Below are positions 1 to 45,023 of a DNA stretch of 45,023 nucleotides, one piece after another. The number at the start of each line of letters is the position of its first letter. The first letter of the stretch is position 1. The DNA is from a virus. Made by a program: the position numbers and the translations under genes. The stretch covers positions 1-45,023 of IMG/VR virus record IMGVR_UViG_3300021197_001204, one strand, 5' to 3'. The notes beneath the pieces are model-generated. The model saw only the letters and a list, made by a program, of their open reading frames with translations, made no database searches and was not told the origin of the DNA.

Positions 1-113
1 GTGACACAACTGCAATTGTAGCAGAAAAGCAAAGGCTACGAGATATAACTAAAAGTGTAGATTCTTGTAAAACTACTAATGAACTTAAAGCTCTTAAATG
101 TGAGGCATCATGA
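1..113 (+). CDS. C-terminal fragment of a small tail-fibre-associated protein
   Basis: An open frame enters from the left edge in the frame of base 3 and stops at 111-113. It gives 36 residues including AEKQRLRDIT and ending LKCEAS. The ATG of the next gene overlaps its stop (ATGA), so it is translationally coupled to the fibre-like gene that follows. The R-L-R-D-I-T segment followed by a short helical tail resembles the C-termini of small proteins found next to phage fibre genes, possibly assembly chaperones. That is a recollection of family pattern, not proof. Its 5' end lies outside the window. Confidence 0.5.
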   Translation, partial: DTTAIVAEKQRLRDITKSVDSCKTTNELKALKCEAS

Positions 114-715
114 GTTCTGAAATAAAAACAAATTTAATATCCGAGGTAACATCTGGTTCTGGTGTTAGTATTGATGGATTAAACATTAAGGATTCCGCAA
201 TTAATACTGGGTCTATTAATTCTTCAGTAGTTTTTCCAGCAGGAACAATTCTTCAAATAGAAAAAGCTAAAGAAAATGTTAAAGCTACTTTGGCACAGAC
301 CACACACACTATTATAACAACTCCCACTATTACAGTAAAAAAAACAAATTCTGAATTTATTTTATTTGGACATACTGGTGGGGGATTTGATACAGGATCT
401 GCAAATGTACTAATGTATTTTAAAAAAACTGTGAGTGGATCTGCAACAGACATTGGAGTGTTTACAGATAGCAATAGAAAAGGGGGGATATCAGCACTTC
501 AGGTTACATCAACAAAAGGGGGTGAAGAGGCTACTACTATGTCTGGGTATTTTGTAGATAGTCCAAATCTGAGTGCAGGTTCTACGATTACATATTCTCT
601 CATGATACGAGTAGACGATGGGACTTTTGTCAAAAATGGAATAGGGTCAGGAGCAGATGGTGTTTATGCACACAGGTGGTACTCGTCAATTCTAGTTTAC
701 GAGGTAGCAGTATGA
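110..715 (+). CDS. Putative tail fibre / virion surface protein
   Basis: 201 residues, rich in Ser, Thr, Gly and Val with almost no predicted helix, typical of a beta-rich fibre or adhesin tip. Around residues 40-48 it carries VVFPAGTIL; the V-F-P-A-G motif recurs in the protein at 1018-1566, so the two are probably relatives. The stop overlaps the ATG of the next small gene, and the start overlaps the stop of the previous one. The context of alternating fibre-like and small chaperone-like genes suggests a role in host attachment. No enzyme motif was seen. The exact role is inferred. Confidence 0.6.
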   Translation: MSSEIKTNLISEVTSGSGVSIDGLNIKDSAINTGSINSSVVFPAGTILQIEKAKENVKATLAQTTHTIITTPTITVKKTNSEFILFGHTGGGFDTGSANVLMYFKKTVSGSATDIGVFTDSNRKGGISALQVTSTKGGEEATTMSGYFVDSPNLSAGSTITYSLMIRVDDGTFVKNGIGSGADGVYAHRWYSSILVYEVAV

Positions 716-1014
716 CAGAATTATCTATTACAAATTTTTTAGAAAAAAACCAAAAAGGTAACTGGTTAACTCATACTGGTACTGTTGAGTCTATAGTATG
801 GAAAACTGGTTTTACTCCACCTAATAAAGAGACTATTGAAACAGGTGTAAAAGCAGAACAAAAAATAATTGATGATACTAAGTACCAACGGGATCGAGAA
901 CGAGAATACCCGTCTATCCAAGAATTGGTTGTTGCTCTTTATGACTCAAATGACAAAACAGAAATTGATAAAAAACGAGCAGAGATAAAAAAGAAATATC
1001 CTAAACCAGAGTAA
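712..1014 (+). CDS. Small fibre-linked protein, possible tail fibre assembly chaperone (copy 1)
   Basis: 100 residues. I chose the ATG at 712, which overlaps the preceding stop as ATGA, rather than an upstream start that would run deep into the fibre gene. The C-terminal half carries YQRDREREYPSIQELVVALY and ends KKKYPKPE. The same layout (Y-x-R-D-R, then YP, then LY, then KYPKP) occurs in the protein at 1563-1856, although the N-terminal halves differ. Such short YPSI-type proteins are common beside marine podovirus and myovirus fibre genes. The chaperone role is a guess from pairing and size. Confidence 0.5.
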   Translation: MTELSITNFLEKNQKGNWLTHTGTVESIVWKTGFTPPNKETIETGVKAEQKIIDDTKYQRDREREYPSIQELVVALYDSNDKTEIDKKRAEIKKKYPKPE

Positions 1015-1017
1015 AAA

Positions 1018-1566
1018 ATGCCTTCAATAATACAAACAGATCGAATAGATAACCAAGCAGGAAGTACGACTTATTTGAATAGTGGGACTTTAAATAATGT
1101 CACTTTAGGAACGGCAAATGTGTTCCCTGCTGGGCACACAAAGGTAACTACGCTAACGAATGATACAGAAACTTCATTTTCGAACGCAACGAGTCATTAC
1201 GAAACAATCGGGCCACATACTAAATCTGTTTCCTCTAGTGTAATCACTGCGATGGTTTGCCTCCCCATCGTAGCTAACGTGTCCAATGGAATGTGGACAA
1301 TACCAATTTTAGAATTACAATATGGAGGCACATTATCCGCAGTTCAAACAGGAGGTGTATTTGGCAGTACTGGTATGGGGCCACAAATTACATTATATGG
1401 AACATGGACAGGAAAATCTGCTTCATCACATGATTTAAAATGGGGTTGGGATTACGGAGCGACAAGTTCGATGCCAGGAATAACAACATGGAATCCTGAC
1501 GAAACGATAGATGCGAGAATGTCGCAATCGGCTACTTACGCAGTGATAATGGAGATTTTTGCATGA
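1018..1566 (+). CDS. Putative tail fibre / virion surface protein, second copy
   Basis: 182 residues of beta-rich, Thr/Ser/Gly-rich composition. The N-terminus (MPSIIQTDRI) and the ANVFPAGH segment near residue 38 are typical of short cyanophage and pelagiphage fibre proteins. It shares V-F-P-A-G with the protein at 110-715 but little else, as expected of fast-diverging receptor-binding proteins. The stop overlaps the next start. It sits in a repeating fibre-then-small-protein arrangement. Confidence 0.6.
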   Translation: MPSIIQTDRIDNQAGSTTYLNSGTLNNVTLGTANVFPAGHTKVTTLTNDTETSFSNATSHYETIGPHTKSVSSSVITAMVCLPIVANVSNGMWTIPILELQYGGTLSAVQTGGVFGSTGMGPQITLYGTWTGKSASSHDLKWGWDYGATSSMPGITTWNPDETIDARMSQSATYAVIMEIFA

Positions 1567-1856
1567 AACCAAAAAAAATAGATGCAATCGTTTCGCTTGA
1601 CCCTACGGCAAGAGTTGTGGTCAGAAACAGGACGAAAGTTGATTGGCTTGATTCTAACCCGAATAATATTTCTGAGGATGCTATTCAAAATAAATGGGAT
1701 GAGCTTCTCGCAGAATACGAGTCAAAACAGTACAAACGTGACCGAGCGTCTTCCTACCCACCTTTAGCTGAACAATTAGACATACTTTATCATGGTGGAG
1801 TTAATGCTCTTAAAGCTGAACTGAAGAAAACCAAAGATAAGTATCCTAAACCATGA
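1563..1856 (+). CDS. Small fibre-linked protein, possible tail fibre assembly chaperone (copy 2)
   Basis: 97 residues. The C-terminal part, with YKRDRASSYPPLAEQLDILY and a KYPKP ending, matches the layout of the protein at 712-1014. This makes them divergent paralogs placed one after each fibre-like gene. The N-terminal half (residues 1-55) is unrelated and could be the part that contacts its own fibre. Its start overlaps the fibre stop, and its stop overlaps the start of the holin-like gene at 1853 (ATGA). Function is not established. Confidence 0.5.
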   Translation: MKPKKIDAIVSLDPTARVVVRNRTKVDWLDSNPNNISEDAIQNKWDELLAEYESKQYKRDRASSYPPLAEQLDILYHGGVNALKAELKKTKDKYPKP

Positions 1857-2188
1857 GTGGACATCACATGAACCCTGCGGATGCTCAGTATTATAACTAT
1901 CCAACCCAGCAAGTAACACAAGCTATGCCTGAAGTAAACACTTTGTACACAATGGTAATGGACCTGGGCATACCAGCGTGTGTCATCATTGCCTCATTCT
2001 GGTTCATTAAATACACAACCGATCAAGCGAGAAAAGAACGTGAAGAGTTTTGGAAAAAAGATGCAGAAAACGATACAAAGATTATGGCTATGGTTGAAAA
2101 ATCTTCAGATGCCATTATTTCTATCAAATTGGCCCTTGAACAGAACACACAAGCAATCAAAGAATTAACCAATGGAAGAAATCATTGA
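1853..2188 (+). CDS. Holin-like membrane protein (BhlA/UviB-type architecture)
   Basis: 111 residues. There is one hydrophobic segment at about residues 33-52 (MDLGIPACVIIASFWFIKY), then an amphipathic charged helix (QARKEREEFWKKD) and a C-terminal helix ending in IKEL. One N-terminal membrane span followed by a K/R/E-rich coiled region is the architecture of BhlA/UviB holin-like proteins. The gene starts the lysis block that ends with the M15 peptidase at 3040, which supports a membrane-permeabilising role. The assignment rests on topology and position only. Confidence 0.5.
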   Translation: MSGHHMNPADAQYYNYPTQQVTQAMPEVNTLYTMVMDLGIPACVIIASFWFIKYTTDQARKEREEFWKKDAENDTKIMAMVEKSSDAIISIKLALEQNTQAIKELTNGRNH

Positions 2189-2498
2189 GAAAACAACTAA
2201 AAAGGGTCTAGGAAAAGTAGATATTGACCCTAATATAAAACTTCAAATATTAAGATTCTGGGCAAGGCTTGTTATTAGTTTTGCTGCGTTTGGTCTATTT
2301 GGTTGGTTAATGTACACAATGATACATAAAACTGAACCTTTAGACCCTGGTGCATCCGATCTCATTTTTTTAGGGTTCGGAGCATTTTTACCTCTCATTG
2401 GTATGTTGTCAAAGCATTGGTATGAGAGTCCTCATGAAGATATTAAACCAACAACCACAGAACCAACAAAATCAAATGATACCAGCATTACTCCTTAA
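2172..2498 (+). CDS. Two-span membrane protein, candidate holin
   Basis: 108 residues with two hydrophobic stretches, roughly 31-51 (LVISFAAFGLFGWLMYTMI) and 63-79 (LIFLGFGAFLPLIGML), joined by a short polar loop. A Thr/Pro/Ser-rich C-terminal tail follows. This two-span topology suits a class II holin, and the gene lies in the lysis block. It overlaps the end of the preceding holin-like gene by 17 bases, so the two may act as a pair such as holin and antiholin. No family-specific motif was recognised. Confidence 0.45.
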   Translation: MEEIIEKTTKKGLGKVDIDPNIKLQILRFWARLVISFAAFGLFGWLMYTMIHKTEPLDPGASDLIFLGFGAFLPLIGMLSKHWYESPHEDIKPTTTEPTKSNDTSITP

Positions 2499-2664
2499 TT
2501 TAGTACAATCGTTAATTGTAGATGAAGCAAGTACCTTGGCAAAAGAACATGTATCTAAAGTACTCAATGACAACCTAAGTGAAGATCAGCTTAAACTAAT
2601 TGATGCAGTAGTGGATGAAATGCCAGATAATACATATAAATCTGTTAAAGATATGTTTGGATGA
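2476..2664 (+). CDS. Small hypothetical protein in the lysis block
   Basis: 62 residues from the ATG at 2476, chosen because it overlaps the end of the preceding gene by only 23 bases. The N-terminus is hydrophobic (MIPALLLNLVQSLIV) and the rest is an acidic helical region (NDNLSEDQLKLIDAVVDEM). The stop overlaps the next ATG. It could be a membrane-associated accessory of lysis. No known family was recognised. Confidence 0.45.
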   Translation: MIPALLLNLVQSLIVDEASTLAKEHVSKVLNDNLSEDQLKLIDAVVDEMPDNTYKSVKDMFG

Positions 2665-2987
2665 AAACATTTATAATGGGACTATTACTGCTAATAATAA
2701 GTAGTAGTCCTTTAGTATCTAAGGAATACACAGGAACATATAATACACAAACCATTAGATTACTTTGGATGGCTTGTTACCAAGGTACAATGAGAGTAGA
2801 CCCAAGTAATCCTCATTACAATGGTGCTCTATGTGACTGTGTAGTTAATAAAACAAGGCAGAACTATACTGCAAATGAAATGCAAAAGTATAAAGGTGCT
2901 ACTATGCAGAAAAATTACAATGAAATGGCTAATCAATGTAAAAGTATATTAATGTTAACACCTCCACCTATAGAATTATTTTCATGA
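2661..2987 (+). CDS. Exported Cys-containing protein of unknown function
   Basis: 108 residues with a clear signal peptide: Lys at position 2, a hydrophobic core (FIMGLLLLIIS) and a likely cleavage near residue 20 after SSPLVS. The mature part has four cysteines, including a C-D-C pair and a late NQC, so disulfides in the periplasm are plausible. It lies between holin-like genes and the M15 peptidase and overlaps both neighbours by a few bases. A role in envelope disruption, such as a spanin-like part, is conceivable, but no lipobox or spanin pair is visible. Confidence 0.5.
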   Translation: MKTFIMGLLLLIISSSPLVSKEYTGTYNTQTIRLLWMACYQGTMRVDPSNPHYNGALCDCVVNKTRQNYTANEMQKYKGATMQKNYNEMANQCKSILMLTPPPIELFS

Positions 2988-3040
2988 AGAAAAAGAAGTG
3001 TCCTAAATGCGGTAAAACTAAATGTAACTGTAAATACTAA
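2984..3040 (+). CDS. 18-residue Cys-rich metal-binding-like microprotein
   Basis: A tiny frame beginning with four lysines and carrying CPKCGKTKCNC, i.e. C-x2-C-x4-C-x-C. Its start overlaps the previous stop (ATGA), and its TAA overlaps the ATG of the peptidase gene at 3040, so it fits tightly between coupled genes. The same cysteine spacing recurs in the 57-residue protein at 3872-4045. The four cysteines could bind one zinc ion. The coupling at both ends argues that it is translated. Function is unknown. Confidence 0.45.
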   Translation: MKKKKCPKCGKTKCNCKY

Positions 3041-3507
3041 TGAAACTAAGTAAGAACTTTTCACTCAAAGAACTCACTAGATCTCAAACTGCTATGAGGT
3101 TAGGAATAGATAACAATCCTAACCAAGAGCAACTCGTTAATCTCACTGCACTCTCTTGTATGGTCCTTCAGAAAATAAGAGAAGGTCATGGAAGAGTAAA
3201 TGTAAACAGTGCTCTAAGGGTATTGGACTTGAATCGAGCCATAGGTAGCGGAGATACCTCTCAGCATATCCAAGGGAAAGCTGCAGATATCGAATGTCCA
3301 TCTATAGATAACCTAGAGTTAGCTAAATGGATTAGGGATAACATAACATCCTATGATCAATTGATTCTTGAGTTTTATGAACCAGGAATACCTGACAGTG
3401 GATGGATTCACGTTAGTTATTGTGCAGATGGTAACAATAGAAAAAAAGAACTCACTGCTTCCAGAATAGAAGGTAAAGTAACTTACACTGAGGGTATTAA
3501 TGGTTGA
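3040..3507 (+). CDS. M15-family peptidase, likely endolysin
   Basis: 155 residues matching the Peptidase_M15 (D-Ala-D-Ala carboxypeptidase-like) fold. The zinc-site motif is SQHIQGKAAD with H76 and D83. A likely catalytic Glu sits in LILEF (E111), and the third zinc ligand is H124 in GWIHVS. Phage proteins of this family cleave the peptide part of peptidoglycan at the end of infection. It has no signal peptide, so it would depend on the upstream holin-like proteins to reach the cell wall. In T7 the amidase (gene 3.5) sits in the replication region instead. The family is clear; the lysis role is inferred from position. Confidence 0.8.
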   Translation: MKLSKNFSLKELTRSQTAMRLGIDNNPNQEQLVNLTALSCMVLQKIREGHGRVNVNSALRVLDLNRAIGSGDTSQHIQGKAADIECPSIDNLELAKWIRDNITSYDQLILEFYEPGIPDSGWIHVSYCADGNNRKKELTASRIEGKVTYTEGING

Positions 3508-3721
3508 CACACTTCAAAAACTTCACGCTGCAGTAGCCCAAGAACTCTTGGATAGAATCCAGAGTGGTGAAGCTGTTCCTGCGGATCTCTCAGTTGCCGT
3601 AAAGTTCTTAAAAGACAATGAAATTACTTCTCTTCCTGTTCAAGACAGTCCACTTAAAAACCTCTTGGATAACATGCCGTTTCCATCTAAAGAGGATATT
3701 AAGAAAAACATACTTTCCTAA
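3500..3721 (+). CDS. Small terminase subunit (T7 gp18-like DNA maturase A)
   Basis: 73 residues, mostly helical. An N-terminal helix (LQKLHAAVAQELLDRIQSGE) is followed by LSVAVKFLKDNEI and an acidic C-terminus with FPSKEDIKKN. This matches the short small-terminase proteins of marine T7-like phages, and its place shortly before the large terminase matches the T7 order 18-18.5-19. It would recognise the concatemer and feed DNA to the large subunit. The start overlaps the peptidase gene by 8 bases. The assignment comes from pattern and position rather than a catalytic motif. Confidence 0.6.
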   Translation: MVDTLQKLHAAVAQELLDRIQSGEAVPADLSVAVKFLKDNEITSLPVQDSPLKNLLDNMPFPSKEDIKKNILS

Positions 3722-3735
3722 AGTAGACCTTTTAG

Positions 3736-3882
3736 ATGTGCCTAGAATCTCCAGCATGGCATTGGTGGTTTACCCATATAACTATATGGCTATATCTTTT
3801 TAGTATCCCAGTATTGATTGGGTATTTACTTATTCATATAAAGAACATAGAAATAAGAAAGGTCAAAGAGGATGAAATATGA
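3736..3882 (+). CDS. 48-residue membrane protein, in the position of T7 gene 18.5
   Basis: The short frame encodes an aromatic N-terminus (PAWHWWFTH), one long hydrophobic segment (ITIWLYLFSIPVLIGYLLI) and a charged tail (RKVKEDEI). T7 carries its Rz-like inner-membrane spanin gene 18.5 at this point, between the two terminase genes. A spanin role is possible, but the tail here is far too short for a classical i-spanin. The next small gene starts inside its last codons. Confidence 0.45.
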   Translation: MCLESPAWHWWFTHITIWLYLFSIPVLIGYLLIHIKNIEIRKVKEDEI

Positions 3883-4045
3883 GTCTCTTAAACAAAGGGA
3901 GCATAGAGAGGGTTATAATAAAGCTATGGGATATAAAGAAAGAAACATGGCAGATGATACATGTGAGGACTGTTATGAATCTCCATGTATGTGTAAGGAA
4001 CTAGAAAACCAAAGGAAACTAAGGGAACTCAGAGGAGGAATGTGA
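3872..4045 (+). CDS. 57-residue Cys-cluster protein
   Basis: A charged helical N-terminus (MKYESLKQREHREGYNKAMG) is followed by CEDCYESPCMC, with spacing C-x2-C-x4-C-x-C. This is exactly the spacing of the 18-residue protein at 2984-3040. The C-terminus is a basic helix. It overlaps the preceding membrane-protein gene by 11 bases, and its stop overlaps the GTG of the next gene (ATGTGA). It is probably a small zinc-binding protein. Function is unknown. Confidence 0.5.
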   Translation: MKYESLKQREHREGYNKAMGYKERNMADDTCEDCYESPCMCKELENQRKLRELRGGM

Positions 4046-4473
4046 TTCAGAACAATCCTATTGTAGTTACATTAGGAGGTTTAATACTCTTCTATATAGG
4101 ATTAAAAATGTTTGCAGGAGGATTAAAATCAATGGGTAACATTGAACACCTTCAGTACTTTATGAATAATCCTTATTACATGTTTCTTGGTGGAATTATA
4201 ATGACTCTTCTATGGCAATCCAGTTCCTTGAGTACTACTGCAATCGTAGGTTTGGTAGCGAGTGGAATGCTACCATTAAACGCTGCAATAGCTTGTGTAC
4301 TAGGGGCAAACATAGGGACTACTGGGACTATATGGTTAGCTGCATTTCACGATGGTATTCCACAAGGAACTACTAAACACATAGCAATGGTTCACACAGG
4401 AGTTAATCTGTTTATGGCATTAACACTCCTTCCTTTTATTCATTACATATCAAGATTTGTATCAAGGTTTTAA
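4042..4473 (+). CDS. Na+/phosphate cotransporter domain protein (single Na_Pi_cotrans repeat)
   Basis: 143 residues from a GTG that overlaps the previous stop. The signature of the NptA/PNaS family is present in order: the GLKMFAGGLKSMG helix (20-32), TLLWQSSSLSTTAIVG with the QSSS motif (59-62), the GANIGTT loop (88-94), and IAMVHTGVNLFMAL (114-127). Four to five hydrophobic segments are visible. Host transporters of this family carry two such repeats in inverted orientation; this protein has one, so it would need to dimerise or partner with a host subunit. Family members co-transport Na+ and phosphate across the inner membrane. Its place between the terminase subunits is not metabolic, so it may be a recently inserted auxiliary metabolic gene, or a membrane protein reused in lysis. 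Confidence 0.7.
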   Translation: MIQNNPIVVTLGGLILFYIGLKMFAGGLKSMGNIEHLQYFMNNPYYMFLGGIIMTLLWQSSSLSTTAIVGLVASGMLPLNAAIACVLGANIGTTGTIWLAAFHDGIPQGTTKHIAMVHTGVNLFMALTLLPFIHYISRFVSRF

Positions 4474-4474
4474 A

Positions 4475-6139
4475 GTGAAAGAACTCCTAGATTTCCGTAA
4501 TTTCCTTTATATGGCATGGAAACACCTTAACCTTCCTCAACCTACTCCTGTTCAATATGATATAGCCCAGTTTCTTCAGGATGCTCCTAAACGTGGAGTT
4601 ATAGAAGCATTCAGAGGAGTAGGTAAATCGTATATCACGAGTGCCTTTGTATGCTGGAAATTACTCCTTGACTCAGAACATAAAGTACTCGTAGTCAGTG
4701 CTTCCAAGACTCGTAGTGATGATTTCTCTACGTTTACCCAGAGACTCATTCAAGAGATGCCAGTGCTTCACCATTTAAAATCTAGGGAAGGCCAAAGACA
4801 ATCAAAGATATCTTTTGATGTCGGTCCTGCTAAAGCATCCCATAGTCCATCTGTGAAGTCCGTAGGTATCACTGGACAACTTGCTGGATCTCGTGCAGAT
4901 CTTATCGTTGCTGACGATGTGGAGGTTCCTAATAACTCCATGACACAAGTTATGAGAGATAAGTTATCGGAAGCAGTAAAAGAATTTGATGCGATACTCA
5001 AACCAGATGGAATGATTATGTACCTTGGCACTCCTCAAACAGAGATGTCACTCTATGAAACACTTCCTGAAAGGGGATATGAGACTAGGATCTGGCCGGG
5101 GAGATACCCAGGTGAATCTCAGGTACTCAAGTACAACAATAGGCTTGCTCCTTTTATTACGGACAAGCTGGAAAGAGATACTACACTCCACGGTCAACCT
5201 ACAGATCCCAAGAGATTTGACGATACAGACCTCACTGAACGTGAATTGAGCTATGGTAGATCTGGGTTTAACCTCCAGTTTATGCTCGATACATCCCTGA
5301 GTGATGCCGATAGGTATCCATTGAAGCTCAGTGATTTTATCGTGATGTCCCTAGATTCCGATAAAGCACCTGAAAAACCTATATGGTCCAATGATGTCAA
5401 GAATAAGATCACAGAGGTTCCCAATGTAGGGTTACCAGGGGATTTCTATTATAATCCACAGGATACCGTAGGTTCATGGCTGGATTACACTGGGAGTGTC
5501 ATGGCTATTGACCCTAGTGGAAGAGGAAAAGACGAAATGGGGTACTCAGTAGTGAAGATGCTCAATGGATATCTCTATATCGTAGAGTCCTGTGGGATGC
5601 AAGGAGGGTATTCCAAAGATAACCTAGAAGCACTTTCAGTTATTGCTAGAAAGAACAAGGTCAACTACATCATCATCGAGAGTAATTTTGGCGATGGAAT
5701 GTTCATGGAACTCCTCAAGCCAGTACTCCTTAAAATCTATCCAGTAACAATAGAAGAAGTACGACACAACATACAGAAGGAGAAACGGATCATAGATACC
5801 CTTGAACCAGTGCTTAATCAGCATAGGCTTGTAGTGGATCAGAAGGTCATAGAAAAGGATTACAAGATGGTCCAGAACTATCCTGTGGAAAAACAATCCA
5901 AGTACATGCTCTTTCACCAATTAAGCAGGATAACCAAAGATAAAGGTGCATTAGTCCATGATGACCGATTGGATGCCCTTAGTATGGCAGTGGCATACTG
6001 GGTAGAACAAATGGCATCTGATGCTGAGAACGAGATCCAACATAGAAAGGACGAAATGATGGAACAGGAACTTGAGAAATTCTTGGCTCACGTAGTAGGA
6101 AAAGAACAGTACGAACCCTCTGTTCCAAATTGGCTGTAA
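4475..6139 (+). CDS. Terminase large subunit (T7 gp19-like)
   Basis: 554 residues from the GTG at 4475. I prefer this to a TTG at 4457 because AAGG sits about 8 bases upstream and the GTG follows the preceding stop directly. The ATPase part has a Walker A segment EAFRGVGKSYITSAFV, very close to the T7 form, and a Walker B segment ADLIVADDVEV. The nuclease half shows acidic motifs in AIDPSGRGKDEMGY, IIIESNFGDG and the final DDRLDALSMAVAYW. The protein packages concatemeric DNA into proheads and cuts it at the ends. The following promoter and dyad-rich region is where T7 has its packaging junction. Confidence 0.93.
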   Translation: MKELLDFRNFLYMAWKHLNLPQPTPVQYDIAQFLQDAPKRGVIEAFRGVGKSYITSAFVCWKLLLDSEHKVLVVSASKTRSDDFSTFTQRLIQEMPVLHHLKSREGQRQSKISFDVGPAKASHSPSVKSVGITGQLAGSRADLIVADDVEVPNNSMTQVMRDKLSEAVKEFDAILKPDGMIMYLGTPQTEMSLYETLPERGYETRIWPGRYPGESQVLKYNNRLAPFITDKLERDTTLHGQPTDPKRFDDTDLTERELSYGRSGFNLQFMLDTSLSDADRYPLKLSDFIVMSLDSDKAPEKPIWSNDVKNKITEVPNVGLPGDFYYNPQDTVGSWLDYTGSVMAIDPSGRGKDEMGYSVVKMLNGYLYIVESCGMQGGYSKDNLEALSVIARKNKVNYIIIESNFGDGMFMELLKPVLLKIYPVTIEEVRHNIQKEKRIIDTLEPVLNQHRLVVDQKVIEKDYKMVQNYPVEKQSKYMLFHQLSRITKDKGALVHDDRLDALSMAVAYWVEQMASDAENEIQHRKDEMMEQELEKFLAHVVGKEQYEPSVPNWL

Positions 6140-6152
6140 ACCGTTGGAAACA
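6134..6152 (+). repeat. Left arm of 19-bp perfect inverted repeat
   Basis: CTGTAAACCGTTGGAAACA covers the stop codon of the large terminase gene and the bases after it. Its exact reverse complement lies at 7035-7053. The two arms bracket the phage promoter, the 87-residue gene and most of the long noncoding stretch. Confidence 0.85.
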
Positions 6153-6157
6153 CTACA

Positions 6158-6186
6158 AAGTGCAATTAAGTTGCCCTATAGAGGAA
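6158..6186 (+). promoter_or_regulatory. Phage RNA polymerase promoter (right-end copy)
   Basis: A 29-bp sequence identical to that at 16784-16812. It has an upstream part AAGTGCAATTAAG and a core TTGCCCTATAGAGGAA. The CCTATAG-purine core parallels the T7 promoter core (CACTATAGGGAGA), and both copies sit in leaders directly upstream of genes on the + strand. The position after the large terminase corresponds to T7 phi-OR. Transcription would start at about 6181. Promoter function is inferred from identity, placement and the presence of a T7-type polymerase gene. Confidence 0.75.
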
Positions 6187-6243
6187 CGACAAAAGAAAAA
6201 AAAAGAAAAACCTTACTATAACCTTAGATAACCTTAGTACTTA

Positions 6244-6507
6244 ATGACCGATAAGAAGAAGAAGAAGAAGACTCCTGAAGAAATAGTAGATGAAATAGAA
6301 GCACTCATTAGTTCCTCCATTGATAACCTTGATAGACCTACGGCATTTGACTTCACTAAAGAGAAAGTGTTAGATCTTAACCTCAAGCAATTACTAAGGA
6401 GTATCCACGGTATCCGTTCTGTTTTCTGGGACTATGATCATGGGAAGCATAAGGAAGGACCAGAGGGAAGTAACGGTACTGATGTGAGTAGACCTTTTAA
6501 TATCTAA
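6244..6507 (+). CDS. Hypothetical protein in the position of T7 genes 19.2-19.5
   Basis: 87 residues. A lysine-rich N-terminus (MTDKKKKKKTPEE) is followed by an acidic helix (IVDEIEALISSSIDNL) and a region with FWDYDHGKHKEGPEG. It is the only gene between the right-end promoter and the noncoding junction region. It stands alone, with a leader of about 60 bases after the promoter that contains three AACCTTA-like repeats. Being read late from a phage promoter next to the packaging junction, it may be a late non-structural protein. No family was recognised. Confidence 0.6.
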   Translation: MTDKKKKKKTPEEIVDEIEALISSSIDNLDRPTAFDFTKEKVLDLNLKQLLRSIHGIRSVFWDYDHGKHKEGPEGSNGTDVSRPFNI

Positions 6508-6545
6508 GGAAGTACTCCTACTGCATTATTTCTAGAAAAAATCTG

Positions 6546-6584
6546 AAGGGGTAACACGTACTCTGTAGCGAAGATTTACCCCTT
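6546..6584. repeat. Inverted repeat, 9-bp arms, possible terminator
   Basis: AAGGGGTAA (6546-6554) pairs perfectly with TTACCCCTT (6576-6584) across a 21-base loop. It lies about 40 bases after the stop of the 87-residue gene and could end the transcript from the promoter at 6158. There is no T-run directly after it, so an intrinsic terminator is uncertain. Confidence 0.5.
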
Positions 6585-6757
6585 GGCCCCTTGTTCTCGA
6601 TGTAAATCTCTGAAATCATTGATTATTTTTGTATTCCTATATCTTCTATAAGACATCTCACTCATTAATGCACTCATGTATAAGATGCATCAGTTGTATG
6701 ATATCATTTATTCCTTTATCTAATATCTTAGACATCCTTGGATTATCCTTGAGATTT

Positions 6758-6857
6758 ACCAATAAAATGACACAAGCCATACCACAGAATCTTTTAAGTG
6801 CTTGATATCATTGGATAAACACAAGATCATTTATCGTATGCTATTGATTTTATTGGT
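6758..6857. repeat. Inverted repeat, 11-bp arms
   Basis: ACCAATAAAAT (6758-6768) and its exact complement ATTTTATTGGT (6847-6857), separated by 78 bases, inside the noncoding junction region. The arms are AT rich, so some chance matching must be allowed for. Confidence 0.5.
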
Positions 6858-6886
6858 TTATTCAGGATTTCAAATGTATTTATTCT

Positions 6887-6943
6887 TGGCATGGTTCTTG
6901 CTATATACATTAATTTAATAATGCGATTGCAATTTCCATGCCA
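6887..6943. repeat. Inverted repeat with TGGCATGG arms
   Basis: TGGCATGG (6887-6894) and CCATGCCA (6936-6943), 8-bp perfect arms. The TGGCATG heptamer recurs in the dyad at 7107-7141, giving four copies in two divergent pairs within about 255 bases. This would suit binding of a dimeric protein. Confidence 0.55.
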
Positions 6944-6979
6944 TACTCGATTTTTTGTTCCTGCTTTTTTCACTTTTAC

Positions 6980-7101
6980 TGCCTAATTTTTAATCATTAG
7001 TGCCTAAAATTTAAGCATATCCTCATAACTCCACTGTTTCCAACGGTTTACAGGCATCGGCAGCATAAAATCCTGCATTTATTGCCTATTTTTTAATCAT
7101 T
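6980..7101 (+). repeat. Direct repeat of a 19-bp AT-rich element
   Basis: TGCCTAATTTTTAATCATT (6980-6998) recurs with one mismatch at 7083-7101, 103 bases apart. A shorter relative, CTTAATCATT, lies near 7152-7161. The copies lie on either side of the right arm of the 19-bp inverted repeat. Confidence 0.55.
7035..7053 (-). repeat. Right arm of 19-bp perfect inverted repeat
   Basis: TGTTTCCAACGGTTTACAG is the exact reverse complement of 6134-6152. A 19-bp perfect match about 880 bases away is unlikely by chance and is mixed in composition, unlike the AT-rich surroundings. Confidence 0.85.
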
Positions 7102-7106
7102 CCAGT

Positions 7107-7141
7107 TTGGCATGAGATCACGATTTCATGCATCATGCCAA
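7107..7141. repeat. Inverted repeat with TTGGCATGA arms
   Basis: TTGGCATGA (7107-7115) and TCATGCCAA (7133-7141), 9-bp perfect arms with a 17-base spacer. It shares the TGGCATG core with the dyad at 6887-6943. Confidence 0.55.
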
Positions 7142-7259
7142 AGTCTACCATAGTATTTTCCTTAATCATTTCAATACTTTACATCATTAACTTGTGTATT
7201 CTATGCAGGCTGGCATTAATTTAGCACTATATCCATTAAGATCAACGATAAACAAAACC

Positions 7260-7409
7260 ATGAAATTAATCATGAATATAGTTTGGAAATACTATCTTAG
7301 AAAAAATGGTCAAAAACATTGGTTTATAGAGACTGATGAAATGATTGATGAAACTTCTAAGGATAGTGTTGAAAAATCAATAGAAGAGCAATTAGAAGCT
7401 ATTCTTTAA
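7260..7409 (+). CDS. Small hypothetical early protein
   Basis: 49 residues from the ATG at 7260. An in-frame GTG at 7194 would add 22 residues, but neither start has a good ribosome site. The N-terminus is hydrophobic and basic (MKLIMNIVWKYYLRKNGQKH) and the C-terminus acidic (SVEKSIEEQLEAIL). It is the first gene after the junction region, where T7-like phages place host-takeover proteins. No homologous family was recognised. Confidence 0.4.
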   Translation: MKLIMNIVWKYYLRKNGQKHWFIETDEMIDETSKDSVEKSIEEQLEAIL

Positions 7410-7430
7410 AAATTTAGAGCAAAGGAAGAC

Positions 7431-7808
7431 ATGACACAAGGCATCAAAGTCATGTCTCTTTATGGGAAAGGTCCCTCTGCATTCATGGCAGATGTTCACA
7501 AAGTTTCTACTCTCATGAATTATGAGAGGAGCGAAGCAGGGAAAACCGATAGAAGATTCGGAATTTCTGATGGTGAGCATCTGACAAAATGTCAAAATGG
7601 ATACTTCCAGAGGAGATATGAGAGAGATGGGAGAAAACCCAAGAGAATCAGAGTTAAAAGCACTGTGGAGAAAAGCATTATTGCTTCTCATAATAAGGTA
7701 CAAGCAGTGAAAAAGAAAAATGCAGATCAATTCAGAAGAAAATGGGAATCAATGGGTTTTGATTCTGCAAATGATTACATGGCTTATATTAGAGGTAGGA
7801 ACAACTAA
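7431..7808 (+). CDS. Hypothetical basic early protein
   Basis: 125 residues starting at an ATG with a good ribosome site (AAAGGAAG, 5-6 bases upstream). The protein is strongly basic in its middle (GYFQRRYERDGRKPKRIRVK) and ends in a short helical region (FRRKWESMGFDSANDYMAYI). Such composition suits a nucleic-acid-binding or host-takeover protein, but no domain was recognised. It belongs to the run of small early genes read rightward. Confidence 0.6.
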   Translation: MTQGIKVMSLYGKGPSAFMADVHKVSTLMNYERSEAGKTDRRFGISDGEHLTKCQNGYFQRRYERDGRKPKRIRVKSTVEKSIIASHNKVQAVKKKNADQFRRKWESMGFDSANDYMAYIRGRNN

Positions 7809-7816
7809 GGGAAAAA

Positions 7817-7960
7817 ATGAGGTATATTTTCATGATTGATAAACGTAGAGAAAATTTACGTCTATCAATAAAAAGAAAAGATCAATCACAAGATCTTACT
7901 GGAATAATCATGGATTACATGGTTTTTCAAGATGTATTGAGAAGAATCGAAAAAGTTTAA
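7817..7960 (+). CDS. 47-residue hypothetical early protein
   Basis: Short frame with an upstream purine-rich site (AAGGGAAAAA) directly after the preceding stop. The product is basic in its middle (RRENLRLSIKRKDQ) and ends in a helix (DYMVFQDVLRRIEKV). Tight spacing with both neighbours supports it. Function unknown. Confidence 0.45.
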   Translation: MRYIFMIDKRRENLRLSIKRKDQSQDLTGIIMDYMVFQDVLRRIEKV

Positions 7961-7971
7961 TAACCTTAATA

Positions 7972-8169
7972 ATGCACTTGTGTATTAGATGCATGAAAGG
8001 AAAAATGGAATTAAGTAGAAATGAATTAATAAGGATGTTCAATCCTACGGTTTACTATGATTGTTTTCAATGTGGTAGGAAAACCGTTAAGAGAATAAAA
8101 GTATGTCAAGAATGCAGTAATTATAATGAGAGAAATTGGAGAGAGATTTGTGAAAGGAATAAAAAATAG
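7972..8169 (+). CDS. Zinc-ribbon-like early protein
   Basis: 65 residues with three C-x2-C knuckles: CIRC (4-7), CFQC (31-34) and CQEC (45-48). These give a likely zinc ribbon or two-site zinc fold, followed by a charged C-terminus. Small zinc-ribbon proteins are frequent in early regions and may bind nucleic acid or host proteins. The start at 7972 is the only ATG that keeps the first knuckle. Function unknown. Confidence 0.5.
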   Translation: MHLCIRCMKGKMELSRNELIRMFNPTVYYDCFQCGRKTVKRIKVCQECSNYNERNWREICERNKK

Positions 8170-8329
8170 AGGAACACAGAGACACAGAGATAAATCAAAG
8201 TATTACCGTCCAAGTCTTGAAACCATAGTGGTTGAAGATGATAACCTTGGACGAATTTCACCAAACTTCCAGACTTTCCAAGAGGAAAGAGATTGGAAGG
8301 ATTGGGAACCTAATAGTTATGGATATTAA
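8150..8329 (+). CDS. Hypothetical early protein
   Basis: 59 residues if begun at the GTG at 8150, which has GGAGAGAG just upstream. An ATG at 8126 would add 8 residues and overlap the zinc-ribbon gene by 44 bases. The product has a basic start (IKNRGTQRHRDKSKYYRPS) and an acidic, aromatic end (FQEERDWKDWEPNSYGY). No family was recognised. Confidence 0.45.
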   Translation: MKGIKNRGTQRHRDKSKYYRPSLETIVVEDDNLGRISPNFQTFQEERDWKDWEPNSYGY

Positions 8330-8334
8330 AAACT

Positions 8335-8499
8335 ATGGATAACTACAGTAGAACATTTGAAAGGAACATACTTAATGAATTTACATTCAAGTATGGAGTT
8401 GGGTTAAAACCTGAAAGTTATGAATACCGTCCTCATGGATGGATTGAGGATTATTGTGATGAACCTTCAAAAGAATTAAATTTTGATGAGAAAAAATAA
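8335..8499 (+). CDS. 54-residue hypothetical early protein
   Basis: The frame starts at the ATG at 8335, six bases after the previous stop, and ends with acidic and lysine residues (ELNFDEKK). It contains an aromatic stretch (ESYEYRPHGWIEDYCDEP). Its end overlaps the start of the next gene. It is supported mainly by the tight packing of the small-gene run. Confidence 0.4.
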   Translation: MDNYSRTFERNILNEFTFKYGVGLKPESYEYRPHGWIEDYCDEPSKELNFDEKK

Positions 8500-8689
8500 A
8501 AGAATAATAAGACTAAAAAAGTCAATAGCAAGAATCGAAAAAGAGGGAAGAAGTTGGAGGGAACAACTTAAATCTCATATTAATCTAGGATCTAAAAAGA
8601 TAATCATAGAGGCTATAGAATCCAAGATTAACAAAAATACTATCATCTTAACTAATAGCCTTAGAAACCTTAAAGCAATATGGAAGTAA
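8486..8689 (+). CDS. Small very basic helical protein
   Basis: 67 residues from the ATG at 8486 (a TTG lies one codon earlier). The protein is dominated by Lys, Arg, Ile and Asn, with heptad-like spacing from RIIRLKKSIARIEKEGR through the C-terminal SLRNLKAIW. It looks like a short coiled-coil or nucleic-acid-binding helix hairpin. It overlaps the preceding gene by 14 bases. Function unknown. Confidence 0.45.
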   Translation: MRKNKRIIRLKKSIARIEKEGRSWREQLKSHINLGSKKIIIEAIESKINKNTIILTNSLRNLKAIWK

Positions 8690-8692
8690 AGG

Positions 8693-8953
8693 ATGATGAA
8701 ACAGAATAATCCTTATCAAGTAACAATAGATGGAGAATCTATTGGACCATTTGAAGTAGTATCAACGGATGGTAATACGATTACTAAAGATTACATCCTT
8801 GATTACTTTAAACTAAAAGGTAGAAATGCGAAGAGTTGGGGGGGTGCATTATTAAGACAAGCTTATATGGATAAATTAGAAAATTTTGGTGCTATGACTG
8901 AATTTAATAATCTTGTTGAATCTGGAGAAATTAAAAATGAAACGGATAATTGA
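8693..8953 (+). CDS. Hypothetical early protein
   Basis: 86 residues, with AAAGG right at the start and two adjacent ATGs. The sequence reads as a compact alpha/beta domain (NPYQVTIDGESIGPFEVVST, then DYILDYFKLKGRNAKSWGGA). The next gene begins inside its last codons. No family was recognised. Confidence 0.5.
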   Translation: MMKQNNPYQVTIDGESIGPFEVVSTDGNTITKDYILDYFKLKGRNAKSWGGALLRQAYMDKLENFGAMTEFNNLVESGEIKNETDN

Positions 8954-9074
8954 TTGGCACAAAAAGTTTCTTAGATGTTTTAACTGTGGTGAAACTAGAA
9001 GTGTAAAGTATGCATCTGGAGGTAACCACTATTGCAATGCTTGTATCTTAAGCATAGAAAGGAAAACTGAATGA
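8937..9074 (+). CDS. 45-residue zinc-ribbon protein
   Basis: Two knuckles, CFNC (14-17) and CNAC (33-36), separated by 15 residues make a classic minimal zinc ribbon behind a basic N-terminus (MKRIIDWHKKFLR). The start overlaps the preceding gene by 17 bases, and the stop overlaps the ATG of the next gene (ATGA), so it is very likely translated. Function unknown; a small nucleic-acid or protein adaptor is likely. Confidence 0.5.
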   Translation: MKRIIDWHKKFLRCFNCGETRSVKYASGGNHYCNACILSIERKTE

Positions 9075-9685
9075 GTAGTCCTTACAACTTGCATAATCCT
9101 TTATGCAGAGAAGTAAGTCAAAGTAGTCCAGAGGGACTAGGGAGAAACATAGCTTTCACTCTTCTTTCTATTCAGGAAAGAACATACTTACTTCCTCGTA
9201 TGATGGAAGATTTCAATGTTAATCAATGGAATAGTAAATACTTCCAAAAGATTAACAAATGGAAAGGTGCTCAATACATAGAAACCCATTTGGTAGAAAT
9301 GTATGAAGAAGCAATGGAAATCATATCATCTAATGTAGATGTAGAGTTGAGACTAATCCTTTTGTTCTCACAGATACCCATGATTTCTGTGGTAAAAGCT
9401 GGATTTATTACACAGATGTTAATCGGTAAAGTTGGATGCTTAGATAGCCATAATTTAGAGAAGTATGATATAGACCCAAAACGGTTCCATATTACACCAA
9501 AATTAGGAATCGAAACCAAGACCAGAAAGATTAATGATTATGTCCATATATGTAAAGAAATAGGAGGATGTAGATCACTATGGAATAAGTGGTGTAATCA
9601 TGTAGGAAAGTTATATAAAAAGCAGTTTCCCAACGGTGGATTTGAGGTATCTAAACTTCACTCTGATTGTTTAGCTATGCCCTAA
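9071..9685 (+). CDS. HhH-GPD-like protein of unknown function
   Basis: 204 residues. At residues 101-130 there is QIPMISVVKAGFITQMLIGK followed by VGCLDSHNL. This resembles the helix-hairpin-helix plus catalytic Asp segment of DNA glycosylases of the endonuclease III type (PGVG-x-KTA, then VDTH), with K109 and D125 in matching places. Similar segments occur in uncharacterised marine phage proteins. The expected C-terminal Fe-S cysteines are not in the usual pattern. It could be a base-excision enzyme acting on host or modified DNA, or a non-catalytic DNA-binding relative. The methyltransferase gene lies about 370 bases downstream. Confidence 0.5.
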   Translation: MSSPYNLHNPLCREVSQSSPEGLGRNIAFTLLSIQERTYLLPRMMEDFNVNQWNSKYFQKINKWKGAQYIETHLVEMYEEAMEIISSNVDVELRLILLFSQIPMISVVKAGFITQMLIGKVGCLDSHNLEKYDIDPKRFHITPKLGIETKTRKINDYVHICKEIGGCRSLWNKWCNHVGKLYKKQFPNGGFEVSKLHSDCLAMP

Positions 9686-9754
9686 TCCATGCACGAGTGC
9701 AATCAAAGCACTCATTCTTGTTATAACCCATAGAAACAATGGAAAGGAATCTCT

Positions 9755-10054
9755 ATGGAATATTTTATCAAAACAGTAGAAGGCAACTCAACGAACCTAT
9801 CAACGGTTCTCAATCTCAACATGCCAAGAGGTAACTACTTCAAAGCCTGTGGGATGACTTTCAGATGGGTAGGTAAAGATCCAGATGGATCTCCAAGGTT
9901 CGTCCTAGTCTCTGGAAGAGATGCCAAGGAATCAGCTTATGAACTCTCTAGTGAGTGTAGGAGACAAAACTACCTCTATGAGATGCATGAGGATGATAAA
10001 CGAAGAAAACCAAAATCATTATTTAGTAGAATCTTAACCTTCTTAATTGGATGA
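9755..10054 (+). CDS. Hypothetical protein upstream of the methyltransferase
   Basis: 99 residues with a good ribosome site (GAAAGGAATC). The middle forms a likely beta sheet (KACGMTFRWVGKDPDGSPRF), followed by a charged helix (ESAYELSSECRRQNYLYEM) and a hydrophobic basic tail (LFSRILTFLIG). Its stop overlaps the ATG of the methyltransferase gene, so the two are co-translated. No family was recognised; a partner of the methyltransferase is possible. Confidence 0.55.
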   Translation: MEYFIKTVEGNSTNLSTVLNLNMPRGNYFKACGMTFRWVGKDPDGSPRFVLVSGRDAKESAYELSSECRRQNYLYEMHEDDKRRKPKSLFSRILTFLIG

Positions 10055-11124
10055 AAGTACTATCCCTTTTCGATGGAATGAGTTGTGGAAGGATTGCCCT
10101 TGAAAAAGCAGGAGTCTACATAGAAGAGTATCATGCTTCTGAGATAGACAAATATGCTATCAAGGTATCCAAGGATAACTACCCTGACAATGTTCATCAT
10201 GGAGATGTCAGGGAAGTTTCTGCAGCTGACTTTCCGAATGGAATAGATCTCCTTCTTGGAGGATCACCATGCCAAGGATTTAGCTTTAGTGGAAAGCGTT
10301 TGGACTTTGAAGATCCTAGAAGCAAGCTCTTCTTTGAATATGTGAGACTTCTCAAGGATCTCAAGCCAAAATGGTTTCTCTTAGAGAATGTTCGCATGAA
10401 GCAGGAATGCCAAGATGTGATCTCAGATCATCTGGGAGTCAAGCCTATAGCAATTAATTCAAGTCTTGTATCGGCTCAGAATAGATATCGGCTTTACTGG
10501 ACGAATATTCCATTCACTGAGCCAATGGATCGCAAGATCATGCTCAAGGATATCCTAGAAGATGGATTCCTTACTGATCGTGAAAAATCACATTGCTTGG
10601 ATGCCAATTATTTTAAGGGAGGAAATCTAAAGCAGTACTTTAAGAAGCACCGTAGACAATTAGTTTTCTCCCAAGATGGTTTATGCCATATCGGAGATGC
10701 TGAAGAGTACGATCACTATGCTCATGAAGCAATTAAACGAGTTTATCATCCAGATGGGAAAGCACCTACGTTAACCACATGTTCTGGAGGACATAGGGAA
10801 CCCAAAGTGATGATGCTTCAGAAACCCAGAGGAAATAACAAAGGAGGTGTAACAGAACGTGATAAGAGTCCATGTCTTTCATCAAGTAGTTGGGAACAGA
10901 ACAACTTTGTTGAATCTGATGGACCATCGAAATGGAGGAAACTCACTCCCAAGGAATGTGAGAGACTCCAGACTGTACCAGAGGATTATACTTCATCGGT
11001 AAGTAATACTCAGAGGTACAGAATGCTAGGCAACGGATGGACCGTTGATGTGATCTCTCATATATTTGATGAGGGATTTAATGATTGGATGAACCCTAAA
11101 TTTGAAAGGTTTCATGAAATCTAG
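10051..11124 (+). CDS. DNA (cytosine-5) methyltransferase
   Basis: 357 residues with the ordered motifs of the C5-MTase family. Motif I is LSLFDGMSCGRIALEKAG (4-21). The catalytic loop is GSPCQGFSF with Cys74, motif VI is LENVR (111-115) and motif VIII is QNRYRLYW. The C-terminal motifs IX-X include RKLTPKECERLQTVPEDY and RYRMLGNGWTVDVI. QNRYR and the compact target-recognition region recall the DNMT3-like phage enzymes. It transfers methyl from SAM to cytosine in DNA. No restriction endonuclease gene lies beside it, so it is probably an orphan that shields phage DNA from host restriction or marks packaging or regulatory sites. Confidence 0.92.
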   Translation: MKVLSLFDGMSCGRIALEKAGVYIEEYHASEIDKYAIKVSKDNYPDNVHHGDVREVSAADFPNGIDLLLGGSPCQGFSFSGKRLDFEDPRSKLFFEYVRLLKDLKPKWFLLENVRMKQECQDVISDHLGVKPIAINSSLVSAQNRYRLYWTNIPFTEPMDRKIMLKDILEDGFLTDREKSHCLDANYFKGGNLKQYFKKHRRQLVFSQDGLCHIGDAEEYDHYAHEAIKRVYHPDGKAPTLTTCSGGHREPKVMMLQKPRGNNKGGVTERDKSPCLSSSSWEQNNFVESDGPSKWRKLTPKECERLQTVPEDYTSSVSNTQRYRMLGNGWTVDVISHIFDEGFNDWMNPKFERFHEI

Positions 11125-11332
11125 AATACACGTAAATCAGCATAATGTTAGGCATAATAAAAAACATGGTACTGATTTACCTCCAATCACAGTGAAAAGT
11201 TATAAAAAGAACATTAAATGTTCTGAAGTATCTTTCACATGTGGACGGGTTGTATACCAACCTAATAAACCTCTATCTTGCGGTGCTACATTATGGATAG
11301 AAACTGATGAACCTATAACAATTATAAAATAA
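11114..11332 (+). CDS. Small hypothetical protein, Cys-containing
   Basis: 72 residues from the ATG at 11114, overlapping the methyltransferase end by 11 bases (a TTG four codons earlier is less likely). It has a His/Lys-rich N-terminus (RIHVNQHNVRHNKKHG), then a likely beta domain with three cysteines (IKCSEVSFTCG and LSCGATLWI). A metal-binding role is possible. Function unknown. Confidence 0.45.
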   Translation: MKSRIHVNQHNVRHNKKHGTDLPPITVKSYKKNIKCSEVSFTCGRVVYQPNKPLSCGATLWIETDEPITIIK

Positions 11333-11433
11333 TGACCCATCCCGAAATAATAATTATTCTTAGACGAATAGCGGTTGCTTTAGAGGTGATTGCTAATGAT
11401 TGTGAACGTGTAGTGAAAGAGGAGAATAAATGA
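11332..11433 (+). CDS. 33-residue microprotein
   Basis: Its ATG overlaps the preceding stop and its TGA overlaps the next ATG, so it is coupled at both ends, which is the main support. It encodes a single amphipathic helix (EIIIILRRIAVALEVIAND) with a charged tail. Function unknown. Confidence 0.4.
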   Translation: MTHPEIIIILRRIAVALEVIANDCERVVKEENK

Positions 11434-11735
11434 CAGTATCATTACTAAAAACACCAAAGGGAAAAGTATCTGAACCAGTTCTTCCAGATCGTGAAGAATC
11501 AAGAATTGAAGAGTGGGTCTATTACTTCTCAGAATCTCAGAACAAATGGATGCTCTTAGATGAGATGATGGTTGAACATCTATTGAAAGTGATCAAGAAA
11601 GTGGTTAGAGGTGCAGTACGGAACAATAAACCTCATGGTAAAGTACGTGATGCGAGGTTTATGGTAGTCCGTAAGGAAATCACCACGAGAACTGAAAAAG
11701 ATGAATACACAGTACCATCATTTATTAGTATTTAA
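11430..11735 (+). CDS. Hypothetical basic early protein
   Basis: 101 residues with a good ribosome site (GAGGAG) ahead of the ATG at 11430. An acidic N-terminal third (PDREESRIEEWVYYFSESQN) is followed by a basic helix (LLKVIKKVVRGAVRNNK) and a beta-rich end. No domain was recognised. It is part of the coupled gene run after the methyltransferase. Confidence 0.55.
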   Translation: MTVSLLKTPKGKVSEPVLPDREESRIEEWVYYFSESQNKWMLLDEMMVEHLLKVIKKVVRGAVRNNKPHGKVRDARFMVVRKEITTRTEKDEYTVPSFISI

Positions 11736-11768
11736 TAAAAAACTTGATATTAACCCACATATACATTT

Positions 11769-12020
11769 ATGACTATGTTAGATCAAACAAAGTTTGCTGA
11801 TTTAGCTATGGATATCCCACAGGATGTCCAAGATCAACTGGAAACAAGGATGAGAACAATCATCTCAGATTTCTTCATTAGGATAGGTCCAATCCTGGAT
11901 GACATAACGATGTCTCACATGGAGCAAGTTATGAGTATTAATGTTCAATATCAAAGTGCAAAGAAAGGAATATCTCAGGTCTTAGACACAGCTATTAGCA
12001 CATCTAACCCAATCAACTGA
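11769..12020 (+). CDS. Small hypothetical helical protein
   Basis: 83 residues, mostly amphipathic helix (DIPQDVQDQLETRMRTIISD and HMEQVMSINVQYQSAKKGI), with an acidic N-terminal half. No strong ribosome site is visible. It sits alone between the early block and a tiny membrane peptide gene. No family was recognised. Confidence 0.5.
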   Translation: MTMLDQTKFADLAMDIPQDVQDQLETRMRTIISDFFIRIGPILDDITMSHMEQVMSINVQYQSAKKGISQVLDTAISTSNPIN

Positions 12021-12022
12021 GG

Positions 12023-12103
12023 ATGGATATATTCAGAATGTTTGCCGTGTTATCGATGCTTGCTTTTCTCTCTTATTTCATCTCTTTGGTATGGCTCTTG
12101 TAA
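12023..12103 (+). CDS. 26-residue membrane peptide
   Basis: The frame lies two bases after the preceding stop, with GAGG directly before the ATG. Almost the whole peptide is one hydrophobic span (FAVLSMLAFLSYFISLVWLL). It could insert in the inner membrane. Such tiny frames are hard to prove, so confidence is modest. Confidence 0.3.
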   Translation: MDIFRMFAVLSMLAFLSYFISLVWLL

Positions 12104-12118
12104 CTTCAAAAGGAAAAT

Positions 12119-12277
12119 ATGGAATTTAAGTTAGGGACATGGAATGTCTTTTTGTCTAGACATATTTGCAGTTGTACAAAAAAATCATGTATGGAGTTTG
12201 ATAATAAACAACCTGAAATCATCAAAGGATGTGTCAAAGGTACTTATTTCATTCTTGAGAAGGATAATAAAAATTAA
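12119..12277 (+). CDS. 52-residue Cys-containing hypothetical protein
   Basis: The start has AAAAGGAAAAT upstream. The product carries CSC (residues 17-19), another Cys at 24 and one at 38, in a mixed basic context (SRHICSCTKKSC). It may bind metal. It precedes the regulator/integrase module. Function unknown. Confidence 0.4.
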   Translation: MEFKLGTWNVFLSRHICSCTKKSCMEFDNKQPEIIKGCVKGTYFILEKDNKN

Positions 12278-12292
12278 AAAAGAAAGGTTGAT

Positions 12293-12490
12293 ATGGCATA
12301 CGAAAATATAATCGAGTACCCAAGATGTGGAGCAAGATCACAGAATTTTTCTTCTGCTGTACTTACAAAATTTATGATTAGAATAAGTAAACAATTTTCT
12401 TGTGTATTTGGATACATCAATATGGATTGGTCTGAAAGGAATCGATCTCTTTTTGGCACTTTACATCGTGGAGGAGGTCTTGTTGGATAA
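12293..12490 (+). CDS. Doubtful small hypothetical protein
   Basis: 65 residues with a good ribosome site (AAAGAAAGG) before the ATG at 12293. The sequence (N-terminal MAYENIIEYPRCGARSQNF, C-terminal GTLHRGGGLVG) has no recognisable domain. Overlapping frames exist on the same strand (12402-12635) and on the opposite strand (12274-12627), so it is not certain which is real, if any. I favour this one for its ribosome site and spacing. Confidence 0.35.
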   Translation: MAYENIIEYPRCGARSQNFSSAVLTKFMIRISKQFSCVFGYINMDWSERNRSLFGTLHRGGGLVG

Positions 12491-12556
12491 AATAAATCAG
12501 CGGTATCATTCAGCCAGCCATCGCTATAAAAACTCACTTCAGATTGGGATATCTGT

Positions 12557-12586
12557 AACTGGCGGAAATTATTTTGAAAACTGGCG
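12557..12586 (+). repeat. Direct repeat AACTGGCG, candidate operator pair
   Basis: AACTGGCG occurs at 12557-12564 and again at 12579-12586, a 22-base step equal to about two helical turns. Two copies on one face of the helix upstream of a regulator gene suggest a binding site for that or another regulator. No experimental support. Confidence 0.4.
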
Positions 12587-12603
12587 AACCCAATGTGGGT
12601 TTT
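12587..12603 (+). terminator. Short hairpin, weak candidate terminator
   Basis: AACCCA pairs with TGGGTT across a 3-base loop (ATG), followed by only two T residues. It could end the early transcript before the regulator gene, or be part of the operator region. Confidence 0.35.
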
Positions 12604-12713
12604 ACAGACAACTACCAATACCACCACCTATCTGATCCTTATAGGCTAAGTCGCACTAAACAGGCCCAAACTTGAGGTGTAGTGGTTAGGTAAACCCACT
12701 ATAAAAAACCAAT

Positions 12714-13052
12714 ATGGACACTAAAGAATCTATAGACAAACTCATTCAAGTTTTGGACGAGTTTTCGCAACTGGATCGAGAGATGCCAGTGCAGACTATT
12801 CTTTCATTTTTGATACCTTGTACTAGTCCAAATGCTATTCCTATCAAGCAAGTTGCAGCTAGAGCAGGAATGCAACAATCCAGTGCTTCACGCAACGTGA
12901 TGGCACATACAGAAGTCAACCGTAACCTCAAAAAAGGCCACAATACCTTACGTACCTTTGAAAACCCAGAGTTCAGAGTAGAAAAGTTGGTTGAGTTGAC
13001 TCCCAAAGGTGAGTTACTCAGGGACAAAATCGTAGCAATAATGAATCAATAG
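12714..13052 (+). CDS. MarR-like winged-helix regulator, candidate lysogeny regulator
   Basis: 112 residues with the layout of a MarR-type winged helix. After an N-terminal helix comes EMPVQTILSFLIPC, then a helix-turn-helix at about 42-62 (IPIKQVAARAGMQQSSASRN). A wing region follows, with LVELTPKGELLRDKI near the C-terminus, the L-x-x-T-x-K-G pattern typical of the family. It sits 8 bases upstream of the integrase gene and would be co-transcribed with it. It is the only visible transcription-factor-like gene in the window, so it may control the choice between integration and lytic growth. It might bind the repeats just upstream. Confidence 0.65.
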   Translation: MDTKESIDKLIQVLDEFSQLDREMPVQTILSFLIPCTSPNAIPIKQVAARAGMQQSSASRNVMAHTEVNRNLKKGHNTLRTFENPEFRVEKLVELTPKGELLRDKIVAIMNQ

Positions 13053-13060
13053 TAAATTCT

Positions 13061-14047
13061 ATGCCAATAAAGCAACGAGGAACCTCGTGGGAAGCATCGT
13101 TTTCCTACGAGGGCAAAAGATATCGCAGGAGTCTAACCACTCATGCATTGTGTGCAGAATGGATCGAATCAAGGAAATATGAACTAAAAAAGGGAATCAC
13201 GGTTTACCCTGAGTCCAAGGACAGTGAAAATTGGTCACTCAAACAAGCCTTTAATCAACTTTTTCAGGTGGAATGGAGTGGTCAAAGATCTCAGAAAGAC
13301 AACATCTATAAAATGGGTCAGATCTTAGCTCATTTTGGTGAAACTAGACCAATACGCTCTATCACAACTATTGATGTAGATAATTGGACTACAACTCTTA
13401 AAAACAGAGGAGACAAAAACACAACAATCAATAGAAAACTTGCTGGACTCCGTAAAGTCTTGAAGTTTTCACTGAAGAGAAAGAAAATTGATGAATGTCC
13501 TTATTTCACTCTTCAAAATGAAAAAGAAAACCAAAGATACCGTTGGATTACTGAAGATGAAGAAAGAAATATCCTAAAGTATTTTAAGGATTTCAAAGGT
13601 AATGAAGAGATGGAAGCATTCTTTATTATTCTCATGGATACTGGAATGAGAAGAGGAGAATTACTTGGATTAACTAAGAACGATGTGGATCTTAGAAACA
13701 ATATGATATCCATCTGGTTTACTAAAGCAGATCTTCCCAGATCAATCCCAATGACTCCAAGAGTAAAAAAAGTAATTGAAGCTAAACTTAAAAGTAGTTC
13801 TCATAAATTATTTACTCATGGGATTCATTACTATCGATGGAGATGGGACATAATGAAACGAGAACTAAACCTTAAAGATGTGGTAGTTCATACCCTTAGA
13901 CATACCTTTGCATCCAGGCTTGCCCAACGTGGAGGTAACATCTACCACATCAAAGAACTCTTAGGTCACCGTGATATTTCCAACACGATGATCTATGCTC
14001 ACCTAGCACCTAAAGATTTAGCATCATGTATAAAACTCTTGTGCTAG
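13061..14047 (+). CDS. int: Tyrosine-family site-specific integrase
   Basis: 328 residues. The N-terminal arm-binding part begins MPIKQRGTSWEASFSYEGKR, followed by a SAM-like core-binding domain around 60-145. The catalytic domain has Arg197 in DTGMRRGELLGL, Lys222, His277/Arg280 in HTLRHTFASRL, His303 in LLGHRD and the nucleophile Tyr312 in NTMIYAH, so the active site is complete. It would recombine the adjacent attP with the host tRNA-Leu gene. The stop is followed at once by repeats and the tRNA fragment, the standard int-attP layout. Confidence 0.93.
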   Translation: MPIKQRGTSWEASFSYEGKRYRRSLTTHALCAEWIESRKYELKKGITVYPESKDSENWSLKQAFNQLFQVEWSGQRSQKDNIYKMGQILAHFGETRPIRSITTIDVDNWTTTLKNRGDKNTTINRKLAGLRKVLKFSLKRKKIDECPYFTLQNEKENQRYRWITEDEERNILKYFKDFKGNEEMEAFFIILMDTGMRRGELLGLTKNDVDLRNNMISIWFTKADLPRSIPMTPRVKKVIEAKLKSSSHKLFTHGIHYYRWRWDIMKRELNLKDVVVHTLRHTFASRLAQRGGNIYHIKELLGHRDISNTMIYAHLAPKDLASCIKLLC

Positions 14048-14052
14048 TTTCA

Positions 14053-14306
14053 TGTGTCAAATTTGTGTCATTTTTAGTGTCACATGTGGCAACTCTAAAA
14101 AAAGGTGCTCTGTAAGTTACTGATATTATTGTGCGAGAGTGATGGAATTGGTAGACATGCAAGATTTAGGATCTTGTGAGTCATTGATGCACATCTGCAT
14201 TTAGTCCTAAGTAACTCACCTTATTACATAAATTTCCAGACATAACCAATGATGCTTGTGTGCATCAATATTGGTCCTTTTTCAACCTTGTGTCATAGAT
14301 GTGTCA
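14053..14306. other. attP: attP region with phased arm-type repeats
   Basis: TGTGTCA or a one-base variant occurs at 14053-14059, 14064-14070 and 14076-14082 (AGTGTCA), then again at 14289-14295 and 14300-14306. Steps within each group are 11-12 bases, about one helical turn. The groups flank the tRNA-Leu-like core at 14133-14178. An extra dyad, AGTTACT (14115-14121) and AGTAACT (14210-14216), lies closer to the core. Placement after int and phasing fit arm sites for the integrase N-terminal domain. The rightmost repeat overlaps the first codons of the RNA polymerase gene. Confidence 0.7.
14133..14178 (+). other. 5' half of a tRNA-Leu(UAG) gene, attachment core
   Basis: The sequence starts GCGAGAGTGATGGAATTGG, the acceptor 5' strand and D-arm of bacterial tRNA-Leu. 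It continues through an intact anticodon arm: CAAGA, loop TTTAGGA with anticodon TAG, then TCTTG. After that it diverges: no T-arm with GTTCGA and no 3' acceptor strand follow. It is therefore not a working tRNA but a copy of the 5' half of a host tRNA-Leu, as expected for an attP core. Integration would rebuild a complete tRNA gene at one junction. The exact limits need the host sequence. Confidence 0.8.
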
Positions 14307-16773
14307 AATGAAAGAATGGTTTGATGGTGGAAAAGAATATTGGAAGGACTTGGTAGAGAAACAGATCAAGATTGAAGAGGACATGACTTCCAACTCAATC
14401 GAGAGGTTCCATAAGTTTGTCAATAGAGCAAAAGAAAGCGGAACTGAGTCTAACGCACTTCATGGAATTATGCTCATGAAGTACTCAATAGAAAACCTTT
14501 CAAAATTTATAGAAAATTTTTTAGAGGATTCAAAAACTGGAAAAGCTGGACGAAAGGTATCATCAGCACCAATTATTTCCATGTTAGATCCAGATGTCAC
14601 AGGATTTATCACTCTTAAAACAGTGATGAATAGAATTTCTACTTCACAACCTTTAACTGCTCTCAGTAACCAGATTGGTCAAGAAATATGTGATGAGATT
14701 AGATTTAATATCTGGAAAGAGACTGATAACAAAACTTTTGCGAGGCTTTTGAAAAGAGTCTCTAGAAGAACTGCTAATAAGCAGTACAAAAGGTTTGGCC
14801 TTATAAAAAACTGCACGAGATTTATTGAAACTGAAAACTTAGAACTACTTTCTAGACAAGAACGGATTCATGTAGGAATTAAACTCATTGAGTTGTTGAT
14901 TGAGTCCACTGGATTAGTTGAGATGTACCTAGCAGATAAAAGGAAATCTGCATACATGGTCCAGCCTACTGAGAACACGTTAAGGTGGATAGAAAAGGTT
15001 AACCTTCAGGGTCAGGATTTATATCCATCATATTCACCTATGGTTGTGGTTCCTGAACAATGGAGCAACCCAGAAAACGGAGGTTACTTAAACAAGCGTA
15101 TTCCTTTTGTCAAGACATGGAAGAAAGATGGATTGAAGATCTTCAATGATAAGGATTTATCGTTTGAATATGGTGTAATTAATGCACTTCAGGCAACCTC
15201 TTGGAAGGTTAATAAGAAGGTCTTGGATGTCATGGATAGGGCATGGGATATGGATAGGAATTGGGAAGGAATACCAAACAGACATCCCATAGAGATTCCT
15301 GTGTGTCCGTACCCTAGATCACTCAAGTTTCCTGAGATGACAAATGCTCAGAAGAATGAGTACATGGATTGGAAGAACCTTGCTATTAGTACCCATAGGA
15401 TGAACACAAGTAGGACATCCAAAGCAATAGCATTCACGAGAACTCTTTCGATGGCGAAGGATTATAGCCAGTACTATCAGTTCTACTTTCCCTACCAGAA
15501 TGATTATAGGAGTCGTAAGTACGTTGTGAGTAGCTTTTTATCTCCACAGGGTACTGAGTATTCCAAAGCACTCCTCATGTTTAGTAAAGGAAAACCTATT
15601 GAAAACAAAAGTCACTCTGATTGGTTGGCTATTCATGGAGCAAACTGTTTCGGAGTAGATAAGTACTGTTTCAATAAGAGGATCGAATTCATAGAGAAGA
15701 TGAAGGATGAGATTCTAAAGATAGCAGAAGATCCTTTCCAATGTTTATCATGGCAGGAAGCAAGTGATCCTTGGTTGTTCCTTGCGTTCTGCTTTGAGTG
15801 GAGTGAGTTCTTGAGGGTAGGGTACGGATTTAAATCCTTTATCCCTGTGTGTGTAGATGGGAGCAACAATGGACTTCAGCATTTTTCAGCAATGCTACGA
15901 GATCCAAGTTCTGCAAGAGCTACAAACTTAACGGATCAACCCTATCCTCAAGACATCTATCAAGATGTAGCAGATAAATGTACTGAGGAGTTAAAGAAAA
16001 GGAGTTCCAGAGAACTCTTGGCTAGACAATGGCTTGACCTCAATACCGTGGATCGTAAGCTATGCAAAGGTCCAGTGATGGTTGTTCCATACGGAGGAAC
16101 CAGGCATACGTGTAGAGAAAAGATTGAAAATACCATCCACGATAGAGTGGGATCGGGTCAATTGAAGACTCCTTGGATGCATGATGTATTCAAAGAAACA
16201 TCCTACTTAGCTAATATCATGTGGGATATCATCGAAGATACTGTTTCATCTGCTAGAGTCGCTATGGATTACATCAGAGATGTCGCAGACTTAGCTTCTA
16301 AACATAAAAAGATGTTGAGTTGGGACACACAGACAGGATTTCCTGTGATTCAGGATTATCCTGACCTAAAACTTTATAGAGTTAAAACCCACATAAATGG
16401 GAACCTTATATGGCCCAGATGTTATGAACCTGATTTAACCAGAGTGGACTCTAAAAGACAGAGAAATGGTTCCTCTCCTAATTTCATCCACTCCCTAGAT
16501 GCCACAAATTTGTCCAAAACTATCCACTCATGCATTAAGTCTGATATCAAAGACTTTATGGTGATACACGATCAAGTAGGAACCCATGCTTGTAACATGG
16601 AATATTTAAACAAGATGCTGAGAGAGACATTCGTTGAGATGTATTCGTCAAGGGATGTTCTTGAGGTACTGTGGGACTTTACGAAGACCTTGGACAAGGA
16701 TTTTCCAAAACCTCCCACTAAAGGGAACTTGGATCTGACAGAGGTTCTCAGGTCTAAGTATTTTTTTGCATAA
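14299..16773 (+). CDS. T7-like single-subunit DNA-dependent RNA polymerase
   Basis: 824 residues from the ATG at 14299 (an ATG at 14308 is equally possible), close to the T7 length. Catalytic motifs are clear: VDGSNNGLQHFSAML matches the T7 Asp537 motif, KGPVMVVPYGGT the Lys631/Tyr639 O-helix, and VIHDQVGTHA the Asp812 motif. The C-terminus ends in FFA, close to the conserved FAFA-type end. It transcribes the phage middle and late genes from its own short promoters; the two 29-bp repeats at 6158 and 16784 are the candidates. In the provirus it must be kept silent, perhaps by the upstream regulator. Confidence 0.95.
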   Translation: MCQMKEWFDGGKEYWKDLVEKQIKIEEDMTSNSIERFHKFVNRAKESGTESNALHGIMLMKYSIENLSKFIENFLEDSKTGKAGRKVSSAPIISMLDPDVTGFITLKTVMNRISTSQPLTALSNQIGQEICDEIRFNIWKETDNKTFARLLKRVSRRTANKQYKRFGLIKNCTRFIETENLELLSRQERIHVGIKLIELLIESTGLVEMYLADKRKSAYMVQPTENTLRWIEKVNLQGQDLYPSYSPMVVVPEQWSNPENGGYLNKRIPFVKTWKKDGLKIFNDKDLSFEYGVINALQATSWKVNKKVLDVMDRAWDMDRNWEGIPNRHPIEIPVCPYPRSLKFPEMTNAQKNEYMDWKNLAISTHRMNTSRTSKAIAFTRTLSMAKDYSQYYQFYFPYQNDYRSRKYVVSSFLSPQGTEYSKALLMFSKGKPIENKSHSDWLAIHGANCFGVDKYCFNKRIEFIEKMKDEILKIAEDPFQCLSWQEASDPWLFLAFCFEWSEFLRVGYGFKSFIPVCVDGSNNGLQHFSAMLRDPSSARATNLTDQPYPQDIYQDVADKCTEELKKRSSRELLARQWLDLNTVDRKLCKGPVMVVPYGGTRHTCREKIENTIHDRVGSGQLKTPWMHDVFKETSYLANIMWDIIEDTVSSARVAMDYIRDVADLASKHKKMLSWDTQTGFPVIQDYPDLKLYRVKTHINGNLIWPRCYEPDLTRVDSKRQRNGSSPNFIHSLDATNLSKTIHSCIKSDIKDFMVIHDQVGTHACNMEYLNKMLRETFVEMYSSRDVLEVLWDFTKTLDKDFPKPPTKGNLDLTEVLRSKYFFA

Positions 16774-16783
16774 ATTAATGCAT

Positions 16784-16812
16784 AAGTGCAATTAAGTTGC
16801 CCTATAGAGGAA
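16784..16812 (+). promoter_or_regulatory. Phage RNA polymerase promoter (replication-gene copy)
   Basis: Identical over 29 bp to 6158-6186: AAGTGCAATTAAG followed by TTGCCCTATAGAGGAA. It lies in the 101-base gap between the RNA polymerase and SSB genes, so it would drive SSB and all downstream replication genes. The transcript would begin near 16807. Downstream leaders of both copies are purine rich and include an ACCTTA element. Confidence 0.8.
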
Positions 16813-16874
16813 GACTAAAGGATAAACCTTAGTAGTCCCATATTTGATAACCCAATCATGGAAGATGGATTCAA

Positions 16875-17450
16875 ATGCCACAACAAAAACTCGTTACACC
16901 AGTAGGTAAAGCTGAATATGCTCACGTTCATACTCCTGACACTCGTTTCAATAGCGATGGAGTATGGAGTATAGCATTGAGACTCCCTGCTTCATCGGAT
17001 GAAGCTAAATCACTCATGGAAGTATTGGATGAGGGAGTCCAGAACGCTGGAAAGCAATTCAAGGAAAAGCAGATCGCAAATCCTCCTTACAAGGAAGATG
17101 GTGATGATATTCTGTTTCGTTTCAAGCAGAAAGCAATCATTAGATCTCGTGCAGGAGAAGAGTGGACTACTACAGTTAATGTGGTTGACTCTAAGTTAAA
17201 CCAGATCCCTAAGACTATTGCAGTAGGCAATGGAAGCAAGGTACGTGTCTCCTACACACTCAGACCTTACAAGTCTATAAATGGTGCAGGGATCGCAGCT
17301 GATCTCAGTGGAGTCCAAGTCTTGGACCTTGTGGAGTACAATCCTAATAACAACGAGTTTGCTGAAGCTGATGGATTCACTGCTTCAGAAATTCCAACAA
17401 ATGAAAAGGAGAACTTCAAGGTCAAGGAAACAGAAGACGAAGACTTCTAA
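16875..17450 (+). CDS. Single-stranded DNA-binding protein (T7 gp2.5-like)
   Basis: 191 residues. It reads as an OB-fold protein starting KLVTPVGKAEYAHVHTPDTR, with WSIALRLP, then KVRVSYTLRPYKSINGAGIA and GVQVLDLVEY in order, matching marine gp2.5 homologs. The C-terminus is acidic and ends in Phe (ETEDEDF), the tail through which gp2.5 contacts polymerase and helicase-primase. It is the first gene after the phage promoter, as in T7. The endonuclease gene begins inside its 3' end. Confidence 0.88.
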   Translation: MPQQKLVTPVGKAEYAHVHTPDTRFNSDGVWSIALRLPASSDEAKSLMEVLDEGVQNAGKQFKEKQIANPPYKEDGDDILFRFKQKAIIRSRAGEEWTTTVNVVDSKLNQIPKTIAVGNGSKVRVSYTLRPYKSINGAGIAADLSGVQVLDLVEYNPNNNEFAEADGFTASEIPTNEKENFKVKETEDEDF

Positions 17451-17802
17451 GTATCGGTCAAAATTTGAGGAAAAAATTGCTGAGAATCTAGGTAACCGAA
17501 AAGTTACCTTTGGATATGAGACTCAGCAAATTCCTTACACTCTTCACAAACATTACAAACCAGACTTTATTCTTCCTAATGGAATTATGGTTGAAGCAAA
17601 AGGATGGTTTAGATCACAGGACCAAAGAAAACATAGGAACATCAAAGATCAAAGTCCAGAGTTGGATATTCGATTTGTGTTTATGAGATTAACTTCAAGG
17701 GTCCAAGGTTCAACCATGACATGCCAAGAGTGGTGTGAAAAATATGGTTTTAAATATTCCGAAACAACAATCCCTAAAGAATGGATCAAAGAAAGGCATT
17801 GA
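17401..17802 (+). CDS. Endonuclease I, Holliday-junction resolvase (T7 gp3-like)
   Basis: 133 residues from the ATG at 17401, which overlaps the SSB gene by 50 bases. A longer upstream frame would be a non-homologous extension. The nuclease motif KPDFILPNGIMVEAKGWF places Asp55, Glu65 and Lys67 at the same positions as T7 endonuclease I, with Glu23 or Glu24 as the N-terminal acidic residue. The enzyme cleaves branched DNA and helps degrade host DNA and resolve replication intermediates before packaging. The very basic N-terminus (MKRRTSRSRKQKTKTSK) is notable. Confidence 0.9.
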   Translation: MKRRTSRSRKQKTKTSKYRSKFEEKIAENLGNRKVTFGYETQQIPYTLHKHYKPDFILPNGIMVEAKGWFRSQDQRKHRNIKDQSPELDIRFVFMRLTSRVQGSTMTCQEWCEKYGFKYSETTIPKEWIKERH

Positions 17803-17806
17803 AGCT

Positions 17807-18103
17807 ATGAGAATTCCAAGGATGGAAGGAGGAGATTTGAAGTACTCGTTCTCTTATGAGGACACGTACTCAGGAACCTCTGTTAATGTTGACATGACAA
17901 CGGAAAGTTTGACTGATGTTCTTGAACATTTCTCTAACTTTTTGAATGCATGTGGATTTTCTTATGTCACCAAAGTTTCAGCAATGTATGACGATGACTC
18001 TGGAATAGATAGTGAGGGTAATACTTTCTATGAGGATGATCTCACATACGATGATGATGAAGAGGAGGACGAAGAGGATGATGGAGACTACGAACAAAAG
18101 TGA
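17807..18103 (+). CDS. Acidic hypothetical protein
   Basis: 98 residues from the ATG at 17807, four bases after the endonuclease stop. The first 65 residues form a likely alpha/beta domain (LKYSFSYEDTYSGTSVNVD, SLTDVLEHFSNFLNACGF). The last third is extremely acidic (DDDEEEDEEDDGDYEQ), like a DNA mimic or an interaction tail. It overlaps the start of the primase-helicase gene. Its role is unknown; position suggests replication or recombination. Confidence 0.6.
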   Translation: MRIPRMEGGDLKYSFSYEDTYSGTSVNVDMTTESLTDVLEHFSNFLNACGFSYVTKVSAMYDDDSGIDSEGNTFYEDDLTYDDDEEEDEEDDGDYEQK

Positions 18104-19685
18104 GTTCGTTGGACATGAACCATGCCCCAAGTGTGGATCGCACGATAACTTAGCGAGATACACAGACGGTCATGGTTTTTGTTTCGGATGTCAATACTAC
18201 GAACACGGTAATGAAACTCAAGGAACAGTAGTGAAGGATAATAAAATGGATTTTATTGAAGGTGAATTTACTCCTCTTAACAAGAGAAAACTCAGTCAGG
18301 AGACTGTGGAGAAGTGGGGATATCAACAAGGGGTTCATAAGGATAAAAAAGTTCACCTTGCTAACTACCGTGATGCTAAAGGCAACCTCATTGCTCAAAA
18401 AGTACGGTTCCCTAATAAAGACTTTCTTTTCATCGGTGATACCCAGAACTCTGGGTTATACGGACAACATCTCTGGAGGGATGGTGGAAAGATGGTAGTG
18501 GTAACTGAAGGAGAATTGGATGCTCTTTCAGTATCACAGATTCAAGGTAACAAATGGCCTGTGGTTAGTGTTCCTAATGGGGCAGCTGGAGCAAAGAAAG
18601 CATTGGCAAAACAATTGGAATGGCTGGAGAAATTTGAGTCAGTAATCCTCATGTTTGACAATGATGAAGCAGGACTCAAAGCAGTGAATGATTGTGTCAC
18701 GTTGTTTTCCCCAGGCAAAGTAAAGATCTGTAAACTTCCTTTAAAGGATGCTTCTGAGATGCTCCAAGAAGGGAGATCAAAAGAAGTTGTTGAGTCTATA
18801 TGGGAAGCAAAGGTATTTAGACCTGACGGTATAGTAGATGGTAAGGATCTTTGGGATCTTATTTCATCTAATGATGTTAATGATAGCATTGACTATCCGT
18901 ACCCAGGTTTGAATGCAAAGACTATGGGTATCCGTAAAGGAGAAATAGTCTGTGTTACCGCAGGGTCAGGCATCGGTAAGTCTCAGGTGTGCCGTGAGAT
19001 TGCCTATCACATGCTCCTCCAAGACAAAAAGGTTGGTTACATTGCTCTTGAAGAGTCCAACAAAAGAACTGCATTAGGTTTCATTTCCTTATATCTCAAT
19101 CGGCCCATTCATCTCCAGAATGTTGAAGTCAGTGAAGATGATCTCAAGGATGGTTTCAAGAATACCTTGGGAACTGGAAACTTATACTTCTATGACCATT
19201 GGGGATCTCAAGAAGTAGATCACCTTCTTTCTAAAGTCCGTTACATGGTGAGAGGTTTGGGATGTGAGTACATCATCCTAGATCATATCTCTATTGTAGT
19301 CAGTGGTATGGAAGGTGGAGATGAACGAAGGATGATTGACAACGCAATGACTAAACTTAGAAGTCTTACTGAGGAAGTCCAATGCGGAATGATTCTAGTT
19401 TCTCATCTTAAAAGACCTTCAGGAGATAAGGGACATGAAGATGGTGCTAAGACATCCCTTGCCCAACTCAGAGGAAGTCACTCACTTGGTCAATTATCTG
19501 ACATTGTTATTGGTTGTGAAAGGGATCAGCAAGGTGAGAACCCAGATGTTACCAAGGTCAGAGTCCTGAAGAATCGATGGACAGGAGAAACAGGAATAGC
19601 TACTCAACTTCATTACTCCAAAGCAACTGGAAGAATGACTGAAGTAGAGTTTACAGAAGAGGAAGGATCAAATAATGACTTCTGA
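18078..19685 (+). CDS. DNA primase-helicase (T7 gp4-like)
   Basis: About 535 residues from tandem ATGs at 18078/18081. The N-terminal zinc ribbon has CPKC (16-19) and CFGC (35-38). A TOPRIM-type primase core shows VVTEGELDALSV and LMFDNDEAGLKA. The C-terminal helicase has Walker A (TAGSGIGKSQ), then YIALEES, a Walker B-like YIILDHISIVV, and LVSHLKRPSG. It unwinds the fork and makes primers for the phage polymerase. The zinc ribbon supports this start; longer upstream frames add unrelated sequence. Confidence 0.93.
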   Translation: MMETTNKSEFVGHEPCPKCGSHDNLARYTDGHGFCFGCQYYEHGNETQGTVVKDNKMDFIEGEFTPLNKRKLSQETVEKWGYQQGVHKDKKVHLANYRDAKGNLIAQKVRFPNKDFLFIGDTQNSGLYGQHLWRDGGKMVVVTEGELDALSVSQIQGNKWPVVSVPNGAAGAKKALAKQLEWLEKFESVILMFDNDEAGLKAVNDCVTLFSPGKVKICKLPLKDASEMLQEGRSKEVVESIWEAKVFRPDGIVDGKDLWDLISSNDVNDSIDYPYPGLNAKTMGIRKGEIVCVTAGSGIGKSQVCREIAYHMLLQDKKVGYIALEESNKRTALGFISLYLNRPIHLQNVEVSEDDLKDGFKNTLGTGNLYFYDHWGSQEVDHLLSKVRYMVRGLGCEYIILDHISIVVSGMEGGDERRMIDNAMTKLRSLTEEVQCGMILVSHLKRPSGDKGHEDGAKTSLAQLRGSHSLGQLSDIVIGCERDQQGENPDVTKVRVLKNRWTGETGIATQLHYSKATGRMTEVEFTEEEGSNNDF

Positions 19686-19857
19686 AATTAATACTACTCT
19701 TCTATCTGACGAAGAGTTTGAAGCATGGTACTTAGGGATAAGTTTAAATGAATTGAAAAAACTTAGATCCAATCATTATAGTTTTATTGATGTTCCAGAA
19801 GAACCACTACCAGTAAGAAAAAAGTATGGGAATAAGTACGTTAAGTTCCTTGATTAG
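19675..19857 (+). CDS. 60-residue hypothetical protein
   Basis: The start overlaps the end of the primase-helicase gene by 11 bases. The product is acidic at first (LSDEEFEAWYLGISLNELKK), then basic (VRKKYGNKYVKFLD). It lies directly before DNA polymerase. No family was recognised. Confidence 0.5.
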   Translation: MTSEINTTLLSDEEFEAWYLGISLNELKKLRSNHYSFIDVPEEPLPVRKKYGNKYVKFLD

Positions 19858-19883
19858 TATCACTCCAGAGAGAGGATGATTTT

Positions 19884-21617
19884 ATGAAAAAATTTTTTAT
19901 GGATTTAGAGACTGACGGTTTGCTTGATGAGCTAACTAGGGTCCATTTGATTGTTTGTAAAGAAGTTGAAACTGGTGAGTACTTAATTGGAAGAGACAAG
20001 AAGGGGATTAAAGATGTCCTTGAGGTCATTCAAAGTAGTCACCTAATTGGTCACAACCTTCTTGGGTTTGACCTAGAAGTTTTAAATAGACTCTACGGTT
20101 TTAAAGTTCCCACTCACCAAGTCACCGATACCTTAATACTTTCAAGGTTGCGTTACCCAGATCTCAGGAACAGGGATTTTGAGAAACGTGAATTGGAATC
20201 CAAACTTCAGGGTTCACACTCCCTTAAAGCATGGGGATTGAGACTTGGATTTACCAAAGGTGACTATGGTGAGCATGAAGGTGCTTGGGATTTCTATGAT
20301 AAAGAGATGGAAGAGTACTGCATCAGAGATGTGGACTTGACCCATAAGTTATATGAATTCCTTGATGTAGATAGAGATCGAACAGATGTTTCCTTGGAGC
20401 ATGATATAGCAAAGATCTGCTATGACCAAGAGTGGTTTGGATTTCCTTTTGATACTGAGAAAGCAGTGAAACTCTACGGTGAGATCATTGAAAGAAAAGA
20501 TAAGTTAGGAAAGGAACTTCAAGATGCATTTGGTTCATGGGTTTTAGATGAAGGTGAACGAAAGAAAGGATTCTATCACAAGATTTCTATTATTAAATTC
20601 AATCCTAATAGTAGAGCACATATAGCTAAACGCTTGAAGGAATTGAGAGGTTGGGAACCAAAGGATTTTACTCCTTCTGGAGAACCTAAAGTAGATGAGA
20701 AAGTCTTATCCACTTTGGACTATCCAGAAGCTCAATTAATGAGTGATTACCTTATGCTTGCCAAGAGGATAGGACAGATATCTGAGGGTAACCAAGGTTG
20801 GCTCAAACTTGAAAAGAAAGGAAGACTACATGGCAGGGTCAACACGATGGGGAGTATCACAAGTCGCTGCTCTCATTCGCATCCGAACACGGCTCAAGTT
20901 CCTAGCATTGGCTCATCCTATGGGAAGGAGTGCAGAGAACTTTTTAAGACAGATCCAGGGTTTTCCCTTCTGGGATGTGATGTTTCTGGTCTTGAACTGC
21001 GGTGCTTGGCTCATTATATGGCTAATTATGACGATGGTGCATACGGTAAAGTGCTTCTTGAGGGAGATATACACACTGCCAATCAAGAAGCTGCAGGACT
21101 TCCATCGAGGGATGCAAGTAAAACTTTCATCTATGCATTCCTTTATGGTGCTGGAGATCAGAAAATTGGTTCGATCCTTGGGAAAGGTGCTTCAGTGGGT
21201 AAAAAAGTTAAGAACCAATTTCTTAGGAAGACTCCTGCATTAAAGGAGTTGAGGAAAGCAGTACAACGTAAAGCATCCAAAGGTTTCCTAAAGGGATTAG
21301 ATGGAAGAACAATCCCTGTGAGATCTGAACATGCTGCATTGAACACACTCTTTCAGAGTGCAGGAGCAATCATCTGTAAAAGATGGGTTGTTGAACTACA
21401 TAAGTTGCTGGAGTTGGAAGGGTACACTTATGTCAAAGACTATGCACAAGTGGCTTTTGTGCATGATGAGATACAAATGCTAGTCAAGGATGATTATGTC
21501 AGAGATATCGGAAACCTCGCAGTTAAGGCAATTGGAGTTGCCGGGAATGTCTACAACTTCCGAATCCCTCTCACTGGAGAGTGGACAAGTGGAAGAAATT
21601 GGGCTGAAACACACTGA
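19884..21617 (+). CDS. Family A DNA polymerase (T7 gp5-like)
   Basis: 577 residues. The exonuclease domain has Exo I FMDLETDGL (5-13), Exo II HNLLGFDLEVL and Exo III YCIRDVDLTHKLYEFL. The polymerase has motif A LLGCDVSGLELRCLAHYM, motif B RDASKTFIYAFLYGAG and motif C FVHDEIQMLV. T7 gp5 is about 704 residues; the shortfall suggests no thioredoxin-binding thumb insertion, so processivity would not use host thioredoxin. A good ribosome site (AGAGAGG) precedes the ATG. The nuclease-like gene at 21589 overlaps its last codons. Confidence 0.93.
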   Translation: MKKFFMDLETDGLLDELTRVHLIVCKEVETGEYLIGRDKKGIKDVLEVIQSSHLIGHNLLGFDLEVLNRLYGFKVPTHQVTDTLILSRLRYPDLRNRDFEKRELESKLQGSHSLKAWGLRLGFTKGDYGEHEGAWDFYDKEMEEYCIRDVDLTHKLYEFLDVDRDRTDVSLEHDIAKICYDQEWFGFPFDTEKAVKLYGEIIERKDKLGKELQDAFGSWVLDEGERKKGFYHKISIIKFNPNSRAHIAKRLKELRGWEPKDFTPSGEPKVDEKVLSTLDYPEAQLMSDYLMLAKRIGQISEGNQGWLKLEKKGRLHGRVNTMGSITSRCSHSHPNTAQVPSIGSSYGKECRELFKTDPGFSLLGCDVSGLELRCLAHYMANYDDGAYGKVLLEGDIHTANQEAAGLPSRDASKTFIYAFLYGAGDQKIGSILGKGASVGKKVKNQFLRKTPALKELRKAVQRKASKGFLKGLDGRTIPVRSEHAALNTLFQSAGAIICKRWVVELHKLLELEGYTYVKDYAQVAFVHDEIQMLVKDDYVRDIGNLAVKAIGVAGNVYNFRIPLTGEWTSGRNWAETH

Positions 21618-22008
21618 TGGTATTCACTTCACTGGACAAGCAGGAGAGCACCTTGTGTGCTACCTCTTTCACATGTGGAAATATAATGTGTTTCAACCAC
21701 TTAATCCTAGAACTAAATGGGATTTTGTAGTTGAAAGGGATGGTAAGTTTAAAACAATCCAAGTTAAGACTATTGGAACAGATAGAGAATATACAACTAT
21801 TTCACATGGTACTTCATATCATGGAACTAAACCGAAACATGTTACAGAAGGAGAATATGATTACCTTTGCGTGTGTAAATTTCCAGTAATCTACGTTATT
21901 CCTTTTTATAAACTATCCAGTTTTACAGTAGTTAGTTTAAGAAAGTACCCTAAATACAAATGGGACTTAAATGATCCAAGAACCTACCAATATAGAAAAG
22001 TAATATGA
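21589..22008 (+). CDS. PD-(D/E)XK nuclease-like protein
   Basis: 139 residues if begun at the GTG at 21589, with GGAGAG upstream; an ATG at 21547 would overlap the polymerase further. Residues after GQAGEHLVCYLFHMWKYNVF contain TKWDFVVERDG and then IQVKTIG. That is the acidic Glu, then Asp, then Q-x-K arrangement of small PD-(D/E)XK nucleases such as the group I intron-associated type. It may cut host DNA or help recombination. No intron is visible in the polymerase gene. The following exonuclease start overlaps its stop. Confidence 0.6.
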   Translation: MEEIGLKHTDGIHFTGQAGEHLVCYLFHMWKYNVFQPLNPRTKWDFVVERDGKFKTIQVKTIGTDREYTTISHGTSYHGTKPKHVTEGEYDYLCVCKFPVIYVIPFYKLSSFTVVSLRKYPKYKWDLNDPRTYQYRKVI

Positions 22009-22751
22009 GAACAAAACTATTAGTTGATGCAGACTTGTTAGTTTATAAAACTTCAAGTGTTACTGAGGTTCCTATCAATTGGGAAGGTGATTTCTGGACA
22101 TTGCATTGTGACTTTGCCCAGACCAAGAAACTTATTTCTGACCAAATCCATGCACTTGTGGATAAAGTTAAGGCAAATGATGTATTATTATGCTTCTCTC
22201 ATTATGACAACTTCAGAAAGTTAATTAATCCTGAGTACAAACTAAACAGGAAAAAGGTACGGAAACCTATGTGCCTTAATCCTGCCAAGGAATACTGCAA
22301 ACAAGAGTTTAAGTGGTTGGAAAAACCTTGGTTGGAAGCAGATGATGTAATGGGAATTCTTGCTACTAAAGAATCCGAAAGTAAATACGTGATCTTTAGT
22401 GAAGACAAAGACCTCTTAACGATTCCTGGATTCCATTGGGATGCAGAGAACGAAACTATTTGGGAACAAACCAAAGAGGTTGCCGACTACACATTCTACA
22501 AACAAATCTTAACAGGAGATTCCACAGATAATTACTCTGGATGTCCTGGAATTGGTCCAAAGAAAGCTGAAGATACACTTCAGAATTCTAAGACAGAAGT
22601 GGAAATGTGGAACTCAGTTATAAGTGCTTTTAAAGCAAAGAAACTCAGTAAAAACTTTGCAATTACTCAAGCAAGAATGGCAAGAATTCTTAGATGTGGT
22701 GAGTACATAGTTAACGAACCTATCTACTGGAATCCACCGTTGGAGAAATAA
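22005..22751 (+). CDS. 5'-3' exonuclease (T7 gp6-like)
   Basis: 248 residues of the PIN/FEN-type 5'-nuclease fold. LLVDADLLVYKTSS opens the protein, PWLEADDVMGILA and IFSEDKDLLTIPG supply the acidic metal-binding cluster, and GDSTDNYSGCPGIGPKKAE is the helix-3-turn region with the last catalytic aspartates. It removes RNA primers and degrades host DNA to nucleotides, feeding the reductase encoded next. It is coupled to the upstream nuclease gene by overlap. Confidence 0.9.
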   Translation: MRTKLLVDADLLVYKTSSVTEVPINWEGDFWTLHCDFAQTKKLISDQIHALVDKVKANDVLLCFSHYDNFRKLINPEYKLNRKKVRKPMCLNPAKEYCKQEFKWLEKPWLEADDVMGILATKESESKYVIFSEDKDLLTIPGFHWDAENETIWEQTKEVADYTFYKQILTGDSTDNYSGCPGIGPKKAEDTLQNSKTEVEMWNSVISAFKAKKLSKNFAITQARMARILRCGEYIVNEPIYWNPPLEK

Positions 22752-22752
22752 C

Positions 22753-23007
22753 ATGGCAGATTACAACAAAGATGAGGAAGAACGAATGGCAAAGTTTAAA
22801 GCTGATGAGTTTAATAATCCTACTCACTATACCAACGGATTAGAAATACAACCATTGGATTACATCATAGGTAATCAAATGGATTTCCTTGAAGGAAATA
22901 TAATTAAATATGTAACTCGTTATCCGCAGAAAGGTGGAATTAACGATCTATACAAAGCAAGAGTATACATTAACAAATTAATCGAAAGAGAAGAAAAAAA
23001 TGCTTGA
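22753..23007 (+). CDS. DUF3310 protein
   Basis: 84 residues with the DUF3310 signature: NPTHYTNGLEIQPLDYIIG, then FLEGNIIKYVTRYPQKGGIN, then DLYKARVYINKLIE. The family is common in phages and sometimes labelled nucleotide kinase, but no kinase P-loop is present. It lies between the exonuclease and the reductase and overlaps the latter by 8 bases, consistent with a link to nucleotide metabolism. Its biochemical role is not known. Confidence 0.85.
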   Translation: MADYNKDEEERMAKFKADEFNNPTHYTNGLEIQPLDYIIGNQMDFLEGNIIKYVTRYPQKGGINDLYKARVYINKLIEREEKNA

Positions 23008-24913
23008 TTTACCTACACAGTACCAACAATACATTCACCTATCCCGATACTCCAGATGGGACTATACAAAAGAACGGAGAGAAACATGGGAAGAAACTAT
23101 AAATAGGTACTTTGATTTCTTTAAAGACCACTTAGAAAAAAACTGTAATTACTATGTGGAACCTGAAGTAATTAAAGAACTTAAAACAGCAGTACTTCAA
23201 CAAGAAGTAATGCCATCAATGCGATGTTTAATGACAGCAGGACCAGCATTGGAAAAAGAAAACGTAGCAGGGTATAATTGTTCATACCTTCCTATAAATA
23301 GTGTACGTTCATTTGATGAAGTACTTTATGTTCTCATGAATGGTACTGGTGTAGGTTTTAGCGTAGAAAGTAAGTACACTGATCTATTACCATTTGTCCC
23401 TGAAGAACTCCATCAGACTGATACAGTTATTGATGTACGAGATAGCAAATTAGGATGGGCAAAAGCATTTAGAGAACTTATTAGTTTACTCTATGCTGGT
23501 TTAATTCCTACATGGGACTTAACTAAGATTAGAAAAGCTGGAGCACCCTTAAAAACATTTGGAGGTAGAGCTAGTGGACCTGATCCCCTTAACAAATTAT
23601 TTCTTTATACTTGTAAAATATTTAAAAATGCAAAAGGACGAAAACTTAGACCAATTGAATGTCACGACATCGTTTGTAAAACTGCGGAAGTCGTGGTGGT
23701 TGGTGGTGTACGTAGGAGTGCTCTTATTAGCCTTAGTGACCTTGGTGATGAGCAAATGCGACAGGCCAAAGCAGGAGCATGGTGGGAAGATTTTGGACAT
23801 CGAGCCTTGGCAAACAATTCCGCAAACTATCACTCCTACCCAGACACAGGAACCTTCCTTAAAGAATGGACTTCCTTATATGAATCAAAATCTGGAGAAC
23901 GTGGTATATTCTCAAGTTATAACTCCAAAAAACAAGTTGAGCGATTCAAAGATAGGAGGGAACCTAGAGATGACTATGGAACTAATCCATGTTCTGAAAT
24001 AATCCTTAAACCAAGAGAGTTCTGTAATCTTTCAGAGGTAGTAGTACGTGCAGAAGATAGTAAGGATGACATTAAAAATAAAGTACGTTTAGCAACGATA
24101 CTTGGGACTTGGCAAAGTACTCTTACAAAGTTTAGATACCTCACTAAAGAGTGGAAAGAAAACTGTGAAGAAGAACGATTATTAGGAGTTAGTCTTACTG
24201 GTATCATGGATAATGAATTCATGGCAGACCAACTTGATCCTAAACTTCCTGAGTTCCTCAAAGAGTGTAGGAATGAAGCTGAAGTTACTAACAAGTTTTG
24301 GGCTACTCAGCTTAAAATTAATCCTTCTGCAAGTATCACATGCATAAAACCTAGTGGTACAGTATCGCAACTTTGTGATAGTGCTTCTGGTATTCACGCA
24401 AGGCATTCTGACTATTACATTAGGACTGTAAGAACAGACATGAAAGATCCTTTATGTACCCTTATGGTAAATCAAGGAGTACCTCATGAACCAGATGTAA
24501 CTAAACCAGAGCATACTATGGTTTTCTCCTTTCCAATTAAAGCTCCAGATGATAGTATCAAGCGTAATGATTTAAGTGCTATAGAACAGTTAGAACTATG
24601 GTTACTTTATCAAGAACATTGGTGTGAACATAAACCAAGTATTACTATCTCAGTTAAGGAAAATGAATGGGTAGAAGTAGGTGCTTGGGTTTACAACAAT
24701 TTCCATAAGATTTCTGGTATTTCTTTCCTTCCTTATAGTGAACACATTTACAAACAAGCACCGTATCAAGAATGTACTCAAGAAGAGTACCTTGAACTCT
24801 TAAAGAAAATGCCTAAACTTAACTGGAAGGAGTTGCAAAAGTATGAATCAAAAGACTATACTGAAGGTTCTCAAGAACTTGCATGTGTAGGTAACTCTTG
24901 CGAAATAAACTAA
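23000..24913 (+). CDS. nrdJ: Class II (adenosylcobalamin-dependent) ribonucleotide reductase
   Basis: 637 residues, the size of monomeric ribonucleoside-triphosphate reductases of the Lactobacillus leichmannii type. Key sites are VAGYNCSYLPI (first redox Cys), GTGVGFSVE, then NPCSEI with the radical Cys and Glu, and REFCNLSEVV with the partner Cys. The C-terminal GNSCEIN lies after ELACVG and supplies the shuttle cysteines. It reduces ribonucleotides with B12 as radical source, using products of host DNA and RNA breakdown. It is a common auxiliary metabolic gene of marine podoviruses. SAR11 hosts take up rather than make B12-type cofactors, so cofactor supply is a point of interest. Confidence 0.92.
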   Translation: MLDLPTQYQQYIHLSRYSRWDYTKERRETWEETINRYFDFFKDHLEKNCNYYVEPEVIKELKTAVLQQEVMPSMRCLMTAGPALEKENVAGYNCSYLPINSVRSFDEVLYVLMNGTGVGFSVESKYTDLLPFVPEELHQTDTVIDVRDSKLGWAKAFRELISLLYAGLIPTWDLTKIRKAGAPLKTFGGRASGPDPLNKLFLYTCKIFKNAKGRKLRPIECHDIVCKTAEVVVVGGVRRSALISLSDLGDEQMRQAKAGAWWEDFGHRALANNSANYHSYPDTGTFLKEWTSLYESKSGERGIFSSYNSKKQVERFKDRREPRDDYGTNPCSEIILKPREFCNLSEVVVRAEDSKDDIKNKVRLATILGTWQSTLTKFRYLTKEWKENCEEERLLGVSLTGIMDNEFMADQLDPKLPEFLKECRNEAEVTNKFWATQLKINPSASITCIKPSGTVSQLCDSASGIHARHSDYYIRTVRTDMKDPLCTLMVNQGVPHEPDVTKPEHTMVFSFPIKAPDDSIKRNDLSAIEQLELWLLYQEHWCEHKPSITISVKENEWVEVGAWVYNNFHKISGISFLPYSEHIYKQAPYQECTQEEYLELLKKMPKLNWKELQKYESKDYTEGSQELACVGNSCEIN

Positions 24914-24914
24914 T

Positions 24915-25109
24915 ATGATCGGGATATACGGAATAACACAAGAATTAGTAGATAAACTTGATAACCTATATCCCGATAAATTACCAAAAGATCCTACTTC
25001 TATTGAGCATTTATATTATCTACAAGGACAAAGAGTAGTAGTGGATCAACTTAAACAACTTTTTAAAGAAAGTACTGAAGAAGGTGAAATAAAAACCTTA
25101 TTCTCTTAA
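24915..25109 (+). CDS. 64-residue hypothetical protein
   Basis: It starts one base after the reductase stop. The product is mixed helical (ELVDKLDNLYPDKLPKDPTS, then VVVDQLKQLFKESTEEGE). It is the last gene before the virion block. No family was recognised. Confidence 0.5.
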   Translation: MIGIYGITQELVDKLDNLYPDKLPKDPTSIEHLYYLQGQRVVVDQLKQLFKESTEEGEIKTLFS

Positions 25110-25129
25110 AGGAAAGGATGGTGATCTAA

Positions 25130-25528
25130 ATGTGTGGAAAATCTTGGCAAGAAGGGAAATGGAAAGACAGACTTGGAGGTGAAATGCAAGGTGGAGGATG
25201 GGAACAACTAGGTCAAGGAGAAGATAAAAGATGGTTAGGTGCAGGACTAGGAGCAGAACATGAATTTCATAGATTAAATTTAGATAAAAGAGATTCATTT
25301 GAAAAAAATTGGGCAAGAGGAAACTGGATGAGAAGGTTAGGTATGGACCCAGATGTTTTTAATAATCAAGAAAATTCCGTAGACTCTGATGTTTCTGGTA
25401 TTAGTTCTATCTATGATTCAAGCACTGGAGGTTCTGGAGGAAAAAACAAATCTGCTAGACTTGCATCTAACAAAAGTGCTGGCATAGGTAAGAAAAAGTT
25501 AACCATCAAACCTAAGAGTTATGCATAA
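25130..25528 (+). CDS. Small virion protein, resembling T7 gp6.7
   Basis: 132 residues, in the position of T7 gene 6.7, with a good ribosome site (GAAAGGATGG). It begins Met-Cys, has repeated W-x3-LG-like elements (KWKDRLGG, RWLGAGLG, NWMRRLGMD), and ends with a basic Ser/Lys segment (KSARLASNKSAGIGKKKL). T7 gp6.7, as I recall, also starts Met-Cys and ends in a basic SAR-type tail, and it is ejected into the cell envelope with the DNA. Homology is suggestive only. Its stop overlaps the next start. Confidence 0.5.
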   Translation: MCGKSWQEGKWKDRLGGEMQGGGWEQLGQGEDKRWLGAGLGAEHEFHRLNLDKRDSFEKNWARGNWMRRLGMDPDVFNNQENSVDSDVSGISSIYDSSTGGSGGKNKSARLASNKSAGIGKKKLTIKPKSYA

Positions 25529-26391
25529 TGTGTAATGCACAAATGCTTTCTAGCCTTGGTAGATATGGAGATACAGAAATAGCCCATGTAAATCCCCAAG
25601 AAAAACAAATGTTAGAGAACATGGGAGGTTCTGGTACTACAAATCCCATGACAGGATTAAAAGAATACCATAGTAAATGGTATCCTCATAGCCATGCTTC
25701 TATTCCTACTCCTAAAATAATACCCCCTCCTACTCCTAAAATAATACCTCCTCCTATTCCTAAAATAATACCTCCTCCTACTCCTAAGATTATTTTGGAT
25801 GATGCTCCAGATATTGCTGAACAAGTAGATACTTTTGTAGATAAAAATACCAAAAGTTTACCTGAATATGATGTTGAGGAACAGTACCAAGATTCTACTA
25901 TTGACCAACTCTTGGAAGGAGATCTTACCCTTGACCAAGCAGTAGATAAGAATTACCAAGGTGGAGATATTGATTTCTTTGGTGAAGCAGTACAGTACAT
26001 TTGGAATGAGGTAGATAAAATGAGAAAAGGTGAGCAAACTCAAACTGAACAATCTGCAAATGATACTAAAGATATAATTGAGGATTACAGTGATACAGTT
26101 CAAGACTTACCAGATCAATTCTATGAACAGTTAGATACTTTAGGTAATTCTGGTGTAGAAGGATTTAACTCTTTAATTAGTTCTTTAGATAAGAATAGTA
26201 AAGCTACTTCTGAAGGAGGAATAACTCCAGTAACAAGAGGTGGAGAAGAATTAGTAGAAGAAGACTTAGCTACACTTCAGAACGATCCTAAGAGTCACCT
26301 TAGAAGAAAGAAAAGAGGTAAGAAACAATTCAGAATAAGTTCCCCTGGTGTAAATGTAGGTGGTGGTGGTTCTGGACTCAAAATAGCTTAA
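25528..26391 (+). CDS. Virion-associated protein with proline-rich repeats, in the position of T7 gp7.3
   Basis: 287 residues. The N-terminal segment GDTEIAHVNPQEKQML, then GGSGTTNPMTGLKEY, is a pattern seen in many marine phage virion proteins. Residues 60-91 hold four 8-residue units of the type PTPKIIPP, a stiff linker. A long acidic helical part follows (about 95-230), and the C-terminus is basic and Gly rich (RRKKRGKKQFRIS, then GGGGSG). It begins Met-Cys like its upstream neighbour. The position before the portal gene suggests a minor tail or ejected protein. Function is not established. Confidence 0.5.
   Translation: MCNAQMLSSLGRYGDTEIAHVNPQEKQMLENMGGSGTTNPMTGLKEYHSKWYPHSHASIPTPKIIPPPTPKIIPPPIPKIIPPPTPKIILDDAPDIAEQVDTFVDKNTKSLPEYDVEEQYQDSTIDQLLEGDLTLDQAVDKNYQGGDIDFFGEAVQYIWNEVDKMRKGEQTQTEQSANDTKDIIEDYSDTVQDLPDQFYEQLDTLGNSGVEGFNSLISSLDKNSKATSEGGITPVTRGGEELVEEDLATLQNDPKSHLRRKKRGKKQFRISSPGVNVGGGGSGLKIA
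25705..25800 (+). repeat. Four tandem 24-bp repeats encoding PTPKIIPP
   Basis: Units at 25705-25728, 25729-25752, 25753-25776 and 25777-25800, with scattered substitutions and a degenerate last unit. They encode PTPKIIPP, PTPKIIPP, PIPKIIPP and PTPKIILD. Unit length is a multiple of three, so copy number can change without breaking the frame. Confidence 0.9.
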
Positions 26392-26398
26392 AACTACT

Positions 26399-28003
26399 AT
26401 GGTAGAAAAAATACAGTTAGACACTAATTACAATAGTGATAACGAAGGTTACGTTAAAGCTAGATACACTCATTTATCAGCATCACGAGATGTCTTTCTT
26501 CAGAGAGCAAGGGAAGCATCTGCGATAACTATTCCTTCCTTGATGCCAAGAGAAGGTCATAATTCCCATAACAACTTAGTAACTCCCTATCAGTCCGTAG
26601 GAGCAAGAGGTGTAAATAACCTTTCCAGCAAACTGCTACTTACCCTCCTACCTCCTAACTCTCCTTTCTTTCGATTAATCATCGATGACCAAGAAATGCA
26701 AGAGCTTACCAAAGGATCTGATAAGGGAGTTATTGAGGAAGCACTGTCCAAAGTGGAACGTGCAGTTATGCAGGAAATAGAAGTAAAAGCCATACGTGTT
26801 CCTGTGTTTGAAGCATTAAAGCAATTAATAGTTACAGGAAATGTACTTCTCTTTATGCCTCCCAAGGGAGGACTAAGAGTATTTAAACTGGATAGGTTTG
26901 TTTGTAAACGAGATATGATGGGTAACATCCTAGAGATCATTACCTTGGAATCTCTTGCATATAAATCACTTCCTGAGAGTGCTAAAGAACTCTTGACTGA
27001 GAATGAAGGATCAACTGCGGATCTCCGTAATGTTGATCTTTATACTTGTGTAAAACTAGAGAAGAACCGTTGGAAGGTTCATCAAGAGATCGAAGGAATG
27101 GTAGTTCCAGGAAGTGAAGGATCTTATCCTAAAAATAAACTTTCATGGATACCATTGAGATTCACGAGAATTGATGGTGAGGATTATGGAAGAGGATATG
27201 TAGAAGAATATATCGGAGACTTACGTTCCCTTGAAGCTCTTACTAAAGCAATCGTTGAGGGATCTGCTGCTGCCGCCAAGGTTTTATTCTTAGTCAGACC
27301 TAATGGAACTACGAGACTCAAGACACTTGCAGATTCACCTAACGGAGCAATTGTAACTGGAGATGCTAATGATGTAACTACACTTCAAATTCAAAAAGCT
27401 ACTGACTTCAGGATTGCAGAGTCTACTGCAAAGGTTCTTGAGGACAGACTCGCATACGCTTTTCTTCTTAACTCTGCAATTCAGAGAGATGCAGAACGTG
27501 TAACTGCGGAAGAGATTAGACTCATGAGTCAGGAATTAGAAGCATCCTTGGGTGGAATCTACTCCCTTCTCAGTCAGGAATTTCAATTGCCTATGGTCAA
27601 CTTGATGATGAACGCAATGCAGAAGGATAAGAAACTTCCTAAGTTCCCTGACGAATCCCTTAAACCCTTAATCGTAACAGGAGTCGAAGCACTTGGCAGA
27701 GGTCAAGACCTTAATAAACTAGCTAATTTCCTCAAACATCTTCAACCGTTTGGACCTGAGATTCTCCAGAGAGAAATGAATATCAGAGACTACATTGATA
27801 GATTAGGAGCATCCCTTGGAATAGATATGGATGGATTAGTTAAATCTCAAGAGCAACTTCAACAAGAAGCTCAACAAGCACAAGAACAACAACAGCAAGC
27901 AATGATGCAAGAAGGTATGAAGAATGTAGCTGAAAAAGCTGCACCGCAGATGATGATTAATGCTGCTCAAAACCAAGATATGCAACAACAAGAAGGACAA
28001 TAA
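26399..28003 (+). CDS. Portal / head-tail connector protein (T7 gp8-like)
   Basis: 534 residues, the same size as T7 gp8 (536). Conserved family segments are visible: LMPREGHNSHNNLVTPYQSVGARGVNNLSSKLLLTLLPPN, read as two halves, then PFFRL, LIVTGNVLLF, and FTRIDGEDYGRGYVEEYIGD. The C-terminus is Gln rich (EQLQQEAQQAQEQQQQ). It forms the dodecameric ring through which DNA enters and leaves the head. It starts the portal-scaffold-capsid run in T7 order. Confidence 0.93.
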   Translation: MVEKIQLDTNYNSDNEGYVKARYTHLSASRDVFLQRAREASAITIPSLMPREGHNSHNNLVTPYQSVGARGVNNLSSKLLLTLLPPNSPFFRLIIDDQEMQELTKGSDKGVIEEALSKVERAVMQEIEVKAIRVPVFEALKQLIVTGNVLLFMPPKGGLRVFKLDRFVCKRDMMGNILEIITLESLAYKSLPESAKELLTENEGSTADLRNVDLYTCVKLEKNRWKVHQEIEGMVVPGSEGSYPKNKLSWIPLRFTRIDGEDYGRGYVEEYIGDLRSLEALTKAIVEGSAAAAKVLFLVRPNGTTRLKTLADSPNGAIVTGDANDVTTLQIQKATDFRIAESTAKVLEDRLAYAFLLNSAIQRDAERVTAEEIRLMSQELEASLGGIYSLLSQEFQLPMVNLMMNAMQKDKKLPKFPDESLKPLIVTGVEALGRGQDLNKLANFLKHLQPFGPEILQREMNIRDYIDRLGASLGIDMDGLVKSQEQLQQEAQQAQEQQQQAMMQEGMKNVAEKAAPQMMINAAQNQDMQQQEGQ

Positions 28004-28005
28004 TT

Positions 28006-28788
28006 ATGGTGGATAAAGTACAAGCCTTTGAACCTCCTGCACCTGAGAGTCAGGAACACATAGATCAGATGATACAAAAAGCTGATGAAGCTGAAGTAAT
28101 CCCTAGTGAATCTATGGAATCCTCAAGACCTGAATGGTTACCTGAGAAATTTCAGAATCCAGAGGATATGGCAAAAGCATATGGAGAACTTGAAAAACAA
28201 TTCAGTAGCTCAAGGCAACAAGAACAACCACAGGAACAACCAGAGCAAGGCCAAGAACCTTCTAATGCTCAAGAGTATGTAGAAAGTAAAGGGTTAAATT
28301 TTGAAGATATGTCCAAAGAATATCAAGAAAACGGAAGTTTAAGTGATGATACTTATTCTCAATTAGAACAGTCAGGAATACCAAGACACATGACTGATAG
28401 TTGGATACAAGGTCAACAAGCTATTTCCGATAAAATGACTAATGCTGCTTTTAATGCTGCTGGAGGAGAAGAAAACTTTAATACATTAACAGAATGGGCA
28501 AAAGTAAACCTAAGTGAGCAAGAAATAAATGAGTATAACAAAGCTATATCTATAGCTGATCCTAGTACCATTAGATTTACTGTAGAAAGTCTTAAATCTA
28601 GGTACGAAAGTAAAAACGGACAACAAGCTAATCTACTCACTGGAGAAACAAGTAATAAAATGTCAGGAGATAGATATGAATCTGTTACACAATTAACAGA
28701 TGCTATGAAAGATCCAAGGTATCAAACTGATCCTGCATTTAGAGAACAAGTAACAAATAAGTTGCAAAGATCTAATATAATGCAGTAA
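28006..28788 (+). CDS. Capsid assembly scaffolding protein (T7 gp9-like)
   Basis: 260 residues, acidic and hydrophilic, rich in Gln, Glu and Ser, between portal and capsid. Landmarks are RPEWLPEKFQNPEDMAKAYGELEKQF (read as one helix), a Gln/Pro/Glu linker, and a C-terminal helix pair ending DPAFREQVTNKLQRSNIM, all typical of T7-like scaffolds. It directs capsid protein assembly and leaves before DNA packaging. Confidence 0.9.
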   Translation: MVDKVQAFEPPAPESQEHIDQMIQKADEAEVIPSESMESSRPEWLPEKFQNPEDMAKAYGELEKQFSSSRQQEQPQEQPEQGQEPSNAQEYVESKGLNFEDMSKEYQENGSLSDDTYSQLEQSGIPRHMTDSWIQGQQAISDKMTNAAFNAAGGEENFNTLTEWAKVNLSEQEINEYNKAISIADPSTIRFTVESLKSRYESKNGQQANLLTGETSNKMSGDRYESVTQLTDAMKDPRYQTDPAFREQVTNKLQRSNIMQ

Positions 28789-28813
28789 TATTTAGGTTGA
28801 TTTTTTTAACGGA

Positions 28814-28837
28814 GTAAGTATTGCCCTTTGCGGAGGA
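28814..28837 (+). promoter_or_regulatory. Degenerate candidate phage promoter before the capsid gene
   Basis: TAAGTATTGCCCTTTGCGGAGGA resembles the two strong promoters in TAAG, TTGCCCT and GAGGA. It has two extra bases between TAAG and TTGCCC and lacks TATAG. T7 has its strong phi-10 promoter at the same place. It may be a weak or altered promoter, or only a chance match. Confidence 0.35.
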
Positions 28838-28924
28838 TAACAAGTCACTGAAACTTAGAAGTAATCGCTAATTTTTTGATTTAATATATGCACTAAAGCA
28901 TTAAATACATACATATAGCTATTC

Positions 28925-28931
28925 TAAGGAG
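28925..28931 (+). promoter_or_regulatory. Strong ribosome binding site of the capsid gene
   Basis: TAAGGAG lies 8 bases before the ATG at 28940. It is one of the best Shine-Dalgarno matches in the window, where many genes rely on overlap with the gene before, and fits the high output needed for capsid protein. Confidence 0.75.
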
Positions 28932-28939
28932 AATTTAAT

Positions 28940-30169
28940 ATGGCTACATATACTGGTGTAAGTCCTCTAGGAAACAGTAATGCGATTGATTATGTAGGTC
29001 ACCGTACTGGTCAAACAAACGCTACTGGTTCCTCAAGGCAATTATTTTTGAAATTGTACGCTGGAGAAGTGATGTCTGCGTTCCAGACAAAGAACATCAT
29101 GATGCCTTACACACGTACACGCACAATTTCTAAAGGAAAAAGTGCTCAATTCATCATGACAGGCAAGTACCGTGATGCTGCCTATCATACTCCCGGACAA
29201 GAGATTTCCCCTGCTGCCAACGCAAAGAATTCTGAGCGTATTGTGTCAGTAGATGATCTCTTAATTAACGCTCAGTTCATCCCCAATATTGATGAGGCGA
29301 TGCAACATTACGATGTCAGATCCATCTATACCCAAGAAGCAGGATATGGACTTAGTAAAGTTGCTGACCAGAACATTTTGAGGATGGCAGTAAAAGCTGC
29401 ATTAGTCACAAACAAGCAACGTGCATCTAAGTTAATCCAAGATTATTCAGGAACTGGATGGGATGACGAAGATTTCACATCTAATGTCACTTATGCTGCA
29501 AATTTAGCTAATTCAAAAAAATCTGGTTACATGGTAGAAGGATTGATTGAAGCTAAACGAATCCTTGAGATGGCAGGAGCACCTACGGATGATCTTATTT
29601 GCATCATGGCAACTGATCAGTACTACAGATTGTTCATGACTCAACAAAACAGTGAAGCAATTACAAGCATGATTGCTTGGAATCGTGACATTGGTGGGTC
29701 TGGATCAGTTGCAGGACTTGACTTTCCTACTATTGCAGGAATTCCAGTTGTAAGAACTCCACATTTGGGAACTTATGCTGCTGGAGCTTCTGGAGCATGG
29801 ACTGATTCACTGTGGAGCACTGGAACAACTACTGGTCCACAACCATTAGGATCAGATCATTCAAATCGTGCTGCGATTTATGATATTCCAGCTAACTACA
29901 ATGGTGTAGTTAACGATGGTTCAAACATCGGACACCCAGATGGTCTTGATGGAACTACCAATGGTATTAACCTCAGAGGTGAAGCTGCAAAAGTACGTGC
30001 GATTGTCATGCACAAAGATGCAGTTGCAACCGTTAAGTTGATGGATCTCAGTGTTGAATCTGAGTATCAAATCCAACGACAAGGTACGTTGATCGTGAGT
30101 AAATATGCGATGGGTCATAACGTACTCAGGCCAGCTATGGCAGTAGCTCTAGTGGCTCCTGCTTCATAA
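28940..30169 (+). CDS. Major capsid protein (T7 gp10-like)
   Basis: 409 residues of the HK97-fold T7 capsid family. Recognisable segments are LFLKLYAGEVMSAFQTKNIM, then RTISKGKSAQFIMTGKYRDA, VDDLLINAQFIPNIDEAMQH and the P-domain region TIAGIPVVRTPHLG. The C-terminal FGRY-like end reads SKYAMGHNVLRPAMAVAL. It assembles 60 x T copies around the scaffold. The gene is isolated by a 151-base leader on one side and a terminator on the other. Confidence 0.95.
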   Translation: MATYTGVSPLGNSNAIDYVGHRTGQTNATGSSRQLFLKLYAGEVMSAFQTKNIMMPYTRTRTISKGKSAQFIMTGKYRDAAYHTPGQEISPAANAKNSERIVSVDDLLINAQFIPNIDEAMQHYDVRSIYTQEAGYGLSKVADQNILRMAVKAALVTNKQRASKLIQDYSGTGWDDEDFTSNVTYAANLANSKKSGYMVEGLIEAKRILEMAGAPTDDLICIMATDQYYRLFMTQQNSEAITSMIAWNRDIGGSGSVAGLDFPTIAGIPVVRTPHLGTYAAGASGAWTDSLWSTGTTTGPQPLGSDHSNRAAIYDIPANYNGVVNDGSNIGHPDGLDGTTNGINLRGEAAKVRAIVMHKDAVATVKLMDLSVESEYQIQRQGTLIVSKYAMGHNVLRPAMAVALVAPAS

Positions 30170-30188
30170 TAACTGGTAACCTCTAACC

Positions 30189-30226
30189 AAGGGGAATCTT
30201 AGGTAAATCTAAGGTTCCCTTTTTTT
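30189..30226 (+). terminator. Strong intrinsic terminator after the capsid gene
   Basis: AAGGGGAATCTTAG and CTAAGGTTCCCTT form a near-perfect 13-bp stem with a 6-base loop and one mismatch, followed by a run of seven T residues. It lies 20 bases after the capsid stop, the place of the main T7 terminator (T-phi). It should lower expression of tail genes relative to capsid. Confidence 0.88.
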
Positions 30227-30242
30227 ACATTCAAAGAATACT

Positions 30243-30860
30243 ATGGCAATGACTCCTACTTCAGAACTAGATGCAGTTAATCAGATGCTTGTCTCTATTG
30301 GAGAAGCACCAGTTAATGTACTTAATTCTGGATTGCAGGAAGCAGAAATTGCCCAGACAACTTTAACTAATGTAAGTAGAGATGTTCAGTCACAAGGTTG
30401 GTATTTTAATACTGAATTAAGATATACATTAGCTAGAAATAGTGACAACGAAATTGTACTGCCTACTAACTGTGTAAAAGTAGATAGAACTCAAGTTTAT
30501 AGAGATTATGACACTGATGTAGTAGAGAGAAATCGTAAATTATACGATAGAGTAACTAACTCTTATACATTTGATAAAGACTTAGTACTTAACATGGTAG
30601 TTCTTTTAGATTTTAATGAATTACCAGAAGTAGCTAGAAGATATATTACTCTTAAAGCTGCAAGAATGTTTCAAGATCAAACAGTGGGTGCTCAAGAATT
30701 ACATGGGTATCAAATTAATGATGAACAATTTGCATTCCTTGCACTCAGAGAAGCTGAATCAGAATCAATGGATTACAACGTATTTGATAACTACGATACC
30801 TACAGAGTCTTAGATAGGACTATTACCAATACAGTTATAAATGATTTAACTACCTCGTAA
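30243..30860 (+). CDS. Tail tubular protein A (T7 gp11-like adaptor)
   Basis: 205 residues against 196 for T7 gp11. The family opening TSELDAVNQMLVSIGEAPVN is clear, followed by RDVQSQGWYFNTELRYTLA and the helical end LREAESESMDYNVFDNYDTY. It forms the ring that joins portal and nozzle and anchors tail fibres. It is the first gene after the capsid terminator. Confidence 0.93.
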   Translation: MAMTPTSELDAVNQMLVSIGEAPVNVLNSGLQEAEIAQTTLTNVSRDVQSQGWYFNTELRYTLARNSDNEIVLPTNCVKVDRTQVYRDYDTDVVERNRKLYDRVTNSYTFDKDLVLNMVVLLDFNELPEVARRYITLKAARMFQDQTVGAQELHGYQINDEQFAFLALREAESESMDYNVFDNYDTYRVLDRTITNTVINDLTTS

Positions 30861-30866
30861 AAAGAT

Positions 30867-33632
30867 ATGCCATTAGTATCAAGCACGATACCTAACTTAA
30901 TCAATGGTGTATCACAACAAGCCCCAGAGGTTAGGTTACCCACTCAAGCTCAAGTACAAGAGAATGGTTTATCTTCTGTAGTTAATGGATTAGAGAAAAG
31001 ACCTGGAACTGAACATATTAAGAAGTTGTCAGGAGTAACTGCTTCTAATGTTACCAATGCTTTTATCCATACTATTCAAAGGGATGACTCAGAATCCTAC
31101 TCATTAGTAATAGGAAAAGACGGTAACAATCCTTTTCTTTATGTTTATGATAGAAATGGTTTTTCCTACCCAGTAAAAAATAAAGATAACACTACTTTAG
31201 TAACTGGACATTTAACTTACTTTTCTTCAGTAACTACACCATCTTCAGATATTACTGCTACTACTATTGCTGACAATACTTTTATAGTAAATAAGAAGAA
31301 AGTAACAGCAATGGCTACTTCTACTTCTAATGTTTCAGGACAAGATGAAACAGGAATAACAAGTCCTACTGGATCAGATTCTTTAACATCACCTTCTACC
31401 CATGAAGCATTGATATACGTTAAACAGGGAGACTATAATTCTAAATATGAAATTACGTTAAAAAAAGGAAGTAATACTTACAAAGTAAAATACCTTACTC
31501 CTTCAGCTACTCCCTCGCAAAACCAGACATACGTAGGTACTGATAAGATAGCAGAGGTACTTATGAATGGGCAAAGTGCAGTAGAATACGATTCAACTGG
31601 TGGAACTGGAAATGAAAACGGAGAAAATGGTGGAGCTACTCAGTGGGGAATATCTCAATCTCAGGCTACTACAATTCCTTCTGCTGGTGGTACTTTCTAC
31701 CAAGCAAACACCAAGGTAGGTTTTGGTGGAGAACTTCCAGCAACAAGTGCTCCTTATTATGACAAACTTACTAACTCAACAATTACAAATGATGGATTTA
31801 TTTTTACAAGGAACGGCAATGTTATTCATGTTAGGTGCAGTAGTGCTTTTGAGCTAACAAGCAGTGACAGTCACGGTGATAGAGATTTATTTGCGTGGAA
31901 CAATGATGCACTTAAATTCACCGATCTTCCTCCTAGAAATGTACCTAATAATTTTCTTCTCAAAATCGTAGGAGACAATGCCAAGAATCAAGATGACTAC
32001 TATGTAAAGTTTGAAGCTGCTACTGGATCTATAGGTGATGGAGTGTGGAAAGAATCCACAGGAAAAGGCCAGAGTATTCATTTTGATGTAACTACTATGC
32101 CCCATCGTTTAGTAAGGCTATTTGATGATGCAAACATTGATTCAACCAATAACCCACAAGGAATTACTTTTGTTTATGAACCAGTTATTAGAAAAGAAGA
32201 CACCTCAAGAACAGTTGGAGGAGTATCGAATTACCAATATCAAAGATATGGGTGGAATCCTCGCAAATGCGGTGATTCTATTAGTAATCCTACTCCTACT
32301 TTTCTTGGTCTTAGTATTGCCGATATATTCTTCCATAGAAATCGTCTTGGGTTCCTGAGTGATGAGAATGTAATCTTCAGTGAAGCAGGGAATTACTTTA
32401 ATTTCTTTGCTACTACAGTACTCACAGTTCCCGATACCAACCCCATCGATGTTGCCGTTAGTAACAACCAAGTTTCTTTCCTCAAACACGCTATACCATT
32501 TAATGAATCGCTTTTACTTTTTACAGACCTACAACAATTCAAACTTACTGCTGAACAAGCACTTACTCCCACAGATGTATCAATTGATGTCAGTACCCAG
32601 TTTGAAACGAGCACATTATCTAAACCAGTGCCAGCAGGAAAATACGTTTTCTTCTCTTTTAAACGAGGTGAGTATTCTGGAGTTAGAGAGTACTTTGTAG
32701 ACTTCACCAATGAGGTCAACGATGCTACTGAAATAACCTCTCATGTACCTCAGTATATTCCAGGGGAAATCAAGAAACTTATTTCATCTAGTAACGATGA
32801 TATGCTCTTGTGTCTCTCTAATGATGCTACATTCAACAAGAATATCTATATCTATAGGTATTTCTGGCAGGGAGAAGAAAAACTTCAGTCAAGCTGGAGT
32901 ACTTGGAGCTTTGATGCAGAGATCCTAGATGCTTCATTCCTTGGATCAGTCCTTTATATACTCTTTAAAAGAACAGATGGGATTTACCTAGAGTCAATCA
33001 ATCTATCCACTGATACCGCAGAAGCAGTAATGAATGATAAGACTCCAGTACTCTTGGATCGCAGGGTAAAAATCAAATCTAGTACCTCCGTAGATACCAT
33101 AAGTGACATTGAGTACCAAGGTGCTATGCCTAGTAACATAGTTTACGTTACTAATAATGCTCAAATTATCCCTCAGACATCCGTAGATACCACGGTAGCG
33201 AGTGGAAGCACTGTGTATGCAGGGATACCCTATACGTTTAAGTATGAGTTATCCAAGATACAATTTAGAGAGAATAATATTGCTAATACAAATGCAAAAC
33301 TACAACTGAGAAACATTAACTTTCTCTATAATAATAGTGGATTCTTTAAAATAAAAGTAACTCATGAACCTCAGACATTAACAATTAATAATGGTTCAGG
33401 AGGAACAACTACAATTACTCCTAGACCTGAGAAGGAAAAGATCTTTAATGGTTATTTAACTAACGTATCATCTATTGATGAATACAAGTTACTCTCTGGT
33501 ACATTTAAAACTGGTATTATGGCTAATACTGAAAACGTAAAAATAACCTTGGAAAACAACCAGTATTTACCATCGAAATTTCAGAGTGCAGAGTGGGAAG
33601 GTATGCTTCATACAAGATCACAAAAGGTATGA
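30867..33632 (+). CDS. Tail tubular protein B (T7 gp12-like nozzle)
   Basis: 921 residues against 794 in T7. The start PLVSSTIPNLINGVSQQAPE is the family hallmark, with QVQENGLSSVVNGLEKRPG next. Later landmarks are FLGLSIADIFFHRNRLGFLS and LLLFTDLQQFKLTAEQALTP. The extra length seems to lie in Gly/Ser/Thr-rich stretches around residues 150-300. It builds the tail nozzle that contacts the outer membrane. The last codon overlaps the next ATG. Confidence 0.93.
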   Translation: MPLVSSTIPNLINGVSQQAPEVRLPTQAQVQENGLSSVVNGLEKRPGTEHIKKLSGVTASNVTNAFIHTIQRDDSESYSLVIGKDGNNPFLYVYDRNGFSYPVKNKDNTTLVTGHLTYFSSVTTPSSDITATTIADNTFIVNKKKVTAMATSTSNVSGQDETGITSPTGSDSLTSPSTHEALIYVKQGDYNSKYEITLKKGSNTYKVKYLTPSATPSQNQTYVGTDKIAEVLMNGQSAVEYDSTGGTGNENGENGGATQWGISQSQATTIPSAGGTFYQANTKVGFGGELPATSAPYYDKLTNSTITNDGFIFTRNGNVIHVRCSSAFELTSSDSHGDRDLFAWNNDALKFTDLPPRNVPNNFLLKIVGDNAKNQDDYYVKFEAATGSIGDGVWKESTGKGQSIHFDVTTMPHRLVRLFDDANIDSTNNPQGITFVYEPVIRKEDTSRTVGGVSNYQYQRYGWNPRKCGDSISNPTPTFLGLSIADIFFHRNRLGFLSDENVIFSEAGNYFNFFATTVLTVPDTNPIDVAVSNNQVSFLKHAIPFNESLLLFTDLQQFKLTAEQALTPTDVSIDVSTQFETSTLSKPVPAGKYVFFSFKRGEYSGVREYFVDFTNEVNDATEITSHVPQYIPGEIKKLISSSNDDMLLCLSNDATFNKNIYIYRYFWQGEEKLQSSWSTWSFDAEILDASFLGSVLYILFKRTDGIYLESINLSTDTAEAVMNDKTPVLLDRRVKIKSSTSVDTISDIEYQGAMPSNIVYVTNNAQIIPQTSVDTTVASGSTVYAGIPYTFKYELSKIQFRENNIANTNAKLQLRNINFLYNNSGFFKIKVTHEPQTLTINNGSGGTTTITPRPEKEKIFNGYLTNVSSIDEYKLLSGTFKTGIMANTENVKITLENNQYLPSKFQSAEWEGMLHTRSQKV

Positions 33633-34102
33633 AGTATTACTTAGGATTATGTGACGATAGTACGGAGCAAGATTGTCATGAATTAGCTCCATTTATGAAA
33701 GAAGTAGATAAGGATGAAGTCATGGCAAGTAGTGGACATGATCCTCTTACTTCTCTTATTAAATCAAGGGAATCTTCAGATATATGTTTTAGCATATTTT
33801 GGGAAAAAAATTTGATCGGGATGTGTGGAGTAGGGTATGTAAACTCTTACACAGGATCTCCTTGGATGCTAGGAAGTGATGCATTTGATGAGTTTAAAAA
33901 CAAACATAAGAAACATTTTTATAAAGCGTGTAAAAAGTGGGTATTAGATATGAATAGTATGTACCCTTTATTGTGTAATTATGTAGACAAAAGGAACGAT
34001 ACATCAATACAATGGTTAAGACATCTAGGGTTTAGTTTTACACGTTTAATTGATAACTATGGATACGAAGGTAAACCATTTTGGGAATTCATAAGGATGT
34101 AA
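33629..34102 (+). CDS. Internal virion protein A (T7 gp13-like, GNAT-like fold)
   Basis: 157 residues from the ATG at 33629, which overlaps the preceding stop (ATGA); a longer GTG-started frame is less likely. It reads as an acetyltransferase-like fold: EKNLIGMCGVGYVNSYTGSP in the central sheet, then a helix (HFYKACKKWVLDMNSMYPLL) and NDTSIQWLRHLGFSFTRL, the typical GNAT end. In cyanophage and pelagiphage genomes proteins of this type stand in the gp13 slot before gp14. It probably helps place the internal core; enzyme activity is doubtful. Confidence 0.7.
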   Translation: MKYYLGLCDDSTEQDCHELAPFMKEVDKDEVMASSGHDPLTSLIKSRESSDICFSIFWEKNLIGMCGVGYVNSYTGSPWMLGSDAFDEFKNKHKKHFYKACKKWVLDMNSMYPLLCNYVDKRNDTSIQWLRHLGFSFTRLIDNYGYEGKPFWEFIRM

Positions 34103-34105
34103 TAT

Positions 34106-34786
34106 ATGTGTAGTCCAGGAGGAATGGCTGCAGGGCAATTAGCCCTTGGATTAGCAGGGGCATACTTTGCTGCTAAATCACAAAAAGAACAAGCAGAAGA
34201 ATTTAATAAAAGAAAAGAAAGAGCAGATGCTAGAACACGAGATCAATTACTTACTTCTTATGGAATAGGTGCTCAAGAACATCAAAATTTACAAAGAGTT
34301 CATCAACGTGATGAAGATATAGCATCGGCACAACAAGTACAAAATCACATTAACAGTATAGAAGCTGAAGCATCTGAGAGGGTAGCATCAGAAAAACGTA
34401 GTGGACAATCTTCTGATCTTGTTTCTAGGAAAGTCCAAGGACAGTTCCTTAGAACTGATGATGCTATAAAAGAGGAATTAGCAGTAAAAGAAGAGAACAA
34501 GCATTTTGCTGAACAAAGTATTAAAGCAAATATGAACACTGTCAGATTTCAAGCAGAACAACAAATAGAATCAACACAGTTTATGAGTGGTCCAGATAGC
34601 ATGTCTACTCTATTAGGTGCAGGAAATACAATATTAGGATCAACGGAAACTTACTACAAAATGAAGAGTTATCAGAATCCAAGTAGCGATAAAAAAACAT
34701 CTTCTAAAGATTATTCTTTCACCAATAAAGCTCAAAATTGGTCATCAAATGTCCATAAACGAAGACCAGGAGCAACACCTTACTAA
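34106..34786 (+). CDS. Internal virion protein B (T7 gp14-like)
   Basis: 226 residues. It begins Met-Cys (MCSPGGMAAGQLALGLAGAY), giving a short Gly/Ala hydrophobic N-terminus like T7 gp14. Long charged helices follow (QVQNHINSIEAEASERVASE), with the family segment SSDLVSRKVQGQFLRTDDAI. In T7 the protein is ejected and forms the outer-membrane part of the DNA channel. Its stop overlaps the next ATG. Confidence 0.8.
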   Translation: MCSPGGMAAGQLALGLAGAYFAAKSQKEQAEEFNKRKERADARTRDQLLTSYGIGAQEHQNLQRVHQRDEDIASAQQVQNHINSIEAEASERVASEKRSGQSSDLVSRKVQGQFLRTDDAIKEELAVKEENKHFAEQSIKANMNTVRFQAEQQIESTQFMSGPDSMSTLLGAGNTILGSTETYYKMKSYQNPSSDKKTSSKDYSFTNKAQNWSSNVHKRRPGATPY

Positions 34787-37700
34787 TGTCTGAACAACCA
34801 ATATCCCAAAGTAGGCTTAATCCTCCCTCACTATCAAGAGGTCTATCTGTCTCTTCTCCTACTGTAAAACAAGATCCTAGTGCTCAACGGTCCCAAGCTA
34901 TCGGTAAAGCACTGTCTCAGATGAGTACTGCATTTGCAGGAGCATTTGGTGCAAAGTTTAAATATGATCAAGCAGAAGAACTGAAGAAACGTGAAGAAGA
35001 AGTAAAAGCAAAAAAGCGACAGGAAGATGAATTTAAGATCCAAGGAGAATCACTTGCACAAAGGTATGGTAGGGAAGGACTTTACGAAGCATTAAAAGCA
35101 GGACAGTACCATCCCAGAGTTGCTCATTTTGCTATGAGAAAAGGGCATGAACTTAGGATTGGCTATGAAAACCAAAGGCTTAAGACTCGTGCAGATGAAA
35201 TAGCAACAAATGAATGGGAAAATTACAAAGCCTATCAAGCTAAAGTTACTAATGAGCCAAAAATACCTTGGGAAACTTATTTTTCTATTAGAATTAATGC
35301 CGAAAGACAGAATAGTACTGTAGGAATAAGTGAAGAGTTTAGTGATGTAATTAACCTTCAACAAGGTATGAATGCATTGCATATTTCTGCTGCAAAAGTA
35401 TTTGTAGATGCAGAAGAAAACATTCATAAACAACGTCTTAGGCATAACATTGACACTGGCTTAGAAACCACTGGTTATCCCAAGAGTCATGCTGATTACA
35501 TCGCATACAGAGAGTCAAACCTTAATTTAAATCCCGATAAAACCAGTACACCAATACGTGTTCACAATATTACTCAGTATGATACGGAGTACCTAGATAA
35601 CATTATGTTAAGAGCAAAACGTCCTGGGATGACCTCAGATGACGAATTGTTCAGATCATTGGATTGGATTGATACTCCAGTAGCAAGGTTATCTAAGATA
35701 TCCACGAGTAACCCTAAGTTCCAAGAAACCCAAAATCAACTTTTTGATATTCAAGAATCTCTTAGGAAGGAAGAAGAAAGAGTAGCTAAATCTGATAAAG
35801 GTATAGAAACAGATAGGATTAATAAAACATTAAGAGAAGAAATTGTAGAGACTGAAGCAAAGATTAGCTCTGGAGATTGGGAAGACTTAATGCTTTTAGG
35901 AGAAGAAACTTTTGGGAATGAGGAGTTTAGGATAAAGTTTGCCCAAACTAAAGAAGGTACTGATATTTTAGAAAGAGCAGAAGAAGATTATGAAAGAAGA
36001 TTAAAGGAATTAGATAAACCAGCACCTTTTAGAAGTGAAGAACAACAAAGAGCAATTAAAGAAAGTCTAGATAAAGTAGAGCAAATACTTTTTGAACATG
36101 CTGATGGTACTGAAGGTTTTCCTACAAACGTAGTAAAACTTAAAGAAGTATATAATAGTATCTTTATGAATAAAGAGCTAAATCTCACTGGTGAAAAACG
36201 TGATGTATGGAATATGTACAAAGATCTTGTAAAAGATCCATTTGATAAAATTCAAAAACAAAACGAAGAACAAAGAAAGAAGAATAAATTAGAACGAGAA
36301 AAGAAAAGATATGAAGATGGATTAGTAGATTTACATAGAAAAAGGACAAGGTTTCAATTACTTAAAGATAATACAATTCCTGAAATTACAAGAAAAATCA
36401 CTTCATACGAATCTCTTCTATTTAACTTAACTGAAGGAGATGGAAAAGAAATACAATCTCACGCTATAAAAACCAATGGTACTTGGCTTTATAGAATGGG
36501 ACCAAAAAACTACATATCTCAAAAAAAAGAAATTGTAGATTCATTAGTAAGTCTAAGGAATAAACTTGAAACCAAAAGAAAAGAACAAGAAGAAAACACA
36601 TTTAAAATTGAAAACGCTAATGTTACTGCAAAGATTCAATCGTTTGAACCTCAAGATACTGATGAAAACTTTATTGAAAAAAAGAAGGGTCTTAATGGAC
36701 TATTAGAAGGTGAAGGACTTAACAAACTTAAGCCTAGTGATAGAATAGTACAGATAGGAAAAATAGGTAAATACCTACAAAAAATAGCAAGTAGTGAACT
36801 TAAGTTTGACCAAAGAAAAGAATACGATAAACAATGGAATAAAATAGATGCTAATCGAAATAATGTATCTGAACTAGATAAGATTATTACTTCACTAGGT
36901 AACAATAAAAAATTAGGAGATAAATCAAGTGAACTTAAACGGTTAGCAATTAAGACTAGGAATGCTCAACAAGAAATAAATAAAAAAGAAAAACAAGCAA
37001 ATAACTACTCTACACTTTCTAGCTTATGGCAGGGAGATACCATTGTAGACTTTGGTAAACTTCAGACATTCAGAGGAAAAGTTGCAGTAGCTGATATAGC
37101 AGAATCAAAACGTGCATCATTATTCCAAAAGATTGGAGAAAAAGAAGTACAGACATGGGAAAGGTATTTGAAAGGTGAAAAAGAAAGAATTAAAGGTATT
37201 GAAAAAGAGGATGAGAAAGACAAAGCAAAAGATAAATTAGATGAAGAAGAACGGCAACAAGACCAATACTTTTCTATTAGAGAAGATATTGTAGTAGGAC
37301 AAAGGAATAGAAATGACTTAGCTTCTATTAAGAAAAAAATAAATGACTTTAGTGCAAAGCAACTTGATAAAAAACATAAACAACCTCTACTTACTCTTAT
37401 CGAAGGTTTCCAAAAAAGCATAGACGAAAAAGCTGATGCTGATGCTGCTCCACAAAGACAGAAAACTTATTTTAATACTCAGACTGAAATGATTAATTTG
37501 TTGGGCTTAGAAGATCCTAAAGTTGCTAGAGATAAACTTAGAAAGATAGGAAATAATATTCCTAATCTTGATGTAGATAAAAAGGGTAAGTCAGGACAAC
37601 GTGAAAAATTGATGAATATGTATTCTCGATTTATAGGTGCTCTTAATGGTGCAGTTGATTCTGATATAAGAAGTAATGATAGAAAAGGAGCACAAGCATC

Positions 37701-38607
37701 GGTACTAGAAAACGAAGTAACAAATGCAGAAAAAGCTATTCAGATAGTTGGTTCTATTAACAAAGGATTACAAGAGGATAAGCCTGACTTTAATGGGTTA
37801 CTTGCTCAATTAGATGAAGAAGCAAATTTTTTATTTTTGGTAGGAGGAGATGAAGTAGGATCTAAAGAAAAAAGAATTCTTAGGGAGTCTACATACGACA
37901 AATTACAGTCTCGTATCTATGCTCGTAGACATGAGCTTAGTGAATCAAAAAAGCAGAATAAAACTGATGCCAATATATATGTTGAAATAGATGAAGCTAT
38001 TGACTTAATAAATCAAAGTTCCAAGGTTGAAGAAGTGTCATTACTTGAGACAAAAATTAACACAAAGTTTGCTACAGATCTTACTCTCACTGAAGCATCT
38101 CGTGATAAACTAATGCGAAGATTGAGAAGCAAACGTAAACCTATGTTTCCTATTTCAAAGGGAAGCATAGAACCAATAACTAGGGGAAGACAAAGAATCA
38201 GAAAGGCTTTTAAAATTGATCCAGACTTAATAAGTACTAATTATGAAGAATCAAGTTTTAAAGCGTTTGCTTCTGTTACAGAAGAATATGAAGATTGGAT
38301 TCAAGATAGGATAGAAAGTCCACAAGTATACCCTAAATTTCACAATGATCCGCAATACAGAAGAGATCAAGTAGATTTAAAAATTAGAAAACTTCTTACA
38401 CAAAATGAAGATCCAGTTGTCCAAGATTGGATAAATGCTAAAGAAAATTCATTATCATGGACAAGAATAACAAAGGACAAAAGAAAAACACCTAAAAAAG
38501 GTGACAACAAAACAAAGACTAATTCAGAACATGCTAATGCCTTTATTGGTAATGGTTTATTTAAACCAAAAACAAACACTCAACCATATAATCCTTTAAA
38601 ACCATGA
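34786..38607 (+). CDS. Internal virion protein C (T7 gp15-like)
   Basis: 1273 residues, much longer than T7 gp15 (747), extremely rich in Lys, Glu and Gln with long predicted coiled coils. The N-terminus (LNPPSLSRGLSVSSPTVKQD, then GKALSQMSTAFAGAFGAKF) and the order gp13-gp14-this-gp16 identify it. It would form the periplasm-spanning tube of the ejection apparatus; its greater length may reflect a wider or differently built envelope crossing. Its stop overlaps the next ATG. Confidence 0.8.
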   Translation: MSEQPISQSRLNPPSLSRGLSVSSPTVKQDPSAQRSQAIGKALSQMSTAFAGAFGAKFKYDQAEELKKREEEVKAKKRQEDEFKIQGESLAQRYGREGLYEALKAGQYHPRVAHFAMRKGHELRIGYENQRLKTRADEIATNEWENYKAYQAKVTNEPKIPWETYFSIRINAERQNSTVGISEEFSDVINLQQGMNALHISAAKVFVDAEENIHKQRLRHNIDTGLETTGYPKSHADYIAYRESNLNLNPDKTSTPIRVHNITQYDTEYLDNIMLRAKRPGMTSDDELFRSLDWIDTPVARLSKISTSNPKFQETQNQLFDIQESLRKEEERVAKSDKGIETDRINKTLREEIVETEAKISSGDWEDLMLLGEETFGNEEFRIKFAQTKEGTDILERAEEDYERRLKELDKPAPFRSEEQQRAIKESLDKVEQILFEHADGTEGFPTNVVKLKEVYNSIFMNKELNLTGEKRDVWNMYKDLVKDPFDKIQKQNEEQRKKNKLEREKKRYEDGLVDLHRKRTRFQLLKDNTIPEITRKITSYESLLFNLTEGDGKEIQSHAIKTNGTWLYRMGPKNYISQKKEIVDSLVSLRNKLETKRKEQEENTFKIENANVTAKIQSFEPQDTDENFIEKKKGLNGLLEGEGLNKLKPSDRIVQIGKIGKYLQKIASSELKFDQRKEYDKQWNKIDANRNNVSELDKIITSLGNNKKLGDKSSELKRLAIKTRNAQQEINKKEKQANNYSTLSSLWQGDTIVDFGKLQTFRGKVAVADIAESKRASLFQKIGEKEVQTWERYLKGEKERIKGIEKEDEKDKAKDKLDEEERQQDQYFSIREDIVVGQRNRNDLASIKKKINDFSAKQLDKKHKQPLLTLIEGFQKSIDEKADADAAPQRQKTYFNTQTEMINLLGLEDPKVARDKLRKIGNNIPNLDVDKKGKSGQREKLMNMYSRFIGALNGAVDSDIRSNDRKGAQASVLENEVTNAEKAIQIVGSINKGLQEDKPDFNGLLAQLDEEANFLFLVGGDEVGSKEKRILRESTYDKLQSRIYARRHELSESKKQNKTDANIYVEIDEAIDLINQSSKVEEVSLLETKINTKFATDLTLTEASRDKLMRRLRSKRKPMFPISKGSIEPITRGRQRIRKAFKIDPDLISTNYEESSFKAFASVTEEYEDWIQDRIESPQVYPKFHNDPQYRRDQVDLKIRKLLTQNEDPVVQDWINAKENSLSWTRITKDKRKTPKKGDNKTKTNSEHANAFIGNGLFKPKTNTQPYNPLKP

Positions 38608-41600
38608 CTGATTTGGTTGAACAACCTATTGAAGAACCTACTGAAGAACCTTTAGTAGAAACAAAGCAAAACGAGGAAGATTTTAACAAACCTCGTAATA
38701 CCGAAAGAATAACTCCAGAAATTGATGAATCAGTATCTGATGCTTTATTTAGGCAATTTGATACACAAACAGGAATGTTTGGAAAAGAGGGAGAACATTA
38801 TGGCAAATCAGCTATGCAAATGCTTCCTATATGGATGGAAGTAAAAAATAAAACAGATGATCCAGAAATTGACAACCTTATCTATCTTTTTCAAAAACGT
38901 GCAGAATCAGATAAACCAGAAAAATCTATCGGAGAATTAATTTCTGATGGTTCATACGGTGCTATTAAGAGTCTTTTTAATAGTGCTATTGACACTGGAA
39001 GAACTGCTATAGAAACAGTACCTGAAAGAGTTGTAGAAGGTCTTTATAACACTGTTAAAACTCCTATAAATAGTGCTATAGAAGCTATGTTATTTACTGC
39101 TGGCATGAGTATAACCAAAGATGAAAATGGTTATGCAGTCAGTATTGCACCTATAGGTAAAACTTTTCCTGCTAGTAACATAGATCAAGAATTCTTTGAA
39201 GATGCAGATGTAGGGTCAAATTATCAACCCAAGGGTCTAGGTACTCAACTCATGGCAGATGTAGGAGTAGGAACTGCTGAGTATTTACTTGGTAGTGCTG
39301 CTCTTAAACAAGTGAAGTACTTTGATGATGCAGTAAGTGGTATCAAAACTTTAGCGAGTACTACTGCTGGATCTACACTTATTGGTCAAGAAGAAAACCA
39401 AGTATTACCCCAGTTCAACAATCTTATTGCAGATGCAATGGTTGGCATGGGTGCATCTGAGGATGCCGTAGCAGGACTTAGGGTTGCCAAGAGTAGCAAC
39501 GAATTTGAAAGGCTTATCAGACAGGCATCTAACGGTGTATTTGAAGGAGTTATAGGAGAGTCCTTTACTAGATTTATCGTTAAATATGGTACAGATGCGT
39601 TCAAATTCTTTGATGAATACTTTGGTGTACTCAAGAGATCTGATGAGGAAAAAGAACTTCTCAGGTATCAAATGAACGATCTTGAAAAAGGAGTAGGATC
39701 ATTCTGGAAAAACGTAACAGATGAGTTTAAAGAGCTTTATCCTAAGAAACCAGAGGATCGAGTAATACCCAAAGAGGAGACTCCTTTTACCAGATTAAAA
39801 CAAGCCTTAGATGAAGTAGATCCTAAGTCAGAAACAGGAGAAGAAGTACTTACTGAAAATATTCCTAAACCAAAAGCTATTAAAAAGATAAATCTACCTA
39901 AAGAAACTACTCTTACAGATAAAGAAATACATACTTATAAGTTTCCTCAAAAAATTACAGCTAAATTAACTGCTAATAGAGATATAGAACAAGGAACTGT
40001 AGTTGAAGCAAGACCTACTATTGGAGAAGGAGATAAATTATCTAGGGAAAACGGAGATAAACTTAATCTTATTACTGTTCATAAAGCAAGTGGAGGTAAA
40101 AGCGTAGGAGGTGCTTTAGGTTATGATCGTGCAGTTACTCTTAAAAATGTTGAATTTAAAATTAACCAAGAAGCAAGGTACTCAATAGCATCTGGGCAAT
40201 CTACTAAGTATCCCATGATGACTGCAAGAGGAGAGATCCAACAAGTAGAAGCAAAGTTTAATGGTATTGAAGCTAATTTTAATCCTAAGAAAGATCACCT
40301 TCCCAGAATAGTAGAAACAGGACATGCCGTAAGATCCGCAGAAGAAGCAGTGCTTGTAGACCAAAGAATACTTCTTAGAGGTAAGATTACCTATTGGGAT
40401 GAAGCATCTGCACCTAAACCACTTAACCAAGCAGATGTAGAAGGAATTGAATCAAAAAGATTAGCTACTTTTACAAAGACTCATGAACAAAGGGCAGACG
40501 GTAAGTGGTACAACAAAAAGACAGGAAAAGAAAAAGAAAATGTGCCGTTAGAATGGAGGGAAACTACTTCAGAAACAATCTTTAGACCTTCTGAGACACC
40601 TAAAAGTACTGGGAAAAAAGGTGTAAAAAATAAAAAACCATTAAAAGAACTTCCGTTTACTCCAAATGACTTAGGAAACTACTACAAACCTGGACAAGTT
40701 AATTTTGAGGATACTCCATTAATTAACCTTAAAAATGTAGAGAGTTCAGATGAAATGAAGCAAGCATTAAATGATGCTGCTTCTATGTATGAAAATAAAC
40801 TTGGTCCTTGGAAGAATGATAAATTAACAAATGACCAAGTAATTGTTGCTGCAGGACACGCACGGAAACATATAGAGCAAATGCTTGGGTCTGAAAATAT
40901 AGATCCCTTTATTCTTAGTCTTGCTAATACAACTGAGGGTATGCCTGTGATGACCTTGGTTGTCAGGGATTACCTATTAGATATTACTGGTGGACTTCAA
41001 AGATTCGGTAAGAAAATCGATGATATGCACCTTGCTTATAACAAAGGAGATGGACCAGAAGTTCCTAAAGCAATGCAAGCAGAGTTTCTTAGGGAACAAC
41101 TTAGATTTCTTAATATGTCTCAGATTATTAGAGGAATCGGGAAAGACTTTGGTAGATCACTTCAAGCCTACAACATAATGGCTAAAGAAGGTGCAGAAAG
41201 AGTTAAACAGATTGAAGCTATGCTAATGGATGGAGCAGATAACAGTGCTCTTAATGTCCTAGAATTAGCAAGTATGATCGGATCTATGAAGCATCCTGAA
41301 GGGATCGCAAAAGTACTTGGTAGGAGTAAAGTAAAGAAAACTTTTGATGCTCTCCAGTACATAGCTATCAATGGGTTCCTTAGTTCATTTACAGATGATG
41401 CCGTGAACCTCACTGCTAACATGGCATTCTATAAGATGACGATCCTTGAGGATTACATGATGGCATCCATGAATACCATTGAAAAAGGTATTGGGTTAAA
41501 GGGTGGAGGAATGCAGTGGGATGAAGTACGTGCAGGAGATTTTGGGACATTACAAGCCTATTGGGAAATGTTCCAAAGTGACTACCGTTACCAAGGAAGA

Positions 41601-43589
41601 AGTCCTCTTGCTGCTGGTGCTAGAGCATTCAGAGATCTACCACAGAATCCAAAGCAAGCTCATGAAATGGTCAATACATTTAATACAGATCAACAAGCAT
41701 CTGAAAAGTTCATGGGAATGGCATTATCAGATCAGTTCTCTGCATCTGGGTTTGGAATGGAGAATACTGGAAAACCTCTTAATCAAATGGTTAGAGGACT
41801 AACAAATGCCACAGGGTTTGCTATAGGAACCCCCGGACGTACCCTTCTTGCAGGAGATCAATTTTCAAGAGTCTTTTTCTACAGACGAGCACTCCACATG
41901 CTTGCAATGAACCGTGCGGTAAAGTCAGGAGCAAAAGGACTTGAGAGATACACAATGTATCATGATTTAATTAAGAATCTCCCAGAAGACTTGGATTCTG
42001 CTGCCCAAGATCTTGCACATGTGCAATTATTGCAGGAAGAGTTTAAGCCTGGTGGATTTATGGATAAATTTGAAAAATCAAGGAGATCCAAATTCAATGA
42101 TATTGATCGTAGTTTTGCAGAAAACCTCGGTGCAAATATGCTTACCTCCTACATCCAATCTAAAAATCCTTTTCTTAAAACTTTATTTAATGCTTTTAAA
42201 CAAAGTGTTTACGAAAGAGGACCAAATGCATTTATAAGAATGGGATTAAATCCTAAAAAAATGCTTAATGATCCTAGATATCGTCAATTAATGATGGCAC
42301 GAGGGTTAAGTGGATCAACTCTGTTAGTAATGGGATATGGAGCATCCCAAGGATTAAACTTTGGTGAAAATGATGAAGTAGAAATGCAATTGAAAACTGG
42401 AGGATTACATTCAACTTACTCTAGAGACTTTGTATATCAATCAAGAAGACTTCCTCCTACTTTAGACTTTACAAACAAAACCACTGGAGAAACTACAACT
42501 TTTCCAATAGGTAGAGGAGATCCCTTTATCACCTTTATTACCATAGGTGGTGCAGTAGGTGAGTATGTGGAGCTAGAAAACCAAATTAACTCTATGCGAA
42601 TACCGGGGGATTCAGAGACTGCAAATATACTTGAAGAAGAAAACTACTACAGATTGTATTGGAGTCTTGGATCTCTTGCTCTTGATAAGTCAATGATGAA
42701 AGGAATAAGAGATACTTTTGAAGCACTTAATCCTATGGGGCCAGGGTTTGATCCTAGTAAAGAAGTAGCAAATTATGCTGGTTATTTAAATCCTGCTCAG
42801 AGTGCTTTTTCAAGTATGAGAAGGAACGTACAAAAGGCTACTTCAGATAACATTACTTTAAAGGATATTCCTAAGTACACCTTGGAAAAAGGAGCAGATA
42901 ATGCCACCAGTTATGTAGGTGCAGGAACATTCATGCCAAACCTTACTGATGAGCAAATTAAAAAGATAAGTTTTGGCTTAAGAGTTTGGGAAAACTTAAA
43001 GATGGATTTTGCTCAGAAGAATATTTTTAGTAAAGATCCACAAACAGGAATAATTAAGCCATTAGCAGGAGCAACTGCGGTATTAGATATGGAAGGTAAT
43101 GTGGCTCGATTACATGATGTTGCAGAACCTCTTCATAAGAAACTCTTAAAGCAAATGTTCATACCTTGGCATTCCAGAAAAGTAAAAGAGTCAACTACAG
43201 ATTTTTTAACGTATAATCTTAAAATTCCTTTTGAGCATCCTAAGAGATGGAAAAACAAAATAGTAGGTGGATATAAAATCCCACTTAACTATAAACAAAG
43301 GTATGAATGGGCAGTAGAATTTGGTAAGCTAAATCGCAAAACAATTGGTGATGTTCCAATTTACAAGGACTTTGCTAATCAATGGAAAAAGAAACAAAAA
43401 CCAGATCCAATATTAATTGAATCATTTCACAAAAAAATACATAAGCGATTAAATGATAATAAAGATGATGCTTTTAAACTTATGTATATAAAGTACCCAG
43501 AACTTCTTCTTAAGGTTAAAGAAAAAGAAAAAGCAGGAAAAAAGCAAAAAGACAAAGGATTTATAAAGAAACTCTTAGAAGCATTTTAA
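38604..43589 (+). CDS. Internal virion protein D (T7 gp16-like ejection protein)
   Basis: 1661 residues, somewhat longer than T7 gp16 (1318). The C-terminal half has helical segments typical of the family (GTPGRTLLAGDQFSRVFFYR, then FMDKFEKSRRSKFNDIDRSF and PFLKTLFNAFKQSVYERGPN). The classic lytic transglycosylase motif at the T7 N-terminus is not obvious, although YGKSAMQMLP near residue 66 could be a degenerate trace. Residues of about 443-626 look like a separate beta-rich domain. The protein would complete the inner-membrane part of the DNA channel and drive DNA entry. Confidence 0.85.
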   Translation: MTDLVEQPIEEPTEEPLVETKQNEEDFNKPRNTERITPEIDESVSDALFRQFDTQTGMFGKEGEHYGKSAMQMLPIWMEVKNKTDDPEIDNLIYLFQKRAESDKPEKSIGELISDGSYGAIKSLFNSAIDTGRTAIETVPERVVEGLYNTVKTPINSAIEAMLFTAGMSITKDENGYAVSIAPIGKTFPASNIDQEFFEDADVGSNYQPKGLGTQLMADVGVGTAEYLLGSAALKQVKYFDDAVSGIKTLASTTAGSTLIGQEENQVLPQFNNLIADAMVGMGASEDAVAGLRVAKSSNEFERLIRQASNGVFEGVIGESFTRFIVKYGTDAFKFFDEYFGVLKRSDEEKELLRYQMNDLEKGVGSFWKNVTDEFKELYPKKPEDRVIPKEETPFTRLKQALDEVDPKSETGEEVLTENIPKPKAIKKINLPKETTLTDKEIHTYKFPQKITAKLTANRDIEQGTVVEARPTIGEGDKLSRENGDKLNLITVHKASGGKSVGGALGYDRAVTLKNVEFKINQEARYSIASGQSTKYPMMTARGEIQQVEAKFNGIEANFNPKKDHLPRIVETGHAVRSAEEAVLVDQRILLRGKITYWDEASAPKPLNQADVEGIESKRLATFTKTHEQRADGKWYNKKTGKEKENVPLEWRETTSETIFRPSETPKSTGKKGVKNKKPLKELPFTPNDLGNYYKPGQVNFEDTPLINLKNVESSDEMKQALNDAASMYENKLGPWKNDKLTNDQVIVAAGHARKHIEQMLGSENIDPFILSLANTTEGMPVMTLVVRDYLLDITGGLQRFGKKIDDMHLAYNKGDGPEVPKAMQAEFLREQLRFLNMSQIIRGIGKDFGRSLQAYNIMAKEGAERVKQIEAMLMDGADNSALNVLELASMIGSMKHPEGIAKVLGRSKVKKTFDALQYIAINGFLSSFTDDAVNLTANMAFYKMTILEDYMMASMNTIEKGIGLKGGGMQWDEVRAGDFGTLQAYWEMFQSDYRYQGRSPLAAGARAFRDLPQNPKQAHEMVNTFNTDQQASEKFMGMALSDQFSASGFGMENTGKPLNQMVRGLTNATGFAIGTPGRTLLAGDQFSRVFFYRRALHMLAMNRAVKSGAKGLERYTMYHDLIKNLPEDLDSAAQDLAHVQLLQEEFKPGGFMDKFEKSRRSKFNDIDRSFAENLGANMLTSYIQSKNPFLKTLFNAFKQSVYERGPNAFIRMGLNPKKMLNDPRYRQLMMARGLSGSTLLVMGYGASQGLNFGENDEVEMQLKTGGLHSTYSRDFVYQSRRLPPTLDFTNKTTGETTTFPIGRGDPFITFITIGGAVGEYVELENQINSMRIPGDSETANILEEENYYRLYWSLGSLALDKSMMKGIRDTFEALNPMGPGFDPSKEVANYAGYLNPAQSAFSSMRRNVQKATSDNITLKDIPKYTLEKGADNATSYVGAGTFMPNLTDEQIKKISFGLRVWENLKMDFAQKNIFSKDPQTGIIKPLAGATAVLDMEGNVARLHDVAEPLHKKLLKQMFIPWHSRKVKESTTDFLTYNLKIPFEHPKRWKNKIVGGYKIPLNYKQRYEWAVEFGKLNRKTIGDVPIYKDFANQWKKKQKPDPILIESFHKKIHKRLNDNKDDAFKLMYIKYPELLLKVKEKEKAGKKQKDKGFIKKLLEAF

Positions 43590-43592
43590 CCC

Positions 43593-44492
43593 ATGCCAAC
43601 ACCAGCCCAAACAGGACCATTTAGTTACGATGAGTACACTTTTTCTAGCTCAAGTAATAATAGAACCCTGACAATTAATAAATCTACATTTGATACATCA
43701 GTAGGAGAAGTACTTGAAGTCTATGTAGCAGGGACTCTCCTTGATTCAACTAATGCTACCGCAGGGTACGCACAATACACGGTAAACACTAATAAAACTC
43801 AGGTAACAATCAACGGAAGTGTATCTATTACAGATAATGCAAGAATACTCCTACAACGTGTATCAAATCGAACTACTAAAACAGTAGATTTTCAACCTGG
43901 ATCTGTAATTAGAGAAGCAGATCTTGACGGTGCTAATAACCAAATTTTCCGTATTGCTCAAGAAGCAATTGATACTGCTAAAGATGCAATGCCTAAGACT
44001 CCATCGGGAGACTTTGATGCATCTAATAACAAATTGATTAACCTTGGTTACCCTAGTGCTTCTACAGATGGAGCAACTAAATCTTATGTTGATGCAATAG
44101 CTTCAGGAACAGGACAAAACTTAGTCTCTGATAGTGGTACTTTTACTCTTACTAATAAAACAATAGATGTAGATAGTAATACTGTATCTAACATTGAAGT
44201 AGATAACCTTAAATCTGGAGTACTTGATACTGATCTTAGTAGTGTTTCAGGTAGCGATAATACTCTTGCTTCAGCTAAAGCAATTAAGACTTATGTTGAC
44301 ACTCAAGTTGATACAAAAGACCAACTATCAGAACTTGATGATACTGAATTTACAAGTTTAGCTGATAACCATGTTTTGTCTTATCATAATTCAAGTAGTA
44401 AATGGAAAAACCAAACACCATCAGATGCAGGATTAGCATCTAGTAGTGATGCACTTTCAAACGCAATTATCATGTCAATAGCTTTAGGATAA
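43593..44492 (+). CDS. Tail fibre protein with T7 gp17-like N-terminal domain
   Basis: 299 residues. The first ~150 match the T7 gp17 N-terminal tail-binding domain: GPFSYDEYTFSSSSNNRTLT, then VYVAGTLLDSTNATAGYAQY and FQPGSVIREADLDGANNQIF. Next comes a short fibre shaft (DASNNKLINLGYPSAST, TKSYVDAIASGTG) with repeated N/T/D-rich turns. It lacks a large receptor-binding tip, so the distal part is probably made by the next genes as separate proteins. Confidence 0.88.
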   Translation: MPTPAQTGPFSYDEYTFSSSSNNRTLTINKSTFDTSVGEVLEVYVAGTLLDSTNATAGYAQYTVNTNKTQVTINGSVSITDNARILLQRVSNRTTKTVDFQPGSVIREADLDGANNQIFRIAQEAIDTAKDAMPKTPSGDFDASNNKLINLGYPSASTDGATKSYVDAIASGTGQNLVSDSGTFTLTNKTIDVDSNTVSNIEVDNLKSGVLDTDLSSVSGSDNTLASAKAIKTYVDTQVDTKDQLSELDDTEFTSLADNHVLSYHNSSSKWKNQTPSDAGLASSSDALSNAIIMSIALG

Positions 44493-44494
44493 TC

Positions 44495-44866
44495 ATGTCA
44501 AAATTTGTAAATATTATTAAAAATGGTGTAGCTACTACCAATATAATTGATGCTCAAAGTGATGCTGCAAAAATAGGAGATCTTTCAGCAATATCTACTG
44601 ATAAAGGTCACGTATTAATTGGTCTTAATATAGCCAATACTCATGCTACTGAAAATGTAACTATAGATGTGGCAATAGCTAACGCAGCTGGTACTCCTCA
44701 TACAATAGCAGGGTACATTGGAAAGAATGTAGTTGTACCTCCAGGGGGTAATGTTGAACTTGTAGATGGAAAAATTGTTCTTAATGTAACTACCCAACAA
44801 TTAAGAGCTAAAAAAGGATCAGAGGGTTCCGCAGATATTATTGTTTCAGTATTGGAGAACGCATAA
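44495..44866 (+). CDS. Small beta-rich virion protein, likely fibre-associated
   Basis: 123 residues beginning two bases after the fibre stop. It is predicted to be all beta (HVLIGLNIANTHATENVTID, then YIGKNVVVPPGGNVELVDGK and IVLNVTTQQLRAKKGSEGSA). Proteins of this kind, with a V-P-P-G-G turn and a QLR-A-K end, are common beside marine phage fibres and may decorate the fibre or baseplate. Function is inferred from fold and place. Confidence 0.6.
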   Translation: MSKFVNIIKNGVATTNIIDAQSDAAKIGDLSAISTDKGHVLIGLNIANTHATENVTIDVAIANAAGTPHTIAGYIGKNVVVPPGGNVELVDGKIVLNVTTQQLRAKKGSEGSADIIVSVLENA

Positions 44867-45023
44867 ATGAAAAGACAAGGAAACGGAAGTATAACCCAAG
44901 GAAACTTTACACCCTTACAAACAGATAGTAGTGGTATTACTGGTCATGTTTCTAGCACTTTATCGGGTGTACTAAGAAACCCTAAAACTATTAATTCTGC
45001 TGTAACAATAAGTGCAGATGAGA
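44867..45023 (+). CDS. N-terminal fragment of a fibre-like protein, cut by the window end
   Basis: An ATG at 44867, right after the previous TAA, opens a frame that runs off the end. It gives 52 residues beginning MKRQGNGSITQGNFTPLQTD and continuing with INSAVTISADE, a pattern of trimeric fibre shafts. It continues the fibre block that resumes at base 1 of the window, with an unknown amount missing between. Confidence 0.55.
   Translation, partial: MKRQGNGSITQGNFTPLQTDSSGITGHVSSTLSGVLRNPKTINSAVTISADE

Follow-up and report, generated by a model that had tools for sequence, protein, structure and literature searches.

A half-size, virus-borne Na_Pi_cotrans gene as probable nutrient-uptake cargo of marine phages

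The stretch of DNA analysed here (45,023 nucleotides, IMG/VR record IMGVR_UViG_3300021197_001204, hereafter the window) carries a half-size, single-repeat member of the Na_Pi_cotrans (SLC34/NptA) family. We consider it rather likely that this is a nutrient-uptake cargo gene, the product of which would act as a homo-oligomer rebuilding the two-repeat core.

The record derives from a marine, integrase-bearing T7-like podophage with genes for a T7-type RNA polymerase (RNAP), a T7 primase-helicase, DNA polymerase A and a head-tail connector, and its large terminase subunit (TerL) shares 57-64% identity with those of the listed roseophages and pelagiphages. A tyrosine integrase gene (13061-14047) lies directly 5' of the T7-type RNAP gene and a C5-cytosine methyltransferase gene (10051-11124) in the early region. 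The region around the half-transporter gene is organized as follows.

1853-2188 and 2172-2498, + strand: two small ORFs with hydrophobic segments, 5' of the endolysin gene; they align to the empty-site sister L085
3040..3507, + strand: endolysin (Peptidase_M15_3; PF08291, 5.2e-17; phrog_894), retained in sisters devoid of the half-transporter
3500..3721, + strand: terminase small subunit (TerS, DNA_Packaging_2; PF11123, 2.6e-19; phrog_891)
3736..3882, + strand: orf48, small single-TM-like protein, conserved in sisters L082-L085
3872..4045, + strand: orf57, small Cys-rich protein (57 aa), left edge of the cargo site, immediately 5' of TerL in empty-site sisters
4032..4045, + strand: Shine-Dalgarno-like GAGGAGGA with ATGTGA stop/start overlap, from orf57 to the half-transporter (sequence and junction alignment)
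4042..4473, + strand: half-transporter gene, one Na_Pi_cotrans repeat in 143 aa, starting with GTG (PF02690, NF037997 and both SLC34A2a repeats matched)
4475..6139, + strand: TerL (T7-type; PF22530, 8.2e-40; phrog_38, 1.4e-118), GTG start 4475 placed from the sisters

A reading made from the sequence only had located the gene between the terminase subunits and coupled it to both neighbours by stop/start overlap. TerS and TerL do flank it, but the ORFs at 3736-3882 and 3872-4045 also intervene after TerS. Upstream, the coupling was confirmed, the orf57 stop overlapping the half-transporter GTG within ATGTGA at 4042-4045; in the junction alignment, the empty-site sisters display GAGGAGGAATGTAA at the place of window 4032..4045. 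Downstream, it probably does not hold: since the TerLs of the sisters begin at GTG 4475, this codon, one base past the half-transporter stop, is most likely the TerL start, and the overlap generated by a TTG-4457 start is probably not real. An identical 21-nt ATTAAGTTGCCCTATAGAGGA is found at 6165-6185, just past TerL, and at 16791-16811, just past the T7-type RNAP gene (0 expected by chance), and these repeats could serve as promoters for the phage RNAP. On the basis of gene order and of these repeats, the half-transporter would be transcribed towards the close of the late region, a position that would argue against an uptake role, as the extra phosphate would come late.

Family membership and the full set of landmarks, as first read from the letters, were borne out by profile searches. 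Pfam PF02690 matched a single stretch of the 143-aa ORF with 69.2 bits (gathering cut-off 29.1, E=4.8e-19) and the NCBIfam Na_Pi_symport model NF037997 with 62.5 (cut-off 50). Both repeats of zebrafish SLC34A2a (9z60) were matched by the phage protein (phmmer, E=4.8e-19) and likewise by the family profile, while PHROGs provided no convincing family. The landmarks are QSSS (residues 59-62), GANIGTT (88-94) and HTGVN (118-122). The claim of one repeat also stood, since no second copy was detected across the 45-kb record; the two inverted repeats in one polypeptide that make up the NptA/SLC34 architecture are represented here by one repeat in one copy. The QSSS and GxNIGTT motifs of PF02690 are invariant or nearly so among 58 viral-type sequences, with full invariance of QSSS, of G88, A89, N90, G92, T93, T94, G95 and T96, and of H118, T119, G120 and N122. 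In NaPi-II, Na+ and Pi binding has been tied to QSSS, to the T in NIGTT and at +3, and to the N of HxxxN (PMC6325988). The phage residues that correspond to these by alignment, with roles taken from that paper, are invariant in the 58 sequences.

Relatives of the half-transporter are encoded in 136 IMG/VR stretches and were found on over 130 contigs at 60-89% identity (67-88% for the best 80 of the 136 stretches); a second query led to 67 further loci, partly overlapping the first set. All intact relatives that were read are single-repeat proteins of about 143-180 aa. Among the first 81 loci, where no length filter was used, intact ORFs with both motifs never exceeded 196 aa from stop to stop, and a later count, with a 230-aa filter, gave 144 ORFs of 143-178 aa from the chosen ATG. 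T4-like markers (DUF6267, RNase H, gp59, DUF6433, gp23) or a family B DNA polymerase occur in at least 95 of 149 flanks and, judged by these marker genes, most members appear to sit in T4-like myophage contigs; the T7-like carriers are the window, L001, L087 and L125. Among named phages in GenBank no close relative was found, all matches being below 60% identity and mostly in unannotated records. In L021-L024, three related tandem ORFs (cluster c11, 341-355 aa) lie a few genes 3' of the half-transporter, and the one ORF of this cluster that was scanned had no Pfam match.

The dN/dS ratio between half-transporter lineages is about 0.12 (0.09-0.17), indicating that the gene is under purifying selection. 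This bears on the idea that it is either an artefact of assembly or what is left of a full-length carrier gene in decay, which its half-normal length could suggest, as could its exact junctions, for which no second contig was found in IMG/VR. Such an origin is very improbable in view of the more than 130 relatives, intact and single-repeat where read, the low dN/dS, the clean stop/start junctions and the independent occurrence of the gene in the same slot in L125.

To look for cellular counterparts, viral signature peptides were compared with 84,980 species genomes. Only two contigs matched, both in metagenome bins (MAGs), one assigned to Chloroflexi (L162) and one to Flavobacteriales (L163), and both carry a half-transporter. 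Of seven L162 ORFs tested, six match the viral contig L176 (71-90% identity); in L163, viral relatives at 82-91% exist for the amt and PnrA-like neighbours. A cellular origin based on these two matches was rejected, since their viral neighbours make both look like viral contigs in bins. The MAG contigs hold the half-transporter beside isocitrate-lyase-like and IMPDH-like ORFs, or beside amt and PnrA-like genes. In a sample of 299 cellular genomes (198 Bacteroidota and 101 Chloroflexota), the matches, the two viral-looking MAG contigs apart, lie in ORFs of 369 aa or longer, the majority showing two repeat matches, and score at most 65 bits, as against 256-283 for these two contigs. In the data searched the half-size form therefore appears restricted to viruses, with no genuine cellular sequence.

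When the repeats were split for tree building, the viral sequences formed one group (95/98) outside both the RU1 and the RU2 groups; the cellular sampling comprises two phyla and the program flagged long branches. Within these limits of two phyla and long branches, the placement speaks against the viral form having recently arisen from one of the sampled cellular carriers by loss of a repeat. The separate branching of the viral clade from both cellular repeats, together with the Thr that aligns to D224 of NaPi-II, would suit a Na+-coupled carrier of a non-phosphate substrate, for example another oxyanion, built on the half repeat. However, the QSSS and NIGTT positions assigned to Na+ and Pi are invariant or nearly so, and we regard a different substrate as unlikely.

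The AlphaFold2 monomer of the window protein (pLDDT 83.7) contains the elements listed below, with a short additional helix (residues 35-41) after TM1.

4057..4131, + strand: TM1, residues 6-30, predicted helix
4171..4260, + strand: helix-break-helix, residues 44-58 / 61-73, putative re-entrant hairpin, similar in L002
4216-4227, + strand: QSSS, residues 59-62, at the predicted break of the helix pair, invariant in the 58 sequences
4276..4353, + strand: TM2, residues 79-104, predicted helix
4303-4329, + strand: GANIGTTGT, residues 88-96, within TM2 (from the sequence)
4366..4464, + strand: TM3, residues 109-141, predicted helix
4393-4407, + strand: HTGVN, residues 118-122, within TM3 (from the sequence)

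This predicted order agrees with that of one NaPi-II repeat, modelled as TM1, hairpin, TM2 and TM3 (PMC6325988). The model of a relative, L002, has the same plan with an additional basic N-terminal helix. TM2 is unbroken in both monomers, in contrast to the broken TM helix of two-repeat symporters, and Foldseek retrieved nothing better than E about 1 from the PDB with either of them; on these two grounds, tertiary support for the fold is lacking. A Foldseek search of BFVD with one monomer gave nothing useful.

Three predicted crossings and a hairpin would leave the N and C termini on opposite sides of the membrane, so that only with dual topology could a homodimer reproduce the inverted repeats. 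The situation is reminiscent of the dual-topology half transporters EmrE/SMR and Fluc, in which a small single-repeat membrane protein likewise needs an inverted partner for the two-fold unit. The fold of these proteins is unrelated to Na_Pi_cotrans. The positive-inside K+R bias is reported to be near zero in EmrE, whereas that of the viral family is neither near zero nor constant in sign: it ranges from -3 to +5, the window protein standing at -3 and relatives with a basic N-terminal tail mostly between +1 and +5. This tail, present in most relatives, is missing in the members from the window, L001, L087, L234 and L077, that is, in those of T7-like phages and a few others, and its absence from this subgroup would flip the predicted positive-inside orientation between subgroups. 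As in dual-topology proteins, the gene is present as a single copy and not as an oppositely oriented pair: exactly one copy was found in each of 41 matching records, corresponding to the two MAGs and to all 39 viral records, including contigs of 77, 78 and 117 kb. Dual topology with antiparallel assembly is plausible, and we entertain as a tentative possibility, with less than even confidence, that one gene supplies both inverted halves of an antiparallel homodimer, making a working one-repeat Na+/phosphate cotransporter fold.

The single copy per phage can also be read differently. The viral half might be a modifier subunit that pairs with a two-repeat Na/Pi carrier of the host, or with one half of it, and boosts, redirects or blocks it, as the known site is built from two repeats, which a lone one cannot provide. 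The family nevertheless occurs in unrelated phage types, and the Chloroflexi and Flavobacteriales MAGs contain no other PF02690 match, although these genomes could have gaps and do not necessarily belong to hosts. A modifier role thus has little probability in our view, and one copy in 39 of 39 viral records of up to 117 kb would favour a self-sufficient half-transporter.

The location of the gene proved variable. In the sisters L082-L085 (TerL 96-97% identical, DNA about 90%), orf57 is followed by TerL with nothing between, and no PF02690 match was present in seven records chosen by TerL relationship, some of which are fragments. In L001, which shares 98.9% identity with the window over 2868-3041, and in L087, the half-transporter lies directly 5' of the endolysin gene. 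L125 has it in the TerS-TerL slot, adjoining an Hsp20 gene, and in other relatives this slot holds IscU, ErpA or ADP-ribosyltransferase genes. The slot (window 3722-4474; L126, L112, L125, L099, L120) is between about 25 bp and about 2 kb long, and its contents in T7-like marine relatives are IscU (NifU_N), ErpA-like, Hsp20 and ART-PolyVal genes. The TerS-TerL junction of marine podophages thereby shows up, at the level of gene content, as a hotspot for cargo that includes metabolic genes. The insertion between the terminase subunits, as initially proposed, is real in the window, but as a one-off event it was too narrow an idea, given several sites and several phage types.

The late location beside endolysin and terminase genes, the placement directly before the endolysin in L001 and L087, and the small, hydrophobic nature of the protein had raised a second possibility, that of a holin-like or sodium-leak protein, small, multi-spanning and made late, which would collapse the membrane potential and trigger or aid lysis. 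Yet the sisters with 96-97% TerL identity retain the endolysin without the half-transporter, and L085, which reaches further upstream, also retains the region of membrane ORFs. These small ORFs at 1853..2498, for which Pfam and PHROGs searches gave no informative match, are candidate holin-type genes. Moreover, T4-like contigs place the half-transporter beside replication, capsid or transporter genes, its ligand-site residues are invariant and would not be needed by a holin, and no holin family was matched in the family searches, PHROGs included. The lysis alternative of the sequence-only reading was consequently disfavoured on the missing family match, the endolysin-bearing empty-site sisters and the position of most relatives away from lysis genes, and we judge it improbable.

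At 11 loci the flanks include an ammonium transporter gene (Amt), and at 15 a gene for a PnrA-like substrate-binding protein, the Flavobacteriales MAG contig being counted in both; such neighbours can occur in T4-like contigs. The half-transporter is present in some phages and absent from their sisters, as is typical of auxiliary genes. Because of the empty sites, the changing position, the purifying selection and the nutrient-gene neighbours, it is best described, from comparative sequence data, as a cargo gene that is dispensable yet maintained by selection and that keeps company with genes for nutrient acquisition. The auxiliary-transporter interpretation put forward at the outset was strengthened by the same evidence and by the cargo slot.

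In the nutrient-uptake reading that we favour, the single repeat (TM1, QSSS hairpin, TM2 with GANIGTT, TM3) would assemble in two copies, and this homo-oligomer would restore the two-repeat core of cellular carriers. The binding site for Na+ and phosphate (or a related anion) would lie where the two QSSS/GANIGTT faces meet, and uptake, powered by the marine Na+ gradient, would provide the infected cell with phosphate while phage DNA is being made. The gene itself would move as cargo, set cleanly at gene junctions.

The repeat sequence, QSSS, GxNIGTT and HxxxN are common to the viral proteins and to the bacterial Na/Pi cotransporters NptA/YjbB and SLC34 (NaPi-II) of PF02690. The cellular members found here have two repeats per chain in ORFs of at least 369 aa, whereas the viral ones have one repeat in about 143-180 aa and a clade of their own. 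PF02690 genes have been reported in eight phage genomes of HMO-2011-type subgroup I and proposed to aid phosphate uptake, iscU and erpA being likewise noted in this group (PMC9038755). Both are Na/Pi genes of marine phages, likened here by annotation and not by sequence identity; in the accessible part of that paper the gene is named only as a transport protein, and we found no mention of its being half-size, single-copy, restricted to viruses or mobile in position. Virus-borne phosphate acquisition is also known from pstS of cyanophages and inorganic phosphate transporters of algal viruses (PMC3429862), but the families differ, pstS encoding a binding protein and the algal-virus genes other transporters. 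In our literature search, PF02690 was named for phages in a single paper, and no description of a half-size phage Na/Pi form was found. The half-size, virus-only form thus appears to be new, while PF02690 genes in marine phages were already known.

Should the dual-topology possibility be correct, the half-transporter would represent a present-day equivalent of the presumed NptA/SLC34 ancestor, one that our searches encountered solely in viruses. The family offers dozens of natural half-carriers of about 143-180 aa, with a size and diversity suited to expression, so that the transition from one repeat to two can be put to a direct test. In ecological terms, it suggests that marine phages of both T7-like and T4-like type supply phosphate uptake by a route other than the pstS one known from cyanophages.
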